Origin: Pseudonocardia autotrophica
Lineage (GTDB): Bacteria; Actinomycetota; Actinomycetes; Mycobacteriales; Pseudonocardiaceae
Assembly: GCF_000717175.1 (NCBI RefSeq)
Contig: NZ_JNYD01000012.1
Location: forward strand, 186,001 to 250,000
Direction of reading: 5' to 3'
Length of the DNA: 64,000 nt
Part shown: positions 1-64,000 of the stretch, piece after piece
Position numbering within the stretch: position 1 is the first letter of the stretch
How the letters are laid out: every line of letters begins with the position of its first letter
The notes under the pieces: generated by a model
What the model saw: the letters and a program-made list of their open reading frames with translations, nothing else
The model's database searches: none
What the model was told of the DNA's origin: nothing
Made by a program: the position numbers and the translations under genes

Positions 1-2
1 TC

Positions 3-950
3 ATGAGCCAGACCGGAGCGAGTCCGGAGCCGGCGACCGGGGAGGCCCCGGCGCCGCTGCAGGGTCCCGCGCGCACCCTCGTCATGGCGGGGGCCGGGCT
101 GGCACTCGTCGTCTACCTGCTCGGCTTCTTCTCCCCGCTGAGCAGCCTGCTGTACGGGCCGTCGCTGGTGCTGGCGGGCGGCCTGCTCGCTGCCGCGGCG
201 CTGCTGCCGCGGGCGGCGGGGAAGGTGCTCGTGCCGGGGGCGGTGATCACCGTCGTCGGGTTCCTGTCGCTGGTGCAGGTCGCCGTGGCGGCGGCGCAGT
301 TCGCCGTCGGCGGCATCGAGATCGTGGCGCTCGTGCTCGCGTTCCTCGCGGCCGCGGCGCTGTGCGGCGCGGTGCTGATGCAGGCCGGGCTGCTGAGCAT
401 GCCCGCGCGCAGGCCGCAGCAGGCGCCGCAGGGCTACGGCCAGCAGTACGGCCCCTACGGCCAGCAGTACGGCGGGTACCCGCCGCCCGGGCAGGGCGGG
501 GGCTACGTCCAGCAGCCCGGGCCGGGTGGCCAGTACGGCTACGGCTGGTCGCCGCAGGGTCCGCCGCCGCAGCAGGCGCCGTACGGCCAGCCGCAGGGCT
601 ACGAGGGCGGGCCGTGGGGCCAGCCGCAGCCCGGGCCCGGTCAGCAGGGGCCGGCCGGTCAGCCCGGGTCGGTCGGTGCGCCGGTGCAGCCGGGCCAACA
701 GGCCCCGCAGCCGGGCCAGGGACAACCGGGTCAGGGGCAGCCGCAGACCGGGTGGGCCGGCGCGACCGAGTCCGGTGCGCCGTCGTCGACGTCGTCCGCG
801 TCGCCGGGTGGGCAGCCCGGCGAGCTGGAGCAGACGCGCATCGAGTCGTCCCGGGGTACCGACGAGCAGGGCAGCGGTCGGCACGGGCGGGCCGAGGCCG
901 ACCGCACCACGCGGATCCCGACCGAGGGCGAGCGCCGCAGCGAGGGCTGA
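3..950 (+). CDS. DUF5336-like membrane protein with Gly/Gln/Pro-rich tail
   Basis: 315 aa. Four hydrophobic segments are visible (about residues 25-43, 50-69, 75-97 and 103-130), followed by a long low-complexity tail (134-315) rich in Gln, Gly, Pro and Tyr with repeated YGQQYG-type motifs, ending in an Arg/Glu-rich polar stretch. This layout matches actinobacterial DUF5336 proteins, which resemble the mycobacterial 34 kDa antigen. The biochemical role of the family is unknown. The ATG is at the window edge, so its ribosome binding site and promoter are not visible and an upstream start cannot be excluded. A 22-bp tandem repeat array begins 28 bp after the stop. Confidence 0.75.
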   Translation: MSQTGASPEPATGEAPAPLQGPARTLVMAGAGLALVVYLLGFFSPLSSLLYGPSLVLAGGLLAAAALLPRAAGKVLVPGAVITVVGFLSLVQVAVAAAQFAVGGIEIVALVLAFLAAAALCGAVLMQAGLLSMPARRPQQAPQGYGQQYGPYGQQYGGYPPPGQGGGYVQQPGPGGQYGYGWSPQGPPPQQAPYGQPQGYEGGPWGQPQPGPGQQGPAGQPGSVGAPVQPGQQAPQPGQGQPGQGQPQTGWAGATESGAPSSTSSASPGGQPGELEQTRIESSRGTDEQGSGRHGRAEADRTTRIPTEGERRSEG

Positions 951-977
951 TCTCCACCGGACAGGGGGTGCGGTCCC

Positions 978-1193
978 GCGAGTCGGGAGTTCCGGCACCG
1001 CGAGTCGGGACTTCCGGCACCGCGAGTCGGGAGTTCCGGCACCGCGAGTCGGGACTTCCGGCACCGCGAGTCGGGAGTTCCGGCACCGCGAGTCGGGAGT
1101 TCCGGCACCGCGAGTCGGGAGTTCCGGCACCGCGAGTCGGGAGTTCCGGCACCGCGAGTCGGCAGTTCTGGTAGCGCGGGTCGGGAGCTGACC
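978..1193 (+). repeat. 22-bp tandem repeat array (array A)
   Basis: Nine consecutive 22-bp units, starting at 978, 1000, 1022 and so on with exact periodicity, plus a degenerate tenth. The unit is GCGAGTCGGGAGTTCCGGC followed by ACC. Variation is mostly G/C at unit position 12. Because 22 is not a multiple of 3 and the array carries no independent ORF, it is not protein-coding. Related arrays lie at 25168-25294 (same strand) and 25841-25926 (opposite strand). The remainder of 951-1269 holds only a 14-bp perfect palindrome at 1209-1222 just before the next gene. Confidence 0.95.
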
Positions 1194-1269
1194 CGGGTGG
1201 CGTTCGCCGGACCCGCGGGTCCCGGCGTGGCGGCCTGACTCCCGGCGCCCGCGCTGCGACGCTGGCGGG

Positions 1270-3465
1270 GTGACCCGTTCGCTGCGTGCCCCGGACCGTG
1301 CGGAGGAGGAGCCGGACGTCGCGACCGACGCGGCCGAGTCGTCCGGACCGGAGGTCCCCGAGGGCCTCGACCGGCTCCGCGTCGTCCTCGCCGCGGCGAT
1401 GGGCACCGTGCTGGTCAGCTACGCCATGCTCGTGCCCGCGGCCCTGCTCGTAGTACTCGCGGGCGGTGGCGCGGACAGCTCCGTCGACGGGGCCTTCGCC
1501 GCCGCCATCCCGCTCTGGCTGGCGGCCCACCTCATCCCGCTGGCGCTGGAGGGGCAGCCGCTGAGCGTGCTGCCGCTGCTCCCGACGGTGGCGGTGATCG
1601 TCGTCGTCGCGTGGGGTGCCCGATGGGCGGCTCGACGGCTGGGGTGCCGGATCCGGCAGGACGCCGGCGCGGTCGTCGCCGCCTCGGCCGGGGCGCACGC
1701 GGCCGTGGCGGTGCTCGGCAGCGCCCTGCTGCCCACGTCGGCCGCGGTCGGCGCCGCTCCCTGGGCCGCGATGCTCGGCGCGGGACTGATCGCCGCGGTC
1801 GGTGCCGGGATCGGTGTGCTGCGTGCCTGCGGCCTGCCGGCGGACTGGCGGGAGCGGCTGCAGGGGTGGCCGGCCGCCGGACTCGCGGCCGCGGCGGTCG
1901 GTGGTGCCGCACTCCTGCTCGCCGGGGCGCTCGTCGTGCTGGTGGGGCTCGTCGTCGGGGCCGGCCGGGTGCACGGTCTGTACGAGGCACTGGCGCCGAC
2001 GGGCGGTGCGGCCCTGGGCATGACCCTGCTGGGCCTGGCCTACCTGCCGAACGCCGCGATCGCCGGCGCGTCCTGGCTCCTGGGCCCGGGCGTCGACGTC
2101 GGGCTCGGGGCGTGGACGCCGTTCGGCGGCGCTCCCGCCCCGCTACCCCCGTTCCCGCTGCTCGGGGCGCTGCCGACGGTGCCCTCGCCGGCCTGGGCCG
2201 TCGTCGTGGTGATCGTGCCGGTCGGGATCGGGCTGGTCGTCGGCGGGATCTGCCGGACGGTGCTGGGGCCGGAGTCCACGCTGCCGGAGCGCATGCGGGC
2301 GGTCGGTGTCGCGGCGATCACCCTCGCCCTGGTCGCGGCGCTCGTCGCCACGCTGGCCGGCGGGCGGTTGGCGGCGGGGCGGTACGACCCGGTCGCGATG
2401 CCCGCCTGGCTCGTCCTGCTCGCGGTCGTGGTGTGGATCGGCGGGCCCGCGGCGGTCCTCGCGCTGGTGCAGCGGGGTGGCCCGGGGCCGGAGGAGGCGC
2501 GGGACGACGAGGAGCTCGGCTGGTACCGGGACGGGTACGAGGCCGAGGAGGAGACCTCCGCGCGCGAGGACGACTCGGGCGAGGCGGATCTCGACGACGG
2601 TGCGCAGGTCGGGGACGGGGACGACCGGGACCTTGCCGACGGTTCCGACGACCCGGAGGGCGGGGCGGACGGCTCCGAGCGCGCTGAGGGCTCCGACGAC
2701 TCCGACGGCTCCGAGGACTCCGACCGGTTCGGCGACACCGAGGACTCCGGCGACTCCGGGCGCGGCGAGGCTGCACAGGACGAGGCGGCCGATCGCGGCG
2801 ACGGTGGCAACGACGCTGTCGGCGGTCCGGCCGCCCACGATCCGAACGGCGCTGAGGAGATTGGTGGCGCTGCGGACGCTGAGAGGGCTGCAGACGCGAA
2901 GCAGCGCGCCGACGGTGTAGCGGGCGACGAGTCGTCCGAGGACGACCCCGCCGAGGTCGCGGCGACCGACCGGGAGGACGCGCCGCGCAGCCGGGCGTCC
3001 GGCAGCTCGCGCAGCCGCGAGGGTCGAGCTCGCGCGGGCCGGGGGCGGGCGGTGGAGCGCGCTCGCGCCCGCCGGCAGGAGCGCAGCAACGGCGCCCACA
3101 GCCGCCCGATCCGCTTCCGCCCGGGCGCTGCCCAACTCCCGGCCCTCCGCGCGGTCGAGGATCTCCCGCACGACGCGGACGGTGGGGCCGTCGAGAACCC
3201 GGCCGAGCTCGTCGAGGAGCGCCTTGCCTCGTCCGATCCGGCCGAGCGCACCGAGGCCGAGGAGCGATCCGAGCGAGTGACGCGTGAAGACCGCGCGGAC
3301 CGGCTCGAGCCGACCGGGGCTTCTGGGGGTCGGGCCGCCGCCACGCAGCCCACCGAGCCCGAGCCACGCCCCCGCACGGTGGGCGAGCTCGTCGCCCTCC
3401 GGGCGAGGCAGGCGGAAGAACGCGCCGCCCGCGAGGCCGCAGAACGTGACAGCGGCGCTCCATGA
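1270..3465 (+). CDS. DUF6350 multi-pass membrane protein with long acidic tail
   Basis: 731 aa from a GTG start. The N-terminal ~400 residues contain many hydrophobic segments (for example around 38-60, 70-90, 95-115, 130-150, 155-180, 200-230, 325-350 and 370-400) and match the actinobacterial DUF6350 family, which is typically found just upstream of purN as here. The C-terminal ~320 residues are soluble and of extreme composition: first Asp/Glu/Ser-rich, then Arg-rich, with no recognisable domain. The function of the family is not established; some databases link it to cell division. A terminator-like hairpin overlaps the stop codon. Confidence 0.8.
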   Translation: MTRSLRAPDRAEEEPDVATDAAESSGPEVPEGLDRLRVVLAAAMGTVLVSYAMLVPAALLVVLAGGGADSSVDGAFAAAIPLWLAAHLIPLALEGQPLSVLPLLPTVAVIVVVAWGARWAARRLGCRIRQDAGAVVAASAGAHAAVAVLGSALLPTSAAVGAAPWAAMLGAGLIAAVGAGIGVLRACGLPADWRERLQGWPAAGLAAAAVGGAALLLAGALVVLVGLVVGAGRVHGLYEALAPTGGAALGMTLLGLAYLPNAAIAGASWLLGPGVDVGLGAWTPFGGAPAPLPPFPLLGALPTVPSPAWAVVVVIVPVGIGLVVGGICRTVLGPESTLPERMRAVGVAAITLALVAALVATLAGGRLAAGRYDPVAMPAWLVLLAVVVWIGGPAAVLALVQRGGPGPEEARDDEELGWYRDGYEAEEETSAREDDSGEADLDDGAQVGDGDDRDLADGSDDPEGGADGSERAEGSDDSDGSEDSDRFGDTEDSGDSGRGEAAQDEAADRGDGGNDAVGGPAAHDPNGAEEIGGAADAERAADAKQRADGVAGDESSEDDPAEVAATDREDAPRSRASGSSRSREGRARAGRGRAVERARARRQERSNGAHSRPIRFRPGAAQLPALRAVEDLPHDADGGAVENPAELVEERLASSDPAERTEAEERSERVTREDRADRLEPTGASGGRAAATQPTEPEPRPRTVGELVALRARQAEERAAREAAERDSGAP

Positions 3466-3512
3466 TCCCATCCGGGCAGCCCGAGCCTGTGTTCTGCCTG
3501 CAGGGATCATGG
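3460..3512 (+). terminator. Nested hairpin at end of the DUF6350 gene
   Basis: A perfect 10-bp inverted repeat (CCATGATCCC at 3460-3469, GGGATCATGG at 3503-3512) encloses a second small stem (GGCAG 3475-3479, CTGCC 3494-3498). It includes the stop codon of the upstream gene. There is no T-tract, as is usual for GC-rich actinobacteria. The rest of 3513-3790 is GC-rich intergenic DNA in which I see nothing beyond a GGCCC-rich low-complexity stretch near 3528-3560. Confidence 0.6.
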
Positions 3513-3790
3513 TCGGCGATGACCGGAGGCCCGGCCCGGCCCGGCAGGACCCGGCCCCGGGGGCCGGCCGTCCTCGCCCAGGCTCCGTGCCGCTCCGCCC
3601 GGACGCTGCACCGCTCGACGTCCATGACGCCGATCCACGTCCGGGCAGCGGGACGTTCGATTCCCGAACGGTCTCCTTCCCGAACGCGGATCAGCGGCTC
3701 CTGACCGGATCGGGGCAGGTCCTCGCGCTGTGACCGCCGTCGCGGCCTAGGCTGGAGGGGTCCGTCAGAGCCGCCCGCCCGAGGAGATCC

Positions 3791-4437
3791 GTGCCCGCCC
3801 CGACGAGCGCACAGCCCACGTCGCGGGACGGCCTACCCGGGCGCGCCCGCCTGGTGGTGCTCGCCTCGGGCTCCGGCACCCTGCTGCAGGCGCTGCTCGA
3901 CGCCGCGCGCGACCCGGCCTACCCGGCGGAGGTCGTCGCCGTCGGGACCGACCGTCCGGGCGTCGAGGCGCTGAACCGGGCCACCCGCTCCGGCGTCCCC
4001 GCCTTCACCGTGCGGCCCGCCGAGCACCCGGACCGCCCGGCGTGGGACCGCGCGCTGCTGGCCGCCGTCCTGGAGCATCGGCCGGACCTCGTCGTCAGCG
4101 CGGGGTTCATGCGGATCCTCGGCGCGCCGTTCCTCGACGGCATCGGCCGCCCCGTCGTCAACACCCACCCGGCGCTGCTGCCCGCGTTCCCCGGCGCGCA
4201 CGCCGTCCGCGACGCCCTCGCCCACGGCGTCACGGTCACCGGGACCACCGTCCACCTGGTCGACGCCGGCGTGGACACCGGGCCGATCCTGGCCCAGGAG
4301 GCCGTCCCCGTGCTGCCCGGCGACACCGAGGCCGAGCTGCACGAACGCATCAAGATCGCGGAGCGGCGGTTGCTCGTGGCCACCGTCGCGACGCTGAGTA
4401 CCGGAAAGACGCTGTGCAACCGAGAGGCGAGAGTCCA

Positions 4438-4441
<4 letters not shown>
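3791..4441 (+). CDS. purN: Phosphoribosylglycinamide formyltransferase PurN
   Basis: 216 aa, GTG start preceded by GAGGAG. It transfers a formyl group from 10-formyl-THF to GAR in de novo purine synthesis. The N-terminal [15 protein letters not shown] segment is the phosphate-binding loop. The catalytic Asn and His lie in VNTHPALLP (about residues 122-130) and the catalytic Asp in [10 protein letters not shown] (about 156-165). Length is normal for the family. The stop overlaps the purH start by 4 bp (GTGA), so the two genes are translationally coupled. Confidence 0.97.
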
Positions 4442-5997
<1,556 letters not shown>

Positions 5998-6004
5998 TCC
6001 CGCC

Positions 6005-6029
6005 GGCGGGCGGCGACATGCCGTCCGCC
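6005..6029 (+). terminator. Hairpin downstream of purH
   Basis: GGCGGGCGGC (6005-6014) pairs with GCCGTCCGCC (6020-6029) around a 5-nt loop, with one G-T pair. It lies 7 bp after the purH stop, consistent with the end of the purN-purH operon. Confidence 0.6.
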
Positions 6030-6239
6030 GCGTGATGGCGATGTCGCGGCTCGGACTGTCCGGTTGCGCTCGAAATGATCATGTGGTGCCGCCAGCCCGA
6101 GTGTCGCCCCGTCGGCCAGAGCGTCACCGTGCTGCTGTCGGGCCTCGCAGTGAGGTGGCGCTCGGAACGATCTTGTGCTCGGGCGCCCTACCGGTCCACC
6201 CGATCGCGGGTTGAGGGCGTCGGTGGGCTGGGTTAGAGT
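6030..6239. other. Intergenic region with two similar ~25-bp segments
   Basis: No gene is supported between purH and the LexA box. Two related segments are visible: one at about 6063-6086 and one at about 6155-6178. Both read roughly GGTKGCGCTCGRAAYGATC and are followed by WTGTG. They may be diverged copies of a dispersed intergenic repeat. Confidence 0.4.
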
Positions 6240-6255
6240 TCGAACAAAGGTTCGA
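6240..6255. promoter_or_regulatory. LexA (SOS) box upstream of imuA'
   Basis: TCGAAC-AAAG-GTTCGA is a perfect match to the actinobacterial/mycobacterial SOS box TCGAAC-N4-GTTCGA. It lies upstream of the imuA'-imuB genes, whose homologues are LexA-controlled in mycobacteria, so DNA-damage induction of this unit is expected. Confidence 0.9.
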
Positions 6256-6301
6256 ACGCCGTCTTCCCCGCGGCGTGCCCGTCGTGCGGGGGAGGTGTGT
6301 C

Positions 6302-6622
6302 GTGAGCTGCCGTCAGGCTGCCCGCGCCGTCCGTGTCCCATCACATCGTGAGCCGGTGTCGCGCGCGGCACCGGTGCCGCTGCGGTGGCCACGGCGGCCC
6401 TGTCGGCGACCGATCCGCCCCGCACACCGGCCGGCCAGGCCAGGTCGGCAGGCTGTACACCCCTTTCGCCCCGGCGCACCCGCTCCGGCCGGCCTGCACA
6501 CCCGAAGCGACGCCGCACGGGCTGTCGATGAGGTGTGCGGCTGCGACAGAGGGTGTGCGAAGTTCGTGCCTTCGCCCTCTCGAGGTGTCTTCCGAGTCGG
6601 GGCGACGGTGCGGCGTGGGTGA
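6302..6622 (+). CDS. Possible small Arg/Pro-rich ORF between the LexA box and imuA'
   Basis: A 106-aa GTG-initiated ORF has a very good Shine-Dalgarno (GGGGGAGG at 6288-6295, spacing 6) located 47 bp after the LexA box, and its stop overlaps the start region of imuA'. The deduced protein is Arg/Pro-rich, contains a few Cys and resembles nothing I recognise; its composition is close to what a shadow frame of GC-rich DNA gives. It could be a leader ORF that couples translation to imuA', or mere coincidence. Alternatively this stretch is an untranslated leader. Confidence 0.25.
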   Translation: MSCRQAARAVRVPSHREPVSRAAPVPLRWPRRPCRRPIRPAHRPARPGRQAVHPFRPGAPAPAGLHTRSDAARAVDEVCGCDRGCAKFVPSPSRGVFRVGATVRRG

Positions 6623-7565
6623 GCCCTGGGCGCTCGACCCGGATCCCTGGCCGGTCGACGGGCCGGGGTACGGGGAGGGCGAGGACCCGGAGGGCGGCGT
6701 GATCGTGGGGAGCGGGCGCCCGCCCGCCGACCCGCGCACCCGGAACCTGCGGGTCCACGGAGCGGGGCGTCCGGTCCGGTCCGGCCGGCCGGTGGGGCCG
6801 GGTGGATCGGGCGGGGAGAGTGCCGCCGAGCGGCTCGCGACGGCTCGCGGGCTGCTGCGTCGGATGGAGAACCGCTCGTCCGCGGCGGCCCGACCCGCGC
6901 CGGCACCGGGCGACGACGGTCGGGTCCTCCCGGTCGTCGCCCCGCTGGCCCCGCTGCTGCCCGGGGGCGGGCTGCGGCGCGGCTCCACCGTGTCGGTCTC
7001 GACCGGCCCGGGATCGACGTCCCTGCTGTTCGGGCTGCTCGCCGAGGCCTCGGCCGAGGGCGCGTGGGCGGGCGTGGTCGGCGCGCCGGGGCTCGGCGCG
7101 GTCGCCGCCGCGGAGGCCGGGATCCGGCTCGAGCGGCTCGCGCTGGTGCCCCGGCCCGGCGCGGACCTCGTCGCGATCACCGCCGCGCTGCTCGACGGGT
7201 TGGACCTCGTCGTGGTCGCGGGCGCCGAGCGGGCGGGGGTGCGCGCGGCCGACCGGGAGCGGCTGGAGGCGCGGGCCCGGCAGCGCGGTGCGGTGCTGCT
7301 CGCGCTGGGTGCCTGGCCGGGCGCCGATCTGGTCCTCGGGTGCTCGCAGGTGGAGTGGCGGGGCGTCGCGCGGGGCGCGGGCCGGTTGCGCTCGCGGTGC
7401 GCGGTGGTGCGGTCGACCGGCCGCGGCACGGGTGCGTCCGGGCGTGAGACGGAGCTGCTGCTCCCGGGGCCCGGCGGTGCGGTCGCGGAGCGCGAGGAGA
7501 TCCGCCGCTCCCCGATGGTCGACGAGCCGGCGGAGATCCCGGTGGTCCGGGCGGCGGTCTCGTGA
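6615..7565 (+). CDS. imuA': ImuA'-like mutasome protein (RecA/SulA-like fold)
   Basis: 316 aa from the GTG at 6615. The conserved part begins near SAAERLATARGLLRRME and continues through LAPLLPGGGLRRGSTVSV, which corresponds to the ATPase-like core of mycobacterial ImuA' without an intact Walker A. It probably assists ImuB and DnaE2 in error-prone translesion synthesis. The frame stays open upstream to 6333, but codon usage becomes atypical before 6615, so the shorter start is preferred. A perfect LexA box lies upstream and imuB lies 252 bp downstream on the same strand. Family assignment rests on this context plus the N-terminal pattern. Confidence 0.75.
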   Translation: MGEPWALDPDPWPVDGPGYGEGEDPEGGVIVGSGRPPADPRTRNLRVHGAGRPVRSGRPVGPGGSGGESAAERLATARGLLRRMENRSSAAARPAPAPGDDGRVLPVVAPLAPLLPGGGLRRGSTVSVSTGPGSTSLLFGLLAEASAEGAWAGVVGAPGLGAVAAAEAGIRLERLALVPRPGADLVAITAALLDGLDLVVVAGAERAGVRAADRERLEARARQRGAVLLALGAWPGADLVLGCSQVEWRGVARGAGRLRSRCAVVRSTGRGTGASGRETELLLPGPGGAVAEREEIRRSPMVDEPAEIPVVRAAVS

Positions 7566-7610
7566 GCACCCCCCACGATCGACGGCGGCCTCGCCCGGCG
7601 GCCGGCCGCC

Positions 7611-7757
7611 TCGAAGATCACTGTCTCGGACCGATGCGCGCCGCTCATGGCCGTGAACGGTCCCGATCGGTGATCACGACGCTGCAGGTGTCGCAAGATC
7701 GCCGCCCCGGACCGACACGCGCCACCGACAGCCGTGGACGGTCCCGGCCGGTGATCA
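7611..7757. repeat. Pair of imperfect 67-bp direct repeats between imuA' and imuB
   Basis: Segments 7611-7677 and 7691-7757 align without gaps: both begin TCG-AAGATC-like, share CGGACCGA, CGCGCC, CCGTGRACGGTCCC and end in CGGTGATCA. They occupy most of the 252-bp gap between the two mutasome genes, which are otherwise expected to be adjacent. No ORF is supported here. Confidence 0.75.
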
Positions 7758-7817
7758 TGTGCCCCACCACCACGACTCCGCAGATTCCGGGCCGTCACCC
7801 ACGTCGGGAGGACCCCC

Positions 7818-9650
7818 ATGGCTGAGCCCGGCGAGCGGGTGCTGGCGTTGTGGTCCCCGGACTGGCCCGTGACCGCGGCGATGCAGGCCGCGCACGTCCC
7901 GGCCCACCGTCCCGCGGCGGTGTTCCTGGCCAACCGCGTGGTGGCCTGCTCGGCGGGTGCGCGGGCGGCGGGGGTGCGGCGCGGGTTGCGCCGGCGGGAC
8001 GCCCAGGCGCGGTGCCCCGAGCTCGCCGTCCTGGCCCCGGACCCGGACCGGGACGCGCGGCTGTTCGAGCCGGTGGTCGTCGCCGTCGAGGAGCTGGCCC
8101 CGGGGGTGGAGGTGGTCCGGCCCGGCCTGCTGGCGCTCCCGGCCAGGGGCCCGGTCGGGTTCTTCGGCGGCGAGCGCGAGGCGGCCGAGCGGTTGATCGA
8201 CCAGGTCGCCGCGCGCACCGGGGTGGAGTGCCAGACCGGGTTCGCCGACGGGCTGTTCGCCGCCGTGCTCGCCGCCCGCCGCGGGGTGGGGGTCGAGCCC
8301 GGCCGCAGCGCGGAGTTCCTCGCCCCGCTCGGGGTGGAGGAGCTCGACCGCGAGCCCGACGTCGACCGCTCCGAGCTGGTGGACCTGCTGCGGCGGCTGG
8401 GCCTGCGCAGCCTCGGCGCGTTCGGGGCACTGGCCCAGGCGGACGTCGCCTCCCGGTTCGGCGCCGACGCCGTCCTCGCCCACCGACTCGCCCGCGGCCT
8501 GGACCCGCGCCCGCCCGTGCGCCGGTGCCCGCCCGAGGAGCTCGCCGTCGCGATCGAGCTGGACCCGCCGGTCACGCGGGTCGACGCGGCCGCGTTCGCC
8601 GCCCGCTCGCTGGCCGAGCAGCTGCACCACACCCTGGCCGGGCACGGCCTCTCCTGCACCCGGCTGGGGGTGTGGGCGCGCACCGAGGGCGGGGAGGAGC
8701 TGCTGCGGGTCTGGCGCTGCGCCGAGCCGCTCACCCCGTCCGGGACGGTCGACCGGGTGCGCTGGCAGCTCGACTCGTGGCTGACCCGGGGCGGCTCCGG
8801 CGCCGTCGTCGAGCTGCGGCTCACCCCGGAGGAGACGGTCACCGCGGGGGCGCTGCAGCTCGGCCTGTGGGGCGACGTCGGCGAGGCGGACGAGCGGGCC
8901 GGGCGCGCGCTGGTCCGGGTCCAGGCGCTGCTCGGTCCGGAGTCCGTGGTCACCGCGGTCCTCGCCGGCGGCCGTGACCCGGACGAGCGGGTCCGGTACG
9001 TCCCGTGGGGCGACGACCGCGAGCCCGGTTCCCGTGCCGCCGGGCCCCTCGAGGGCCCGCCCGCCGAGCCGCCGGTCGAGGGGTTCGGTCCGTACCCGGA
9101 CGGCCCGACGGCCGGGCTGCGGGTGGTCGGCGGCGAACCGGTGCCCGTCCTCGACCCGGTCCTCGAACCCGCCCCGCTCCCGCGGGAGACCCCGCGCGGC
9201 TTCGCGCCCGACGCCCCCGAGGCCGCGCTCCGGGGCACCGCCCCGACCGCGACCCGGGGGCCGGCCGCCCGCAAGCCCGGCCGGTCGCGGCCGATCCGGA
9301 CCGGCAAGGCCGCGCGGGACCCCGTCCCTGCCTGGCCAGGCCGTCTCCCGGCGCCGTCGCCGGCGACCGTGCCGGAGGAGCCCATCCCGGTCGAGCTGCA
9401 CACCGCCGAGGGCAGGCCGGTCGGCCTGCACGAGGCCGGCATGCTCGCGGCCGACCCGCACCGGCTGCTGCTCACCGGGCACCCGCCGCGCGAGGTCCGG
9501 GACTGGGCGGGGCCCTGGCCGGTACGCCGGCGATGGTGGTCGGCCGACGGCCTCACGGGGTCTCGGCTGCAGGTCGAGCTGGCCGACGGGGTGGCCCTGC
9601 TCCTGCTCTACCGGGAGGAGCGGTGGTGGGTCACCGGCATCTACGACTGA
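7818..9650 (+). CDS. imuB: ImuB, catalytically inactive Y-family polymerase-like protein
   Basis: 610 aa, ATG preceded by GGGAGGA. The Y-family polymerase fold starts with ALWSPDWPV; the acidic catalytic motifs of true DinB polymerases are missing, as in known ImuB proteins. A beta-clamp-binding motif QLGLWG sits at about residues 347-352, the same place as QLPLWG in M. tuberculosis ImuB. A variable Pro/Arg-rich linker (about 400-525) leads to a C-terminal domain (about 530-610, ending ERWWVTGIYD) resembling DUF6504. It acts as the hub that recruits DnaE2 to the sliding clamp. It lies downstream of imuA' and is presumably SOS-induced with it. Confidence 0.93.
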   Translation: MAEPGERVLALWSPDWPVTAAMQAAHVPAHRPAAVFLANRVVACSAGARAAGVRRGLRRRDAQARCPELAVLAPDPDRDARLFEPVVVAVEELAPGVEVVRPGLLALPARGPVGFFGGEREAAERLIDQVAARTGVECQTGFADGLFAAVLAARRGVGVEPGRSAEFLAPLGVEELDREPDVDRSELVDLLRRLGLRSLGAFGALAQADVASRFGADAVLAHRLARGLDPRPPVRRCPPEELAVAIELDPPVTRVDAAAFAARSLAEQLHHTLAGHGLSCTRLGVWARTEGGEELLRVWRCAEPLTPSGTVDRVRWQLDSWLTRGGSGAVVELRLTPEETVTAGALQLGLWGDVGEADERAGRALVRVQALLGPESVVTAVLAGGRDPDERVRYVPWGDDREPGSRAAGPLEGPPAEPPVEGFGPYPDGPTAGLRVVGGEPVPVLDPVLEPAPLPRETPRGFAPDAPEAALRGTAPTATRGPAARKPGRSRPIRTGKAARDPVPAWPGRLPAPSPATVPEEPIPVELHTAEGRPVGLHEAGMLAADPHRLLLTGHPPREVRDWAGPWPVRRRWWSADGLTGSRLQVELADGVALLLLYREERWWVTGIYD

Positions 9651-9654
9651 CGGC

Positions 9655-9744
9655 GCCACGACCGGCGGCCCCACGACCGGCGGCCCCACGACCGGCGGCC
9701 CCACGACCGGCCGCCCGACGACCGGCGGTCCGACGACCGTCCCT
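9655..9744 (+). repeat. 15-bp tandem repeat after imuB
   Basis: About six copies of a 15-bp unit, CCACGACCGGCGGCC, become progressively degenerate rightwards. The array starts 5 bp after the imuB stop and fills the gap to the convergent peptidase gene. Period 15 keeps the frame, but no ORF uses it. It could form staggered GGCCG-rich hairpins and serve as a terminator region. Confidence 0.85.
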
Positions 9745-9754
9745 GCGACCGCCG

Positions 9755-11200
9755 CTACGACTGCCGCTGGGGCACCCCGGTCAGGTCGAGGGCGAACCGG
9801 CCGACCGTGCCCGCGAGGGCGTCGACGTTGCGGTCCAGCGCCGTGCGGTCGACGTTGGCCGTGGTGTCGCAGGCCTGGTGGTAGCAGGCGTCGTACGGAC
9901 GGTCCGCCTGGCCGCCCCACTGCTGGGCCTGCTGCGCCGACTTGCGCTCCTCGGCCCCGGTGAACAGGCCGCCCGAGGGGATGCCGGCGGCGATGAACGG
10001 GCCGTAGTCGGAGCGGCCGTCGAAGTCGGTGCCCGACCCCTGCACGCCCAGGGCCGAGAGCTGCTCGAGCAGCACCTGCTCCACGGCCGCCGAGCCCTCG
10101 GGGCCCGGGCCGGCGCCCTGCTTGTCCGAGTCGTCGCCGTCGTAGACGAGGTAGCCGGCGTTCGGCGAGCCGACCATGTCCAGGTTCACGTACAGCGCGA
10201 TCTTCTGCCGGTCGGCGGGAGCGAGCCCCTCGACGTACCGGGTGGAGCCGACCAGCCCGAGCTCCTCGGCGCCCCACCAGGCGAAGCGGACGGCGTTGGC
10301 CACCGGCGGCGTCGGGCCGAGCGCGGTCGCGAGCTCCAGCAGCGAGGCCGTGCCGGTGCCGTTGTCGTTGATCCCCGGCCCCTCCGGCACCGAGTCGAGG
10401 TGCGCCCCGGCCATCACGACCCGGTTCGGGTCGCCGGTCGTGGTCTGCGTGATCACGTTGCGACTCACGGTGTCCCGCGTGGTGGTGGTCAGCAGCAGGG
10501 TGACCGGCGTGCCGCCCTTCGTCGCGAGGTCGGCGCCCGCGGACGCGGTCACACCCGTGGTCGGCACGGTCTCGGTGGACTCGCCCAGCGTGCCGTCGAG
10601 CCGCTCGTTCTCGGTGTTGACCACGACCAGCCCCGCGGCGCCCGCCCTCTTCGCGTTCTCGGACTTGGCGCCGAAGGGGCAGGTGCCGCGCTTGACCAGC
10701 GCGATCGCCCCGGCGGGCATGCCCGCGAAGTCCTCGGCCTCGCAGCCGGAGGTGGCGTCTTGGGCGACGACGTGCAGCGGCGCGGTCAGCCCGCCCGCCG
10801 GGGTGGAGGGGGAGAAGCTCATGACGGTGGACTCGACGGTGCGGCCCTCGACGGTCAGCCGCTGGTCCTGCACGGAGAAGGCGCGGACGTCGAAGGTCGG
10901 GGTGTCCACGGTGAACCCCGCGTCGCGCAGCGTCCGGGCCACGTAGTCCACGCTGGCGTCGTAGCCGGGGGTGCCGAGGGCGCGGTTGCCGCCGTTCGCG
11001 TCGGCGATCTGCTGCAGCCGTTCCAGGTGGGCGAAGGCGCCGTCGCCGCTCACGGTGGACATGAGCCGGGCGGGCAGGCCCGGATCGGGCGCCACCGCCG
11101 TTGCCGACGGTGGTGCGGGTGCGGTGGGCGCCGCGGAACACCCCGCGAGCACGAGCGCCGCGAGCCCGGCCACCGTCGCCGCCAGTCGTCGTCCCCGCAT
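9755..11200 (-). CDS. M28 family metallo-aminopeptidase lipoprotein with PA domain
   Basis: 481 aa from the ATG at 11200, which has a GAGGGGGA ribosome binding site; a longer frame exists but adds no signal sequence. A lipoprotein signal is evident (VLAGC lipobox at about residue 20). A PA-type insert lies in the middle (about 120-230). The M28 zinc site follows: GAHLDSVPEGPGINDNGTG (first ligands His and Asp), WWGAEELGL (general base and metal ligand Glu), NLDMVGS and a distal His near the C-terminus (YHQACDT). It is probably an extracytoplasmic aminopeptidase of the LpqL/Streptomyces aminopeptidase type. It is paralogous to the next gene and convergent with imuB. Confidence 0.9.
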   Translation of the reverse strand: MRGRRLAATVAGLAALVLAGCSAAPTAPAPPSATAVAPDPGLPARLMSTVSGDGAFAHLERLQQIADANGGNRALGTPGYDASVDYVARTLRDAGFTVDTPTFDVRAFSVQDQRLTVEGRTVESTVMSFSPSTPAGGLTAPLHVVAQDATSGCEAEDFAGMPAGAIALVKRGTCPFGAKSENAKRAGAAGLVVVNTENERLDGTLGESTETVPTTGVTASAGADLATKGGTPVTLLLTTTTRDTVSRNVITQTTTGDPNRVVMAGAHLDSVPEGPGINDNGTGTASLLELATALGPTPPVANAVRFAWWGAEELGLVGSTRYVEGLAPADRQKIALYVNLDMVGSPNAGYLVYDGDDSDKQGAGPGPEGSAAVEQVLLEQLSALGVQGSGTDFDGRSDYGPFIAAGIPSGGLFTGAEERKSAQQAQQWGGQADRPYDACYHQACDTTANVDRTALDRNVDALAGTVGRFALDLTGVPQRQS

Positions 11201-11534
11201 GGCTCCCCCTCCGTCACCGTGTCGTCGCACAGTGTCCGGCATGGGTGGGGTGCGCGCCGATCACCCCGATCGGGTGGGTCGCCCGGAGCGGTCGGGGTCC
11301 ACGGGTGCCGCACGGGCGCAGCACAGGTGTTTCTCAGGTGGTGGGAGTGGACTGATCACAGCATCACGGACGTCGTCGGAGCTGGTGACGGAGCCCCGAC
11401 GACCGCCGGACGCGTGCGACCGGACGCTGGGGAGCCCCCGGTACCGCGCCGCCGGCAGGCCCGGATGACGCCGGTCGGGGGCTGGGGAGCGGCCCGGCCG
11501 GCGTCGTCCGGCGGACGACCGGGGTGGGCGTCGA
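11201..11534. other. Intergenic region between the two peptidase genes
   Basis: No gene is supported over these 334 bp. An 8-bp inverted repeat (AGCCCCCG 11433-11440, CGGGGGCT 11476-11483) with a structured loop lies 52 bp beyond the stop of the reverse-strand gene that ends at 11535, and may be its terminator. The promoter of the 9755-11200 gene should lie near 11220-11330, but I see no convincing -35/-10 pair. Confidence 0.45.
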
Positions 11535-12512
11535 TCACGTGGTGGAGGTCGCGAGGCTCCCGAGGGTGCCCGCGGCGGCGTCGCCGAAGCGGTCCAGGGC
11601 GACGCGGTCGACGTTGGTGAGGGTGTCGCAGGCCGTGTGGTAGCAGCCGTCGAACACCTGGCCCGCGGTACCGCCCCACTTCGCGGCCTGGTCGGGGGTC
11701 TTGACCTGCTCGTCGCCCGCCAGCAGGCCCGCGCTCGGGATGCCGGCCTTCACGAAGGCCGCGTAGTCCGACCCGTCGTCGAACTCCAGGGTGTCCGGCG
11801 CGGCCCCCAGCCCCGTCAGCCGGGCCACGAGGTCACGGCTGGCCGGCTCGTCGCCCTGCACGAAGTAGCCCGCGTTCGGCGAGGCCGTCATGTCGAGGTT
11901 GAGGTAGAGCGCGATCGCGCGGCGGTCGGCCGCGGACAGCGAGTCGACGTACCCCTGCGAGCCCTCGAAGTCGCGCTCCTCGGCGCCCCAGAACGCGAAG
12001 CGGACGGCGCGGCCCACCGGCGGCGAGCCGCCCATCTTCGTGGCGATCTCCAGCAGGTTCGCCACCCCGGTGCCGTTGTCGTTGATGCCGGGGCCGTCGC
12101 GCACCGAGTCCAGGTGGGCACCGGCGAGGACGACCTGGCCGGGATCCCCGGTGCGGGTCTGCGCGATCACGTTGCGGTGCTGCGCGTCCCGGAAGGTGAA
12201 CGTCGGGGTGGTGACGTCGAAGCCGGCCCCGCGCAGCACCTCGGCGACGTGGTCGACGGCCGCGTCGTAGCCCGGGCGCCCGGTGGCCCGGTTGCCGCCG
12301 TGGGCGTCGGCGATCCGCTGCAGCTCGCCGAGCTGGGCATACGCTCCGTCGCCGCTGACCTCGGCCACGAGCCCGTCCGCGAAGGCGGACGGCACGGGCG
12401 ACGGCGACGGGGGCGTGGCGGCGGAACAGGCCACCGCGAGTCCCGCGAGCAGGGCGGCGAGGCCGGTGCGCACGATCCTGGTGTGTGGCGCCCGGTGGCG
12501 GTGGTCGACCAT
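11535..12512 (-). CDS. M28 family metallopeptidase lipoprotein, short form
   Basis: 325 aa. The lipoprotein signal ends with lipobox LAVAC. The M28 catalytic block is closely similar to the neighbour at 9755-11200: GAHLDSVRDGPGINDNGTG, FWGAEERDFEGS, NLDMTASPN and YHTACDT. The PA-type insert between the N-terminal helical segment and the catalytic core is absent, explaining the ~155-residue shorter length. The pair looks like an old tandem duplication with domain loss. It is transcribed divergently from the MerR gene across a 121-bp gap. Confidence 0.9.
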   Translation of the reverse strand: MVDHRHRAPHTRIVRTGLAALLAGLAVACSAATPPSPSPVPSAFADGLVAEVSGDGAYAQLGELQRIADAHGGNRATGRPGYDAAVDHVAEVLRGAGFDVTTPTFTFRDAQHRNVIAQTRTGDPGQVVLAGAHLDSVRDGPGINDNGTGVANLLEIATKMGGSPPVGRAVRFAFWGAEERDFEGSQGYVDSLSAADRRAIALYLNLDMTASPNAGYFVQGDEPASRDLVARLTGLGAAPDTLEFDDGSDYAAFVKAGIPSAGLLAGDEQVKTPDQAAKWGGTAGQVFDGCYHTACDTLTNVDRVALDRFGDAAAGTLGSLATSTT

Positions 12513-12565
12513 GAGCCTCCGATCGACGGTCCCTCACCCGGATCATGGGGACCGGACGGTGATCC

Positions 12566-12584
12566 CGCCACTCGAATAGTGGCG
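12566..12584. promoter_or_regulatory. Dyad in the MerR/peptidase divergent promoter region
   Basis: CGCCACT (12566-12572) and AGTGGCG (12578-12584) form a perfect 7-bp dyad around a 5-bp centre. It sits between the divergent peptidase and MerR genes, where a MerR-family autoregulatory operator would be expected. Confidence 0.45.
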
Positions 12585-12633
12585 TTCACGTCGGCGGCAA
12601 GGTCTAGCGTCGCCGGCGGGAGGGGGACGGACG

Positions 12634-13029
12634 ATGCGGATCGGCGAGCTGGCGGAGCGGGCCGGGGTGAGCCCCCGGGCGTTGCGGCACTACGAGGAGC
12701 TCGGGCTGCTGCCTGCGCGACGGCGGGCGAACGGCTACCGCACCTACGGCGAGGAGGACCTGCGGGCGCTCGCCGAGATCCGCGCGTTGGTCGGGCTGGG
12801 CCTGTCCCTGGAGGAGACGCGGCCCTTCGTCGAGTGCCTCCGCGCGGGCCACCCGAGTGGCGCGAGCTGCGCCGACTCGATCGCGGTGTACCGGCTGAAG
12901 CTCGCCGAGGTCGACGCGTCCCTGGCCCGGCTCGGTGCGGTGCGCGCCGAGCTCGAGGCGCAGCTGCGGTCCGCGCTGCGCGAGCGGGCACCGGTACCCC
13001 GGTGTGAACTGTCCGTGGAGGAACCGTGA
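12634..13029 (+). CDS. MerR family transcriptional regulator
   Basis: 131 aa, ATG preceded by GGGAGGGGGA. The winged-helix DNA-binding domain is at the N-terminus (RIGELAERAGVSPRALRHYE, RANGYRTYGEEDL), followed by a coiled dimerisation helix near residues 85-115. The effector-binding tail is short, and a pair of Cys (in SGASCAD and PRCEL) might serve in thiol sensing, though no classical metal-binding set is seen. The stop overlaps the thioredoxin start by 4 bp (GTGA), so the regulator and thioredoxin form one operon, suggesting redox-linked control. Confidence 0.9.
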   Translation: MRIGELAERAGVSPRALRHYEELGLLPARRRANGYRTYGEEDLRALAEIRALVGLGLSLEETRPFVECLRAGHPSGASCADSIAVYRLKLAEVDASLARLGAVRAELEAQLRSALRERAPVPRCELSVEEP

Positions 13030-13373
13030 TCGAGATCGTCACCGACGAGACCTTCGAGGCCCGGGTGCTGCGCGCGCCGGGGCCGGTGCTGGTCGACTTC
13101 ACCGCGACCTGGTGCCCGCCCTGCCGGATGATCAAGCCCGTGCTGGCCGAGCTCGCGGTCGAGCTGGCGGGGCGGCTGGAGGTCGTCGCGCTCGACGTCG
13201 ACGACTCCCCGAAGGCCGCGGCCGCGGCCGGGGTGATGGGCATGCCGACGCTGAGCCTGTACGTCGACGGGCGGGTGGTCACGCAGGTCGTCGGGGCGCG
13301 GCCGAAGGCGGCGGTGCGGGCGGCGGTGGAGCCGTTCCTGCCTGTGGACAACTCCGTCGCGACGGCCCGTTAG
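13026..13373 (+). CDS. Thioredoxin
   Basis: 115 aa from a GTG that overlaps the MerR stop. The thioredoxin fold has the active site WCPPC (about residues 29-33) in VDFTATWCPPCRMIKP and the cis-Pro in MGMPTLSLYVDG. The active site is WCPPC rather than the classical WCGPC, which in other thioredoxins shifts redox potential. No signal peptide is present, so it is cytosolic. Its TAG stop lies inside the LexA box that precedes dnaE2. Confidence 0.93.
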   Translation: MIEIVTDETFEARVLRAPGPVLVDFTATWCPPCRMIKPVLAELAVELAGRLEVVALDVDDSPKAAAAAGVMGMPTLSLYVDGRVVTQVVGARPKAAVRAAVEPFLPVDNSVATAR

Positions 13374-13386
13374 AACGGATGTTCGA
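13371..13386. promoter_or_regulatory. LexA (SOS) box upstream of dnaE2
   Basis: TAGAAC-GGAT-GTTCGA matches the actinobacterial SOS box at 11 of 12 defined positions (A instead of C at position 2). It overlaps the stop codon of the thioredoxin gene and lies 14 bp before the dnaE2 ATG, so LexA bound here would sit on the promoter. Confidence 0.8.
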
Positions 13387-13400
13387 GTACGCTCCGGGGC

Positions 13401-16400
13401 ATGGGATGGAGCAACCCGGACGTCACCTGGCGGGAGCTGGAGGCCGCGCTGTCGGGCCGCGTCGGCTCGAGCCTGCGCGGCGGCCCGGAGGCCGACGGCG
13501 GCGACTCGCCGGCGTGGTCGCGCAAGCGTGAGCCGTACGAACCGCCGCCCGCGCACGCGGGTCCGGTGGAGGAGACCGTCCCGTACGCGGAGCTGCACTG
13601 CCACTCCAACTTCAGCTTCCTCGACGGGGCGAGCCATCCCGAAGAGCTGGTCGAGCGGGCCCACGAGCTCGGCCTCGAGGCGATCGCGCTCACCGACCAC
13701 GACGGGATGTACGGCGTGGTCCGCTTCGCCGAGGCCGCGCGCGAGCTGGGCGTGCGCACGGTCTTCGGCGCCGAGCTGAGCCTCGGGCTGCCCGCTCCGC
13801 AGAACGGTGTGCCGGACCCGGAGGGCAGCCACCTGCTGCTGCTCGCGCGCGGCCCGGAGGGCTACGGGGCGCTGTGCCGCACGATCAGCGCCGCGCAGCT
13901 GCGCGGGGCGGAGAAGGGCCGCCCGGTGTACGACCCGGTGGAGGTCGTCGAGGACACCCGCGGCCGGGTCGTCGCGCTCACCGGGTGCCGCAAGGGCACG
14001 GTCCAGCAGGCGCTGCGGGCGGGTGGGCCCGCAGCGGCCGCGGAGGCGCTGCGCGGGCTGGTCGAGCGGTTCGGCCGGGAGAACGTGGCCGTCGAGCTCA
14101 CCCACCAGGGCCTGCCCACCGACACCGAGCGCAACGACCTGCTGGCCGGGCTGGCGGCCGAGGCCGGCGTCCCGACCGTGGCCACCACCGGGGCGCACTA
14201 CGCCACGGCCGACCGGTTCCCGCTGGCGTCGGCGTTGGCGGCGGTCCGCGCCCGGCGCAGCCTCGACGAGGCGGACCCCTGGCTGCCCGCCGCCGGCGGG
14301 GCGCACCTGCGCGGCGGCGCGGCCATGGCGGCCCGGTTCGAGCGGCGGTACCCGGGCGCGGTGGGCCGGGCGGCGGAGCTGGGCCGGGAGCTGGCCTTCG
14401 AGCTGCAGCTGGTGGCACCGGACCTGCCGCCCTTCGACGTGCCGCCGGGGGAGACGGAGGCGACCTGGCTGCGCGCGCTGACCTGGCAGGGCGTCGCGAA
14501 GCGGTACGGCAGCCGCGCGGAGAACCGGTTCGCCGCGGACATGGTGGCGCACGAGCTGGCGATCATCGAGGCCAAGAACTTCCCGGGCTACTTCCTGATC
14601 GTGGCCGACATCGTGGCCTTCTGCCGGCGGGCCGGGATCCTCTGCCAGGGCCGGGGCTCGGCCGCGAACTCCGCGGTCTGCTACGCGCTGGGCATCACCA
14701 ACGTCGACGCGGTGCGCCACGGCCTGCTCTTCGAGCGGTTCCTCTCCCCGGACCGGGACGGCTACCCGGACATCGACCTCGACATCGAGTCGGGCCGGCG
14801 CGAGGAGGTGATCCAGTACGTCTACCAGCGGTACGCGCGCACGCACGCGGCCCAGGTGGCCAACGTGATCACCTACCGGCCGCGGTCGGCGGTGCGGGAC
14901 ATGGCGAAGGCGCTGGGCTTCTCGCCCGGCCAGCAGGACGCGTGGAGCAAGCGGATCGAGCGCTGGACGGGGCTGGACACCGAGACCGTCCCGGAGGACC
15001 TGCCCGTGCCGGTGCTGGCCCTGGCCGACCAGCTGCTCGGCTTCCCGCGGCACCTCGGGATCCACTCCGGCGGCATGGTGATCTGTGACCGGCCGGTGTC
15101 CGAGGTCGTGCCGGTGGAGTGGGCGCGGATGGAGGACCGGACCGTCGTCCAGTGGGACAAGGACGACTGCGCGGCCGCCGGGCTGGTCAAGTTCGACCTG
15201 CTCGGGCTGGGGATGCTCACCGCGCTGCACCTGATGATGGACCTGGTCGAGGAGCACGAGGGGTACGAGGTCGAGCTGCACGAGCTCGGGGAGAGCGACC
15301 CGGCGGTGTACGAGATGCTGCAGCGGGCCGACTCGGTGGGCGTGTTCCAGGTCGAGTCCCGGGCGCAGATGGCCACACTGCCCCGGCTCAAGCCGCGCGA
15401 GTTCTACGACCTGGTCGTCGAGGTGGCGCTGATCCGGCCCGGGCCGATCCAGGGCGGCTCGGTGCACCCGTACATCCGGCGGCGCAACGGGCTCGAGGAG
15501 TGGGAGTACGACCACCCGCTGCTGGCGGGCGCGCTGGAGAAGACCCTCGGCGTGCCGCTGTTCCAGGAGCAGCTCATGCAGATCGCGGTCGACGTGGCGG
15601 GCTTCTCCGCCGCCGACGCGGACGAGCTGCGCCGCGCCATGGGGTCCAAGCGCTCCACGGAGAAGATGGAGCGGCTGCGGGAGCGGTTCTTCGCGGGGAT
15701 GGCGACCCGGGGGATCCCGGACGACGTCGCGGAGACGATCTTCCGGAAGATGCTGGCCTTCTCCAACTTCGGTTTCCCGGAGAGCCACTCGATCAGCTTC
15801 GCGTCGCTGGTCTACTACAGTTCCTGGTTCAAGCTCTACCACCCGGCGGCCTTCTGTGCGGCGCTGCTGAACTCCCAGCCGATGGGCTTCTACTCCCCGC
15901 AGTCACTGGTCGCCGACGCCCGGCGGCACGGGGTCCGGGTCCGCGGGCCGGACGTCAACGTCGGCGGCGCCGCCGCGATCCTCGAGCCGGACGAGGAGAG
16001 CGCCGGGGGGCGGGCGATCCGCACCGGGCTGCGCGAGATCCGCACGGTCGGCACCGAGCTCGCCGAGGAGATCGAGGCCGAACGGGAGCGCGGGGGCCCG
16101 TACCGGGACCTCGCCGACCTGGCCCGCCGGGTGCGGCTCACCGGGCCGCAGGCGGAGGCGCTGGCCACCGCGGGGGCGTTCGGCTGCTTCGGGATCGAGC
16201 GGCGGGCCGCGCTGTGGGCGGCCGGTGTGGTCGCGGCGGTGCGGCCGGAGCACCTGCCGGGCAGCGCGGTCGGGCTGGCGGCGCCCGCGCTGCCGGGGAT
16301 GACGGAGGTGGAGGAGACCGTGGCGGACGTCTGGGCCACGGGGGTCTCGCCGGACAGCCATCCGCTGCAGCACCTGCGCACGGAGCTCGAGGGGCTGGGC

Positions 16401-16772
16401 GCGGTCCGGATCGACCGGCTGGACGAGGTGGCGCGGAGGGCGGGCGCCGGGGAACGGGCGGACCTGGGCGATCCGTTCGACCCGGACAACCCCCCGCCGC
16501 GGGTGCTGGTCGGCGGCCTGGTCACGCACCGGCAGCGGCCGGCGACGGCCCGCGGGGTCACGTTCGTGAACCTGGAGGACGAGAGCGGGATGCTCAACGT
16601 CACCTGCTCGGAGGGGCTGTGGGCGCGCTACCGCACGGTCGCGCTGGGCAGCGCGGCGTTGCTGGTCCGCGGCCGGCTGGAGCGGAGCCCCGAGGGCGTG
16701 CTCAACCTGGTCGCGGACCGGTTGCAGCGGTTGCCGCTGAAGGTGGCGGTGAAGTCGCGGGACTTCCGGTGA
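13401..16772 (+). CDS. dnaE2: Error-prone DNA polymerase III alpha subunit DnaE2
   Basis: 1123 aa, slightly longer than usual (~1080) owing to an N-terminal extension of about 60 residues. A PHP domain starts with LHCHSNFSFLDGASHPEEL. The polymerase core carries the catalytic acidic motif YPDIDLDIESG near residue 455. The C-terminal OB fold (GGLVTHRQRP, FVNLEDESGMLNV) is present, and the protein ends LPLKVAVKSRDF as is typical of DnaE2. It is the polymerase of the ImuA'/ImuB/DnaE2 mutasome, carrying out damage-induced mutagenesis. The start is near a LexA box; imuA'-imuB are ~3.8 kb upstream rather than in one operon. Confidence 0.96.
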   Translation: MGWSNPDVTWRELEAALSGRVGSSLRGGPEADGGDSPAWSRKREPYEPPPAHAGPVEETVPYAELHCHSNFSFLDGASHPEELVERAHELGLEAIALTDHDGMYGVVRFAEAARELGVRTVFGAELSLGLPAPQNGVPDPEGSHLLLLARGPEGYGALCRTISAAQLRGAEKGRPVYDPVEVVEDTRGRVVALTGCRKGTVQQALRAGGPAAAAEALRGLVERFGRENVAVELTHQGLPTDTERNDLLAGLAAEAGVPTVATTGAHYATADRFPLASALAAVRARRSLDEADPWLPAAGGAHLRGGAAMAARFERRYPGAVGRAAELGRELAFELQLVAPDLPPFDVPPGETEATWLRALTWQGVAKRYGSRAENRFAADMVAHELAIIEAKNFPGYFLIVADIVAFCRRAGILCQGRGSAANSAVCYALGITNVDAVRHGLLFERFLSPDRDGYPDIDLDIESGRREEVIQYVYQRYARTHAAQVANVITYRPRSAVRDMAKALGFSPGQQDAWSKRIERWTGLDTETVPEDLPVPVLALADQLLGFPRHLGIHSGGMVICDRPVSEVVPVEWARMEDRTVVQWDKDDCAAAGLVKFDLLGLGMLTALHLMMDLVEEHEGYEVELHELGESDPAVYEMLQRADSVGVFQVESRAQMATLPRLKPREFYDLVVEVALIRPGPIQGGSVHPYIRRRNGLEEWEYDHPLLAGALEKTLGVPLFQEQLMQIAVDVAGFSAADADELRRAMGSKRSTEKMERLRERFFAGMATRGIPDDVAETIFRKMLAFSNFGFPESHSISFASLVYYSSWFKLYHPAAFCAALLNSQPMGFYSPQSLVADARRHGVRVRGPDVNVGGAAAILEPDEESAGGRAIRTGLREIRTVGTELAEEIEAERERGGPYRDLADLARRVRLTGPQAEALATAGAFGCFGIERRAALWAAGVVAAVRPEHLPGSAVGLAAPALPGMTEVEETVADVWATGVSPDSHPLQHLRTELEGLGAVRIDRLDEVARRAGAGERADLGDPFDPDNPPPRVLVGGLVTHRQRPATARGVTFVNLEDESGMLNVTCSEGLWARYRTVALGSAALLVRGRLERSPEGVLNLVADRLQRLPLKVAVKSRDFR

Positions 16773-16822
16773 GCGGCCCCACCGGAAGCCCCACGAGGTC
16801 TCGGAGTCGGCGGTGCAGCGGG

Positions 16823-17479
16823 TCAGCGCACCAGCGGCGCGCCCATCGGCCGGGCGCGTCCGCCCAGCTCCTGCGTCATGCCGTCGACGAAGATGTACAC
16901 GGCGGTGAGGCAGAACAGCGCCGCGGTGATCCCGGCGATGGTGAGCAGGCCGGTCGAGCCGTTCAGCGTGGCCGTGAGCACCAGCGCCACCGTGATCGTG
17001 ACCAGCGCGAACAGGGTGGTGAAAGCCAGCGGCAGACGCAGCGTGGCCAGGGTGAGCACCGCGAACACCGCGAGCCAGGCGATGAGGAAGGTCCCCTGCG
17101 CGGCGGCGGCGTTCTCCGCCGGGATCTTCAGCCAGTCGTTGACCAGCGAGAGCACGAGGTAGCCGTAGCTCAGCCAGAAGGTCGCGAACACCGTGAAGAT
17201 CGCGCCGACCGCGCCCTGCCCGATCCGGATCGCCCACACGCCGGCGACCAGGAGGCCCAGGACGGAGACCAGGAGCGTCATCGGGACGAGGGTGCCCACG
17301 GCGGCCGCGGGCAGGTACCCGAACAGGTACAGCGTCAGGCCGATCCCGCCGACGAGGAAGGCGGGAAGCCCGAGCAGGGCGGGGTTGCCGGTCGGTGCGG
17401 GCGGGGCGGCGGGCGCCGCGGGGCCGGCGGCGCCCGCCGGGTCGAGGGCGGGTTCGGACAGTCCGTGCTCAGTGCTCAT
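16823..17479 (-). CDS. Acetate uptake transporter family protein (SatP/YaaH/GPR1)
   Basis: 218 aa from the ATG at 17479, with GGAG 7 nt upstream. Six hydrophobic segments follow an Ala/Pro-rich N-terminus. The family signature at the start of helix 1 is present as NPALLGL (NPAPLGL in E. coli SatP). A cytoplasmic tail ends in GGRARPMGAPLV. Family members move acetate or succinate with protons across the cytoplasmic membrane. A close paralogue is encoded at 17866-18510 on the same strand, so this is a tandem pair. Confidence 0.88.
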   Translation of the reverse strand: MSTEHGLSEPALDPAGAAGPAAPAAPPAPTGNPALLGLPAFLVGGIGLTLYLFGYLPAAAVGTLVPMTLLVSVLGLLVAGVWAIRIGQGAVGAIFTVFATFWLSYGYLVLSLVNDWLKIPAENAAAAQGTFLIAWLAVFAVLTLATLRLPLAFTTLFALVTITVALVLTATLNGSTGLLTIAGITAALFCLTAVYIFVDGMTQELGGRARPMGAPLVR

Positions 17480-17865
17480 GTCACGCTCCAGACTGGTGGG
17501 CATCCGGGAGCGGAGCGTCCAGGGCGCGGGCGAGGAGTGTGCTCCGTCACACACATTCACGTCCACATCGGTCCAGTGTGGTTTCTCAATCTGACACAGC
17601 AGGCCTCTGACCTGGGGGGAGTCGCGCGAACAGGCGAGTATGGACACGGCGCGGACACGGCCGGGACACGGTCCGGACACGGGCGGCGCGGGATCACTAC
17701 TCAAAGGACGCGCGAGACGGCGTCGCGGGAACGGAGATCGCGGGGTCGATCCAGCGGTTGTGCATGCGCCGAGGAGACGGGGCGGGAACGAGCGGGGCCC
17801 GGACGCCTCGGGGCGAGACGTCCGGGCCCGGTCGCGCGACGGTGCGGCGAGGCGCAGCGCCTGCG
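17480..17865. other. Intergenic region between the two SatP paralogues
   Basis: No gene is supported. Two short dyads lie upstream of the 17479 start: 17537-17552 (GTGTG/CACAC) and 17563-17581 (CCACA/TGTGG). The first contains TGTG-N8-CACA and resembles, at 8 of 10 positions, the Crp/GlxR consensus TGTGA-N6-TCACA; Crp-type control of acetate uptake would be plausible. Around 17647-17680 there is a short run of CGGACACGG-like repeats. Confidence 0.35.
17795..17829 (-). terminator. Terminator after the second SatP-like gene
   Basis: A perfect 11-bp stem, GGGCCCGGACG (17795-17805) with CGTCCGGGCCC (17819-17829), lies 37 bp beyond the stop of the reverse-strand gene ending at 17866. Confidence 0.65.
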
Positions 17866-18510
17866 TCACTTCACCAGCGCGTTGCCCATCGGCATCGGAC
17901 GACCGCCCAGGTCCTGGGTGAAGCCGTCGAACAGGATGTAGGCGAAGATCGCGCAGAAGACCAGGGTGGTGATCCCGGCGATCGGGAAGAGACCGGTGTT
18001 GCCGGTGCTCACGCCCAGGAACGCGAGCACGAAGGTGATGTCCACGAACACGAAGCCCGCGGTGAAGGCCAGCGGCAGGCGCAGCGTCGCCAACGTGAGC
18101 AGGAGGAACACCAGGGTGAAGGACAGCAGGTAGGTCCGCTGCACGCTCGCCACGGAGGCGGCGTCGGTCACGCCCCACCAGCCGCTGGTGAGCCCGGTGA
18201 GCAGCAGCCCGAAGCTGAGCCAGAAGGCGGAGAACACGCCGAAGATCGCGGACACCGCGTTGGCGGCCACCCGGGCCGCCCACACCGAGGCGATCAGCAG
18301 GAAGAGCCCGGCGGAGAGCGAGACGATCGGGATCATGCCGCCCGGCAGGGTGGCGGTGTCCAGGTACCCGAGGAACCAGAGGCCCAGGGTGACCCCGGAG
18401 GGCAGGAAGGTGATCAGGCCCAGCAGGGCCGGGTTGGGCGCCGGGGCGGCGGCCGCCTGCGGCTCGGCAGCGGCATGCGCCCCCGCCTGCACGTCGCTTT
18501 CCACGCTCAT
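17866..18510 (-). CDS. Acetate uptake transporter family protein (SatP/YaaH/GPR1), second copy
   Basis: 214 aa from the ATG at 18510 with GAGGAG ribosome binding site. It has six membrane segments, the signature PNPALLGL near residue 28, and a C-terminal GGRPMPMGNALVK that matches the family tail. It is clearly paralogous to 16823-17479 but diverged in helices 3 and 4. Proton-coupled monocarboxylate uptake is the expected role; the substrate cannot be told from sequence. A strong terminator separates it from the downstream paralogue, so the two are probably transcribed independently. Confidence 0.88.
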   Translation of the reverse strand: MSVESDVQAGAHAAAEPQAAAAPAPNPALLGLITFLPSGVTLGLWFLGYLDTATLPGGMIPIVSLSAGLFLLIASVWAARVAANAVSAIFGVFSAFWLSFGLLLTGLTSGWWGVTDAASVASVQRTYLLSFTLVFLLLTLATLRLPLAFTAGFVFVDITFVLAFLGVSTGNTGLFPIAGITTLVFCAIFAYILFDGFTQDLGGRPMPMGNALVK

Positions 18511-18749
18511 GAAGTGCTCCTCGTCGAGTGGGCCGGCAGGGGAGTCCGTGGACGCCGGCGGTGCGATTGTGCGCGGGGTCACAGCGGCGGCGGACCCTCC
18601 GAAAGAACGGATCACGACCTCGACTTTCGCGACGCAACGCGGGGACGAGCAGGTCAGCTGACCGTCGGGGCGGGTCACGAAGGGGTGACGCGGGTTGCGC
18701 ACCGGCCGGGTTGGACCCGGCGTGGGCGGCCTCTGGGAGGATGGCGGAC

Positions 18750-19337
18750 GTGAGCGGCGGCGACCATCTGCGGGGTGACCTGCCGAGCGGTGACGAGCCG
18801 ACCGCCCCGCTCCGCCGGCCGGGAACCGGCCCGTCGCAACCCGGCCCCACGCACCCCGGTCCGCACCCCGCATCACAGCAGCCCGGCCCGCCGCACCCCG
18901 CCCCGCAGCCCGGCTCGCCGCACCCCGGTCCACAGCCCGCCCCACCGCAGCCCGGCCCCCCGCGCGTCGGTCCGCTCCCGCCGCCCATCCCGCCGCCGGG
19001 CCCGCCGGAACCGAGCTCGCCGGCCCCGCCGCCGGCCGTCCACGAACGCGGCGGTGTCCGCGGCTGGCTCGAGGTCCACGGCGCGCTGCTGCTGGTGCTG
19101 CTGATCGCGCTGGGCGGCATGGTCCAGGTGCTCACCGAGCACTGGCGCCAGGGCTCCGCGCTCCTCGGCGGGTCCCTGCTGGTCGCGGCGCTGCTGCGCG
19201 GCGTGCTCCCGCCCGCGCGCGCCGGGCTGCTGGCGATCCGCGGCCGGGTGGTCGACGTCGTCTGCTACACGGTGTTCGGCATCGCCGTGCTCCTGCTCGC
19301 GCTCACGATCACCCGCGGATCGCTCACCGTGGGCTAG
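18750..19337 (+). CDS. DUF3017 membrane protein with Pro-rich N-terminus
   Basis: 195 aa from a GTG with GGGAGG 9 nt upstream (an in-frame ATG at 18741 is the alternative). Residues 1-105 are a low-complexity Pro/Gln/Gly stretch with PGPxHP-type repeats. The C-terminal ~90 residues contain three hydrophobic segments (LLLVLLIALGGMVQVL, SLLVAALLRGVL, TVFGIAVLLLALTI) that match DUF3017. The function of the family is unknown. It ends 9 bp before the next gene on the same strand. Confidence 0.75.
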   Translation: MSGGDHLRGDLPSGDEPTAPLRRPGTGPSQPGPTHPGPHPASQQPGPPHPAPQPGSPHPGPQPAPPQPGPPRVGPLPPPIPPPGPPEPSSPAPPPAVHERGGVRGWLEVHGALLLVLLIALGGMVQVLTEHWRQGSALLGGSLLVAALLRGVLPPARAGLLAIRGRVVDVVCYTVFGIAVLLLALTITRGSLTVG

Positions 19338-19346
19338 GTTCCCGCC

Positions 19347-20663
19347 ATGTCACCTCGGGAGACGGACCGGAGCGAGCGGATCGTCGACACGCTCGTCGAC
19401 GCGTTCTCCGACCTCATGGCGGCCGACCCGGCGGCCTTCCGCACCAAGTTCCGCAAGATGGCGGCGGACCCGTTCGCCTTCTACCGCGGGAGCGCCTGCC
19501 TGTTCTACGCCGACGTCGCCGAGCGCGAGGACCCGTGGGCGGACGAGCGGACCGGCCGGATCTGGATCCAGGGCGACCTGCACGCCGAGAACTTCGGCAC
19601 CTACATGGACGGCGACGGCCGGCTGATCTTCGACGTCAACGACTTCGACGAGGCGTACATCGGCCACTTCACCTGGGACGTCACCCGCTTTGCCGCCAGT
19701 CTCGCGCTGCTGTGCTGGCGCAAGGCGATCCCCGACGACGACATCACCGAACTGGTCGGCCGCTACGCCCGGGCCTACCTCGACCAGGTCCGCGCGTTCA
19801 CCGACGTCGACGACGACCGCAGCTTCTCCCTGCGTCTCGACACCTGCGACGGGCCCGTGCAGGAGGCGCTGCTGCGGGCGAAGCTCAGCACCCGCGTGGC
19901 CCTGCTCGACTCGATCACCGAGACCGAGGGCTTCGACCGGATCCTGCGGGACGGTCCCGGGGTCCGCCGGCTCGACGACGGTGAGCGCGAGCGGGTGTGC
20001 GAGGCGTTCGAGCGCTACCTCGACACCATTCCCGAGTCGAAGCGGGACTCCGGCGTCACCTACGCGATCAAGGACGTCGCCGGGAAGTCCGGCTTCGGGA
20101 TCGGGTCCGCGGGCCTGCCCGCGTACACGGTGCTGGTCGAGGGCTACAACCAGGCGTTGGACAACGACGTCGTGCTGACGATGAAGCAGGGCAACGTGGC
20201 GGCGCCGTCGCGTGTGGTGCCGGAGTCGGAGGTCGCCGCGGTCTTCCACCACCACGGGCACCGCACCGTGCTGTCGCAGCGTGCCCTGCAGGCCCACGCC
20301 GACCGGCACCTCGGGTGGACCGACCTCGACGACGTGGGTTTCGTCGTCAGCGAGATCTCGCCGTACGAGTCCGACCTGGACTGGTCGGAGCTCACCGAGC
20401 CCGACGAGATCGGCCCGGTCGTGGAGTACCTCGGCCGGGCGACCGCCAAGGTGCACTGCGTCGCGGACTCCGACGCCGACGACTCGATCGTCGACTTCCA
20501 GACGGAGGAGGCGATCACGGACGTGGTCGGAGGCCGGGAGGACGAGTTCGTCGGCTGGGTCACCGACTTCGCCCACTCCTACGCCGCACAGGTCCGCGAG
20601 GACCACGCGCGCTTCGTCGACGCCTTCCGCGACGGGCGTATCCCCGGCGTCACCAGCACCTGA
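19347..20663 (+). CDS. DUF2252 family protein
   Basis: 438 aa. It matches DUF2252 over its full length: FRKMAADPFAFYRGS near residue 35, WIQGDLHAENFGTY near residue 75 and FDVNDFDEA near residue 96. The GDLHxxN and DxxDFD patterns resemble the phosphate-transfer motifs of kinase-like aminoglycoside phosphotransferases, so a kinase-like fold is likely, but the substrate is unknown. It may be cotranscribed with the DUF3017 gene 9 bp upstream. A long perfect palindrome separates it from the convergent icd gene. Confidence 0.88.
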   Translation: MSPRETDRSERIVDTLVDAFSDLMAADPAAFRTKFRKMAADPFAFYRGSACLFYADVAEREDPWADERTGRIWIQGDLHAENFGTYMDGDGRLIFDVNDFDEAYIGHFTWDVTRFAASLALLCWRKAIPDDDITELVGRYARAYLDQVRAFTDVDDDRSFSLRLDTCDGPVQEALLRAKLSTRVALLDSITETEGFDRILRDGPGVRRLDDGERERVCEAFERYLDTIPESKRDSGVTYAIKDVAGKSGFGIGSAGLPAYTVLVEGYNQALDNDVVLTMKQGNVAAPSRVVPESEVAAVFHHHGHRTVLSQRALQAHADRHLGWTDLDDVGFVVSEISPYESDLDWSELTEPDEIGPVVEYLGRATAKVHCVADSDADDSIVDFQTEEAITDVVGGREDEFVGWVTDFAHSYAAQVREDHARFVDAFRDGRIPGVTST

Positions 20664-20666
20664 ATA

Positions 20667-20715
20667 CACGAACGGCACTTTCGTGCGGACCTACCGCACG
20701 AAAGTGCCGTTCGTG
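20667..20715. terminator. Bidirectional terminator with 22-bp perfect stem
   Basis: Arms 20667-20688 and 20694-20715 are perfectly complementary over 22 bp around a 5-nt loop (ACCTA). Each arm begins CACGAACGGCACTTTCGTG, itself a small imperfect palindrome. It fills the 60-bp gap between the convergent DUF2252 and icd genes, so it can terminate transcription from both sides. A related sequence occurs near 45321-45351. Confidence 0.9.
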
Positions 20716-20723
20716 CAAAGAAC

Positions 20724-22937
<2,214 letters not shown>

Positions 22938-23141
22938 CGCTGCTTCGCGCCTCGCAAACGTGTCGCCTGGTGGGCTCCGTACGACAGGAGCACGCCGCTC
23001 CCCGCCCGACACGCTATCCCGTACGCCTGTCCTGGTGCGTGCCGAGGTCGGTGCCGGATGCCCGCGACGGTGCACGTCACACCCCCGGGAGGGCGGTCCG
23101 CTCCGCTACGGTGAGCCCGAGGGTCGTCACGGGGAGGGGTC

Positions 23142-23486
23142 ATGGCGCTGGGGCCGAAGATCAAGGTGCCCAAGCTGGAGGCGTCGTCCTTCAAGGGCTG
23201 GGCGTTCGTGCTGATCGCCGGCACCCTGCTCGCGGTGATCGCGCTCGTGTTCCGCGGCACCGGCACCACCGGCGAGACCGGCTGCGTGATGGAGGTGCAG
23301 GGCAGCGCGCCGCTCGACGTCTACCGCAGCGCCAGCACCCAGTTCGAGCCCGTCGACACCCTGCGCGCCGGCCAGCTGGTCGACGCCGAACGCGGCGTCA
23401 TCGAGAACGGCTTCCGCAAGCTCGTCGGCGACAACCGGTGGGCCGTCAACGAGCGGCTGGCCGCGACCGCGGGGAGCACGTGCTGA
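23142..23486 (+). CDS. Small membrane-anchored protein with SH3-like C-terminal part
   Basis: 114 aa, ATG with GGGGAGG upstream. It has one N-terminal membrane segment (about residues 22-40: AFVLIAGTLLAVIALVF), then an extracytoplasmic region whose pattern (APLDVYRSAST, VDTLRAGQLVDAE, FRKLVGDNRWAVN) resembles a bacterial SH3-type module. Two Cys, one soon after the membrane segment and one at the very C-terminus, could pair. I do not recognise a named family. It lies ~40 bp upstream of xthA on the same strand. Confidence 0.7.
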   Translation: MALGPKIKVPKLEASSFKGWAFVLIAGTLLAVIALVFRGTGTTGETGCVMEVQGSAPLDVYRSASTQFEPVDTLRAGQLVDAERGVIENGFRKLVGDNRWAVNERLAATAGSTC

Positions 23487-23529
23487 CATCCGTCACGCAT
23501 GACCGGGCGCGCTGCGGGAAGCTCTAGGC

Positions 23530-24330
23530 GTGCCGACCGTCAGCTCCGTGAACGTCAACGGTGTGCGGGCCGCGTCGACCAAGGGCTTCCTGGACTGGCT
23601 CGCCGGGACCGAGGCGGACGTCGTGTGCCTGCAGGAGACGCGCGCGCTGCCCGTCGACCTGCCTGCCGGGTTCCTCGCCGCAACCGCCGGGTGGCACCTG
23701 ACCCTCGAGCCCGCCGCCGCCAAGGGTCGTAACGGCGTGGCGGTGCTGAGCCGGGAGGCGCCCGACGCGGTGCGGACCGGGATCGGTGCGGCCGAGTTCG
23801 CCGGCTCCGGCCGGTACGTCGAGGTCGACCTGCCCGGGCTGACCGTCGCCTCGCTCTACCTGCCCAAGGGCAGCGCCGGCACCCCGAAGCAGGAGGAGAA
23901 GGACCGCTTCCTCGCCGCGCTCGCCGCGCACCTCGCCGAACGCCGGGAGAAGGCGCTGGCGGACGGCCGGGAGATGGTCGTCGCCGGGGACTTCAACATC
24001 GCGCCCGCCGAGGCCGACATCCGCAACTGGAAGGGCAACCTCGCGCACTCCGGGTTCCTCCCGCACGAGCGCGAGTGGATCGCGACGTTGTGCGCGAGCG
24101 GCTGGACGGACGTGGTGCGCGCCGTGCACCCGGGCGTCGACGGCCCCTACACCTGGTGGTCCTACCGCGGCCGCGCCTTCGACAACGACGCCGGCTGGCG
24201 CATCGACCACGTCCTCGCCACCGCCGGACTCGCCGGCCGGGCCGAGCACGCCGTCGTCGAGCGGGCCCCGAGCTACGACACGCGCTGGTCGGACCACGCC
24301 CCGGTGACCGTGAGGTTCGGGCCGCCGTGA
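23530..24330 (+). CDS. xthA: Exodeoxyribonuclease III (AP endonuclease)
   Basis: 266 aa, GTG start. Endonuclease/exonuclease/phosphatase fold with catalytic motifs in order: SVNVNGVRAA, CLQETRALP (metal-binding Glu), RNGVAVLSR, VAGDFNIAP (Asp and Asn), WRIDHVLAT and SDHAPVTV (catalytic Asp-His). It repairs abasic sites in base excision repair. The stop overlaps the start of the pseudokinase gene by 4 bp (GTGA). Confidence 0.95.
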   Translation: MPTVSSVNVNGVRAASTKGFLDWLAGTEADVVCLQETRALPVDLPAGFLAATAGWHLTLEPAAAKGRNGVAVLSREAPDAVRTGIGAAEFAGSGRYVEVDLPGLTVASLYLPKGSAGTPKQEEKDRFLAALAAHLAERREKALADGREMVVAGDFNIAPAEADIRNWKGNLAHSGFLPHEREWIATLCASGWTDVVRAVHPGVDGPYTWWSYRGRAFDNDAGWRIDHVLATAGLAGRAEHAVVERAPSYDTRWSDHAPVTVRFGPP

Positions 24331-25109
24331 TCCCGAGCAGGATGATCGGGGGGCGCTACGTCGTCCTCGACGGGTTGGGCGCGGGGCTGCTCGGCCCGGT
24401 CTGGCGCGCCGAGGACCGGCTGACCGGGCGCTACCTCGCCGTGCAGGAGCTGCACGTCCCCGACATGACCCCCGCCGAGCACGCGCGGTTCCGTGAGCAC
24501 CTGCTCCGCGAGGCCCGGCGGATCGGGGCGCTCGCCGACCCGGGGCTGCTCGCGGTGCACGACGTCCTGTCCGACTGCGGGATCGACCACGTGGTCACCG
24601 AGCTCGCCGTCGGGACGCGGCTGAGCGACCACGTCGCCTCCGGTGGTCCGCTCGCCGCCCACGACGCGCTCGACATGGCCCGGGGGCTGCTGCGCACGCT
24701 GCGCGCCGCGCACCACCGGCAGCTCGTGCACGGCGCGGTCCGGCCCGGCGCGGTCGTGCTGGGCGACGACGGCCGCATTGCGCTCGCCGACGTCGGGCTC
24801 GCGCTGCCGGCCGAGGAGGCCGGGGTGCCGATCCGCGACCAGCTCGGTCCGCACGGCGTCGTCGCGCCGGAGCGGGCGGCGGGCGGTCCCGCGACGGCCG
24901 CGGCGGACATGTGGGGGCTCGGCGCGACCCTGGCCTTCGCCGGGGCGACCGAGGAGCCGCTGTCCTCGCTGGTCGCGGCGCTGCGCACGGAGGACCCGGC
25001 GTCGAGGCCCACCGCCGACGAGGCGTTGGCCATGCTCGGCCGCAACGGCTCCACCCCCGGCACCTCCGGGCGTTCGTGGTGGAAGATCTGGGAACGCCTC
25101 CGCCCCTAG
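24327..25109 (+). CDS. Stand-alone Ser/Thr pseudokinase
   Basis: 260 aa from a GTG overlapping the xthA stop. The protein kinase fold is recognisable (GGRYVVLDGLGAG, AEDRLTGRYLAVQEL, FREHLLREARRIGAL, DMWGLGATLAFA), but every catalytic residue is altered. The VAIK Lys is Gln (AVQ, about residue 37), the HRD Asp region reads VHGAVRPGAV (about 133), the DFG reads DVG (about 154) and the Gly loop is degenerate. It should not phosphorylate substrates and probably binds partners or ATP passively. No membrane segment or extracellular domain is present. Translational coupling to xthA is unusual. An intact kinase of the same general type is at 60928-62640. Confidence 0.85.
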   Translation: MIPSRMIGGRYVVLDGLGAGLLGPVWRAEDRLTGRYLAVQELHVPDMTPAEHARFREHLLREARRIGALADPGLLAVHDVLSDCGIDHVVTELAVGTRLSDHVASGGPLAAHDALDMARGLLRTLRAAHHRQLVHGAVRPGAVVLGDDGRIALADVGLALPAEEAGVPIRDQLGPHGVVAPERAAGGPATAAADMWGLGATLAFAGATEEPLSSLVAALRTEDPASRPTADEALAMLGRNGSTPGTSGRSWWKIWERLRP

Positions 25110-25167
25110 ACCCGGCACGTCCCCGCGAGCCGGCAGGTCCAGCCCGCGAGTCGCGCTCTGGGCTCCC

Positions 25168-25294
25168 GCGAGTCGGGAGTTCTGGCACCGCGAGTCGGGA
25201 GTTCTGGCACCGCGAGTCGGGAGTTCTGGCACCGCGAGTCGGGAGTTCTGGCACCGCGAGTCGGGAGATCCGGCGCCGCGAGTCGGGAGCTACG
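25168..25294 (+). repeat. 22-bp tandem repeat array (array B)
   Basis: Five 22-bp units (starts 25168, 25190, 25212, 25234, 25256) plus a partial sixth, unit GCGAGTCGGGAGTTCTGGC followed by ACC, with degenerate copies reaching back to about 25125. It is the same family as the array at 978-1193 and lies between the convergent pseudokinase and YbaK-type genes. Confidence 0.95.
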
Positions 25295-25306
25295 AAGGAG
25301 CCCCGC

Positions 25307-25795
25307 TCAGGCGACGTCGGCGGGTGTCCCGTCCGTGATCGCGACGAGCTCGGCGAAGGTGGTCGGGAAGACCGCATGGGCGATGCCGCCCGCGGCCCAC
25401 ACCTCCTCGTAGGCCTCGAGCGCGCGGTCCACCAGGGTGCGCAGCGGTGCCGGATGCCCGACGGGTGCGATCCCGCCGATGGCCTGGCCGGTAGCCGTCG
25501 CGACGAAGTCCGGCTTCGCGCGGCGTACCACCGCTGCGCCGACCAGTCCTGCAACCTTCGCGGTGTCGACCCGGTGCGCGCCGGAGGTGAGGACGAGGAG
25601 CGGGTCGCCATCGGCGTCGAACACCAGCGAGTTCGCAATCGCGCCGACCTCGACGCCGAGCGCCTCCGCGGCCGCAGCGGCCGTGGTGACCACGTCGGGA
25701 AGCACCTGCATGCGCTCGACGTGCTCCTCCGCGGCGCCGCCCTCACGCAGCGCCGCGATCACCTTCTGCACCTTGGGGTGATCCTGCGCGGGCAT
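25307..25795 (-). CDS. YbaK/aminoacyl-tRNA deacylase family protein
   Basis: 162 aa from the ATG at 25795. It matches the YbaK/ProX editing-domain family: EVGAIANSLVFDADGDPLLVL, LTSGAHRVDTAKVAGL and the ATGQAIGGIAPVGH motif. Such proteins hydrolyse mischarged tRNAs, often Cys- or Ala-tRNA(Pro). No strong Shine-Dalgarno is seen. The gene is flanked on both sides by 22-bp repeat arrays in opposite orientation (25168-25294 and 25841-25926). Confidence 0.88.
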   Translation of the reverse strand: MPAQDHPKVQKVIAALREGGAAEEHVERMQVLPDVVTTAAAAAEALGVEVGAIANSLVFDADGDPLLVLTSGAHRVDTAKVAGLVGAAVVRRAKPDFVATATGQAIGGIAPVGHPAPLRTLVDRALEAYEEVWAAGGIAHAVFPTTFAELVAITDGTPADVA

Positions 25796-25840
25796 GGCCG
25801 CATTCCAGCACGGCCCGCGCCCATGGCGGCACTCGGATTC

Positions 25841-25926
25841 GGAACTCCCGGCTCGCGGTGCCGGATCTCCCGACTCGCGGTGCTGGATCTCCCGACTCGC
25901 GGTGCTGGATCTGCCGACTCGCGCAG
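25841..25926 (-). repeat. 22-bp tandem repeat array (array C, reverse orientation)
   Basis: Four 22-bp units in inverse orientation relative to arrays A and B (forward strand reads GGATCTCCCGACTCGCGGTGC with one more base). It begins 3 bp after the stop of the reverse-strand esterase gene, so it again points in the direction of transcription of the gene just before it. Confidence 0.92.
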
Positions 25927-25928
25927 TC

Positions 25929-26756
25929 TCACGGGGCTGAGAGTTGGGCCCACACCCACCCGGTGGCGTCGGCGGGGTCGGTGCTGGTGCCCGGGCCGGA
26001 GGTGGGGGTGGCCCAGGTGTGGTCCCGGCCGGCGAGGACGTCCCGCGCCACGGTCCGCCCACCCGCACACGACCAGCGCGTCACGGTCGCGGACCCGGTC
26101 ACGGCCGTCGCCGGGTCCGCGCAGGAGGCGGCGGCGAGGAACGGGGCCAGCGTGGCGTCGAGCGAGGCCCGCCCCGGCCGCCCGCCGATCGGCACCCGCG
26201 GGTCCGCCGTCCCGGCCACCGCGGCGACCCGCACCGGCGCGGGCTCCGCGCACGGCACCGTCAGGGCCCCGGCGACGGGTCCGATCCCGGCGAGGTCGCC
26301 CGGCCGGGCGCAGGCCCAGGCGTAGCTGAGCATGGCGCCGTTGGAGAACCCCACGGCGTACACCCGCCGCGGGTCGGTCCGCTCCCGTTCGGTGAGCGCG
26401 GCGGCGAGTTCGTGCAGGTAGCCGACGTCGTCGACGCCCCGGGCGGCCGAGCTCCCGCAGCACGTGCCCGCGTTCCACGTCCAGTCGAGGCCCTCCGGGT
26501 ACGCGACGACCACGCCCTCCCGCTCCGCCAGCTCGTCCCACCCGGTCAGGGAGCGCATGCCCTCGGCGGTACCGGTCGCGCCGTGCAGCACGAGCACGAG
26601 CGGCGCCCCGGGCCCGGCGGACGCGGGATGGTGGACGAGCGTGGTGCGGTCGCCCTGCGGTGTGGCGAGGGTGACGGTGCCGTCGGCCGCCGGGACGTCC
26701 GCACACGCCGCCACCAGCACGGCGAGCAGCACGAGGACGCCGGCACGGAGGCGCAC
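25929..26756 (-). CDS. PHB depolymerase-like esterase lipoprotein (LpqC-like)
   Basis: 275 aa from the GTG at 26756; the start is chosen because it puts a lipoprotein signal (VLVAAC lipobox at about residue 19) at the N-terminus. Alpha/beta hydrolase of the poly(3-hydroxybutyrate) depolymerase/feruloyl esterase type: LVLVLHGATGTAEGM (oxyanion region), VVVAYPEGLDWTWN, GFSNGAMLSYAWA with the nucleophile Ser (about residue 139) and a C-terminal DHTWATP with the catalytic His. It probably hydrolyses an ester outside the membrane; the substrate is unknown. Divergent from fbiC. Confidence 0.85.
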   Translation of the reverse strand: MRLRAGVLVLLAVLVAACADVPAADGTVTLATPQGDRTTLVHHPASAGPGAPLVLVLHGATGTAEGMRSLTGWDELAEREGVVVAYPEGLDWTWNAGTCCGSSAARGVDDVGYLHELAAALTERERTDPRRVYAVGFSNGAMLSYAWACARPGDLAGIGPVAGALTVPCAEPAPVRVAAVAGTADPRVPIGGRPGRASLDATLAPFLAAASCADPATAVTGSATVTRWSCAGGRTVARDVLAGRDHTWATPTSGPGTSTDPADATGWVWAQLSAP

Positions 26757-26848
26757 GCGCCGAGGATAGGTCCCCGCGGTATTCCCGGCCGGTCCTGTGA
26801 TGATCCCGCAGGTCGACCGGGGCGGCGGGCCGGACATAGTGTGGGCGG

Positions 26849-29482
26849 ATGGCCGAGATGCTCCCCGAGCCCGTGCCCGCCGACGCGCCGGAGAACCCCG
26901 CCGTCCCCGCCCGCCCCGCCGAACCCGCCCCGTCGGAGTCCGCCGTGCGCCGCGCCCTCCGCCGGGCGCGCGACGGCGCCGTGCTCGACGTGACCGAGGC
27001 GGCGGTCCTCCTGGCCGCGCAGGGCGAGCAGCTCGACGCGTTGCTCGCCGCCGCGTCGACCGTGCGGGACGCCGGGCTGGTCGACGCCGGCCGCCCCGGC
27101 GTGGTCACGTACTCGCGGAAGGTCTTCATCCCACTGACCCGCCTGTGCCGGGACCGGTGCCACTACTGCACCTTCGCGACGGTCCCGCACCGCGTCCCCG
27201 CGGCGTTCCTCGAGCGCGACGAGGTGCTGGAGATCGCGCGGGCCGGCGCGGCGCAGGGCTGCAAGGAGGCCTTGTTCACGCTCGGGGACCGGCCCGAGGA
27301 CCGCTGGCCGGCGGCGCGCGAGTGGCTGGACGAGCGCGGCTACGACTCGACGCTGGACTACGTCCGGGCCTGTGCGATCGCGGTGCTGGAGGAGACCGGC
27401 CTGCTGCCGCACCTCAACCCCGGCGTGCTGTCGTGGGAGGAGCTCACGCGGCTCAAGCCGGTCGCCCCGTCCATGGGCATGATGCTGGAGACGACCGCGA
27501 CCCGGCTCTGGTCGGAGAAGGGCGGCCCGCACTACGGCAGCCCGGACAAGGAGCCGGCCGTCCGGCTGCGGGCGCTGACCGACGCCGGACGCGTGGGCGT
27601 GCCGTTCACGACCGGCATCCTGATCGGCATCGGGGAGACCCGCGCCGAGCGCGCGGACTCGATCTTCGCGATCCGCTCGGCGGCGCGGGCGCACGGGCAC
27701 GTCCAGGAAGTCATCGTGCAGAACTTCCGGGCCAAGCCCGACACGGCGATGGCAGGCGACCCCGACGCCGACCTCGAGGAGCTCGCGGCGACGATCGCGG
27801 TGACCCGGCTGGTGCTGGGCCCGAAGATGCGCGTGCAGGCCCCGCCGAACCTGGTCGGCGAGGAGTTCGCCCTGATGCTGCGGGCCGGGATCGACGACTG
27901 GGGCGGCGTCTCGCCCGTCACGCCGGACCACGTGAACCCCGAGCGGCCGTGGCCGGTCATCGAGGAGCTCGCGGCGCGCTCGGCCGAGTCGGGCTTCACG
28001 CTGCGGGAGCGGCTCACGGCCTACCCGAAGTACGTGCTGGCCGGCTCGCCGTGGATCGACACCCGGCTGCACGCGCACGTCGCGGCGCTTGCCGACCCGG
28101 AGACCGGGCTGGCGGACGAGCAGGCCGTCGTGGAGGGGCGGCCGTGGCAGGAGCCCGACGGCGGGTTCGAGTCGACCGGTCGCACCGACCTGCACAGCAC
28201 CATCGACACGACCGGGCGCACGGGGGACCGGCGCGGGGACTTCGCGTCGGTGTACGGCGACTGGGACGAGCTGCGCGACGAGCTCGCCGCCCAGCGGTCA
28301 CGGGCTCCCGAGCGGCTGACGGGCGATGTCCGCGCCGGGCTGGACCTGGCCGCGTCGAACCCGGCGGGGCTGCTCGACCCGGCCAATGAGGCGGCGGCCA
28401 TGGCGGTGCTGACGGCCGAGGGTCCGGCGCTGGAGGAGCTGGCCCGGCTCGCCGACGACGTCCGGCGGCAGGTCAACGGCGACGAGGTCACCTACGTCGT
28501 CAACCGCAACATCAACTTCTCCAACGTCTGTTACGTCGGCTGCCGGTTCTGCGCCTTCGCCCAGCGCGAGCGCGACGCCGACGCCTACCGGCTCTCCCTG
28601 CCGGAGATCGCCTCGCGCGCGGTCGAGGCCGCCCGGGACGGCGCGACGGAGGTGTGCGTGCAGGGCGGGATCGACCCGCAGCTGCCGGTGACCTTCTACG
28701 CCGACCTGGCCCGCGCGGTGCGCGAGGCCGTGCCGGGGATGCACGTGCACGCCTTCTCGCCGATGGAGATCGTGTCCGCGGCGTCGAAGGCCGGGGTGTC
28801 GATCCGCGAGTGGCTCACCGAGCTGAAGGCCGCCGGACTCGGGTCCATCCCCGGGACCGCCGCCGAGATCCTCGACGACGAGGTCCGCTGGGTCCTCACC
28901 AAGGGCAAGCTGCCCGCGGCGCAGTGGATCGAGGTCGTGTCCGCGGCGCACGAGCTGGGGATCCCGTCCTCGTCGACGATGATGTACGGGCACGTCGACG
29001 AGCCGCGGCACTGGCTCGGGCACCTGCGCACGCTCGCCTCGATCCAGGACCGCACGGGTGGCTTCACCGAGTTCGTCCCGCTGCCGTTCGTGCACCACAA
29101 CGCGCCGATCTACCTGGCGGGGATCGCCCGGCCCGGGCCCACCGAGCGGGACAACCGCGCGGTGCACGCCTTCGCGCGGCTGGCCCTGCACGGCCGGATC
29201 GACCACGTCCAGTGCTCCTGGGTGAAGCTCGGCGACGACCTCGCCGCCGACATCCTCCGCGGCGGGGCGGACGACATGGGCGGCACGCTCATGGAGGAGA
29301 CGATCTCCCGCATGGCCGGCTCCGAGAACGGTTCCGAGCGCTCGGTGGAGGAGCTGACGGCGATCGCCGCGGCCGCCGGGCGTCCGGTGCGGCAGCGGAG
29401 CACGACCTACCGCGAGCCCGTCGCGAAGCTGACCCCGGCCGCCCACGCCGGGCCGACCCTGCTGCCCCTCACCCCGGCGTAG
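26849..29482 (+). CDS. fbiC: Bifunctional FO synthase FbiC (CofG-CofH fusion)
   Basis: 877 aa. It makes 7,8-didemethyl-8-hydroxy-5-deazariboflavin, the chromophore precursor of coenzyme F420, from tyrosine and a pyrimidine of the riboflavin pathway. Two radical-SAM domains are present: the N-terminal CofG-like one with CRDRCHYC (about residue 100) and the C-terminal CofH-like one with CYVGCRFC (about residue 560). The fusion is the usual form in actinobacteria. The first ~45 residues are Pro/Ala-rich and poorly conserved. Confidence 0.97.
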
Positions 29483-29492
29483 CCTGACGCGC

Positions 29493-29696
29493 ATGGGTGT
29501 CCTCGGCGAGCTGTTCCCCGGTCCGAAGATCTCGGACGAGGCGGGCGAGTCCGGCAACGGCGAGACGTTCCGGCTGGGCCCCATCGACCTCGAGAACGGC
29601 GTGGTCCACGTCGTGCGGGCCGGTGGCGCCGAGGACGTGGGGACGGCGGTCGAGGGCGAGCCGGCGGACGCCCCCGCCGACGGGGACGGCGACTAG
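29493..29696 (+). CDS. Small acidic hypothetical protein
   Basis: 67 aa, 10 bp after fbiC on the same strand. It starts MGVLGELFPGPKISDE, continues with a short FRLGPIDLENGVVHV segment and ends in an acidic tail. The FPGPK then DL-x-x-GVV pattern recalls the C-terminal part of small actinobacterial DUF6191-type proteins, but I cannot assign it firmly. Its stop overlaps the last codons of the convergent diguanylate cyclase gene. Confidence 0.55.
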   Translation: MGVLGELFPGPKISDEAGESGNGETFRLGPIDLENGVVHVVRAGGAEDVGTAVEGEPADAPADGDGD

Positions 29697-31063
29697 GAGG
29701 CCTCGGGCTCCGCGCGCGGGGCCTCGGCGGCCTCCGGCTCCCGGCCGCTCTGCGGCGCCTCTCCGTGTGGTGCGGCGCCGTGCTGCGAGTGGTCGGCGAT
29801 CCGCACGGCGTTGCGGCCCGAGTCCTTGGCCCGGTAGAGCGCGCGGTCGGCGATGGCCATGGCCTGCTCGACGGTCGTGCTGGGCGCCCTGGGCACCATC
29901 GTGCCGCCCACCGAGATGCTGAGGTTGCGGATCGAGAGCGGCCCGTCCGGCGTGTCGACCGGCACGACCAGCGTGGTCACCCGCTGCCGGATCCGCTCCG
30001 CGACGGCGTGCAGCTCGGCGGCCGCGCGCTCCGCGGGCAGGCCGGGGAGCAGGACCACGAACTCCTCGCCGCCGAAGCGGCCCACCAGGTCGTCCCCCCG
30101 GACCTCGGCGCGCACGGCGTCGGCCACCGCGGCGAGCACGCGGTCGCCCGCGAGGTGCCCGTGGGTGTCGTTGACCTTCTTGAAGTGGTCCAGGTCGAGG
30201 ACCAGCATCGCGAGACTCGTGCGCTCCCGCCGGGCCCGAACCATCGCCTCACCGGCGCGGGCGTTCCACGCCGTGGCGGTGAGCAGGCCGGTCTTGCCGT
30301 CCGTGGTCGCGGCGTCGGCCAGCTCGCGGAACATGACCGCCCGCTGCAGCACCAGGATCGGCACGAACGCGAACAGCACGAACCACCAGGACACGGTGAG
30401 CGTGAGCGCGAGCATGGCGCCGAGGCAGAGCGTGGCGACCTCGACCGCCACGTCGTCGAGGTGGCCGAACAGGTCCGCGGGCTTGGCGTCGGGGTTGCTC
30501 GTGGCCACGGCCAGGGCGATGAGCAGCGAGTTGACCGCGGCGTAGACGAGCGTGGCGCAGGCGAGCGCCGCCAGCCCCGCGAGGCCCGTGGACCAGGCCT
30601 CCGACCCGCCGGTCCGCTCGACGACCTCCCGCGCGGCGACCGCCGCGAGCAGCACCGTCGACGTGGTGAAGGTGTGCCGGAACAGCGGGAACCGCGCCGG
30701 TTTCCACACCCGGAACCACAGGTACGTGTAGATCACCGTGATCGTGGTCGTGGCCAGCGCGGCCGGCAGGAGCAGCGCCGCGGCGAACGTCCAGATCGTG
30801 GAGAGGTCGGTGTACGACTTCTCGCCGACCCGGCGGCGGGCGCGCTCGACGCCGGTGGCCACCTCGGTGTGCACGATGCCCGACGCGGCCAGCACGAGCG
30901 CGAGAACGGCCGAACCGGCTGTGGGCCGAAGGGCGGACCAGGACAGGGCGAGGAGCACCAACGCCAGAGTCTCCACCACGGCGAGCATCGCGATCACCCG
31001 AGTGGGCTGGGCCCACACGGCCCAACGGGTGATCCCGCACCTCCGTCGAGGTGACTGCGCCAC
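29693..31063 (-). CDS. Membrane-bound diguanylate cyclase (GGDEF)
   Basis: 456 aa. The N-terminal ~250 residues hold about eight hydrophobic segments with no recognised ligand domain (MASE-like sensor). The GGDEF domain has VLDLDHFKKVNDTHGHLAGD and the active-site loop FGGEEF near residue 328. An RxxD inhibitory site (RGDD) lies five residues before it, so product inhibition by cyclic di-GMP is expected. A Pro/Glu-rich tail follows. It would synthesise c-di-GMP at the membrane. Transcribed away from the hexapeptide array. Confidence 0.92.
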   Translation of the reverse strand: MAQSPRRRCGITRWAVWAQPTRVIAMLAVVETLALVLLALSWSALRPTAGSAVLALVLAASGIVHTEVATGVERARRRVGEKSYTDLSTIWTFAAALLLPAALATTTITVIYTYLWFRVWKPARFPLFRHTFTTSTVLLAAVAAREVVERTGGSEAWSTGLAGLAALACATLVYAAVNSLLIALAVATSNPDAKPADLFGHLDDVAVEVATLCLGAMLALTLTVSWWFVLFAFVPILVLQRAVMFRELADAATTDGKTGLLTATAWNARAGEAMVRARRERTSLAMLVLDLDHFKKVNDTHGHLAGDRVLAAVADAVRAEVRGDDLVGRFGGEEFVVLLPGLPAERAAAELHAVAERIRQRVTTLVVPVDTPDGPLSIRNLSISVGGTMVPRAPSTTVEQAMAIADRALYRAKDSGRNAVRIADHSQHGAAPHGEAPQSGREPEAAEAPRAEPEAS

Positions 31064-31548
31064 GGGAGAGTCTCCTGTCCAGCCAAACTGGTGATGTCGG
31101 ACCTGAGCGTAGTCAAACGATCACTCGATCCGGATGCCCCGAAACGGTACCGAATCGCGTGTCTCGACTACTCTGGGTAACACACGCTGTGGGCTCGTCG
31201 GGCCCGGGCCGGGCGGCGGCGCGCCGCGACCGGGCGTACCCGCCTTCGCCGGCGGTCGTTGCCCGCAGTGTCGGAGCGCACCGGCCGCCGCGGTCCGGGA
31301 CCGCCGGTCACCGGTTGATCGCCGGAGCGGCCGCGGTCGTTACCGCCGGTCGGTGCGCGGGGAGGAGGGCGCCGTGCGCGACCGCGCAGGGTGGGACCCG
31401 AGACGACCCCGCGTGCCTGGTTCCCGATCGCACCCCGTGATGAACCGTTCCCTCCGTCCGTCCGTGACGCCGGGAGGGGTCCCGGGCACGATCCGACCTG
31501 GTGAGAGCCTCCGACGGGACGTACGGACCCGCAACCCGAGGAGTCGCG
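31064..31548. other. Intergenic leader region upstream of the MRNRAW array
   Basis: No ordinary gene is supported over 485 bp. The first ~110 bp are less GC-rich than the surroundings and probably hold divergent promoters for the cyclase gene and for the array; TACTCT near 31169 could be a -10, without a clear -35. A degenerate array copy starts at 31374. Near 31497-31505 CCTGGTGAG repeats the end of an array unit. Frames that stay open here in three directions have no consistent codon usage. Confidence 0.5.
31374..31394 (+). pseudogene. Degenerate copy of the MRNRAW unit
   Basis: After GGGGAGGAGG at 31359-31368 the frame reads GTG-CGC-GAC-CGC-GCA-GGG-TGG, which would encode MRDRAGW. It aligns with the array units at the start codon, both Arg codons, Ala and Trp, but the stop codon is missing and the frame continues to 31649. 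It looks like an eroded unit at the left end of the array. Confidence 0.4.
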
Positions 31549-31569
31549 ATGCGCAACCGCGCCTGGTGA
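31549..31569 (+). CDS. Hexapeptide MRNRAW, copy 1
   Basis: ATG-CGC-AAC-CGC-GCC-TGG-TGA, with GAGGAG at 31538-31543 and a 5-nt spacer. No known family is recognised. The nearest concept is a minimal precursor peptide or a leader/signal peptide. Confidence 0.75.
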   Translation: MRNRAW

Positions 31570-31628
31570 GCAAGAGCACACGAAACGTGAGCAACCCTCT
31601 TCGACGACGAGCCCGAGGGAGGCCCGAG

Positions 31629-31649
31629 ATGCGCAACCGCGCCTGGTGA
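31629..31649 (+). CDS. Hexapeptide MRNRAW, copy 2
   Basis: Same codons as copy 1 (CGC at codon 2), behind GAGGGAGG at 31615-31622 with a 6-nt spacer, the strongest Shine-Dalgarno of the array. The frame is also open upstream, but the initiation signals favour the short product. Confidence 0.78.
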   Translation: MRNRAW

Positions 31650-31694
31650 GCGGCAGTTCCGACCGAGACCCGACGAGCGACGAGGAGACCTGAC

Positions 31695-31715
31695 GTGCGT
31701 AACCGCGCCTGGTGA
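31695..31715 (+). CDS. Hexapeptide MRNRAW, copy 3 (GTG start)
   Basis: GTG-CGT-AAC-CGC-GCC-TGG-TGA behind GAGGAG at 31682-31687 with a 7-nt spacer. The swap of ATG for GTG, another legal start codon, is one of the two tolerated changes in the array and supports real translation. Confidence 0.75.
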   Translation: MRNRAW

Positions 31716-31756
31716 GACGAGCCGACCGAGACCCGACGACCACGAGGAGGCCCGAG

Positions 31757-31777
31757 ATGCGTAACCGCGCCTGGTGA
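31757..31777 (+). CDS. Hexapeptide MRNRAW, copy 4
   Basis: ATG start with the synonymous CGT at codon 2, behind GAGGAGG at 31744-31750 with a 6-nt spacer. Confidence 0.78.
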   Translation: MRNRAW

Positions 31778-31823
31778 GACGGCAAGCCCGACAAGGCCCT
31801 GAGCAGCGAGAAGGAGGCCGGAG

Positions 31824-31844
31824 ATGCGTAACCGCGCCTGGTGA
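31824..31844 (+). CDS. Hexapeptide MRNRAW, copy 5
   Basis: ATG start, CGT at codon 2, behind AAGGAGG at 31811-31817 with a 6-nt spacer. It is followed immediately by a 15-bp duplication of its last five codons (31845-31859) that has no start codon. Confidence 0.78.
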   Translation: MRNRAW

Positions 31845-31906
31845 AACCGCGCCTGGTGAGCACCGCACACCCGACAGCGACCCGACGAGCGAGGAAGAGA
31901 CCGCAG

Positions 31907-31927
31907 ATGCGCAACCGCGCCTGGTGA
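31907..31927 (+). CDS. Hexapeptide MRNRAW, copy 6
   Basis: ATG start with CGC at codon 2, behind GAGGAAGAG (31891-31899), a weaker Shine-Dalgarno than the others. It is the last unit; the repeat does not continue beyond 31927. Confidence 0.72.
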   Translation: MRNRAW

Positions 31928-32261
31928 CCCGGCCACCTCACGGACCAGCACCCCACAGACCCCATAAACCCCTCCACAGCCCGCTCCCGAAGCCCCCGTC
32001 GAGACCCCTGAACCCACCGGCCCGCGCCGCCCGCTCCCACTTCCGGGGGGCGCTCCCGGGCCGGCTCCGCACACCCGTCCGCGTGGAAAGGGGTGCGCGG
32101 TCCGACGTCCTGGAGCAGGCTGAGGCGACCGGTCACCGCCGAACGACGACCGCCCGCCGAGCGATCCGCCGGGACTCTCCGGCTCCGGTCGCTCACGTTC
32201 AGTATCGATCTACGGGCCCGGTGGACCGGGCGGTACGGGCGGCAGCCACCTCGGGGGGATC
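31928..32261. other. Intergenic region between the hexapeptide array and the MFS gene
   Basis: No gene is supported over 334 bp. The first ~60 bp are C/A-rich on this strand and almost free of G runs, then GC-rich sequence resumes. A 7-bp stem with a 2-nt centre (32216-32222 with 32225-32231) lies ~30 bp before the MFS start and may be an operator or hairpin. Confidence 0.45.
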
Positions 32262-33515
32262 GTGCGTCGGAGAGTCACGCGACCGAGCGTGTTCCGCACT
32301 GCGGAGTTCCGCGCCCTCTGGGCGGCGGAGCTCGTCTCGATCTGCGGCGACCAGCTCGCGCGCGTCGCGTTCTCCGTCCTCGTCTACGGCCGCACCGGCT
32401 CCGCGGCCTGGGCCGCGGCCGTCTACGCGCTGACCTTCCTGCCGGCGCTGCTCGGGGGTGTGCTGCTCGGCTGGGTGGCCGACCGCTTCCGCCGCCGCGA
32501 GGTCATGGTGCTGGCGGACGTCGCCCGCGCGCTGCTCGTCGTGCCCCTGGCGGTCCCCGGGATCCCGCTCGCGCTGCTCTGTCCGCTGCTGGTCCTGGTG
32601 GTGGTGCTGGCCTCCCCGCACACCGCGGCCCAGGGTGCGCTCCTGCCCGAGGTGCTCGACGGCGAGGAGCTGCTGGAACGCGGCTTCGCCGTCCGGCAGA
32701 TCACGAACCAGACCGCGCAGATCGCGGGGTTCGCCGTCGGCGGCGCCCTGTTGGTGCTGATCAGCCCGAGCGTCGCGATCCTGCTGAACTCCGCGACCTT
32801 CCTGCTCTCGGCGTTCTTCGTGCGGGTCGGCGTCCGCAGGCGCTCGGCACCCGCCGCCTCGGCCGACGGCGCCGGACCGGCCGCGCTGTCCTGGCTCGCC
32901 GACATCCGCGAGGGCGCGCGCACGGTCTTCGCACACTCCCGGCTGCGCACGCTGGCCCTCGCCGTGTGGCTGGTCGGCGGCTACGTCGCGCCCGAGGCCC
33001 TGGCCGTCCCCCTGGCCGACGAGCTCGGTGCCGGCCCCTGGGCGGTCGGGCTGCTCATGGCGGCCGACCCGGCGGGCAGCGTGCTGGGGGCGCTCGTGAT
33101 CAGCCGCTGGGTGCCCGAGCGGCTGCGGGAGCGGGCGATCCTGCCCTGCACCGCGCTGGCCGGGGTGCCCCTCGTGGCCTCGATGTTCGTGTCGAACGTC
33201 GCGGCCGTCGTGGTGCTGTGGGCGGTCACCGGGGCCCTGTGCACCGCGGCGCTCGTCCCGGCCCAGGCCGTGTTCGTCCGCACGACACCCGGCGAGGTGC
33301 GCGGCCGGGCCACCGGGCTGGCGGCGTCGGGCCTGATCGCGGCGCAGGGGCTCGCGATCCTGGTCTGCGGCCTGCTGGCCGAGCGGTGGGGCGCGCCCCT
33401 GGCCGTGGGGATCTGCGGGGCGGCGGGCGCGCTGCTCGCGAGCGCGCTGATGCTCACCCGCGGGGCGCGCGCCGAGCGAGCGCCGCACCGCGTGCGCGCG
33501 GCCCGGGAGGGATAG
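32262..33515 (+). CDS. MFS transporter (DHA3/EntS-like exporter)
   Basis: 417 aa from a GTG behind CGGGGGG. Twelve membrane segments in two halves; the loop after helix 2 reads GWVADRFRRREVM, the MFS motif A. The start FRTAEFRALWAAELVS is typical of the DHA3/EntS-like drug or siderophore exporters. It is the first ordinary gene after the hexapeptide array, on the same strand, so export of the peptide or of something derived from it is an attractive but untested idea. Confidence 0.88.
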   Translation: MRRRVTRPSVFRTAEFRALWAAELVSICGDQLARVAFSVLVYGRTGSAAWAAAVYALTFLPALLGGVLLGWVADRFRRREVMVLADVARALLVVPLAVPGIPLALLCPLLVLVVVLASPHTAAQGALLPEVLDGEELLERGFAVRQITNQTAQIAGFAVGGALLVLISPSVAILLNSATFLLSAFFVRVGVRRRSAPAASADGAGPAALSWLADIREGARTVFAHSRLRTLALAVWLVGGYVAPEALAVPLADELGAGPWAVGLLMAADPAGSVLGALVISRWVPERLRERAILPCTALAGVPLVASMFVSNVAAVVVLWAVTGALCTAALVPAQAVFVRTTPGEVRGRATGLAASGLIAAQGLAILVCGLLAERWGAPLAVGICGAAGALLASALMLTRGARAERAPHRVRAAREG

Positions 33516-33530
33516 GGGACACGACGCCCG

Positions 33531-33559
33531 GGGGTGCGGGCAGCCGGGGCCCGCACCCC
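33531..33559 (+). terminator. Terminator after the MFS gene
   Basis: A perfect 11-bp stem (GGGGTGCGGGC 33531-33541, GCCCGCACCCC 33549-33559) with a 7-nt loop, 15 bp after the MFS stop. Confidence 0.75.
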
Positions 33560-33757
33560 ACTCGGTCGTTCACCAAGAGCGGTTGCGCTGCACGGTGATC
33601 TCCCCTGGGCGTGTCGACGAGCGCCCTCGATTGTCGGCCTCGCCGCGTCCACCTGCGGGTGAAAAACGGTGACCGCTCCGTCGCTCAGCGTGCGTCCGCG
33701 CAGGTCCGCGTTGGTCCGACAGGGTCGGTTCCACCTGTCACCGGAGCGGGCGGCGGG

Positions 33758-34942
33758 GTGACCGCGCGCCTCGGCGGCGGCCGCCCCGCCTCACTCGACC
33801 CCCCTGGTCGTCGGGCTCGTCGGGCGGGATCCCGCACTTCGATCGACAGAGCCAGCACGACGCTACGATCGGGCCCACCGTCCGGTCAAGCGAGAAACCC
33901 GGTCAAGGGGGAAGCCGTCACCGACTCGACCGTCACCCGGGAGCCGGTTGCGCCCCGCCCGGGCGCACCGGTCGCGTCGGCGTCCTCTCCGCCCCCGGCC
34001 GACGGGCCCACCCGGGCCGAGCCCACGCCGCTCGACCTGGCCACCGCCCTCCTCGCCGACACCTGGACGCTGCTGATCCTGCAGCGGGCGCTGCTCGGCG
34101 TCCGGCGGTACGGCGGGTGGAAGCGCGCGCTCGGCATCTCGGACGCGTCGCTGTCCAGCCGCCTCCGCGCGCTCACCGACGCCGGCCTGCTCGAGACCCG
34201 CCCCTACCGCGACGGCGGCCGGTCCCGGCACGAGTACCGGCTCACGGCCTCGGGCCGCGACACGTGGGCGCTCCTCACCGCGATCTGGCTCTGGGAGCGG
34301 GCGTGGGTGCCCCGCGAGGTGCCGCTGCCCGACCCCGTGCACACCGGCTGTGGAGCCGTCACCGACCTGCTCGTGACCTGCGTGCACTGCGACCTGCCGG
34401 TGGGGCTCGACGACCTGGACCTCGACCCCGGGGCCCGCGTCCCGATCGTCGGGCCGCCCGGTGCGCGGCTGCACCCGCGACGCAGCCGCGCCACCCTGCC
34501 GGCGGACCCGCTCTCGGCCTTTCCCGGCGCGATGGAGATCGTCGGTGACCGCTGGGGCGCCGCGGTGCTGTCCGCCGCTCTGGTCGGGACCCGGACCTTC
34601 TCCGCCTTCGAGCGCGCCCTGGGCGTCTCGCCCGACGTCCTGGCCGACCGGCTGCGCCGGTTCCGTGCGCTCGGCGTCCTCGACCAGGACCCGGACGGCT
34701 ACCGCCCGACCGCGCGCGGCCGCGCCACCTTCCCGATCCTGACCTGCCTCGCCGACTGGGGCCGGCGGTGGCTGGCGGCCGAGGGGCGGCCCGCGGCGTA
34801 CGAGGGCGTGCACCGCGCGTGCGGGCGGCCCTTCCGCCCGCGGCTGCGCTGCCGCGGGTGCCGGGAGGAGCTGGCGTTCGGGACCGTCGTGCCCGCGGAC
34901 CTCGTGCCCGGTGGCGGGCGTAACCGGGTCGACGGCGGTTGA
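33758..34942 (+). CDS. Double HxlR-type winged-helix regulator with Cys-rich motifs
   Basis: 394 aa if the GTG at 33758 is used. Two HxlR/MarR-like winged-helix domains are arranged in tandem: ADTWTLLILQRALLGVRRYGGWKRAL with [23 protein letters not shown], and GDRWGAAVLSAALVGTRTFSAFERAL with SPDVLADRLRRFRALGVLDQDPD. Each is followed by a small Cys-containing segment (CGAVTDLLVTCVHC; CGRPFRPRLRCRGC) that may bind zinc. The start is uncertain: conserved homology begins only near residue ~85 and there is no ATG/GTG with a good Shine-Dalgarno close to it. A promoter-like TACGAT near 33862 lies inside the chosen frame. It is followed 12 bp later by trpS. Confidence 0.75.
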   Translation: MTARLGGGRPASLDPPGRRARRAGSRTSIDRASTTLRSGPPSGQARNPVKGEAVTDSTVTREPVAPRPGAPVASASSPPPADGPTRAEPTPLDLATALLADTWTLLILQRALLGVRRYGGWKRALGISDASLSSRLRALTDAGLLETRPYRDGGRSRHEYRLTASGRDTWALLTAIWLWERAWVPREVPLPDPVHTGCGAVTDLLVTCVHCDLPVGLDDLDLDPGARVPIVGPPGARLHPRRSRATLPADPLSAFPGAMEIVGDRWGAAVLSAALVGTRTFSAFERALGVSPDVLADRLRRFRALGVLDQDPDGYRPTARGRATFPILTCLADWGRRWLAAEGRPAAYEGVHRACGRPFRPRLRCRGCREELAFGTVVPADLVPGGGRNRVDGG

Positions 34943-35983
<1,041 letters not shown>

Positions 35984-35995
35984 TGGGGTGAGGGC

Positions 35996-37084
35996 GTGGC
36001 CGGGCCGACGACGGACGAGAAGACCCGCGCGAGCGCGGCCGACGACGGGGCGAAGGACACCGACGACGGCCCGAGCGCGATCGAGAAGGCCCGGGAGCGC
36101 ATGCCCTGGCTCGACCACCTGATGCGGGCGGGGACGCGGTACACGGACCGGCACGGCGACCACTACGCCGCGGCCATCACCTACTTCAGCGTGCTGGCGC
36201 TCGTGCCGATCCTGATGGTGGCGTTCGCCATCGCCGGGTTCGTGCTGCAGAGCCAGCCCCAGCTGCTGCAGCAGATCCAGGAGGGCATCACCGCGCAGGT
36301 GCCGGGCCAGCTCGGCGACACGATCAACCAGGTGATCGACCAGGCCATCAGCTCCGCGGGCGCGGTCGGCATCATCGGCCTCGTCGTCGCGCTGTACTCC
36401 GGCATCGGGTGGATGGGCAACCTCCGCGAGGCGCTGTCCGAGCAGTGGGCGCAGCCGCCGGAGACGCCGAACGTCGTCAAGAAGACGCTGTTCGACCTGA
36501 TCGCGCTGGTCGGCCTCGGCCTGGCGCTGGTGCTGTCGTTCGCGGTGTCGGCGGCGGGCAACGCCTTCGGCCGGCTGCTGCTCGACCTGGTGGGCCTCGG
36601 CGGCCAGGCCTGGGCCAGGTTCCTGCTCGCCATGTTCGCCGTGCTGCTCGGTCTCGCCGCGAACTGGCTGGTCTTCCTCTGGGTCATCGCCCGGCTGCCG
36701 CGCGCGCCCGTCGCGGTGAAGAGCGCGATGCGCGCGGCCGTGATCGGCGCGGTCGGCTTCGAGGTCCTCAAGCAGGTCATGACGATCTACCTGTCGTCGG
36801 TCACCCAGTCGCCGGCCGGCGTCGCGTTCGGCCCGATCATCGGTCTGCTGGTCTTCGCGTTCTTCACCTCGCGGTTCATCCTCTTCGTCACCGCCTGGGC
36901 GGCCACGGCGAAGGAGAACGAGCAGGAGGAGCCGGTCGAGGTGCCGGCGCCGGCGGTGATCCGGCCCGAGGTCGTCGTCCGGTCCGGCCCCAGCCCCGCC
37001 GCCGCCGCGGGCCTGCTCGGCGCCGGCGCGGTCACCGCGGTCGGCGGGCTCCTCGGCCTGCGTGCGCTCCGTCCCCGCCGCTGA
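35996..37084 (+). CDS. YihY/BrkB family inner membrane protein
   Basis: 362 aa, GTG start. A polar N-terminal ~50 residues leads into YTDRHGDHYAAAITYFSVLALVPILM, the family hallmark, and about six membrane segments. The last part is polar and Pro-rich and ends with one more hydrophobic stretch and RPRR. Members are widespread inner membrane proteins of uncertain function, once mistaken for RNase BN. Adjacent to trpS as in mycobacteria. Confidence 0.9.
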   Translation: MAGPTTDEKTRASAADDGAKDTDDGPSAIEKARERMPWLDHLMRAGTRYTDRHGDHYAAAITYFSVLALVPILMVAFAIAGFVLQSQPQLLQQIQEGITAQVPGQLGDTINQVIDQAISSAGAVGIIGLVVALYSGIGWMGNLREALSEQWAQPPETPNVVKKTLFDLIALVGLGLALVLSFAVSAAGNAFGRLLLDLVGLGGQAWARFLLAMFAVLLGLAANWLVFLWVIARLPRAPVAVKSAMRAAVIGAVGFEVLKQVMTIYLSSVTQSPAGVAFGPIIGLLVFAFFTSRFILFVTAWAATAKENEQEEPVEVPAPAVIRPEVVVRSGPSPAAAAGLLGAGAVTAVGGLLGLRALRPRR

Positions 37085-37097
37085 CCCGTGCGCGCCG

Positions 37098-37117
37098 ACT
37101 GCCCCTAGAGGGGCAGT
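37098..37117. terminator. Hairpin between convergent BrkB and dacB genes
   Basis: ACTGCCCCT (37098-37106) and AGGGGCAGT (37109-37117) form a perfect 9-bp stem with a 2-nt centre. It is the left half of a 36-bp element (37098-37133) that recurs at 39340-39375. Confidence 0.65.
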
Positions 37118-37153
37118 TGCCGCTCACGACCCCGGTTACCTGCGGGAACCCGG

Positions 37154-38371
37154 TCAGCCGCGACGTCGTCGGGCCAGGACGATCCCCGTCCCCGCGATGA
37201 GCACCAGCGCCACGGTGGCCGCCACGGCCCACGCCCGGACCGGGTGCGTCGCGGGCGCCGGGGCGATCGCCACCGGGGCCGGTGCGGGCGCCGGGGCCGG
37301 GGTCGGCTCGACGGGCCGGGCGTCGACGACCGTGCCGACCGAGGCCGTCGGCGGCAGCCCGAAACCGTAGTCGAGCAGCGCCCCGGCCTGCGCCATCATC
37401 CGCACCGGGTGCTGCTCGGCGCGCACGAGCGCGACCACCAGCCGTCGGCCGTTCCGCTCCGCGGCGCCGACGAAGGTGTGCCGGGCGGCGTCGGTGAAGC
37501 CGGTCTTGCCCGCGAAGGCGCCGGGGTAGGTGTGGAGCAGCGGGTCGTCGTTGGCCAGCATGAAGCCGGGCCGGTCGGCGAAGCCGGGGAAGGGCACGGT
37601 CGGGGCCGCGAGGGTCTCGCGCACCAGCGGGTCCCGCAGCGCCACCCGGAAGAACACGGCCAGGTCGTAGGCCGAGGTCGACATGCCCGGCCCGTCGAGG
37701 CCCGACGGCGTGGCGGGGCGGGTGTCGAGAGCCCCGAGCTGCTCGGCGCGGGCCTGCATCGCCTGCAGGGTGGCCGGGACGCCGCCCATCGTGCGGGCCA
37801 GGGCCATGGCGGTGTCGTTGCCCGAGTTCAGGAGCAGCCCGGCCAGCAGCTGCCGCACGCTGTAGTGGCCGCCGGGGCCGATGCCGGCCTTGCTGCCGTC
37901 GACCTGGACGTCCTCGGGCGCCACGACGACGTCGGCGTCCGGGTCGAGCTGCGCGCGCACGACAAGCGTGGTGAGGATCTTCAGCGTCGACGCCGGACGC
38001 TGCCGCCCGTGCGGGTCGTGCGCGGCGAGGACGGCACCGGAGTCGAGGTCGGCGACCACCCAGCCCGCGGCGCTGACGGCGGGCGGCGGGGCGGCGCCGT
38101 CGGGCAGGACGTCCCCGCACCCGCCGAGCCGCGCCCCGCCGACGGGCTGCTGCGGGACGGCGACCGGGGCCATCGCGACCGTCTCCTCCCGCGCCGGCGG
38201 GCCGGGTGGGGCCTCGTGCCCGGGGCAGACGCCCGCGGGGGCCGGTGCGGCGAGGGCGGGCGGCTGGGTGGGAGTGGTGTACGGGGCGGCGCTCGCGGAA
38301 GGCGTGGCGAGGGGCAGCGACAAGATCGCGGCGACCAGCGCACCCACCGTCGACCGCCGCCACGCGTGCAT
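37154..38371 (-). CDS. dacB: D-alanyl-D-alanine carboxypeptidase (penicillin-binding protein)
   Basis: 405 aa. A signal peptide (ALVAAILSLPLATPSASA) is followed by a Pro-rich linker and an S11-type peptidase domain. Its motifs are SxxK in PASTLKIL, SGN in LLNSGNDTAM and KTG in FAGKTGFTDA. A C-terminal membrane anchor (VALVLIAGTGIVLA) ends in RRRRG. It trims the terminal D-Ala of peptidoglycan stem peptides outside the membrane. It is convergent with the BrkB gene. Confidence 0.93.
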   Translation of the reverse strand: MHAWRRSTVGALVAAILSLPLATPSASAAPYTTPTQPPALAAPAPAGVCPGHEAPPGPPAREETVAMAPVAVPQQPVGGARLGGCGDVLPDGAAPPPAVSAAGWVVADLDSGAVLAAHDPHGRQRPASTLKILTTLVVRAQLDPDADVVVAPEDVQVDGSKAGIGPGGHYSVRQLLAGLLLNSGNDTAMALARTMGGVPATLQAMQARAEQLGALDTRPATPSGLDGPGMSTSAYDLAVFFRVALRDPLVRETLAAPTVPFPGFADRPGFMLANDDPLLHTYPGAFAGKTGFTDAARHTFVGAAERNGRRLVVALVRAEQHPVRMMAQAGALLDYGFGLPPTASVGTVVDARPVEPTPAPAPAPAPVAIAPAPATHPVRAWAVAATVALVLIAGTGIVLARRRRG

Positions 38372-38465
38372 GATCGCGACCCTACGGCCGTACCGCCCGC
38401 GCGCCCATCGGCCGTTCGGCCCGTACCGGCGAGTGCTTCGGCACCACTCGCCGCGTACCGGCGCG

Positions 38466-38927
38466 TCAGCGCTCCAGCTCGGCCTTCATCCGCTCGAGGG
38501 TCCGGATCATGCCGTCGACCATCATCCCCTCGCGGTCGCGGCCGAGCAGGCCCGTGCCGGCGAACAGCTTCGCCGGGACCGCGAGGGCGCCCGTGCGCTC
38601 GCGCCACTCGGACAGCTGCGTGCCGCCCTCGATCGGCTCGATCCGGAAGCCCCACGTCATCGCGCTCTCCAGGACCGTGAACGCGAACGCCTTGCCCGGC
38701 ACGCTCTCGATCACGCGGCAGTGCGTGCGCCAGCGGATCCGCCCGTGCCGGTTGAACCCGACGAACCGCGCCCCGACGACCGGGCCGGTCGCGCCGCCGC
38801 GCCACGCCCCGCCGGTGCACTCCGGGCTCCACTCGCCCATGCGCGTGATGTCGCTGACCAGGGCCCAGACCTCGTCGGGGGTCGCGTCCACGACGACGCT
38901 CGTCTCGTCCACGATCACATCCTGCAC
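38466..38927 (-). CDS. SRPBCC family protein
   Basis: 153 aa. START/Bet v1-like fold: it starts with SVVVDATPDEVWALVSDITRMGEWSPE, the typical SRPBCC opening, and ends in a long C-terminal helix (MMVDGMIRTLERMKAELER). Such proteins bind small hydrophobic ligands or act as aromatase/cyclase relatives; the ligand cannot be inferred. Divergent from cdd with only ~22 bp between starts, so the promoters must overlap. Confidence 0.85.
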   Translation of the reverse strand: MQDVIVDETSVVVDATPDEVWALVSDITRMGEWSPECTGGAWRGGATGPVVGARFVGFNRHGRIRWRTHCRVIESVPGKAFAFTVLESAMTWGFRIEPIEGGTQLSEWRERTGALAVPAKLFAGTGLLGRDREGMMVDGMIRTLERMKAELER

Positions 38928-38949
38928 GGCGTCCGGCAGGATCGATCGG

Positions 38950-39333
38950 GTGACCGTGGGAGATCGGGAGTGGGACCGGCTGCGGGCCGCCGCGGTCGAG
39001 GCGGCGGCCGCGGCGTATGCGCCCTACTCCGGCCTGCACGTCGGCGCCGCCGCCCTGTGCGACGACGGCCGCGTGGTGACCGGCTGCAACATCGAGAACG
39101 CCTCCTACGGCCTCACCCTCTGCGCCGAGTGCACCCTCGCCGGCCAGCTGCGGATCACCGGCGGCGGGCGGTTCGTCGCGGTCGCGGTCCGCTCGGGCGC
39201 GGGGGACCTGCTCATGCCGTGCGGACGCTGCCGCCAGGTGCTGTTCGAGCTGGGCGGCCCGGAGTGCACCCTCGACACGCCGCGCGGCGTCCGCACCCTC
39301 GCCGAGATGCTGCCCGACGCCTTCACCCTGTGA
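38950..39333 (+). CDS. cdd: Cytidine deaminase
   Basis: 127 aa from the GTG at 38950 (a GTG two codons later is possible). The homotetrameric cytidine deaminase motif set is complete: GCNIENASYGLTLCAECTL with the catalytic Glu and first zinc Cys, and MPCGRCRQVLFE with the other two Cys. It deaminates cytidine and deoxycytidine for pyrimidine salvage. deoA follows 63 bp downstream, giving the cdd-deoA order also seen in M. tuberculosis (Rv3315c-Rv3314c). Confidence 0.95.
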   Translation: MTVGDREWDRLRAAAVEAAAAAYAPYSGLHVGAAALCDDGRVVTGCNIENASYGLTLCAECTLAGQLRITGGGRFVAVAVRSGAGDLLMPCGRCRQVLFELGGPECTLDTPRGVRTLAEMLPDAFTL

Positions 39334-39339
39334 GTGCCC

Positions 39340-39375
39340 ACTGCCCCTAGAGCAGCAGTTGCCGCTCACGACCCC
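39340..39375 (+). repeat. 36-bp repeated element between cdd and deoA
   Basis: It matches 37098-37133 at 34 of 36 positions (ACTGCCCCTAGAG then two changes then GCAGTTGCCGCTCAC and GACCCC). Here the two changes weaken the central hairpin, but an outer GTGAG/CTCAC pairing (39330-39334, 39365-39369) remains. Confidence 0.85.
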
Positions 39376-39396
39376 ACCTGACCAGGGAGGACGCGC

Positions 39397-40686
39397 GTGA
39401 CCCACTCCGCCGTCGACGTCATCGCCGCCAAGCGGGACGGCCACCGCCTCAGCGACGCGCAGATCGACTGGGTGGTCGCCGCCTACACCCGCGGTGATGT
39501 CGCCGACGAGCAGATGTCCGCCCTCGCCATGGCGATCCTGCTGAACGGCATGGACGACGCCGAGACGGCCCGCTGGACCCTCGCCATGATCGAGTCCGGG
39601 GAGCGGCTGGCGCTGCCGGACGTCGGCCGCCCGCTGGTCGACAAGCACTCCACCGGCGGGGTGGGGGACAAGCTCACCCTCCCGCTCGCGCCCCTGGTCG
39701 CGGCGTGCGGCGCGGCCGTCCCGCAGCTGTCCGGGCGCGGCCTCGGCCACACCGGCGGCACCCTCGACAAGCTGGAGGCGATCCCGGGCTGGCGGGCCGA
39801 GCTGTCGACCGAGGAGATCGCCGCCCAGCTCGCCGAGGTCGGCGCCGTCGTCTGCGCGACCACGCCCGCGCTCGCCCCGGCCGACCGCAGGCTCTACGCC
39901 CTGCGCGACGTCACCGGCACCGTGCCGTCGATCCCGCTCATCGCCAGCTCGATCATGAGCAAGAAGATCGCCGAGGGCACCGACGGGCTGGTCCTGGACG
40001 TCAAGGTGGGCAGCGGCGCCTTCATGCGGACCCGCGAGGCCGCGCAGGAGCTCGCCCGGCGGATGGTCGCGATCGGCGCGGCCGAGGGCCTGCCGACGCG
40101 CGCGCTGCTCACCGACATGTCCGTGCCGCTGGGGCGCGCGGTCGGCAACGCGCTGGAGGTCGCCGAGGCGGTCGAGGTCCTGCGCGGCGGCGGGCCGCCC
40201 GACGTCGTGGAACTCACCCTGGCCCTCGCCCACGCCATGTTGGGGCTCGCCGGGATCGACCCGGAGGCCGACGTCGACCCGGCGGAGGTCCTGGCGTCGG
40301 GCCGGGCGTTCGAGGTCTGGGAGCGGATGATCGCCGCACAGGGTGGCGACCCGGGCGCACCGCTCCCGACGGCCGCGCACGTCGAGACCGTCGACGCACC
40401 GGCCTCCGGCGTCCTGACCAGGCTCGACGCGCTGGCGGTCGGCACGGCGGCCTGGCGGCTCGGGGCGGGCCGGGCGCGCAAGGAGCACCCGGTCCAGGCC
40501 GCGGCGGGGGTGCGCCTGCTGGCCGGGATCGGCGACGAGGTGCGGGCCGGCGAGCCGCTGCTCGAGCTGCACACCGACACCCCCGACGCGGTGCCCGGTG
40601 CGCGGGCCGCGCTCGACGACGGCCTCGCGATCGGGGACGAACCGGCCGAGCGGGGCCCGCTGCTGCTCGACGAGGTCCGCGCCTGA
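39397..40686 (+). CDS. deoA: Thymidine phosphorylase
   Basis: 429 aa. Nucleoside phosphorylase family II: DKHSTGGVGDKLTLPLAP near residue 85 is the phosphate-binding region, followed by SGRGLGHTGGTLDKLEAIPG, the family signature, and ASSIMSKKIAEG. The C-terminal pyrimidine-nucleoside phosphorylase domain is present. It cleaves thymidine to thymine and deoxyribose-1-phosphate. It forms a salvage unit with cdd. Confidence 0.96.
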   Translation: MTHSAVDVIAAKRDGHRLSDAQIDWVVAAYTRGDVADEQMSALAMAILLNGMDDAETARWTLAMIESGERLALPDVGRPLVDKHSTGGVGDKLTLPLAPLVAACGAAVPQLSGRGLGHTGGTLDKLEAIPGWRAELSTEEIAAQLAEVGAVVCATTPALAPADRRLYALRDVTGTVPSIPLIASSIMSKKIAEGTDGLVLDVKVGSGAFMRTREAAQELARRMVAIGAAEGLPTRALLTDMSVPLGRAVGNALEVAEAVEVLRGGGPPDVVELTLALAHAMLGLAGIDPEADVDPAEVLASGRAFEVWERMIAAQGGDPGAPLPTAAHVETVDAPASGVLTRLDALAVGTAAWRLGAGRARKEHPVQAAAGVRLLAGIGDEVRAGEPLLELHTDTPDAVPGARAALDDGLAIGDEPAERGPLLLDEVRA

Positions 40687-40771
40687 GACCGTTTCCGCAG
40701 CTCATCCGCGCTTCCGCGGCGCGGCGCGCCCGGGCGGGCCCGCCAGAAGGGATCGCGGTCCGTCGGGCACC

Positions 40772-43366
40772 ATGGAAGGGATGCGCGAGTACCGGAGCCC
40801 CAGCACGCCGGCTGGTCCCCGGCCCGAGGACCTGCCCGGGCCGGCTCCGGCGCGCGCGGACGACGCCGAGGCCCCCGAGCGGGGGGAGCCGCGCGCGGAC
40901 CGGCCGCCCGCCCCCGGGCCCGCCGCGCCGAACGGCCGCCGCGGGGAGGGCCCGCCGCAGGATCGGCCGGACGACCCGGGACGGCCCGCGGTGGGGTGGT
41001 TCGACACCCGCCGCCTCGACGAGCCGGGCCGCGGCCCGGGGCAGCCCGGCGCAGCGGGTCCCGGCCCGGGCGCCGCGCACCCCGGCCCGGGCCATCCTGC
41101 TCCCGGCCGGCCCGACGGGCCGCCCAGCTCGGGGCGTCCGAGCGCGAGCCGGTCCGGTCCGCAGCGACCCGGCCCGGCAGGCCCGCCGCCCCGCCCGGCT
41201 GAACCCCGCCCGGCTGAACCCGGCCCGGCTCAACTCGGCCCGGGTCCGTCGCGCACCGCTCAGCCGGGCCCCGATCACGCTGCGGTCACCCAGCCCGCCC
41301 CGACCCGGCCCGGTCCCGCCCAGCCCGGTCCCGCTCAGCCCGGTCCCGCTCAGCCCGGCAACGCCCAGCCCGGCAACGCTCAGCCCGCGCCCTGGCCCAC
41401 AGCACGGGAGCGAACGGCGCGGCAGGAGGCCCGGGCCACCGGCCGCCCGGGTCCGCATCCCCCGAACCAGTCCCCGCCCGACCGCCGCCCCGGGCCGCCG
41501 CCCCGCCCGTCGGGACCCGGCCCCTGGCCGAACCCGCCCGACCCCGACGCGACGGCGCCGGTGCACGGCGGGCCCGCGGCGGACCGCCCCCGCCCGGGCG
41601 CCGTGACCCGCGGGCCGCAACGCCGGCCCGTCCCGCCGCCGTGGCAGCGCGTGCCGGGCGGCAACTTCGACGACCCCACCGAGCTGATGGCCCCGCTCGA
41701 CCGGCCGACCGACGTGATCGCGCCCGTCGACGGCCGGGCGAAAGCCGAGCCCGGTCCGCCGAAGGGCCAGTCCCTCGCCCGGTCGAGCTCGATGATGGCC
41801 GTCGCGAACCTGGCGAGCCGGGTCACCGGCTTCCTGCGCCAGATCGCGCTGGCCGCGGTGCTGTCGTTCGGCCTGGTCAACAGCTCGTACACGATCGCGA
41901 ACACGCTGCCGAACATCGTCTACGAGTTCCTCATCGGCGGCGTGCTGACCAGCGTGATGATCCCGCTGCTGGTCCGCGCCCAGAAGGAGGACGCCGACGG
42001 CGGCGAGGCCTACACCCGTCGCCTGGTCACCATGGCCGGCGCCGCCCTGCTCGTGGCGACCCTCGTCGCCATGCTCGCGGCAGGACCCCTGGTCGCCCTC
42101 TACATGGGCAGCCAGACCACGGACACGGCGAACCCCGAGCTGGCCACCGCGTTCGCCGTCCTGCTGCTGCCGGAGATCTTCTTCTACGGCATCGGCGCAC
42201 TGCTGGGCGCGATCCTGAACAGCAAGGGCAGGTTCGCGGCGTTCGCGTGGGCGCCCGTGCTGAACAACGTCGTCATGTTCGCCGTGCTCGTCGTCTACGT
42301 CCTGGTGCCGGGGGAGATCAGTCTCGACCCGGTCCGGATGGGCGACACGAAGCTGCTGGTCCTGGGCATCGGGACGACGCTGGGCATCGCGGTGCAGGCG
42401 CTCGTCCTGCTGCCCGCGATCCGCCGGGCCGGGGTGTCGCTGAGGCCGCTGTGGGGCTGGGACCCGCGACTGTCGTCGGCGGGCGGGTTGGCGCTGTGGG
42501 TCGTCGCGTACGTGCTGGTGGGGCAGGCGGGTCTGATCGTCACCACCCGCGTCGCGACCGCCTCGGACCCCGGCGCCTACGCGATCTACTCCAACGCCTG
42601 GCTGCTCCTGCAGGTCCCGTACGGCGTGCTCGGGGTCTCGCTGCTCACCGCGCTGATGCCCAGGATGAGCCGGGCGGCGGCGGAGAACCGGTTCGACGAC
42701 GTCGTGTCCGACCTGTCCCTCGGCAGCAGGCTCTCGACGGTCTTCCTGGTCCCGATCTCGGTGCTGCTGACCTTCTTCGGCACCGAGGTGGGCCTCGCGC
42801 TGTTCTCCCTCGGCGCGGGCAACGCGGGTGGTGGCGCCGCGAAGCTGGGCACCGCGCTGGCCTGGTCGGCCTTCGGGCTGCTGCCGTACGCGATCACGCT
42901 GCTGCAGCTGCGGGTCTTCTACGCCATGACGGACAGCCGCACCCCGACGCTGATCATGGTCGGGATCGTGGCGTTCAAGATCCCGATGCTGCTGCTCTGC
43001 CCGGTGCTGCTGCCCCCGGAGGACGTCGTCCTGGGGCTGGTCGCGGCGAATAGCCTGTCGTTCGTCTTCGGCGCGATCCTGGGGCAGTGGGTGATCGCGC
43101 GCCGGCTCGGGCACGTGCGCAGCCGCGAGGTGCTCTCGACGCTCTGGCGGACCCTCGCCGCCTCGGTCGCCGCCGGGCTCGTGGCCTGGCTGGCCGGCCT
43201 CGCGGTCCAGGCCGCCGTGGGCAGCGGGTCGGCCGGCACGGCCTGGCTGGTGCTGGCCGTGGCGCTGGTGGTCGCCACGCCGATCCTGCTGGTCGGGATG
43301 AAGCTGCTGAAGCTCACCGAGCTCGACCCGCTCTGGCGCCGTCTCCCCGGCCGTCTCGGACGCTGA
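40772..43366 (+). CDS. murJ: Lipid II flippase MurJ (MviN) with long Pro-rich N-terminus
   Basis: 864 aa from the ATG at 40772 (a second in-frame ATG at 40781). Residues 1 to ~330 are disordered and rich in Pro, Gly and Ala, with PGPAQPGPAQ-like repeats. The MOP-superfamily flippase domain begins near KGQSLARSSSMMAVANLASRVTGFLRQIAL and has ~14 membrane segments to the C-terminus. It moves lipid II across the membrane for peptidoglycan synthesis. The C-terminal pseudokinase and extracellular domains of mycobacterial MviN are absent. Confidence 0.92.
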   Translation: MEGMREYRSPSTPAGPRPEDLPGPAPARADDAEAPERGEPRADRPPAPGPAAPNGRRGEGPPQDRPDDPGRPAVGWFDTRRLDEPGRGPGQPGAAGPGPGAAHPGPGHPAPGRPDGPPSSGRPSASRSGPQRPGPAGPPPRPAEPRPAEPGPAQLGPGPSRTAQPGPDHAAVTQPAPTRPGPAQPGPAQPGPAQPGNAQPGNAQPAPWPTARERTARQEARATGRPGPHPPNQSPPDRRPGPPPRPSGPGPWPNPPDPDATAPVHGGPAADRPRPGAVTRGPQRRPVPPPWQRVPGGNFDDPTELMAPLDRPTDVIAPVDGRAKAEPGPPKGQSLARSSSMMAVANLASRVTGFLRQIALAAVLSFGLVNSSYTIANTLPNIVYEFLIGGVLTSVMIPLLVRAQKEDADGGEAYTRRLVTMAGAALLVATLVAMLAAGPLVALYMGSQTTDTANPELATAFAVLLLPEIFFYGIGALLGAILNSKGRFAAFAWAPVLNNVVMFAVLVVYVLVPGEISLDPVRMGDTKLLVLGIGTTLGIAVQALVLLPAIRRAGVSLRPLWGWDPRLSSAGGLALWVVAYVLVGQAGLIVTTRVATASDPGAYAIYSNAWLLLQVPYGVLGVSLLTALMPRMSRAAAENRFDDVVSDLSLGSRLSTVFLVPISVLLTFFGTEVGLALFSLGAGNAGGGAAKLGTALAWSAFGLLPYAITLLQLRVFYAMTDSRTPTLIMVGIVAFKIPMLLLCPVLLPPEDVVLGLVAANSLSFVFGAILGQWVIARRLGHVRSREVLSTLWRTLAASVAAGLVAWLAGLAVQAAVGSGSAGTAWLVLAVALVVATPILLVGMKLLKLTELDPLWRRLPGRLGR

Positions 43367-43372
43367 CGGCTC

Positions 43373-43412
43373 GTGAGTGGCGATGGTCGCCAGAGCGACC
43401 ATCGCCACTCAC
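43373..43412. terminator. Bidirectional terminator after murJ (GTGAGTGGCGAT family)
   Basis: An 18-bp perfect stem: 43373-43390 with 43395-43412, loop CAGA. It lies between the convergent murJ and symporter genes. A near-identical stem occurs at 47792-47833. Confidence 0.88.
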
Positions 43413-43418
43413 AGGCGG

Positions 43419-45164
43419 TCACAGCATCGGCTGCCGGGCCCGGTGCCGGGCGGTGGTCGGCGGCTCGAAGTGCGCCGCCGTCCTCGGGAGCGGCCGGGTC
43501 TCGTCGGTGTCGGCCTCGGTCGTCGCGCGCGGGGCGCCCGCCCCGGTCAGCGCCCGGACCTCCATCTCGGCGTGGAGCCGGTCGTCGACGGGGTCGCGGC
43601 GGCCGAACCAGGTCCCGAGCGCGCCCAGCAGGAACGACAGCGGGATGGACACGATCCCCGGGTTGGCCAGCGGGAAGAAGGCGAAGTCCACGTCCGGCAG
43701 CATCGACGTCGGCGCCCCGGACACCGCCGGGGAGAACACGACCAGGACGACCGCCACGGACATGCCGCCGTACATGCTCCACAGCGCGCCGCTGGTGGTG
43801 AACCGCTTCCAGAACAGCGAGTAGACCAGAGACGGCATGTTGGCCGACGCGCCGACGGCGAACGCGAGCGCGACCAGTACCGCGACGTTCTGCCCGATCG
43901 CCACGACGCCGCCCAGGATCCCCAGCACCCCGACGACGAGCGCCGTCCGCCGCGCGACCCGCACCTCCTCGGCCGGTGCGGCGCTCCCGCGCTTGACGAT
44001 GTTGGCGTACACGTCGTGGGCGAAGGACGCCGACGCGGTGATGGTCAGGCCCGCCACCACCGCGAGGATGGTCGCGAAGGCGACGGCGGCGACGATCCCC
44101 AGCAGCAGCTCGCCGCCGAGCCGGAAAGCCAGCAGCGGCGCCGCCGAGTTCGAGGCGCCGGGCGACTTCATGATCGTCTCCGGCCCGACGAGCGCGGTCG
44201 CCGCGGTGCCGATGACCAGCACCATCAGGAAGAACGCACCGATCAGCCAGATCGCCCACACGACCGACTTCCGGGCCTGCTTGGCGTCGGGGACGGTGTA
44301 GAAGCGCATCAGGATGTGCGGCAGGCTCGCCGGGCCGAGGATCGCGGCCAGCGACAGCGAGATGAAGTCGATCTTCGACAGCTCGGTGCGGCCGTACTGC
44401 AGGCCCGGGGCGAGCACCTTGTCGCCCTGCGGGCTGGTCTCGGTCGCCTGGCCGAGGAGGGCGGAGACGTCGAAGCCGTGCCGGCCCAGCGCCCAGAAGG
44501 ACAGCACGAGCCCGGTGACCATCAGGGCGCAGGCCTTGAGGATCTGGACCCAGGTGGTGCCCTTCATGCCGCCGACCAGCACGTAGACGATCATCAGGCC
44601 GCCGACGACCGCGATCACCAGCGCCTGCCCGGCCTTCCCGGTGATCCCGAGCAGCAGGGCGACGAGCCCGCCCGCGCCGGCGATCTGGGCGATCAGGTAG
44701 AGCACCGAGACCAGCAGGGTCGAGGTGGCGGCCGCCGCCCGGACCGGGCGGCGGCGCAGCCGGAAGCTCAGGACGTCGCCCATCGTGTAGCGGCCGGTGT
44801 TCCGCAGCCACTCCGCGATGAGGAGCAGCGCGAACAGCCACCCGACGAACGAGCCGATCGCGTAGAGCATGCCGTCGTAGCCGAAGACGGCGACCGTGCC
44901 GGCGATGCCGAGGAACGCGGCGGCGGACAGGTAGTCACCGGCCAGGGCGACGCCGTTCTGCGCGCCCGTGAAGGCGCGGCCACCGGTGTAGTAGTCCGCC
45001 GCCGTCTGATTCGCGCGGGCGGCCCGGAAGACCACGACCAGGGTCAGCAGCACGAACGCGGCGAACACCGTGACCGTCACGGTGGAACTGCCGAGGCCGG
45101 ACTGGGCAGCGCTCGGGGCGGCGCCCTTAGCGAGTGGACTCTGGGCAAGTGGATTCGACACCAT
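43419..45164 (-). CDS. Sodium:solute symporter, acetate permease ActP-like
   Basis: 581 aa from the ATG at 45164 behind AGGAGGAG. About thirteen membrane segments of the SSS family: DYYTGGRAFTGAQNGVALAGDYLSAAAFLG is the characteristic opening and GPASLPHILMRFYTVPDAKQARKS the mid-protein signature of ActP-type acetate/monocarboxylate symporters. A polar C-terminal tail of ~55 residues follows. Cation-coupled uptake of acetate or another short carboxylate is expected. With the two SatP-like proteins this gives three acetate-type carriers in the window. Confidence 0.9.
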   Translation of the reverse strand: MVSNPLAQSPLAKGAAPSAAQSGLGSSTVTVTVFAAFVLLTLVVVFRAARANQTAADYYTGGRAFTGAQNGVALAGDYLSAAAFLGIAGTVAVFGYDGMLYAIGSFVGWLFALLLIAEWLRNTGRYTMGDVLSFRLRRRPVRAAAATSTLLVSVLYLIAQIAGAGGLVALLLGITGKAGQALVIAVVGGLMIVYVLVGGMKGTTWVQILKACALMVTGLVLSFWALGRHGFDVSALLGQATETSPQGDKVLAPGLQYGRTELSKIDFISLSLAAILGPASLPHILMRFYTVPDAKQARKSVVWAIWLIGAFFLMVLVIGTAATALVGPETIMKSPGASNSAAPLLAFRLGGELLLGIVAAVAFATILAVVAGLTITASASFAHDVYANIVKRGSAAPAEEVRVARRTALVVGVLGILGGVVAIGQNVAVLVALAFAVGASANMPSLVYSLFWKRFTTSGALWSMYGGMSVAVVLVVFSPAVSGAPTSMLPDVDFAFFPLANPGIVSIPLSFLLGALGTWFGRRDPVDDRLHAEMEVRALTGAGAPRATTEADTDETRPLPRTAAHFEPPTTARHRARQPML

Positions 45165-45320
45165 CGGCTCCTCCTGGGCCATATGGTGGATCAGCCACCC
45201 GTGCGTGATGTGCCCCGAATGGCTGTATGGCCCTGGGCCACTCAACGACGAGGTCACCGGGAGGTCACGTCCGGACTATCGAAAGGGGGTGGCGGGCGCC
45301 CCCGATCGCGTTCCCTCGTG

Positions 45321-45351
45321 CACGAACGGCGCTCTCGTTCACGAGATATGA
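45321..45351. repeat. Imperfect palindrome related to the 20667-20715 terminator
   Basis: CGTGCACGAACGGCGCTCTCG followed by TTCACGAG resembles one arm of the 20667-20715 palindrome (CACGAACGGCACTTTCGTG). It lies in the 264-bp space between the divergent upstream region of the symporter gene and the end of the coiled-coil gene. Confidence 0.5.
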
Positions 45352-45382
45352 GTGACAGGGTCGGTCACCGGGCCGCAAATAC

Positions 45383-45416
45383 GGAAGCCCCCGCCGCGGT
45401 CTGCGACGGGGGCTCC
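45383..45416 (-). terminator. Terminator after the coiled-coil gene
   Basis: AGCCCCCG (45386-45393) pairs with CGGGGGCT (45407-45414), flanked by further partial pairing, 13 bp beyond the stop of the reverse-strand gene ending at 45429. Confidence 0.65.
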
Positions 45417-45428
45417 GGTGCGCCGGAT

Positions 45429-46541
45429 TCAGTCGTCCGGGTCGTCCGTGACGTCCGTGGCGGAGGCGTGCCCGTTGGAGGTGCTCTTCACCGTGGCGCG
45501 GCTGCGGGTGGACCGGCGCTGCGCCGGGCGCGGGGGCGGCGGCGGGGTCGGGGCGGGGCCGCCGTGGCCGCGCCCGAGGATGAGCTCGGCGAAGGTGGCC
45601 ATGGCCTCGTCGAGCTGGCCCGCGTTGCGCCGCTCGGACTCCTCGTTGGCCTTGGTGACGAGCGCGGTGACCGAGGTCGTGTCGGGGCGGGCCCGCAGCA
45701 CGGAGTCGAGGTCGCCGAACCGGCCGTCGACCGAGCTGCCCAGGGCGGCGATCTTCTCGTCGACCGCGCCGGTGAGCTCGCCGAGCTTCTCGCCCAGCCC
45801 GTTCTCGACGGCGTCGACCCGGCCCGCGACCGCCTCGAGCCGGCCCGCGAGGATCTCCAGCCGCTCGGCCAGCGAGTCGAGCGCCTCGGTCGGGTCGACC
45901 GCGGGCCGCCCGGCGAGGTCCTCGAGCCGGCGGTGCAGCCCGACGCTCGTGTCGCCGAGCAGGTTGCGGACGCCCTCGTTGGACTCGTCCATCGCGCGCA
46001 GGGCGCCGTCGAGCTGCTCGCGCACCATCTTCTCGACGCCGTCGACCCGCTCCCGGATCGGCGTCGCGACCGCGTTGGGCATCGCGTCGAGCCGCATCTC
46101 GTGCCGGTCGAGGCGGTTGTCCAGGTCGTCGAGCCGCTTGTGCAGCCCGCCGAGCCGGTCGTCGAGGCCGTCCATCCGGCCGGAGACGCCCTCGAGGCGC
46201 CCGGCCATGCCGTCGAGCCGGCCGTCGAGCTGGGCGAAGGGCTTGGCGAGCTTGTCCGGCAGCGACTCGATCGCCCGGAGCACGGAGGCGAGCACGGCCT
46301 CCTGCGCGTCGACCTTCTGGACCGTCTCGTCGAGGCGCTCGGCGAGCACGCCGACCTCGGTGCGGTCCGGCAGCTCGGTGAGCCGCTTGCGGACGGTGCC
46401 CAGCGCGTCGAGGGCGGAGAGCCGCGCGTGGATCTCGTCGAGGGAGTCGAAGACCTGTTGCTGCTCGGAGTCGCGGATCTCGGCCGCGCGCATGAGCATG
46501 CCGCGCATCCGGTCGAACGACATCGTCGAGTTATCGCTCAT
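45429..46541 (-). CDS. Large coiled-coil protein of unknown function
   Basis: 370 aa from the ATG at 46541. Residues ~20-320 are almost entirely alpha-helical heptad repeats with many LDGRLDGMAGRLEGV-, RLGGLHKRLDDLDNRL- and LAGRLEAVAGRVDAV-like segments. The ends are polar, and the C-terminal ~45 residues are Pro/Arg/Ser-rich. No membrane segment or catalytic domain is seen. It could be a cytoskeletal or scaffold-like protein; I cannot assign a family. It lies divergently from add, whose start is 172 bp away. Confidence 0.7.
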   Translation of the reverse strand: MSDNSTMSFDRMRGMLMRAAEIRDSEQQQVFDSLDEIHARLSALDALGTVRKRLTELPDRTEVGVLAERLDETVQKVDAQEAVLASVLRAIESLPDKLAKPFAQLDGRLDGMAGRLEGVSGRMDGLDDRLGGLHKRLDDLDNRLDRHEMRLDAMPNAVATPIRERVDGVEKMVREQLDGALRAMDESNEGVRNLLGDTSVGLHRRLEDLAGRPAVDPTEALDSLAERLEILAGRLEAVAGRVDAVENGLGEKLGELTGAVDEKIAALGSSVDGRFGDLDSVLRARPDTTSVTALVTKANEESERRNAGQLDEAMATFAELILGRGHGGPAPTPPPPPRPAQRRSTRSRATVKSTSNGHASATDVTDDPDD

Positions 46542-46712
46542 TGGCGCCTGGTGCTTCCTGTGATCCGGATGGGGGAGCGGGGAACGCTGCACTGAGGGTA
46601 GCGAGCCCGCGAAACCGGCAGACACGGAGTCACCACTAGGCCGACCGGGTGGCACCCGTCCGGCCTGATTCGCCCGATCCGGCCTGGTCGGAAGGGGGTA
46701 TACGGTGCCCCG

Positions 46713-47786
46713 GTGACCGCCCCGCTCACCCCGGACTCGATCCGTTCCGCCCCGAAGGTCCTGCTGCACGACCACCTCGACGGCGGCCTGCGGGCCGGCA
46801 CCGTCGTCGCGCTGGCCGACGCCGTCGGGTACGACAGCCTGCCCACCCGCGACCCCGAGGAGCTGGCCGGGTGGTTCCTCGGCGCCGCGCACTCCGGGTC
46901 ACTGGAACGTTACCTGGAGACGTTCGGCCACACGGTCGCGGTGATGCAGACGCGCGAGGCGCTGGTGCGTGTCGCCCAGGAGGCCGCGGAGGACCTGGCG
47001 GCCGACGGCGTGGTGTACGCGGAGATCCGCTTCGCCCCCGAGCTGCACGTGGAGCGGGGCCTGGACCTCGACGGCGTGGTGCAGGCCGTGCTGGAGGGCT
47101 TCGAGCGCGGCTCCGCGGGCCGCGGGATCACGGTGCGCTGCCTGCTCACCGCCATGCGGCACGCCGCCCGGTCGCAGGAGATCGCCGAGCTGGCCGTGCG
47201 GTACCGGGACGCCGGGGTCGTCGGGTTCGACATCGCCGGCGCGGAGAAGGGCTTCCCGCCCACCCGGCACCTCGACGCGTTCGACTACGTCCGGCAGCAG
47301 AACGCGCACGTCACCATCCACGCCGGCGAGGCCTTCGGGCTGCCGTCGATCTGGGAGGCGCTGCAGTTCTGCGGGGCGGACCGGCTCGGGCACGGCGTCC
47401 GGATCGTCGACGACATCACCGTCCGCTCGGACGGGACCGCCGAGCTCGGCCGGCTCGCCGCGTGGGTGCGGGACATGCGGATCCCGCTGGAGATGTGCCC
47501 GACGTCGAACGTGCACACCGGCGCCGCGACCAGCCTCGCCGACCACCCCATCGGCCTGCTCCGCGACCTGCGCTTCCGCGTCACGGTCAACACGGACAAC
47601 CGGCTCATGTCCGGCTGCTCCATGACCTCGGAGATGGCCGCGCTCGTCGACACCTTCGGCTGGGGCTGGGAGGACCTGCGCTGGCTGACGATCAACGCCA
47701 TGAAGAGCGCGTTCCTGCACTTCGACAAGCGGCTGGCGATCATCGACGAGGTGCTCAAGCCGGGCTACGACGCCCTGGTGTCCTGA
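46713..47786 (+). CDS. add: Adenosine deaminase
   Basis: 357 aa, GTG start. TIM-barrel deaminase with [13 protein letters not shown] (first zinc His pair), [15 protein letters not shown] (catalytic Glu and zinc His), DRLGHGVRI, and [10 protein letters not shown] and [10 protein letters not shown] (zinc Asp). It converts adenosine and deoxyadenosine to inosine nucleosides. It ends in a long hairpin terminator shared with the convergent gene. Confidence 0.96.
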
Positions 47787-47791
47787 ACGGT

Positions 47792-47833
47792 CGTGAGTGG
47801 CGATAGTCGTCATAGCGACTATCGCCACTCACG
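47792..47833. terminator. Bidirectional terminator after add (GTGAGTGGCGAT family)
   Basis: An 18-bp perfect stem: 47792-47809 with 47816-47833, 6-nt loop. It lies between convergent add and the gene ending at 47836. Apart from one base pair and the loop it is the same as the hairpin after murJ at 43373-43412. Confidence 0.88.
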
Positions 47834-47835
47834 GT

Positions 47836-49161
47836 TCAGCGGTGGTGCAGGCGGGCCTCGGTGGCGTGCACCAGCTCCCGCCAGCGGGCGGCCTCGGTGT
47901 CGAACGGCGGGCTGGGCGCGAGCCGGGTGGGGTTGGGCCGGATCACGAAGGACACCAGCCAGCCCAGGCTCTCGGACTCCGCCAGCGCGCGGGCCGGCTC
48001 GGGGTCGCCCGCCCACTCGGCGACGTCGAGGACCAGCTCGGCGGCCAGGTCCAGCTGGGTCGGGTCGACCTGCAGGGTGCCCTCGGCGATGTCGTCGTCG
48101 ATCCCGACCAGCACGTAGTCGTTGAGGTCGTCGACCACCACGTCGAGCTCGCCGACGGCGGCCTTGTCCAGGACGTCCTGCCAGGTCGAGGCGGCGGCGA
48201 GGTCGTTGTCGTCCTTACCGCCGTCGGCCAGCCAGCGGGCCAGCGCGCGCTCGGAGTCGAAGACGTCGACGCGTCCGCCCGAGCCGAGGAACACCGGCTT
48301 GTCGTCGAGGTAGCAGCGCAGGGTGACCCACTGGCCCGCGGACGTGGTGATCCGGATCGGGTCGATCCCGATCTCCTCCCAGAACCCGACCGGGCCCTCG
48401 GCCTCGGCCTCCGCGAGCTCGGCCTCGTCCTCGGCGACCTGCTCGGTGATTGCCTCCTCGTCGGCGCGCTCGCGGGCGGCCTCCTCGAAGGTCTCGTCGT
48501 CCGTGTCGTCCCCCTCGACGTCGTCGACGCCGATCGCGGACTCCGCGTCGGCGATCCGGGCGGCGAGGGCCTCGGCCTCCTTCTCGGCGCCGGCGAGCGC
48601 ACGGGCGTCGACCTCGGGGGTGGCGATCAGGGCGTCGAGCGCGTCGACGACCTCGTCCCAGTGGTCCTGCACGGTCTGGGCGAGCTGGGTCCACAGCCGG
48701 CGGCCCTCGCGCCCGGCGAACGGCAGCGTGCCCTGGTCGAGCAGCCCGAAGCCGGGGGCCGAGTCGAGGACGGCCGTGACCTCCTCGAGGTCGCAGACGT
48801 CGGCGAAGGAGCGGACCATCGCGGTGATCTCGGCGAGCTCGCCGATCGTCCAGGTGTCCGGCTCCTCGGCGACCAGCTCCGGGACGCCGATGACGTCGAA
48901 GCGGCGCGTCTCCTCGGGGGTCAGCTCCGCGACGGTCAGGGTGGGCACGGCCGACCAGGCCGGGTGGTCGGCGAGGTCGTGTTCGGTCTCCGTGCGGACG
49001 TACGCCGCGAGCCGCGCGACCTCCGGGAACGCGAAGACCGCGTCGTCGTCGCCGAGGAAGGCCTCCCACTCCTCGCCGTCCTCGCGCCACCGGGGCGCCC
49101 AGAGGGTGACGAGGTCGCCCTCGGTCAGGGACAGCTGGATCGGGACGATGTCGCTTGCCAC
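47836..49161 (-). CDS. Conserved acidic actinobacterial protein (often annotated primosomal protein)
   Basis: 441 aa from the GTG at 49161. It starts MASDIVPIQLSLTEGDLVTLWAPRWREDGEEW and has a central, very acidic helical linker (about residues 205-270). The C-terminal part contains VTLRCYLDDKPVFLGSGGRVDVF and ALARWLADGG. Homologues beside add are common in actinobacteria (Rv3311 in M. tuberculosis appears equivalent by position). The name primosomal protein is a database label without support in the sequence; the function is unknown. No Shine-Dalgarno is apparent. Confidence 0.8.
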   Translation of the reverse strand: MASDIVPIQLSLTEGDLVTLWAPRWREDGEEWEAFLGDDDAVFAFPEVARLAAYVRTETEHDLADHPAWSAVPTLTVAELTPEETRRFDVIGVPELVAEEPDTWTIGELAEITAMVRSFADVCDLEEVTAVLDSAPGFGLLDQGTLPFAGREGRRLWTQLAQTVQDHWDEVVDALDALIATPEVDARALAGAEKEAEALAARIADAESAIGVDDVEGDDTDDETFEEAARERADEEAITEQVAEDEAELAEAEAEGPVGFWEEIGIDPIRITTSAGQWVTLRCYLDDKPVFLGSGGRVDVFDSERALARWLADGGKDDNDLAAASTWQDVLDKAAVGELDVVVDDLNDYVLVGIDDDIAEGTLQVDPTQLDLAAELVLDVAEWAGDPEPARALAESESLGWLVSFVIRPNPTRLAPSPPFDTEAARWRELVHATEARLHHR

Positions 49162-49376
49162 GGCGGCGATGCTAGCGGCGGCACCGGAGTGCCGCCCCGT
49201 CCGTGCACCGCCCGCCGGCCGGTCCCGGGCATGCACGCGCGAGGAGGGTCCGGACGGCCGGTTCCCGAAGGGGCGCATCCGGTTCGGGGGGTGTCGCCCT
49301 CGTGCCGGGGAGCGTCGGGGGAGCGTGGTGCCGGGTCCGGCACCGATGGTTCCTCACGGGGCCGGGGAACCGGTGG

Positions 49377-49399
49377 GCCCGCCCGCGGTGCGGGCGGGC
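49377..49399 (-). terminator. Terminator after the 78-aa gene
   Basis: GCCCGCCCGC (49377-49386) and GCGGGCGGGC (49390-49399) form a perfect 10-bp stem with a GGT loop, 22 bp beyond the stop of the reverse-strand gene ending at 49421. Confidence 0.75.
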
Positions 49400-49420
49400 G
49401 GCCGGTGCCGGCCCGGAACG

Positions 49421-49657
49421 TCAGGTCGAGCTGTGCAGACGGACGACGCCCACCGTGACGTCCTCCAGACCGCCGCGGTCGAAGTCCCGACGCAGCTGGT
49501 CGGCCTTCACCGTCGCGGTCAGCCCGTCGAACGGCCCGTGCGCGTCCACCTCCCCGGTCTGCGGGTCGACGGCGAGCACCACGTACCCGTCGCACTGGGT
49601 GAGCTTCTCGGCGGCAGCCACCAGGGTCTGCTCGTCCGAAGTCGTGTTCTCCGGCAC
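49421..49657 (-). CDS. Small conserved hypothetical protein
   Basis: 78 aa, GTG start. Its Shine-Dalgarno, AAGGAGGTGATCC, is complementary to the entire 3' end of 16S rRNA, an unusually strong site. The sequence (LVAAAEKLTQCDGYVVLAVDPQTGEVDAHGPFDGL) suggests one compact alpha/beta domain with no membrane segment. I do not recognise the family. It is preceded on the same strand by a 16-codon ORF and a hairpin, which resembles an attenuator arrangement. Confidence 0.72.
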   Translation of the reverse strand: MPENTTSDEQTLVAAAEKLTQCDGYVVLAVDPQTGEVDAHGPFDGLTATVKADQLRRDFDRGGLEDVTVGVVRLHSST

Positions 49658-49658
49658 C

Positions 49659-49671
49659 GGATCACCTCCTT
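49659..49671 (-). promoter_or_regulatory. Full-length anti-16S Shine-Dalgarno
   Basis: On the reverse strand, AAGGAGGTGATCC pairs with all 13 of the last nucleotides of 16S rRNA that can take part. The GGAGG core is 7 nt from the GTG at 49657, so this site fixes the start. Confidence 0.85.
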
Positions 49672-49716
49672 GTCACCTAGTACAGCGTCGGCGACGGCTC
49701 CGGCGTGACAGTGTTC

Positions 49717-49751
49717 GTGCCATACCACCCGTTCGGGTCAGATAAATGGCA
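49717..49751 (-). promoter_or_regulatory. Two-tier hairpin between the 16-aa ORF and the 78-aa gene
   Basis: Outer stem GTGCCAT (49717-49723) with ATGGCAC (49745-49751); inner stem ACCCG (49727-49731) with CGGGT (49734-49738). On the reverse strand it begins 7 nt after the stop of the 16-codon ORF and ends 45 nt before the strong Shine-Dalgarno. It could be a terminator or attenuator. Confidence 0.55.
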
Positions 49752-49758
49752 CCTGTGG

Positions 49759-49809
49759 TCACGGCCGGTGCGGAGCCCGGTGCGATGCGCGCACGATCCA
49801 GTTGATCAC
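49759..49809 (-). CDS. Putative 16-aa leader peptide MINWIVRASHRAPHRP
   Basis: A GTG-initiated ORF of 16 codons with GGAGG 8 nt upstream and 14 of 16 codons ending in G or C. It contains one Trp and three His and lies just upstream of a hairpin and then the 78-aa gene, all on the reverse strand. A longer frame starting from an ATG at 49872 is possible but has no good Shine-Dalgarno. If real, it may act as a leader whose translation decides the fate of the hairpin. Confidence 0.45.
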   Translation of the reverse strand: MINWIVRASHRAPHRP

Positions 49810-50055
49810 TGGTGTCACCTCCGGGGGTCGGGCACGCCGCGTGATTGAGATCGGCCCCGAGAAGTCGATCATGGTGTCTCGTGTGCCCAGGGTGGCCGGG
49901 GGACCGGATCGAGGGTCGTCCGCGCGGTGCACACGAGGTACCGCGGACGGCCGCACGGGGCGCACGGACGGGGACTCAGGGTGACGAAACCGCGGTCGTC
50001 CCCACCCGGACCGGCGGGTGGTCGAGGGGAGCGGCATCCCTGCGACGATCACCGG

Positions 50056-51591
50056 GTGCACGACCCCTCCCGGCTCGACGAGGCCAACACCGGCTACGGC
50101 TGCGAGCATCCTGGCACGGGGATCGCCGCCGTCCCGGGAGGCGCGCGGTTGTCGTGGCTGCGTCCCGCGCCGCTGTGGCGGTCCCGCAACGACCGGCTCG
50201 TCCGCCTCCTCGGCGACCCCACGGACGACATGCGCCGGGAGTGGCTGCGCCGGCTCGATGCGGAGCGCGGGCCCGATCCCGCCCGGCTCGTCGACCGGTT
50301 CGCGGGGCGGGACTCGATCGCGGTCGCGCTGCTCGGCGACCCGGGCGAGGGCGACGCCTCGCAGTACTGCGTGGTCCCCGTGCTGCAGCGGGTGGCCGGG
50401 GACACCGACCTCGCGGTCGTCGTGTCGGACGTGGTCTACCCGGCCGGCGGGCTGCGCGAGTACGCGGCCAAGCTCGCCCGCCCCTACGCGGATCACCCGG
50501 GCCCGATCTACGGCCTGCCCGGCAACCACGACTGGTACGACGGCCTCACCGGATTCATGAGCTGGTTCTGCGGCACCCCGCCGGAGGAGGCGGCGCCCGC
50601 GGACCCCGGCACGGGGTGGAAGGCGTTCCTGCGCAGGCTGCTGTGGCGCCGCGGGCCGCGCGGGCGCACCTCCGACCTCGAGGCGGCGCGGGCGTGGCGG
50701 CCGGCCGAGGCGCAGCGCGCGCTCCAGCCCGGACCCTACTGCGCGATCGACGCCGGCCCGGTCCGGCTGGTCCTCATCGACACCGGGATCCGCGGGGCCC
50801 TCGACCGGGAGCAGGGGGAGTGGCTGCGGGACAGCCTCTTCGCCGCCGACCGACCGACGATCGTGCTCACGGGGAAGCCCCTGATCACCTACGCCGAACA
50901 CCACCCCTGCCCGATCGAGGACGGCGGCACGGTGGCGGAGCTGGTGCGCGACCCGCGCGCGTCCGTCGTCGCGGTGATCGGCGGCGACGACCACAACTAC
51001 CAGCGCTACCCGGTCCGGCTCGCCGACGGCCGGGAGATCCTGCACCTCGTCGCGGGTGGCAGCGGGGCCTACCTCTCCGCCACGCACCCGATCCCGAACG
51101 TCGACGTGCTGGCGCCGGAGTGCACGGAGGAGGACTTCCGCTGCTACCCGCTGCGCGGGGACTCGCTCGCGCACTTCAGCCGCCGCTACGACGCGCTGCG
51201 CCGGTTCGGGACCGGCACCGCCGTCGTCTCGCCGGCCGACGCGACCACGATCATGGCCGAGCGGATCGGGATCGCGCCGCCGCGTACGGGCACCCCGCCG
51301 GCGGAGATCTCGCCGCGGGCGCGGCGGGCCGCGGAGCGGGTGCTGGGCGGGCCGAAGGGGCGCTCGGAGAACTGGACCTCCGTGCTCTACGACACCGACC
51401 GGCCGCCGATGCTCAAGAGCTTCCTGCGGCTCGACGCGACCGCCGCGGAGATCCGGATCGACTGCTGGGCGGCCACCGGCTGCCTGGAACACGAGCGCGA
51501 CCCGGTGCTCGAGGACCGGATCGTGGCGCGGCCCGGGGCCGACGGCCGGTGGACGTGGGCGAGCGCCACACCGGGGCGGGCGCACCCCTGA
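50056..51591 (+). CDS. Metallophosphoesterase family protein
   Basis: 511 aa from the GTG at 50056 (a GTG at 49981 would add 25 residues). Calcineurin-like phosphoesterase core: LLGDPGEGDASQY in place of the GD-x-G-x-x motif, YGLPGNHDWYDGL (about residue 155, GNHD), VLTGKPLITY and VIGGDDHNYQRYPV (last metal His). Long inserts and a C-terminal region without known domain are present, and there is no signal peptide. The substrate is unknown. The stop lies in the first unit of a 14-bp tandem repeat. Confidence 0.8.
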   Translation: MHDPSRLDEANTGYGCEHPGTGIAAVPGGARLSWLRPAPLWRSRNDRLVRLLGDPTDDMRREWLRRLDAERGPDPARLVDRFAGRDSIAVALLGDPGEGDASQYCVVPVLQRVAGDTDLAVVVSDVVYPAGGLREYAAKLARPYADHPGPIYGLPGNHDWYDGLTGFMSWFCGTPPEEAAPADPGTGWKAFLRRLLWRRGPRGRTSDLEAARAWRPAEAQRALQPGPYCAIDAGPVRLVLIDTGIRGALDREQGEWLRDSLFAADRPTIVLTGKPLITYAEHHPCPIEDGGTVAELVRDPRASVVAVIGGDDHNYQRYPVRLADGREILHLVAGGSGAYLSATHPIPNVDVLAPECTEEDFRCYPLRGDSLAHFSRRYDALRRFGTGTAVVSPADATTIMAERIGIAPPRTGTPPAEISPRARRAAERVLGGPKGRSENWTSVLYDTDRPPMLKSFLRLDATAAEIRIDCWAATGCLEHERDPVLEDRIVARPGADGRWTWASATPGRAHP

Positions 51592-51685
51592 GGAATCGGT
51601 CCTGAGGAATCGGCCCGGCGGAATCGGCCCTGAGGAATCGGCCCGGAGGAATCGGCCCTGAGGAATCGGCCCTGAGGAATCGGTA
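51588..51685 (+). repeat. 14-bp tandem repeat array
   Basis: Seven exact-length 14-bp units, consensus CTGAGGAATCGGCC, fill 98 bp between the metallophosphoesterase stop and upp. Variation is limited to CTGAGG/CGGCGG/CGGAGG at the start and CC/TC/TA at the end of units. Confidence 0.95.
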
Positions 51686-51708
51686 CAGCTCCCGCTACTG
51701 TCCGGCCC

Positions 51709-52332
51709 ATGGACGTGCGGGTCGTCGACCATCCTCTGGCCAGGGCTCGGCTCACCACGATGCGCGACGCGCGCACGGACAACGCGGCCTTCCGCGCCGC
51801 GCTGCGCGATCTCACGCTGCTGCTGATCGTCGAGGCGACCCGCGGCTTCGAGGTGGCGGACTTCCCGCTGCACACCCCGGTCGCCCGCACGACCGGTCAC
51901 CGGCTCGCGAACCCGCCGGTGCTGGTGCCGGTGCTCCGTGCCGGGCTGGGCATGGTCGACGCCGCGCAGAACCTGATCCCCGAGGCGCAGATGGGGTTCG
52001 TGGGCGTGGCGCGGGACGAGGTGACCCACCTCCCCACCCCGTACATGGAGTCGTTGCCGGCCTCGCTCGTCGGGCGCCCGGTGTTCGTGCTCGACCCCAT
52101 GCTCGCGACCGGCGGCTCGATGGTGCACACGGTCGAGCTGCTGACGGCCCGGGGCGCCGACGACGTCACCGCCGTCTGCGTGCTCGCCGCGCCCGAGGGC
52201 GTCCGGGCGCTCGAGGCCAGCGGGCTCCCGGTGCAGCTGGTCACGGCCGCGATCGACGAGCGGCTCAACGACTCCGCCTTCATCGTCCCCGGCCTCGGCG
52301 ACGCGGGCGACCGGCAGTTCGGCGCGGTCTGA
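51709..52332 (+). CDS. upp: Uracil phosphoribosyltransferase
   Basis: 207 aa. PRPP-binding loop in [20 protein letters not shown] (about residues 125-140) and the uracil-binding C-terminal [15 protein letters not shown] are both typical of bacterial Upp. It makes UMP from uracil and PRPP. The initial [20 protein letters not shown] matches the family start. It is convergent with the FAD oxidoreductase, with only 7 bp between stops. Confidence 0.96.
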
Positions 52333-52339
52333 GCGGGCG

Positions 52340-53665
52340 TCAGGGCACCACGTTCTGGTTGGCGCGGAACACGTTGTTGGGGTCGAGGCGCCGCTTGAGC
52401 TCGACGAGCCGCGCGTAGTTCGTGCCGTAGGCGGCGTGGACCCGGTCCCGACCCTCCGCCCCGAGATTGTTGACGTACACCCCGGCCTCGAGGTGCGGGC
52501 GCATCGCCGCGGACGCGGCCCGGGCCCAGGCGACGTGCCGGGGCGAGTCGGCCGGATCGGGCCACTGGGCGAGCACGAGGAAGTCGTACTGCGGCGCCCG
52601 GTGCGGGAAGGCGGTCGCTCCCGGCGCGACCCGGGCCGCGGCCCCGCGCAGGCCCTGCAGGCCGATGCCGCTGTCGCCGGGTGGCATGGCCTCCGTGACC
52701 TCGAGCAGGGTGCGGATCGCGGGGTCGGTGAGGTGCCGGAGACAGGCCGAGCGCCAGTAGTGCAGGCGGCCCGGCGGGTAGCCGGCGTCGGGCACCCGCT
52801 GCCAGTCGGCGAAGGGCTGCTCCGCGACGGCGTCGAGGTCCGGGTGCAGTCGCCGGAGCGGGCGCAGGACGGGCCCGGCCGCCCCCGGCGGTCCGCACCA
52901 GCACAACGCGATCGTCAGCGCCGGCCGGCCGGACGGGCCCCACGCGAGGGACACCGCCGTCGCGAGCTCGTCGGGTGCAGTGGCGACGAGGTCGTCGTGC
53001 GCACGCAGGACCTCGCCCGCGGCCTCCCACGGGAACCCGAGGGCCCCGGCGAGCACGGTGTCGACCGGGTGCAGCCGGTAGGTGAAGGTCGTGACGACGC
53101 CGAAGTTGCCGCCCCCGCCCCGCAGGCCCCACAGGAGGTCGTCGTCGACGCCGTCGAGCAGGGTGCCGTCCGCGGTGACCAGCTGGGCATCGATCAGGTT
53201 GTCGCAGCTCAGGCCGTATCTCGGGGCCAGCCAGCCGAGGCCGCCGCCGAGGGTGAGTCCGGCGATCCCGGTCCCGGACATCACGCCGAGCGGAGTGGCG
53301 AGGCCGAACGCGCGGGTGGCGCCGTCGAGGTCGCCGAGCAGCGCCCCGCCTCCGGCACGGGCCGTCCGTGCGTCGGGGTCGACCTCGACGGTGCGCATCG
53401 GGGACAGGTCCAGCATCAGCCCGCCCTCGCACACCGCGGTACCGGCGACGTTGTGCCCGCCGCCACGCACGGAGAGCGCGAGGCCGTGCTCGCGCGCGTA
53501 CCGGATCCCTCGGGCGACGTCGCCGGGCTCCCGACAGCCGACGATCACCGCCGGTCGCCGGTCGATCATGCCGTTGAACACCGCGCGGGCCCGGTCGTAG
53601 CCGGCGTCCCCCCGCCGCAGCACCGTGCCGGTCAGCTCGCCCGTCAGCCTGCTCGTGCTGGTCAT
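52340..53665 (-). CDS. FAD-linked oxidoreductase (BBE-like family)
   Basis: 441 aa from the ATG at 53665 behind GGGGAGG. A PCMH-type FAD-binding domain (VRGGGHNVAGTAVCEGGLMLDLS, where the His is the usual covalent FAD site; GLTLGGGLGWLAPRYGLSCDN) is followed by a substrate domain and a C-terminal BBE segment (YARLVELKRRLDPNNVFRANQN). No signal peptide is seen. Such enzymes oxidise sugars, alkaloids or polyketides in specialised metabolism. It is 54 bp downstream of the AfsR-type regulator gene on the same strand, so a small regulated operon is likely. Confidence 0.88.
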   Translation of the reverse strand: MTSTSRLTGELTGTVLRRGDAGYDRARAVFNGMIDRRPAVIVGCREPGDVARGIRYAREHGLALSVRGGGHNVAGTAVCEGGLMLDLSPMRTVEVDPDARTARAGGGALLGDLDGATRAFGLATPLGVMSGTGIAGLTLGGGLGWLAPRYGLSCDNLIDAQLVTADGTLLDGVDDDLLWGLRGGGGNFGVVTTFTYRLHPVDTVLAGALGFPWEAAGEVLRAHDDLVATAPDELATAVSLAWGPSGRPALTIALCWCGPPGAAGPVLRPLRRLHPDLDAVAEQPFADWQRVPDAGYPPGRLHYWRSACLRHLTDPAIRTLLEVTEAMPPGDSGIGLQGLRGAAARVAPGATAFPHRAPQYDFLVLAQWPDPADSPRHVAWARAASAAMRPHLEAGVYVNNLGAEGRDRVHAAYGTNYARLVELKRRLDPNNVFRANQNVVP

Positions 53666-53719
53666 CGTGCCTCCCCGTCCGTGGTGGCCCGAGAGTGCCG
53701 GCACCGGCTAATCGGCGGC

Positions 53720-56425
53720 TCATCCCGACGCCGTGATCGCGGCCCGCAGCGCCGCGGCCTCGGCGAGCAGGTGCGCACCGCGCCCGGGGTCCAACCCGGC
53801 CAGGCCCTCGAGCGCCGCCGCCCGGCCGGCCCGGTGGCCGATGCGACGGAAGAGGGCCAGCGCCTCGCCGAAGGCCTCCGCGGCCCGTCCGGGGTCGGCC
53901 GCGACCCGTCCCGCCAGGAGCGCCGCCGACGCCTCGCCCTCCCGGTAGCCGACCCTGCGGTACTCCGCGAGCGCCGCCTCGACGAGCCGGGACGCCTCCG
54001 CCGCGGAGCCCCAGCGGTGCTCGACCGATGCCAGGACGTCGAGCGCGAGGCCACGGGCGAGGGGCTCACCGAGACCGTCGGCGCGGGCCAGCGCACGCAG
54101 GGCGAGCGCGCGGGCGTCGTCCTCCGCACCGCGGTCCCGGTGCAGGCGGGCCAACTGTGCCTCCTCCAGCGCCGCCCGCCAGACGTCGCCGCCGCGCAGC
54201 GAGGCCGCAACGGCCTCCTCGTAGCGGGCGCGTGCCTCGTCGCTCCGGCCGTGCGCCCAGGCGACGGTGGCGGCCATCCCGAGCGCGTCGCCCTCCCAGC
54301 CGGGCTCCCCGCAGGTGCGGGCCAGGTCCCGCTGCTCCTCGAGCAGACGCGTCGCCGGACCGAACTCGGCGCGTCCGACGTGGAAGAGCACGGCGGCGGA
54401 GAGGAGCGGGAGGCGCTGCGGCGGTCCGGTCACGGCGGCGAGGCCGGCGTAGGCCCTGCGGAGCCCCTCCTCCCGGGTCCCCCGCAGATCCCAGTAGTGC
54501 CAGAGGCATCCGACGAGCCGCGCCCCCGTCGCCGGGTCCGCCTCGAACGCCCAGTCCAGCGCCGCACGCCAGTTCTCCCGCTCCCGGTGCAGGCGGTCCA
54601 GCCAGAGGGGGGCGTCGGGCCCGAAGAGGTGGGCCGACGCCTCCTCGGCCAGCTCGAGGAAGTACCCGGCGTGCCGGCGGCGCAGCGCATCCGGCTCCTC
54701 CGCCGAGCCGGCCAGCCGCTGCGCCGCGAACGCGCGGGTCGTCGCCAGCAGCCGGTACCGCCCGCCGTCGACCTGGACGGTGCTGGCCGAGACGAGCCGG
54801 TCGAGCAACTCGGCGACCTCGCCGGCCCCGGGCGCTCCCGCGCCGGTGACGACCTCGGCCGCGCGCAGGTCGAAGCCACCGGGAAAGACGGACAGCCGGG
54901 CCAGCAGCCGCCGCGCCGGGGGCGCGAGCAGGTCGTGGCTCCAGGACAGGGTCGCGGCGAGGCTGCGGTGCCGCGGGTCGGTGCTGCGGGCCGTGAGCAG
55001 ACGGGCCGACGCCAGCCGGGCGGCGAGATCGGGCAGGGCCAGCGACGTCGTCCGGGCCGCGGCGAGCTCGAGCGCCAGGGGCAGGCCGTCCAGCCGGCGG
55101 CAGACGTCGAGCACCAGCGCCACGTCGGCGGGCGCCACCGCGCCGGGCCGGGCGCGGGCGGTGAACAGCCGCACGGCTTCGCAGCCCGCCGCGGTCCGCG
55201 AGTCCGCGCCCGGGTCGGCCAGGCCGAGGGGCGGCAGGACGTACACCCGTTCACCCGGGACGCGCAGGGCCTCGCGGCTGGTCACCAGGAGGCGGGCCCC
55301 GGTCCGCTCGACCACGTCGACGCATCCGTCGAGCACGTGCTCGCAGTTGTCGAGCAGCACGAGGTCGTCCCGCCCGTCGAGCGCGTCGCGGAGCGCGGTG
55401 AGCGATGTCGAGCCCGGACCGCCCCGCACCCCGAGGGCGTCGGCCACGCGTTCGGGCACCTCGGCCGGATCGGCGACGGGGACGAGATCGACGAGATGGA
55501 CCGGCACGCCCAGGCCACGGGCGACCTCCGCGGCCAGGCGCGTCTTGCCGACCCCGCCCGGCCCGGTCAGCGTGACCACCCGGTGCGCCGCGAGCAGCAC
55601 GGCCAGCTCGCGCCGCTCGCGGTCCCGGCCCACGAAGCTGCTCACCGCCGACGACAGCGTGCCCCACACCGGAGGGCGAAGATCGAGTTCCGGGCTGTGC
55701 CGCAGGACCGCCGTCTCGAGCCGAGCGATCTCGCGCCCGGGCTCCAGGCCGAGCTCCTCCGCCAGCACGGCGCGGAGCCGGCGGGCCGCGGCCAGCGCGT
55801 CCGCCTGCCGGCCGCTGCGGTACAGGGCGAGCATCAGCAGCGCGGTCGACCGTTCCCGGAGCGGGTCCTCGGCGACCCGCTCCTCCAGCGCGGAGAGGAT
55901 CTCGCGGTGCCGGCCCTGCGCGAGCTCGGCCTCGTCCCGCAGGTCGGCGCAGTCGGTGCGGAGCCGGTCGAGGCGGGCCGCGGCGTCGCGGGCGAACGGG
56001 CGCTCGACGTCGTGCAGCGCCGGCCCCCGCCAGAGGCCGAGCGCCGAGGTCAGCGTGGCCGCGGCGCGCGCCGGCGGGGCGCGACGTCCCTCCGCGAGCA
56101 GCCGCTCGAAGAGGTCGGCGTCGATGCGGCCGGGTCCGCGGACGTATCCGTCCCCGCGGCTGAGGACCGCTCCGCGTCCGAGGCCCGCCCGCAGACCCGA
56201 GACGGCCGAGTGCACCATCGTCGCGGCGGTCGGCGGCGGGACGCCGTCCCAGATCCGGTCGGCGAGCTCGGCGACGGTCAGGGGCAGGCCGTCGGCGAGC
56301 ACCAGGGCCGCGAGCACGGCCCGGCGGCGTGGCGAGCCCAGCGGCTGCGACACGCCGGCGCCGTCGAGGACGCAGACAGGCCCGAGGATGCCGAACTCGA
56401 GCGTGCCGTCGCCCGTGCCCTCCAT
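53720..56425 (-). CDS. AfsR/SARP-type transcriptional regulator with NB-ARC domain
   Basis: 901 aa from the ATG at 56425 (an in-frame GTG at 56434 is the alternative). An OmpR-like winged helix (about 1-90: LGSPRRRAVLAALVLADG, TVAELADRIWDG) is followed by the bacterial transcriptional activation domain (about 95-245), an NB-ARC/AAA ATPase with Walker A GPGGVGKTR (about residue 290) and DDLVLLDNCEHVL, and a C-terminal helical TPR-like region. It probably activates the FAD oxidoreductase gene downstream. Confidence 0.9.
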   Translation of the reverse strand: MEGTGDGTLEFGILGPVCVLDGAGVSQPLGSPRRRAVLAALVLADGLPLTVAELADRIWDGVPPPTAATMVHSAVSGLRAGLGRGAVLSRGDGYVRGPGRIDADLFERLLAEGRRAPPARAAATLTSALGLWRGPALHDVERPFARDAAARLDRLRTDCADLRDEAELAQGRHREILSALEERVAEDPLRERSTALLMLALYRSGRQADALAAARRLRAVLAEELGLEPGREIARLETAVLRHSPELDLRPPVWGTLSSAVSSFVGRDRERRELAVLLAAHRVVTLTGPGGVGKTRLAAEVARGLGVPVHLVDLVPVADPAEVPERVADALGVRGGPGSTSLTALRDALDGRDDLVLLDNCEHVLDGCVDVVERTGARLLVTSREALRVPGERVYVLPPLGLADPGADSRTAAGCEAVRLFTARARPGAVAPADVALVLDVCRRLDGLPLALELAAARTTSLALPDLAARLASARLLTARSTDPRHRSLAATLSWSHDLLAPPARRLLARLSVFPGGFDLRAAEVVTGAGAPGAGEVAELLDRLVSASTVQVDGGRYRLLATTRAFAAQRLAGSAEEPDALRRRHAGYFLELAEEASAHLFGPDAPLWLDRLHRERENWRAALDWAFEADPATGARLVGCLWHYWDLRGTREEGLRRAYAGLAAVTGPPQRLPLLSAAVLFHVGRAEFGPATRLLEEQRDLARTCGEPGWEGDALGMAATVAWAHGRSDEARARYEEAVAASLRGGDVWRAALEEAQLARLHRDRGAEDDARALALRALARADGLGEPLARGLALDVLASVEHRWGSAAEASRLVEAALAEYRRVGYREGEASAALLAGRVAADPGRAAEAFGEALALFRRIGHRAGRAAALEGLAGLDPGRGAHLLAEAAALRAAITASG

Positions 56426-56506
56426 GCCGCTCACCCCACCCGCGGAGCCGTGCGGGAAGGGTCCCGTCCGGACGGGGGCGGAGCAAGGTCGACCTGCTGC
56501 CGCCTC

Positions 56507-57091
56507 CTACGCCCGCCAGCCGTCGACCACCGCGCGCAGGACGACCGGGAAGCCCTTCGCCGGGTCGTCGACCGCGTCCGGGGTGTGCGCGTGCAGCTGG
56601 AGCGACACCAGCCCGTGCAGCGCCGACCAGAGCCCGAGCGCGACGGTCGGCGGGTGCGCGTCGTGCCGCAGCACCTTCGCGTCGACCGCCCGCTCCACCG
56701 CCTCGACGAGCGGGGTGAAGGCGGCCTCCTGCAGCTCGCGGGACTCGGCGTCGAGCTGGTCGCGGTCGAACATCGCGTCGTAGAGGTGCGGGTCGTGCAG
56801 GGCGTCGGCGCGGTAGGCCTCGCCGAGCGCGACCAGCTGCTCGGCCGGGTCGGCGGTGGGCGGGACCGCCGTGAGCGTCCGGCGCAGCCGCCGGAACGCG
56901 TCATCGACGAGGGACTTCACCAGGCCGGGCTTGCCGCCGAAGAGCGCGTAGACCGCCGTGGTCGACGTCCCGACGTCCGCGGCCAGCGTGCGCAGCGACA
57001 GCCCGGTCACGCCGTGTGCGCTCAGCAGCTCCGCCGCACGGGCGCGCAGCCTGTCGCGCAAGACCTCGTCGTGGACCTTGGGCCGGGGCAC
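56507..57091 (-). CDS. TetR family transcriptional regulator
   Basis: 194 aa. The N-terminal helix-turn-helix reads LRTLAADVGTSTTAVYALFGGKPGLVKSLV (residues ~30-60), followed by a TetR_C-like ligand domain (WSALHGLVSLQLHAH). The family is usually a repressor of adjacent genes. It lies upstream of the AfsR-type gene and divergent from the SGNH hydrolase gene, either of which could be its target. Confidence 0.92.
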   Translation of the reverse strand: MPRPKVHDEVLRDRLRARAAELLSAHGVTGLSLRTLAADVGTSTTAVYALFGGKPGLVKSLVDDAFRRLRRTLTAVPPTADPAEQLVALGEAYRADALHDPHLYDAMFDRDQLDAESRELQEAAFTPLVEAVERAVDAKVLRHDAHPPTVALGLWSALHGLVSLQLHAHTPDAVDDPAKGFPVVLRAVVDGWRA

Positions 57092-57272
57092 CGGCGGAGG
57101 CTACCTCTCCTCCCCGGGGTCCCGCCCGTTCACGGTGCGGTCACGGTCCGGACACGGGTGTGTGACGAAGCCGCGCCGGCCCGACCGCCGCGAGCGAGTA
57201 ACACCCGGGGCCGCTCGGGAGATCTTCTCGTGGGTCGTGCCGGTCGGGGGCGCGCCCGATCGGGAGGGCGGC

Positions 57273-58076
57273 ATGCGCGGCTGGCTCGGGGGGCTCCGCT
57301 GGCGGGTTCCGTTGCAGCTCACCGCGATGCTCGTCGCGGGCCTGGTCATCGCCGGGATCCCGGCCGACGAGGGCGGCACGCTGCCGGGGGTGCGCACCGC
57401 GGGCGAGGGCGCCGGGCCGAAGGCGATGCTGCGGGTCATGCCGCTCGGTGCGTCGAGCACCGAGGGCGTGGGCAGCCCCGCCACCGCCGGGTACCGCGCG
57501 CCGCTGTTCGCCGAGCTGGCCGCGGACGGCATCCGCGTCGACTACGTGGGCTCGCGCCACAACGGCCCGGCGGGAATGGCCGACCCGGACAACGAGGGGC
57601 ACTCCGGCTGGACGCTGGCGAAGATGATCCCGGCGGTCGGCGCCTGGGTGGCGGAGGCCGACCCGGACGTCGTGCTGCTGCACATGGGTACCAACGACGT
57701 GAACTCCGGTGCGAAGGGCAGCGTCGCCGCGGCGAGGCTCGACGCGTTGCTCGACGAGGTCTTCGCCGCCGCGCCGCAGACGCACGTGATCGTCGCGGGG
57801 ATCTGGGCGCCGCTGCCCGCCCGGGCCACGGAGCGGGCGGTGCTGGCGCGGCTGACGCCGGACGTCGTCGCCCGGCACCGCGCGCTCGGCCACTCCCTGG
57901 AGTTCGTGGACACCTCGTCGCTGCTGTCCGCCGGGGACTTCGTCGACGGCCTGCACGCCAACGCCGGGGGCTACCGCAAGATCGCCGCGATGTGGACCAC
58001 GGAGGTCGAGGGCTGGCTGGCGCAGCGGCGGGCGGCGCCGGTGCCGCCGGTCCCGGCCGCGGCCGTCACTCGCTGA
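57273..58076 (+). CDS. SGNH/GDSL hydrolase, membrane-anchored or secreted
   Basis: 267 aa from the ATG at 57273 behind GGGAGGG. One N-terminal hydrophobic segment (LQLTAMLVAGLVIAGIP) acts as signal or anchor. SGNH blocks are block I VMPLGASSTEG (nucleophile Ser), block III LLHMGTNDVNSG (Asn) and the C-terminal FVDGLHANAGGYRKIA (Asp-x-x-His). It is likely a lipase/esterase or acylhydrolase outside the membrane. The last codons overlap the convergent flavodoxin-like gene by 11 bp. Confidence 0.85.
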   Translation: MRGWLGGLRWRVPLQLTAMLVAGLVIAGIPADEGGTLPGVRTAGEGAGPKAMLRVMPLGASSTEGVGSPATAGYRAPLFAELAADGIRVDYVGSRHNGPAGMADPDNEGHSGWTLAKMIPAVGAWVAEADPDVVLLHMGTNDVNSGAKGSVAAARLDALLDEVFAAAPQTHVIVAGIWAPLPARATERAVLARLTPDVVARHRALGHSLEFVDTSSLLSAGDFVDGLHANAGGYRKIAAMWTTEVEGWLAQRRAAPVPPVPAAAVTR

Positions 58077-58518
58077 GCCCCGCGGCCACCGTCGCCCCGA
58101 GCTCCCAGCACGCCTCCAGCGCCGCCTTGTCCGGCGGACCCATGACCTCCACCGGGGCGGCGACCTGCTCCCAGCCCATGCCCGACGCGATCGCGCCGAC
58201 GGCCTTCACCGCGCCCTCCACGCCCTGGTTGCCGTGCACGTACAGGCCGTACGGGAGCTTGCGGGTGTCGTCGCCGCAGACGTAGTAGACCTGGTCGAAG
58301 AAGTGCTTCAGCGCCCCGGACATGTAGCCGATGTTGGCGGGGGTGCCGAGCACCACGCCGTCGGCCTCGAGCAGGTCCGACGCGGTCGCGGCGAGCGCGG
58401 CCCGGCGGCGCACCTCCACCCCGGTGATCTCGGGGTCGCTGGCGCCGCGGACCACGGCGTCGAGCAGCTCCTGGGTGGCCGGCGAGGGCGTGTGGTGGAC
58501 GATCAGCAGGACTGCCAC
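58066..58518 (-). CDS. Flavodoxin-like NAD(P)H-dependent reductase
   Basis: 150 aa. Flavodoxin-like fold with LLIVHHTPSPATQELLDAVV (FMN phosphate loop) and DGVVLGTPANIGYMSGALKHFFDQV (the GTP-x-x-x-x-x-SG-x-x-K-x-F-x-D motif of NAD(P)H:quinone reductase relatives). The electron acceptor is unknown. It is 10 bp downstream of pmmB on the same strand. Confidence 0.87.
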   Translation of the reverse strand: MAVLLIVHHTPSPATQELLDAVVRGASDPEITGVEVRRRAALAATASDLLEADGVVLGTPANIGYMSGALKHFFDQVYYVCGDDTRKLPYGLYVHGNQGVEGAVKAVGAIASGMGWEQVAAPVEVMGPPDKAALEACWELGATVAAGLSE

Positions 58519-58528
58519 GCCGCCCGTC

Positions 58529-60127
58529 CTACCCGATGAGGGCCGTGAACTCCTCCCGGAGCGCCGCCATCCGCCCGTCGGCGCGGGCGCGGGCGGCGTC
58601 CACGTCGTCCGTCGGCGGCTCGACGATCTCCAGGTAGGCCTTGAGCTTCGGCTCGGTGCCGGAGGGGCGCACGACGACCCGTGCCCCCTCGTTCCGCAGG
58701 CGCAGCACGTCCGGGGCGGGCCGGTCGGCGCTCCAGCCCTCCGGCGGCGCGCCGGCCAGCCGGGCGATGACGGCGTCGCGCTGCTCGGGGGCCATCCGCA
58801 GCGAGATCCCGACGGTGCGGTGCACGCCGTGGGCCCGGGAGAGCTCGTCGAGCCGGTCGAGCACGGTGAGCCCGGCGATCTTCAGTCCGGCCGCGAGATC
58901 GGCGGCGAGCACGGCCGCGGCGATCCCGTCCTTGTCCCGCACCGCCTCCGGGTCCACGCAGTACCCGAGGGCCTCCTCGTAGCCGTAGACGAGGCCCGGC
59001 CCGGCGCGGACGATCCACTTGAAGCCGGTGAGCGTCTCGGCCGACGGGGCGCCGTGGGCGGCGGCGACCTTCGCGAGCATCGAGCTCGACACCACGGTGG
59101 TCGCGACCAGGCCGGTGCGGCGGCGCAGCAGGTGGTCGCCGAGGAGGACGCCGGTCTCGTCGCCGGTGAGCATCCGCCAGCCGGCGGGCGTCGGGACGCC
59201 GAGGGCGCAGCGGTCGGCGTCGGGGTCGAGGGCGATCGCGAGGTCGACCTTCTCCTCCGCGGCCAGCGCGAGCAGCAGGTCGGTCGCCCCGGGCTCCTCC
59301 GGGTTCGGGAACTCGACGGTCGGGAAGTCCGGGTCGGGCGCCGCCTGCGCGCCGACCACGTGGACGTCCGTGAACCCGCTGCGCGCCAACGCGTGCACGA
59401 CCATGGCCCCGCCGACCCCGTGCATCGGGGTGAACGCGATCCGCAGGCCGGTGGTCGCGGTGCCGAGCCCGGCCACCCGGTCCAGGTACTCCTCGGTCGG
59501 GTCGTCGACGGTCGTCGGGCCGTCGGCCGGGATCGCGACGGCGGCGGCCGCGGCGCCGATCGCGGCCTCGATCTCGGCGTCGGCGGGCGAGGTGAGCTGG
59601 GCCCCGGGGGCGTCGCTCACGCCCTCGCCGAGGTAGACCTTGTAACCGTTGTCCTGCGGCGGGTTGTGCGAGGCGGTGATCTGCACCCCGGCCGCCGCGC
59701 CCCGGCGCTGCACCGCGAACGCGAGCAGCGGGGTCGGCGTCGCCCCGGGCAGGACGTGCACCGCGAACCCGGCCGCGGCCAGGACCCCGGCCGCCTCGCG
59801 GGCGAACGCCTCCGATCCGTGCCGCGCGTCCCGCCCGACGACGACCGTGCGACCCCGCGCGCCCCGCGCGACCAGCCAGGCGGCCAGGCCCGCGGTGGCG
59901 CGCCGGACCACGGCGACGTTCATGCCCGACGGTCCCGCCCGGACCGGGCCGCGCAGCCCGGCGGTGCCGAAGCGCAGGGGACCGGACAGGGCGTCGGCGA
60001 GGGCGGTGCTGCCGCCGCCGGTCATCGCGTCGACCAGGAGCTTCTGCAGGTCCGCGCGGGTGGCGGGGTCGGGGTCGTCGGCGATCCAGCGCATCGCCGC
60101 GTCCCGCAGCGCGGGGTCGAGACCCAT
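58529..60127 (-). CDS. pmmB: Phosphomannomutase/phosphoglucomutase PmmB
   Basis: 532 aa. Alpha-D-phosphohexomutase family: catalytic Ser in ITASHNPPQDNGYKVY, metal loop in LDPDADRCALG, sugar-binding GDETGVLLG, and the C-terminal phosphate-binding VRPSGTEPKLKAYLE. It interconverts hexose- (and possibly pentose-) 1- and 6-phosphates. It starts 2 bp after the deoD stop, so the two are coupled; in M. tuberculosis deoD-pmmB (Rv3307-Rv3308) are likewise adjacent. Confidence 0.95.
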   Translation of the reverse strand: MGLDPALRDAAMRWIADDPDPATRADLQKLLVDAMTGGGSTALADALSGPLRFGTAGLRGPVRAGPSGMNVAVVRRATAGLAAWLVARGARGRTVVVGRDARHGSEAFAREAAGVLAAAGFAVHVLPGATPTPLLAFAVQRRGAAAGVQITASHNPPQDNGYKVYLGEGVSDAPGAQLTSPADAEIEAAIGAAAAAVAIPADGPTTVDDPTEEYLDRVAGLGTATTGLRIAFTPMHGVGGAMVVHALARSGFTDVHVVGAQAAPDPDFPTVEFPNPEEPGATDLLLALAAEEKVDLAIALDPDADRCALGVPTPAGWRMLTGDETGVLLGDHLLRRRTGLVATTVVSSSMLAKVAAAHGAPSAETLTGFKWIVRAGPGLVYGYEEALGYCVDPEAVRDKDGIAAAVLAADLAAGLKIAGLTVLDRLDELSRAHGVHRTVGISLRMAPEQRDAVIARLAGAPPEGWSADRPAPDVLRLRNEGARVVVRPSGTEPKLKAYLEIVEPPTDDVDAARARADGRMAALREEFTALIG

Positions 60128-60128
60128 G

Positions 60129-60908
60129 TCAGGCGCGCGCGACCAGCTCGCGCAGCAGCTCGCCCATCCGGGTCGCCGAGGCGCGCCCGGCCTCCAGCAC
60201 CTCCTCGTGGTCGAGCGGCTGGCCGGTCATCCCGGCGGCGAGGTTGGTGACCAGCGACAGCCCGAACACCTCGACGCCCTCGGCGCGGGCGGCGATCGCC
60301 TCGAGCACCGTGGACATGCCGACAAGGTCGGCACCGAGCGTGCGCAGCATGCGGATCTCGGCCGGCGTCTCGAAGTGGGGGCCGGGCAGCCCGGCGTACA
60401 CACCCTCCTCGAGCGACGGGTCGATCTCCCGCGCGAGCTTGCGCAGCCGGACCGAGTAGAGGTCGGTGAGATCGGTGAACCGCGGCCCCACCAGCGGCGA
60501 CCGGGCGGTGAGGTTGAGGTGGTCGCTGATCAGGACCGGCTGCCCGACGGACATGCCCTCCCGGATCCCGCCGGCCGCGTTGGTCAGCACGACCGTGCGG
60601 CAGCCCGCGGCGGCGGCCGTCCGGACGCCGTGCACCACGGCCTCGACCGGGTGCCCCTCGTAGCCGTGCGTACGGCCGAGCAGCACCAGGACCCGGCGGT
60701 CGCCGATGGTGAGCGTGCGCACCGTGCCGCCGTGCCCCTCGACGGCGGGCGGGACGAACCCGGGCAGCCCGGCCATCGGCACGTCCGACCCGGTCCCGAT
60801 CACGTCCGCGGCGGGCCGCCACCCCGAGCCGAGGACCACCGCGACGTCGTGCGAGTCCACCCCGGTCGCGTTGGCCAGCGCCTGTGCGGCCTCCGTCGCG
60901 ATGCTCAT
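60129..60908 (-). CDS. deoD: Purine-nucleoside phosphorylase
   Basis: 259 aa. PNP of the trimeric type: [15 protein letters not shown] (phosphate loop), [21 protein letters not shown] and [14 protein letters not shown], with purine-binding [16 protein letters not shown] and [15 protein letters not shown]. It phosphorolyses inosine and guanosine and their deoxy forms, completing the add-linked purine salvage route. It precedes pmmB in the same operon. Confidence 0.95.
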
Positions 60909-60927
60909 GCCCGCAGACTACGGGTGA

Positions 60928-62640
60928 TCAACCGGCGCCCGGTGTCGTGAAGGTCGCGGCGAGCGCGGTGAACAGCGCGGCGGACCGGTCGCCCGCGCGC
61001 TCGGCCGGCACGGTGAGGGACAGGGCCCACAGCCCGTCGGCCGCCGGGACGGTGCGCAGGACCGTGGTGCGCTGCTGGGCGCCCTCGGTGGTCGTGTAGC
61101 GCCGCTCGCGGACGCCGTCGGGGGCACCGGCGGCGGGCTCGGCGGGCGTCACGTCGACGGCGTCGACCCCGAGGTGCGGGGCCGTGAGGCCGGCGGTGAC
61201 CTCGTCCTCCGACCCGGCCTTCCACACCGCCATCGCCTCGGACCCGTCGGCGGAGACGAAGCGGACGACGGGGTTCGTGTCGCCGTCGCGGTACTGCGCC
61301 CAGGTCGAGGGCACGGCGACGCTCCACCCGGCGGGGTCGCTGTGCACGGTCGTGGGGCTGCGGTCGGTGGTGACCGTGACCGTCGAGGACGGGGACTGCC
61401 CGGCGAGCGAGCGGACCACGCTGTAGCCGCCGGCCGCCCCGAGCAGGACGAGCAGCGCCCCGGCGACGGCCAGCGGCAGGGCCCAGCGCGTCGGCATCGA
61501 GATCGCGGTGGTGGAGCGGGCGGCGGGTCCGGCTGTCGGGCGGACGGGCGGACGGGCCGGCGCGTGGGCACCCGTCGGGGTGGGTAGCGGGCCGGGCGAG
61601 GCGGCGAGGCCGCGCGCGGCGGGTTGCGGGTCGGCCGCCGGGAGCCGGGTCGAGCCGGCGGGGCCGTGGGTGCCGCCCCACGGTTCCGACGCCGGGACCG
61701 GGCCCGACGCGGCCACCCTCGGCTCCGGCACCGCCTCCGGGCGCGCGGCGATCGCGGAGAAGGCCGTCGGCGCGTCGGGCGAGCCGGGGTAGAGCGGGTC
61801 GTCCGGGTCGTCGAGCAGCGGGCGCAGCCGGCGGCGCACCTCGTCGAGCGGCATCCGCTGGTCGGGGTCCTTGACCATCAGCGCCGCGATGACCTCGGCG
61901 ACGGGCCCGTGCTCCCGCGGGCGGGGCACCTCGCCGTCGACCACCTCGGTGATGGTGGAGACGGGGTCGCCCTTGACGTCGTAGGGCGGGCGGCCCTCGA
62001 TCGCGGCGAACAGCGTGGCGCCCAGGCCCCAGAGGTCCGCGGCGGGGGTGACCGCGCCGCCCATCGCGACCTCGGGGGCGATGTAGGCGGGGGAGCCGAG
62101 GACGAGCCCGGCGGTGGTCATCGGCGCGTCCGAGGCGTTGCGCGCGATGCCGAAGTCGGTGAGCTTGATGCGCCCGTCGTGCGCGACGAGCACGTTCCCG
62201 GGCTTGACGTCCCGGTGCGTGATCCCGGCGCGGTGCGCGGCCCGCAGCGCCGCCGCGGTGGCGTAGCCGACGGCGGCGGCCTGGCGCTGGTTCAGCCGGC
62301 CCTGCTCGGAGATGAGCGTCGCGAGGTTGCGGGAGGGGACCATCTCGAGGACGACGAGCGGCTCGCCGGCTGCGTCGACGACGTCGAACACCGTGATCAC
62401 GTTCGGGTGCGACAGGCCGCCCAGGGCGCGCGCCTCGCGGAGCATCCGCTCGCGCATCCCGAGCGCCTCGCGCTCCGGGACCCCGCGCGGGACCTTCAGC
62501 TCCTTGACGGCCACGCGGCGGCGCAGGACCTCGTCGTACCCCGACCAGACCGTGCCCATCGCCCCGCTGCCGAGCTGCGCGGAGAGGCGGTACCGGTCGC
62601 CGACGACGCGGCCCGGCTGCTCGTCTTCCTGCGTGGACAC
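60928..62640 (-). CDS. Ser/Thr protein kinase, transmembrane (PknB-like type)
   Basis: 570 aa from the GTG at 62640. The kinase domain (about 15-270) has an intact glycine loop LGSGAMGTVW, VAVKEL Lys, HRDVKPGN catalytic loop and DFGIAR. A Pro-rich juxtamembrane linker is followed by one membrane helix (about 382-405, LPLAVAGALLVLLGAAGGY) and an extracytoplasmic domain of ~160 residues that is not a PASTA repeat; it begins near the STVTVTTDRSPTTV segment. It would phosphorylate cytosolic targets in response to an unknown external signal. Divergent from the amidohydrolase gene. Confidence 0.92.
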   Translation of the reverse strand: MSTQEDEQPGRVVGDRYRLSAQLGSGAMGTVWSGYDEVLRRRVAVKELKVPRGVPEREALGMRERMLREARALGGLSHPNVITVFDVVDAAGEPLVVLEMVPSRNLATLISEQGRLNQRQAAAVGYATAAALRAAHRAGITHRDVKPGNVLVAHDGRIKLTDFGIARNASDAPMTTAGLVLGSPAYIAPEVAMGGAVTPAADLWGLGATLFAAIEGRPPYDVKGDPVSTITEVVDGEVPRPREHGPVAEVIAALMVKDPDQRMPLDEVRRRLRPLLDDPDDPLYPGSPDAPTAFSAIAARPEAVPEPRVAASGPVPASEPWGGTHGPAGSTRLPAADPQPAARGLAASPGPLPTPTGAHAPARPPVRPTAGPAARSTTAISMPTRWALPLAVAGALLVLLGAAGGYSVVRSLAGQSPSSTVTVTTDRSPTTVHSDPAGWSVAVPSTWAQYRDGDTNPVVRFVSADGSEAMAVWKAGSEDEVTAGLTAPHLGVDAVDVTPAEPAAGAPDGVRERRYTTTEGAQQRTTVLRTVPAADGLWALSLTVPAERAGDRSAALFTALAATFTTPGAG

Positions 62641-62986
62641 GGGACCATTGTCGGCGACGACCCGCACACGTGTGCGGGCGGGTGCGCCTGCGGACGACCC
62701 GGACGGGGCCGGGACCAGCACAAACGGGCACGTCACGTGACCGGGTGACGACGCTGTGCAGCCCCTTTCTTGTCGCCGAACGGCAGGGCCGCCCGTTCGT
62801 CGCAACCTGCGACAACCGCTCGTCACGGACAGGCTCGCCGTCCGCAGCAGATCGCCGACCCCTCGGCGCGGATACCCGGTGAACGCCCGGTTTCGGGTTG
62901 GTACACCGCTGACCGGGTGAGCACCATGGACCAATGCAGGAGAGAGCGAAGAGCCCTCGAGGGGCGGGTCGAGCCGGTGATGTCCG
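62641..62986. other. Divergent promoter region between kinase and amidohydrolase genes
   Basis: No gene is supported in these 346 bp. A 10-bp perfect palindrome GTCACGTGAC lies near 62734-62743 and could be a regulator site. The sequence 62880-62935 is less GC-rich and is the likely promoter side for the rightward amidohydrolase gene. I see no further structure. Confidence 0.4.
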
Positions 62987-64000
62987 GTGACCCTGCTCGA
63001 GGCGCACCCCGAGCTCGCGACCAGCGGTGACCAGGTGGTCACCGACCTCGGTGCGGGCACCGGCCCGGCCTGGCTCGACCAGTGGCTCTCGGCCCACCGG
63101 TCCGACGTCGTCGCCGTCCGCCGGTCGCTGCACTCCGTACCCGAACTCGGGCGGGACGAGCATCGTACGACCGCCCTCGTGGCCCGCCGCCTGATGGCCG
63201 CCGGGCTCGAGCCCCGCACCCTGCCCGGCGGCACCGGCCTCGTCTGCGACGTGGGCCGCGGCGACCGCTGCGTGGCGCTGCGTGCGGACCTCGACGCCCT
63301 GCCCCTCGGCGAGGAGACCGGGCTGCCGTTCGCCTCCACCGTGCCCAACGTGATGCACGCCTGCGGGCACGACGCGCACACCGCGATGGTGCTCGGTGCG
63401 GGTCTCGCGCTCGCCTCCGCGCCCTCGCTCCCCGGCCGGGTGCGGCTGGTGTTCCAGCCCGCCGAGGAGGTCCAGCCCGGCGGCGCGATCGACGTCGTCG
63501 CCGACGGCGCGATGGACGACGTCGAGCGCATCTTCGCGCTGCACTGCGACCCGCGGCTCGAGGTGGGCCGGCTCGGCACCCGGGTCGGGCCGATCACGTC
63601 GGCCTGCGACCTCGTCGAGATCCGGCTCACGTCGCCGGGTGGGCACACCGCCCGTCCGCACCTGACCGCCGACCTCGTCGAGGCGCTCGGGCTGCTGATC
63701 ACGCAGCTCCCGCTGCTGCTCACCCGCCAGGTCGACCCGCGCTCGGGCACCGTCCTGGTGTGGGGTGCGGTGCAGGCCGGCGAGGCCGCCAACGCGATCC
63801 CGCAGCACGGCGTGCTGCGCGGCACGCTGCGCACGGCCGACCACGCGACCTGGAGCGAGCTCGAGGACAAGTTCCGCGCGCTGGTCGCGGCGGTCCTCGC
63901 GCCGCTCGGCGTCGGGTACGTGATCGACCACATCCGCGGGGTGCCGCCGGTGGTCAACGAGGCCGTCAGCTCCGGCATGCTACGCGACGCCGCGATCATC
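62987..64000 (+). CDS. M20 family amidohydrolase (AmiA1/AmiB1-like), truncated by window end
   Basis: At least 338 codons from the GTG at 62987; the frame is open at the window end, so the C-terminus is missing. M20 metallopeptidase/amidohydrolase core: ALRADLDALPL, NVMHACGHDAHTAMVLGAG (first zinc ligands), VRLVFQPAEEVQPGGA (Glu pair), LHCDPRLEVGRLGTR and TSPGGHTARPH. The probable role is hydrolysis of N-acyl amino acids or related amides. M. tuberculosis has amiB1/amiA1 at the same place next to deoD-pmmB (Rv3305c-Rv3308). No convincing Shine-Dalgarno is visible. Confidence 0.85.
   Translation, partial: MTLLEAHPELATSGDQVVTDLGAGTGPAWLDQWLSAHRSDVVAVRRSLHSVPELGRDEHRTTALVARRLMAAGLEPRTLPGGTGLVCDVGRGDRCVALRADLDALPLGEETGLPFASTVPNVMHACGHDAHTAMVLGAGLALASAPSLPGRVRLVFQPAEEVQPGGAIDVVADGAMDDVERIFALHCDPRLEVGRLGTRVGPITSACDLVEIRLTSPGGHTARPHLTADLVEALGLLITQLPLLLTRQVDPRSGTVLVWGAVQAGEAANAIPQHGVLRGTLRTADHATWSELEDKFRALVAAVLAPLGVGYVIDHIRGVPPVVNEAVSSGMLRDAAII

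Follow-up and report, generated by a model that had tools for sequence, protein, structure and literature searches.

Peptide pheromones of Gram-positive bacteria (the RRNPP, ComX, Agr and SHP types) are cut from longer precursors, and in pheromones of the yeast alpha-factor type many identical copies lie within one protein and are then cut out. Among membrane diguanylate cyclases, the MASE-type enzymes (MASE9 among them) have a multi-helix membrane sensor followed by a GGDEF domain, and we know of no peptide ligand or micro-ORF array for MASE proteins. The biarylitides, according to extracts of their description, have a five-residue precursor encoded by a bare ORF of few codons, which is missed by gene callers and yields a dedicated peptide product (PMC13417212). 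Extracts of a review of cyclic-di-GMP sensing name at least two direct receptors of quorum molecules, RpfR for BDSF and a dCACHE cyclase for AI-2, and contain the word "peptide" once, for a periplasmic binding-domain clan (PMC8846402).

The locus described here lies in a window, the whole 64 kb stretch of DNA analyzed, and consists of six micro-ORFs of 21 nt each on the + strand (31549-31927), between a cyclase gene and an MFS gene. All six read MRNRAW followed by a stop. As in the biarylitides, a bare ORF of few codons would encode a dedicated peptide, and biarylitide motifs in those extracts likewise start with MR- or MK- (PMC13417212). The biarylitides carry a biaryl bridge and come with P450 enzymes dedicated to them, whereas arrays of the present kind hold 1-22 copies, show no P450 among the neighbors scanned and have a cyclase as partner. 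Like the Gram-positive pheromones, the arrays encode a clade-specific short peptide beside a likely receptor, with different types coexisting. Here, however, each ORF is the entire peptide, with no longer precursor, signal or leader sequence, or proteolytic maturation; every copy is an ORF of its own, and a diguanylate cyclase would act as receptor. Many copies are gathered in one place as in the yeast alpha-factor, but each has its own Shine-Dalgarno (SD) sequence, start and stop. The window cyclase shares with MASE-type cyclases a multi-helix membrane sensor followed by GGDEF. In the AI-2 dCACHE cyclase and in BDSF-RpfR a signal molecule is likewise read by a cyclic-di-GMP enzyme, but these signals are small molecules (PMC8846402). 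Among the matches listed from open-licence PMC articles, no description of such arrays was found, and the string MRNRAW was absent there too. The array-cyclase module thus appears to be new, and the signaling mechanism that we infer for it is somewhat favored.

The MRNRAW array and its relatives

The units of the window array are spaced 80, 66, 62, 67 and 83 nt apart from start to start. Micro-ORFs 1 (31549-31569), 2 (31629-31649), 4 (31757-31777), 5 (31824-31844) and 6 (31907-31927) begin with ATG, while micro-ORF 3 (31695-31715) begins with GTG and has CGT as codon 2. An SD match of 4-7 nt precedes every unit: GAGGAG for units 1 and 3, GGGAGG for unit 2, GAGGAGG for unit 4, AAGGAGG for unit 5 and a 4-nt match in GAGGAAGAG for unit 6. 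The preliminary description had reported six SD-preceded ORFs differing at two silent positions, and this held: base 1 (A/G; ATG or GTG) and base 6 (C/T; CGC or CGT) are the only variable bases. None of 500 dinucleotide shuffles of 31064-32261 yielded a 2- or 3-unit array, and a scan of both strands of the window for repeated SD-preceded micro-ORFs returned the MRNRAW array as its sole match. The intergenic region common to cyclase and array (31064-31548) would be expected to hold both promoters, although it gave no match to the sigma-70 consensus; a scan for terminator consensus sequences was likewise empty.

Directly after unit 5, a stub on the + strand (31845-31859) repeats the last 15 nt of a unit and lacks a start codon. 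At the matching place, another assembly of the same species (G015) has a run of N, and its array comprises at least nine units. Because of this stub, the additional units and the run of N, six units are probably an undercount, caused by repeat collapse in the window assembly. Further upstream, at about 31358-31400, a strong SD (GGGGAGGAGGGCGCC) precedes a GTG and a stretch resembling a unit (GTGCGCGACCGCGC...) but lacking a stop at the expected position. The same place is occupied in loci L034, L035 and L041, with a similar arrangement in L038, so that the feature recurs across several species. It may be a first unit that has decayed or is of another kind.

The MRNRAW pattern was found in nine of 62 Pseudonocardia genomes, in each as one array placed between a GGDEF gene and an MFS gene. 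The matching units number 6, 9, 16, 8, 14, 9, 11, 6 and 14, which bears out the expectation that copy number varies (6-16) while the hexapeptide stays fixed. A looser pattern matched 10 of 390 Pseudonocardiaceae genomes, the tenth being a single unit in another genus without an array. Other peptides were first found by a de novo scan of MFS-relative loci in genomes without MRNRAW. Those of Pseudonocardia include MRNWNW, MRNHNW, MRNKSW, MRNKNW, MRNRSW, MRGKNW, MRNRTWI, MSKDWN, MGKDWN and MAKNWGW. Arrays of at least two units occur in 54 of the 61 Pseudonocardia genomes examined (62 in the genus), and arrays of at least three units in 44; they have 2-22 copies and 25 different main peptides. Seven genomes lack an array of at least two units; in four of them, one or two candidate units were seen. 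Nine genomes have two or three arrays with differing peptides. One such second module (L251, G042:C2), MRNHNW x4 with a divergent GGDEF gene, is plasmid-borne (NZ_CP080522.1 of Pseudonocardia sp. DSM 110487, about 66275-66441), where the gene table, itself incomplete, lists no feature at the array; this strain also has an MRGKNW module. In loci L092, L229 and L232 two GGDEF-array modules stand in tandem with differing peptides (e.g., MRNHNW and MRGKQWG), which looks like in-place duplication of a module followed by divergence. Locus L238 (G060) holds MRNHSWT x16 with a strict period of 83-85 nt, compared with the usual 60-67 nt.

The search was extended with the sensor half of the window GGDEF protein, which matched in 339 of 390 family genomes; it was also applied to 20 genomes of other genera and to 148 class genomes, of which 20 matched, the window's own genome included. 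In other Pseudonocardiaceae genera, 9 of the 30 genes tested have an upstream array of at least two units (e.g., MRDKIW, MRSRDN, MANRDN, and MSRSWDW), and in other families 17 of 28 do (e.g., MRDNTWT, MRDTTWS, MRDNNWN, MRGNSWD, MRANSWD, and MRGWKWS). Peptide lengths across the arrays range from six to eight codons, and among 99 modules, 82 have R as the second residue of the peptide; 90 contain W, which is the sixth residue in 83. Single candidate units also exist (MRNKDW, MRGKDW, MRDVHWG and others), which suggests that the ancestral form may have had a single unit. In L320, L322 and L332, from other Pseudonocardiaceae genera, residue 2 varies within one array, unlike in most Pseudonocardia arrays (MRSRDN/MCSRDN/MGSRDN; MANRDN/MTNRDN; MRSKDL/MHSKDL/MCSKDL); similar R/S variation is seen in some MRNKSW/MSNKSW arrays.

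Searches by DNA pattern behaved differently. A phylum-wide pattern hit 2 of 396 genomes, namely the window's own genome and a 35-nt minisatellite; it missed arrays of different composition because six codons and a terminal Trp were demanded, and these arrays were found by the GGDEF-guided searches. Among the matches listed from a pattern scan of named genomes, which is no measure of breadth, most were 7-nt minisatellites and four were clear arrays (L126, L131, L215, and L217, the last two being the arrays of G027 and G047). The 7-nt minisatellites, found in unrelated bacteria (L107, L110, L111, L144, L154 and others), read as overlapping ...GEW/GDW micro-ORFs and are a trap for naive micro-ORF scans. 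Further micro-ORF-like repeats with 57-68-nt spacing were seen in L175, L198 and L222 (MPRGQW, MVRVVW, and MVRLVW).

The divergent diguanylate cyclase

On the other side of the array from the MFS gene lies a partner that the preliminary description missed, a divergently transcribed membrane diguanylate cyclase (29693-31063, - strand; Pfam PF00990, E 3.3e-36; AlphaFold2 pLDDT 90.3), which is the proposed receptor. Its multi-helix N-terminal sensor spans approximately residues 20-250 and its GGEEF domain residues 252-418, in which RxxD precedes the motif. Across 67 aligned sequences the residues G332-E-E-F335, R322 and D325 are invariant and G331 is nearly so, in keeping with the GG(D/E)EF motif and the RxxD inhibitory site of a GGDEF diguanylate cyclase. 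Counting only arrays whose peptide contains W, RDN or SKDL, or reads MRNWGF, a GGDEF gene is divergent within 900 nt of 78 of the 81 arrays with flanks. The three exceptions are L236 (contig end), L081 (two intervening genes) and L245 (GGDEF 1.9 kb off). Since many of the other loci were found via MFS or GGDEF (L287-L306 and L364-L383 through GGDEF), a fairer count comes from loci retrieved by DNA pattern, where 20 of 21 arrays have a divergent GGDEF gene. Conversely, 179 genes of the window GGDEF family were inspected, each with at least 600 nt upstream, the Pseudonocardia part mixing all discovery routes. Arrays of at least two units lie upstream on the divergent strand of 87 of these genes and on the opposite strand of one, and this sole case is the complement of a real array. 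The fixed partner of the array is the divergent membrane diguanylate cyclase and not MFS, HxlR or trpS, and this fixed position beside membrane GGDEF genes of a single family is found in several actinobacterial families.

The model of the sensor (residues 46-228) was compared with known structures. Its 15 best VIA-align matches are ECF transporter S-components or a cobalt ECF CbiM chain; Foldseek with the sensor alone returned nothing significant, and whole-model searches matched the GGDEF domain. The predicted fold may resemble that of the ligand-binding subunits (S-components) of ECF transporters, which has six helices. An S-component-like fold would put the pocket on the outer face. Matches to MASE9 (PF20972) were obtained for 14 of 67 relatives at E values up to 0.5 (best 4.1e-5), and for the window protein there was none. 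The loops of the sensor are basic. An S-component-like predicted fold in the sensor of a diguanylate cyclase would be of interest independently of the arrays.

The peptides were further compared with the cyclases beside them. From 109 readings, 101 had a full sensor, and these gave 99 modules (one per genome and peptide); the peptides were chosen for containing W or one of a few motifs, a choice that may inflate similarity as a whole without raising its link to the sensor. Peptide similarity correlates with the identity of the sensor half (r 0.52) and less with that of the catalytic half (0.37). The partial correlation is 0.42 for the sensor given the catalytic half and -0.12 for the catalytic half given the sensor, and none of 1000 permutations reached the former (largest 0.18). 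In a scan along the cyclase the signal lies at approximately residues 55-190, is weaker at 15-46, and falls to about zero or less in the catalytic domain. For 64 loci with an MFS gene, the partial correlation is 0.31 for the sensor given the catalytic domain and MFS, and 0.04 for MFS given the sensor and the catalytic domain; as controls for descent, the catalytic domain and MFS are partial. Moreover, in 18 genomes with at least two modules (38 modules), the peptide of 28 is closer to that of the nearest foreign sensor than to the other peptide of its own genome, with the reverse pattern in 3 and ties in 7. As judged by these alignments, peptide similarity tracks the membrane sensor of the cyclase and not its catalytic domain or the MFS protein. 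This is the pattern that a ligand and its receptor would show, and descent contributes to it. Single-column mutual information picked out columns spread over both cyclase halves and was discarded as an indicator of the binding site.

Proposed signaling and the neighboring genes

The reading that fits best, and that we hold with slightly more than even confidence, is that of a directly translated multi-copy hexapeptide signal, likely moved by the MFS protein and likely bound by the sensor of the divergent cyclase, which would set the level of cyclic-di-GMP. It takes up the signaling-peptide idea of the preliminary description. The units would be translated from one transcript starting in the shared intergenic region, and the predicted product is a bare (formyl-)MRNRAW. 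Methionine aminopeptidase leaves an initial Met in place before Arg, and peptides with Arg as second residue would therefore retain it. Having many copies, each with its own start, would give more peptide without a protease or leader. The neighboring MFS transporter would likely carry the peptide across the membrane, the membrane sensor would bind it, and the activity of the cyclase, and with it the cyclic-di-GMP level, would change. Differing peptide and sensor types within one genome may form separate channels. The steps that we infer are cellular translation of the peptide, its export, its binding to the sensor and the direction in which cyclic-di-GMP changes. A wider claim is more tentative, and we give it somewhat less than an even chance. 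It would describe a class-wide actinobacterial system with a pheromone ORF of 6-8 codons, a naked formyl-Met peptide, a dedicated MFS and an S-component-like receptor-cyclase, in which the first ribosomal peptide ligand of cyclic-di-GMP signaling would act through several orthogonal channels per genome, one of them plasmid-borne.

The proposed transporter of the window (32262-33515, + strand) matches Pfam MFS_1, with Tap/Mef-like models below their cut-offs, and is co-directional with the array, 335 nt downstream. The MFS link drawn in the preliminary description survives as that of a frequent neighbor, present within 1200 nt downstream of 53 of the 81 arrays, and fails as a universal one: in 28 there is no MFS within this distance, and of the 53 genes 45 are convergent and 8 co-directional, the latter being the MRNRAW clade. 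Loci L079-L098 and L225-L244 were found via MFS, so that MFS counts there are biased. At GGDEF-found loci of other families a convergent MFS gene follows the array in 13 of 13 cases (12 from one family); in other Pseudonocardiaceae genera it lies within 1200 nt in 0 of 3, one of which has an MFS gene at 1340 nt. A link to HxlR or trpS is not borne out: of the eight related MRNRAW arrays five have trpS beside them, two HxlR and five fbiC. Over the 81 arrays, no gene is constant downstream on the strand of the array.

Alternatively, the peptide may act inside the producer cell, as a tiny membrane-peripheral subunit or an allosteric regulator of the cyclase. There would then be no export, copy number would set the dose, and the MFS protein would have some other role. 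The arrays without a nearby MFS gene agree with this, as does the finding that MFS identity adds nothing to peptide similarity beyond the cyclase. In addition, the basic loops of the sensor suggest cytosolic contact, and a signal sequence cannot fit in the bare ORF. Against it, each of the 13 arrays from other families whose flanks were inspected is followed by an MFS gene. Peptides that are uniform within arrays and differ between clades are the pattern expected of a specific signal, and an outer-face pocket would go with an S-component-like fold. Action inside the cell is, on balance, rather unlikely.

A second possibility is that the units are minimal RiPP precursors modified by enzymes encoded elsewhere, the cyclase merely regulating the pathway or sensing its product. 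Precursors as short as the five residues of the biarylitides do exist, according to extracts of that source (PMC13417212), and Trp is near-invariant in the peptides (90 of 99). The preliminary description, which had named the biarylitides as precedent, had itself found no P450 or other modifying enzyme adjacent, and our scan agreed: none was detected among five window neighbors or nine representatives of recurrent neighbor families. The families scanned were those recurring at more than one locus. Among the nine representatives, the matches were to glycosidase, PNPOx, HIT, DXS, MFS, lactonase and ThiF/nitroreductase models, and two had none. With no modifying enzyme among the recurrent neighbors scanned, a biarylitide-like product is disfavored; the ORFs also have six to eight codons in place of five residues, and MRNRAW has one aromatic residue in place of two. 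The only near-universal partner is the cyclase, and we consider the RiPP reading improbable. A protein of 539-734 aa is encoded about 2.3-2.9 kb past the array in L365, L366, L368-L371 and L373; the L365 copy matches ThiF and Nitroreductase, and no partner role was seen for it elsewhere.

Third, the array could serve as a leader or attenuator in which ribosome stalling, at a drug-sensing R-x-R or at the Trp codon before the stop, controls the downstream MFS gene or trpS. For the window this has some appeal, as the MFS gene is co-directional 335 nt downstream, Tap and Mef models match it below cut-off, and M-R-N-R presumably resembles the macrolide-arrest motif. A co-directional gene directly downstream is, however, a feature of the MRNRAW clade only. 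Since most loci have the MFS gene in convergent orientation and others have none nearby, a general leader role is disfavored, and the macrolide-arrest idea was dropped. Trp sensing via trpS, which is nearby in part of the MRNRAW clade only, was likewise abandoned. R-x-R or a terminal Trp is missing from many peptides. The Trp-codon sensor of the preliminary description is unsupported, given peptides ending ...WN, ...WT, ...RDN and ...SKDL and the lack of a constant downstream gene. A leader function is thus very improbable.

Selection on the encoded peptide

Selection on the peptide was assessed from codon variants inside the arrays. A total of 503 units in 67 arrays were located through DNA similarity alone, and each variant was counted once per array. 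Frame-nested readings (prefixes such as MMRN, MVRN, MMRA, MTTP, and MSKDL) and spacings below 45 nt were excluded, and three rows of 70 were additionally omitted. It was found that 89 variants were silent and 56 non-silent (56/145), where 29.4 ± 4.8 silent variants were expected; the excess has a P of 6e-27, which is nominal since related arrays are not independent. The eight MRNRAW arrays alone have 29 silent and 14 non-silent variants. Over the 67 arrays, changes at codon positions 1, 2 and 3 number 45, 26 and 102, so that third positions dominate. Silent variants thus lie far above expectation, and the peptide sequence is, on this codon evidence, under selection, as the preliminary description had proposed. 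Non-synonymous change in relatives, which that description had set against its own proposal, is found between clades, where peptide and sensor change together, and is the minority inside arrays. The strong divergence of spacers that it had also noted holds across the 67 arrays from all species, in which neighboring units share 93% identity, compared with 48% for the 20 nt past the stop. It is milder in the window array, where 66-nt stretches including the unit are 62-79% identical to the reference copy. The stop codon is absent at the stop position in 15 of 503 units.

Finally, the repeat might be a DNA or RNA element (binding sites, a structured RNA, or a satellite) with an incidental reading frame. 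Tandem units do keep some spacer similarity, and concerted evolution can make copies homogeneous. Codon changes of at least two bases, counted with the same exclusions of frame-nested readings and of spacing below 45 nt, are non-silent as often as silent, with 11 Ser AGC/TCC and Arg CGN/AGR switches inside arrays and 11 other, non-silent cases. This reading is hardly credible in view of the excess of silent changes together with the synonymous two-base switches, and of SD, start and stop persisting while the spacers change. An RNA family was rejected, as there was no Rfam match at gathering score across eight loci (one match in the window was at chance level) and the array RNA folds more weakly than shuffled versions of itself (z +1.93).

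If the proposed signaling by a translated hexapeptide is true, it would be a new, minimal kind of bacterial peptide signaling and a class of peptide signal overlooked by gene callers. Bare micro-ORF arrays could then serve as a device for peptide dosage, and divergent repeats of SD-preceded micro-ORFs beside a sensor gene would provide a search rule for more. The peptide is short enough for synthesis and addition to cultures, which makes the central claim directly testable. A ligand would be assigned to many membrane diguanylate cyclases that are at present orphans, and what actinobacterial cyclic-di-GMP responds to would become testable.
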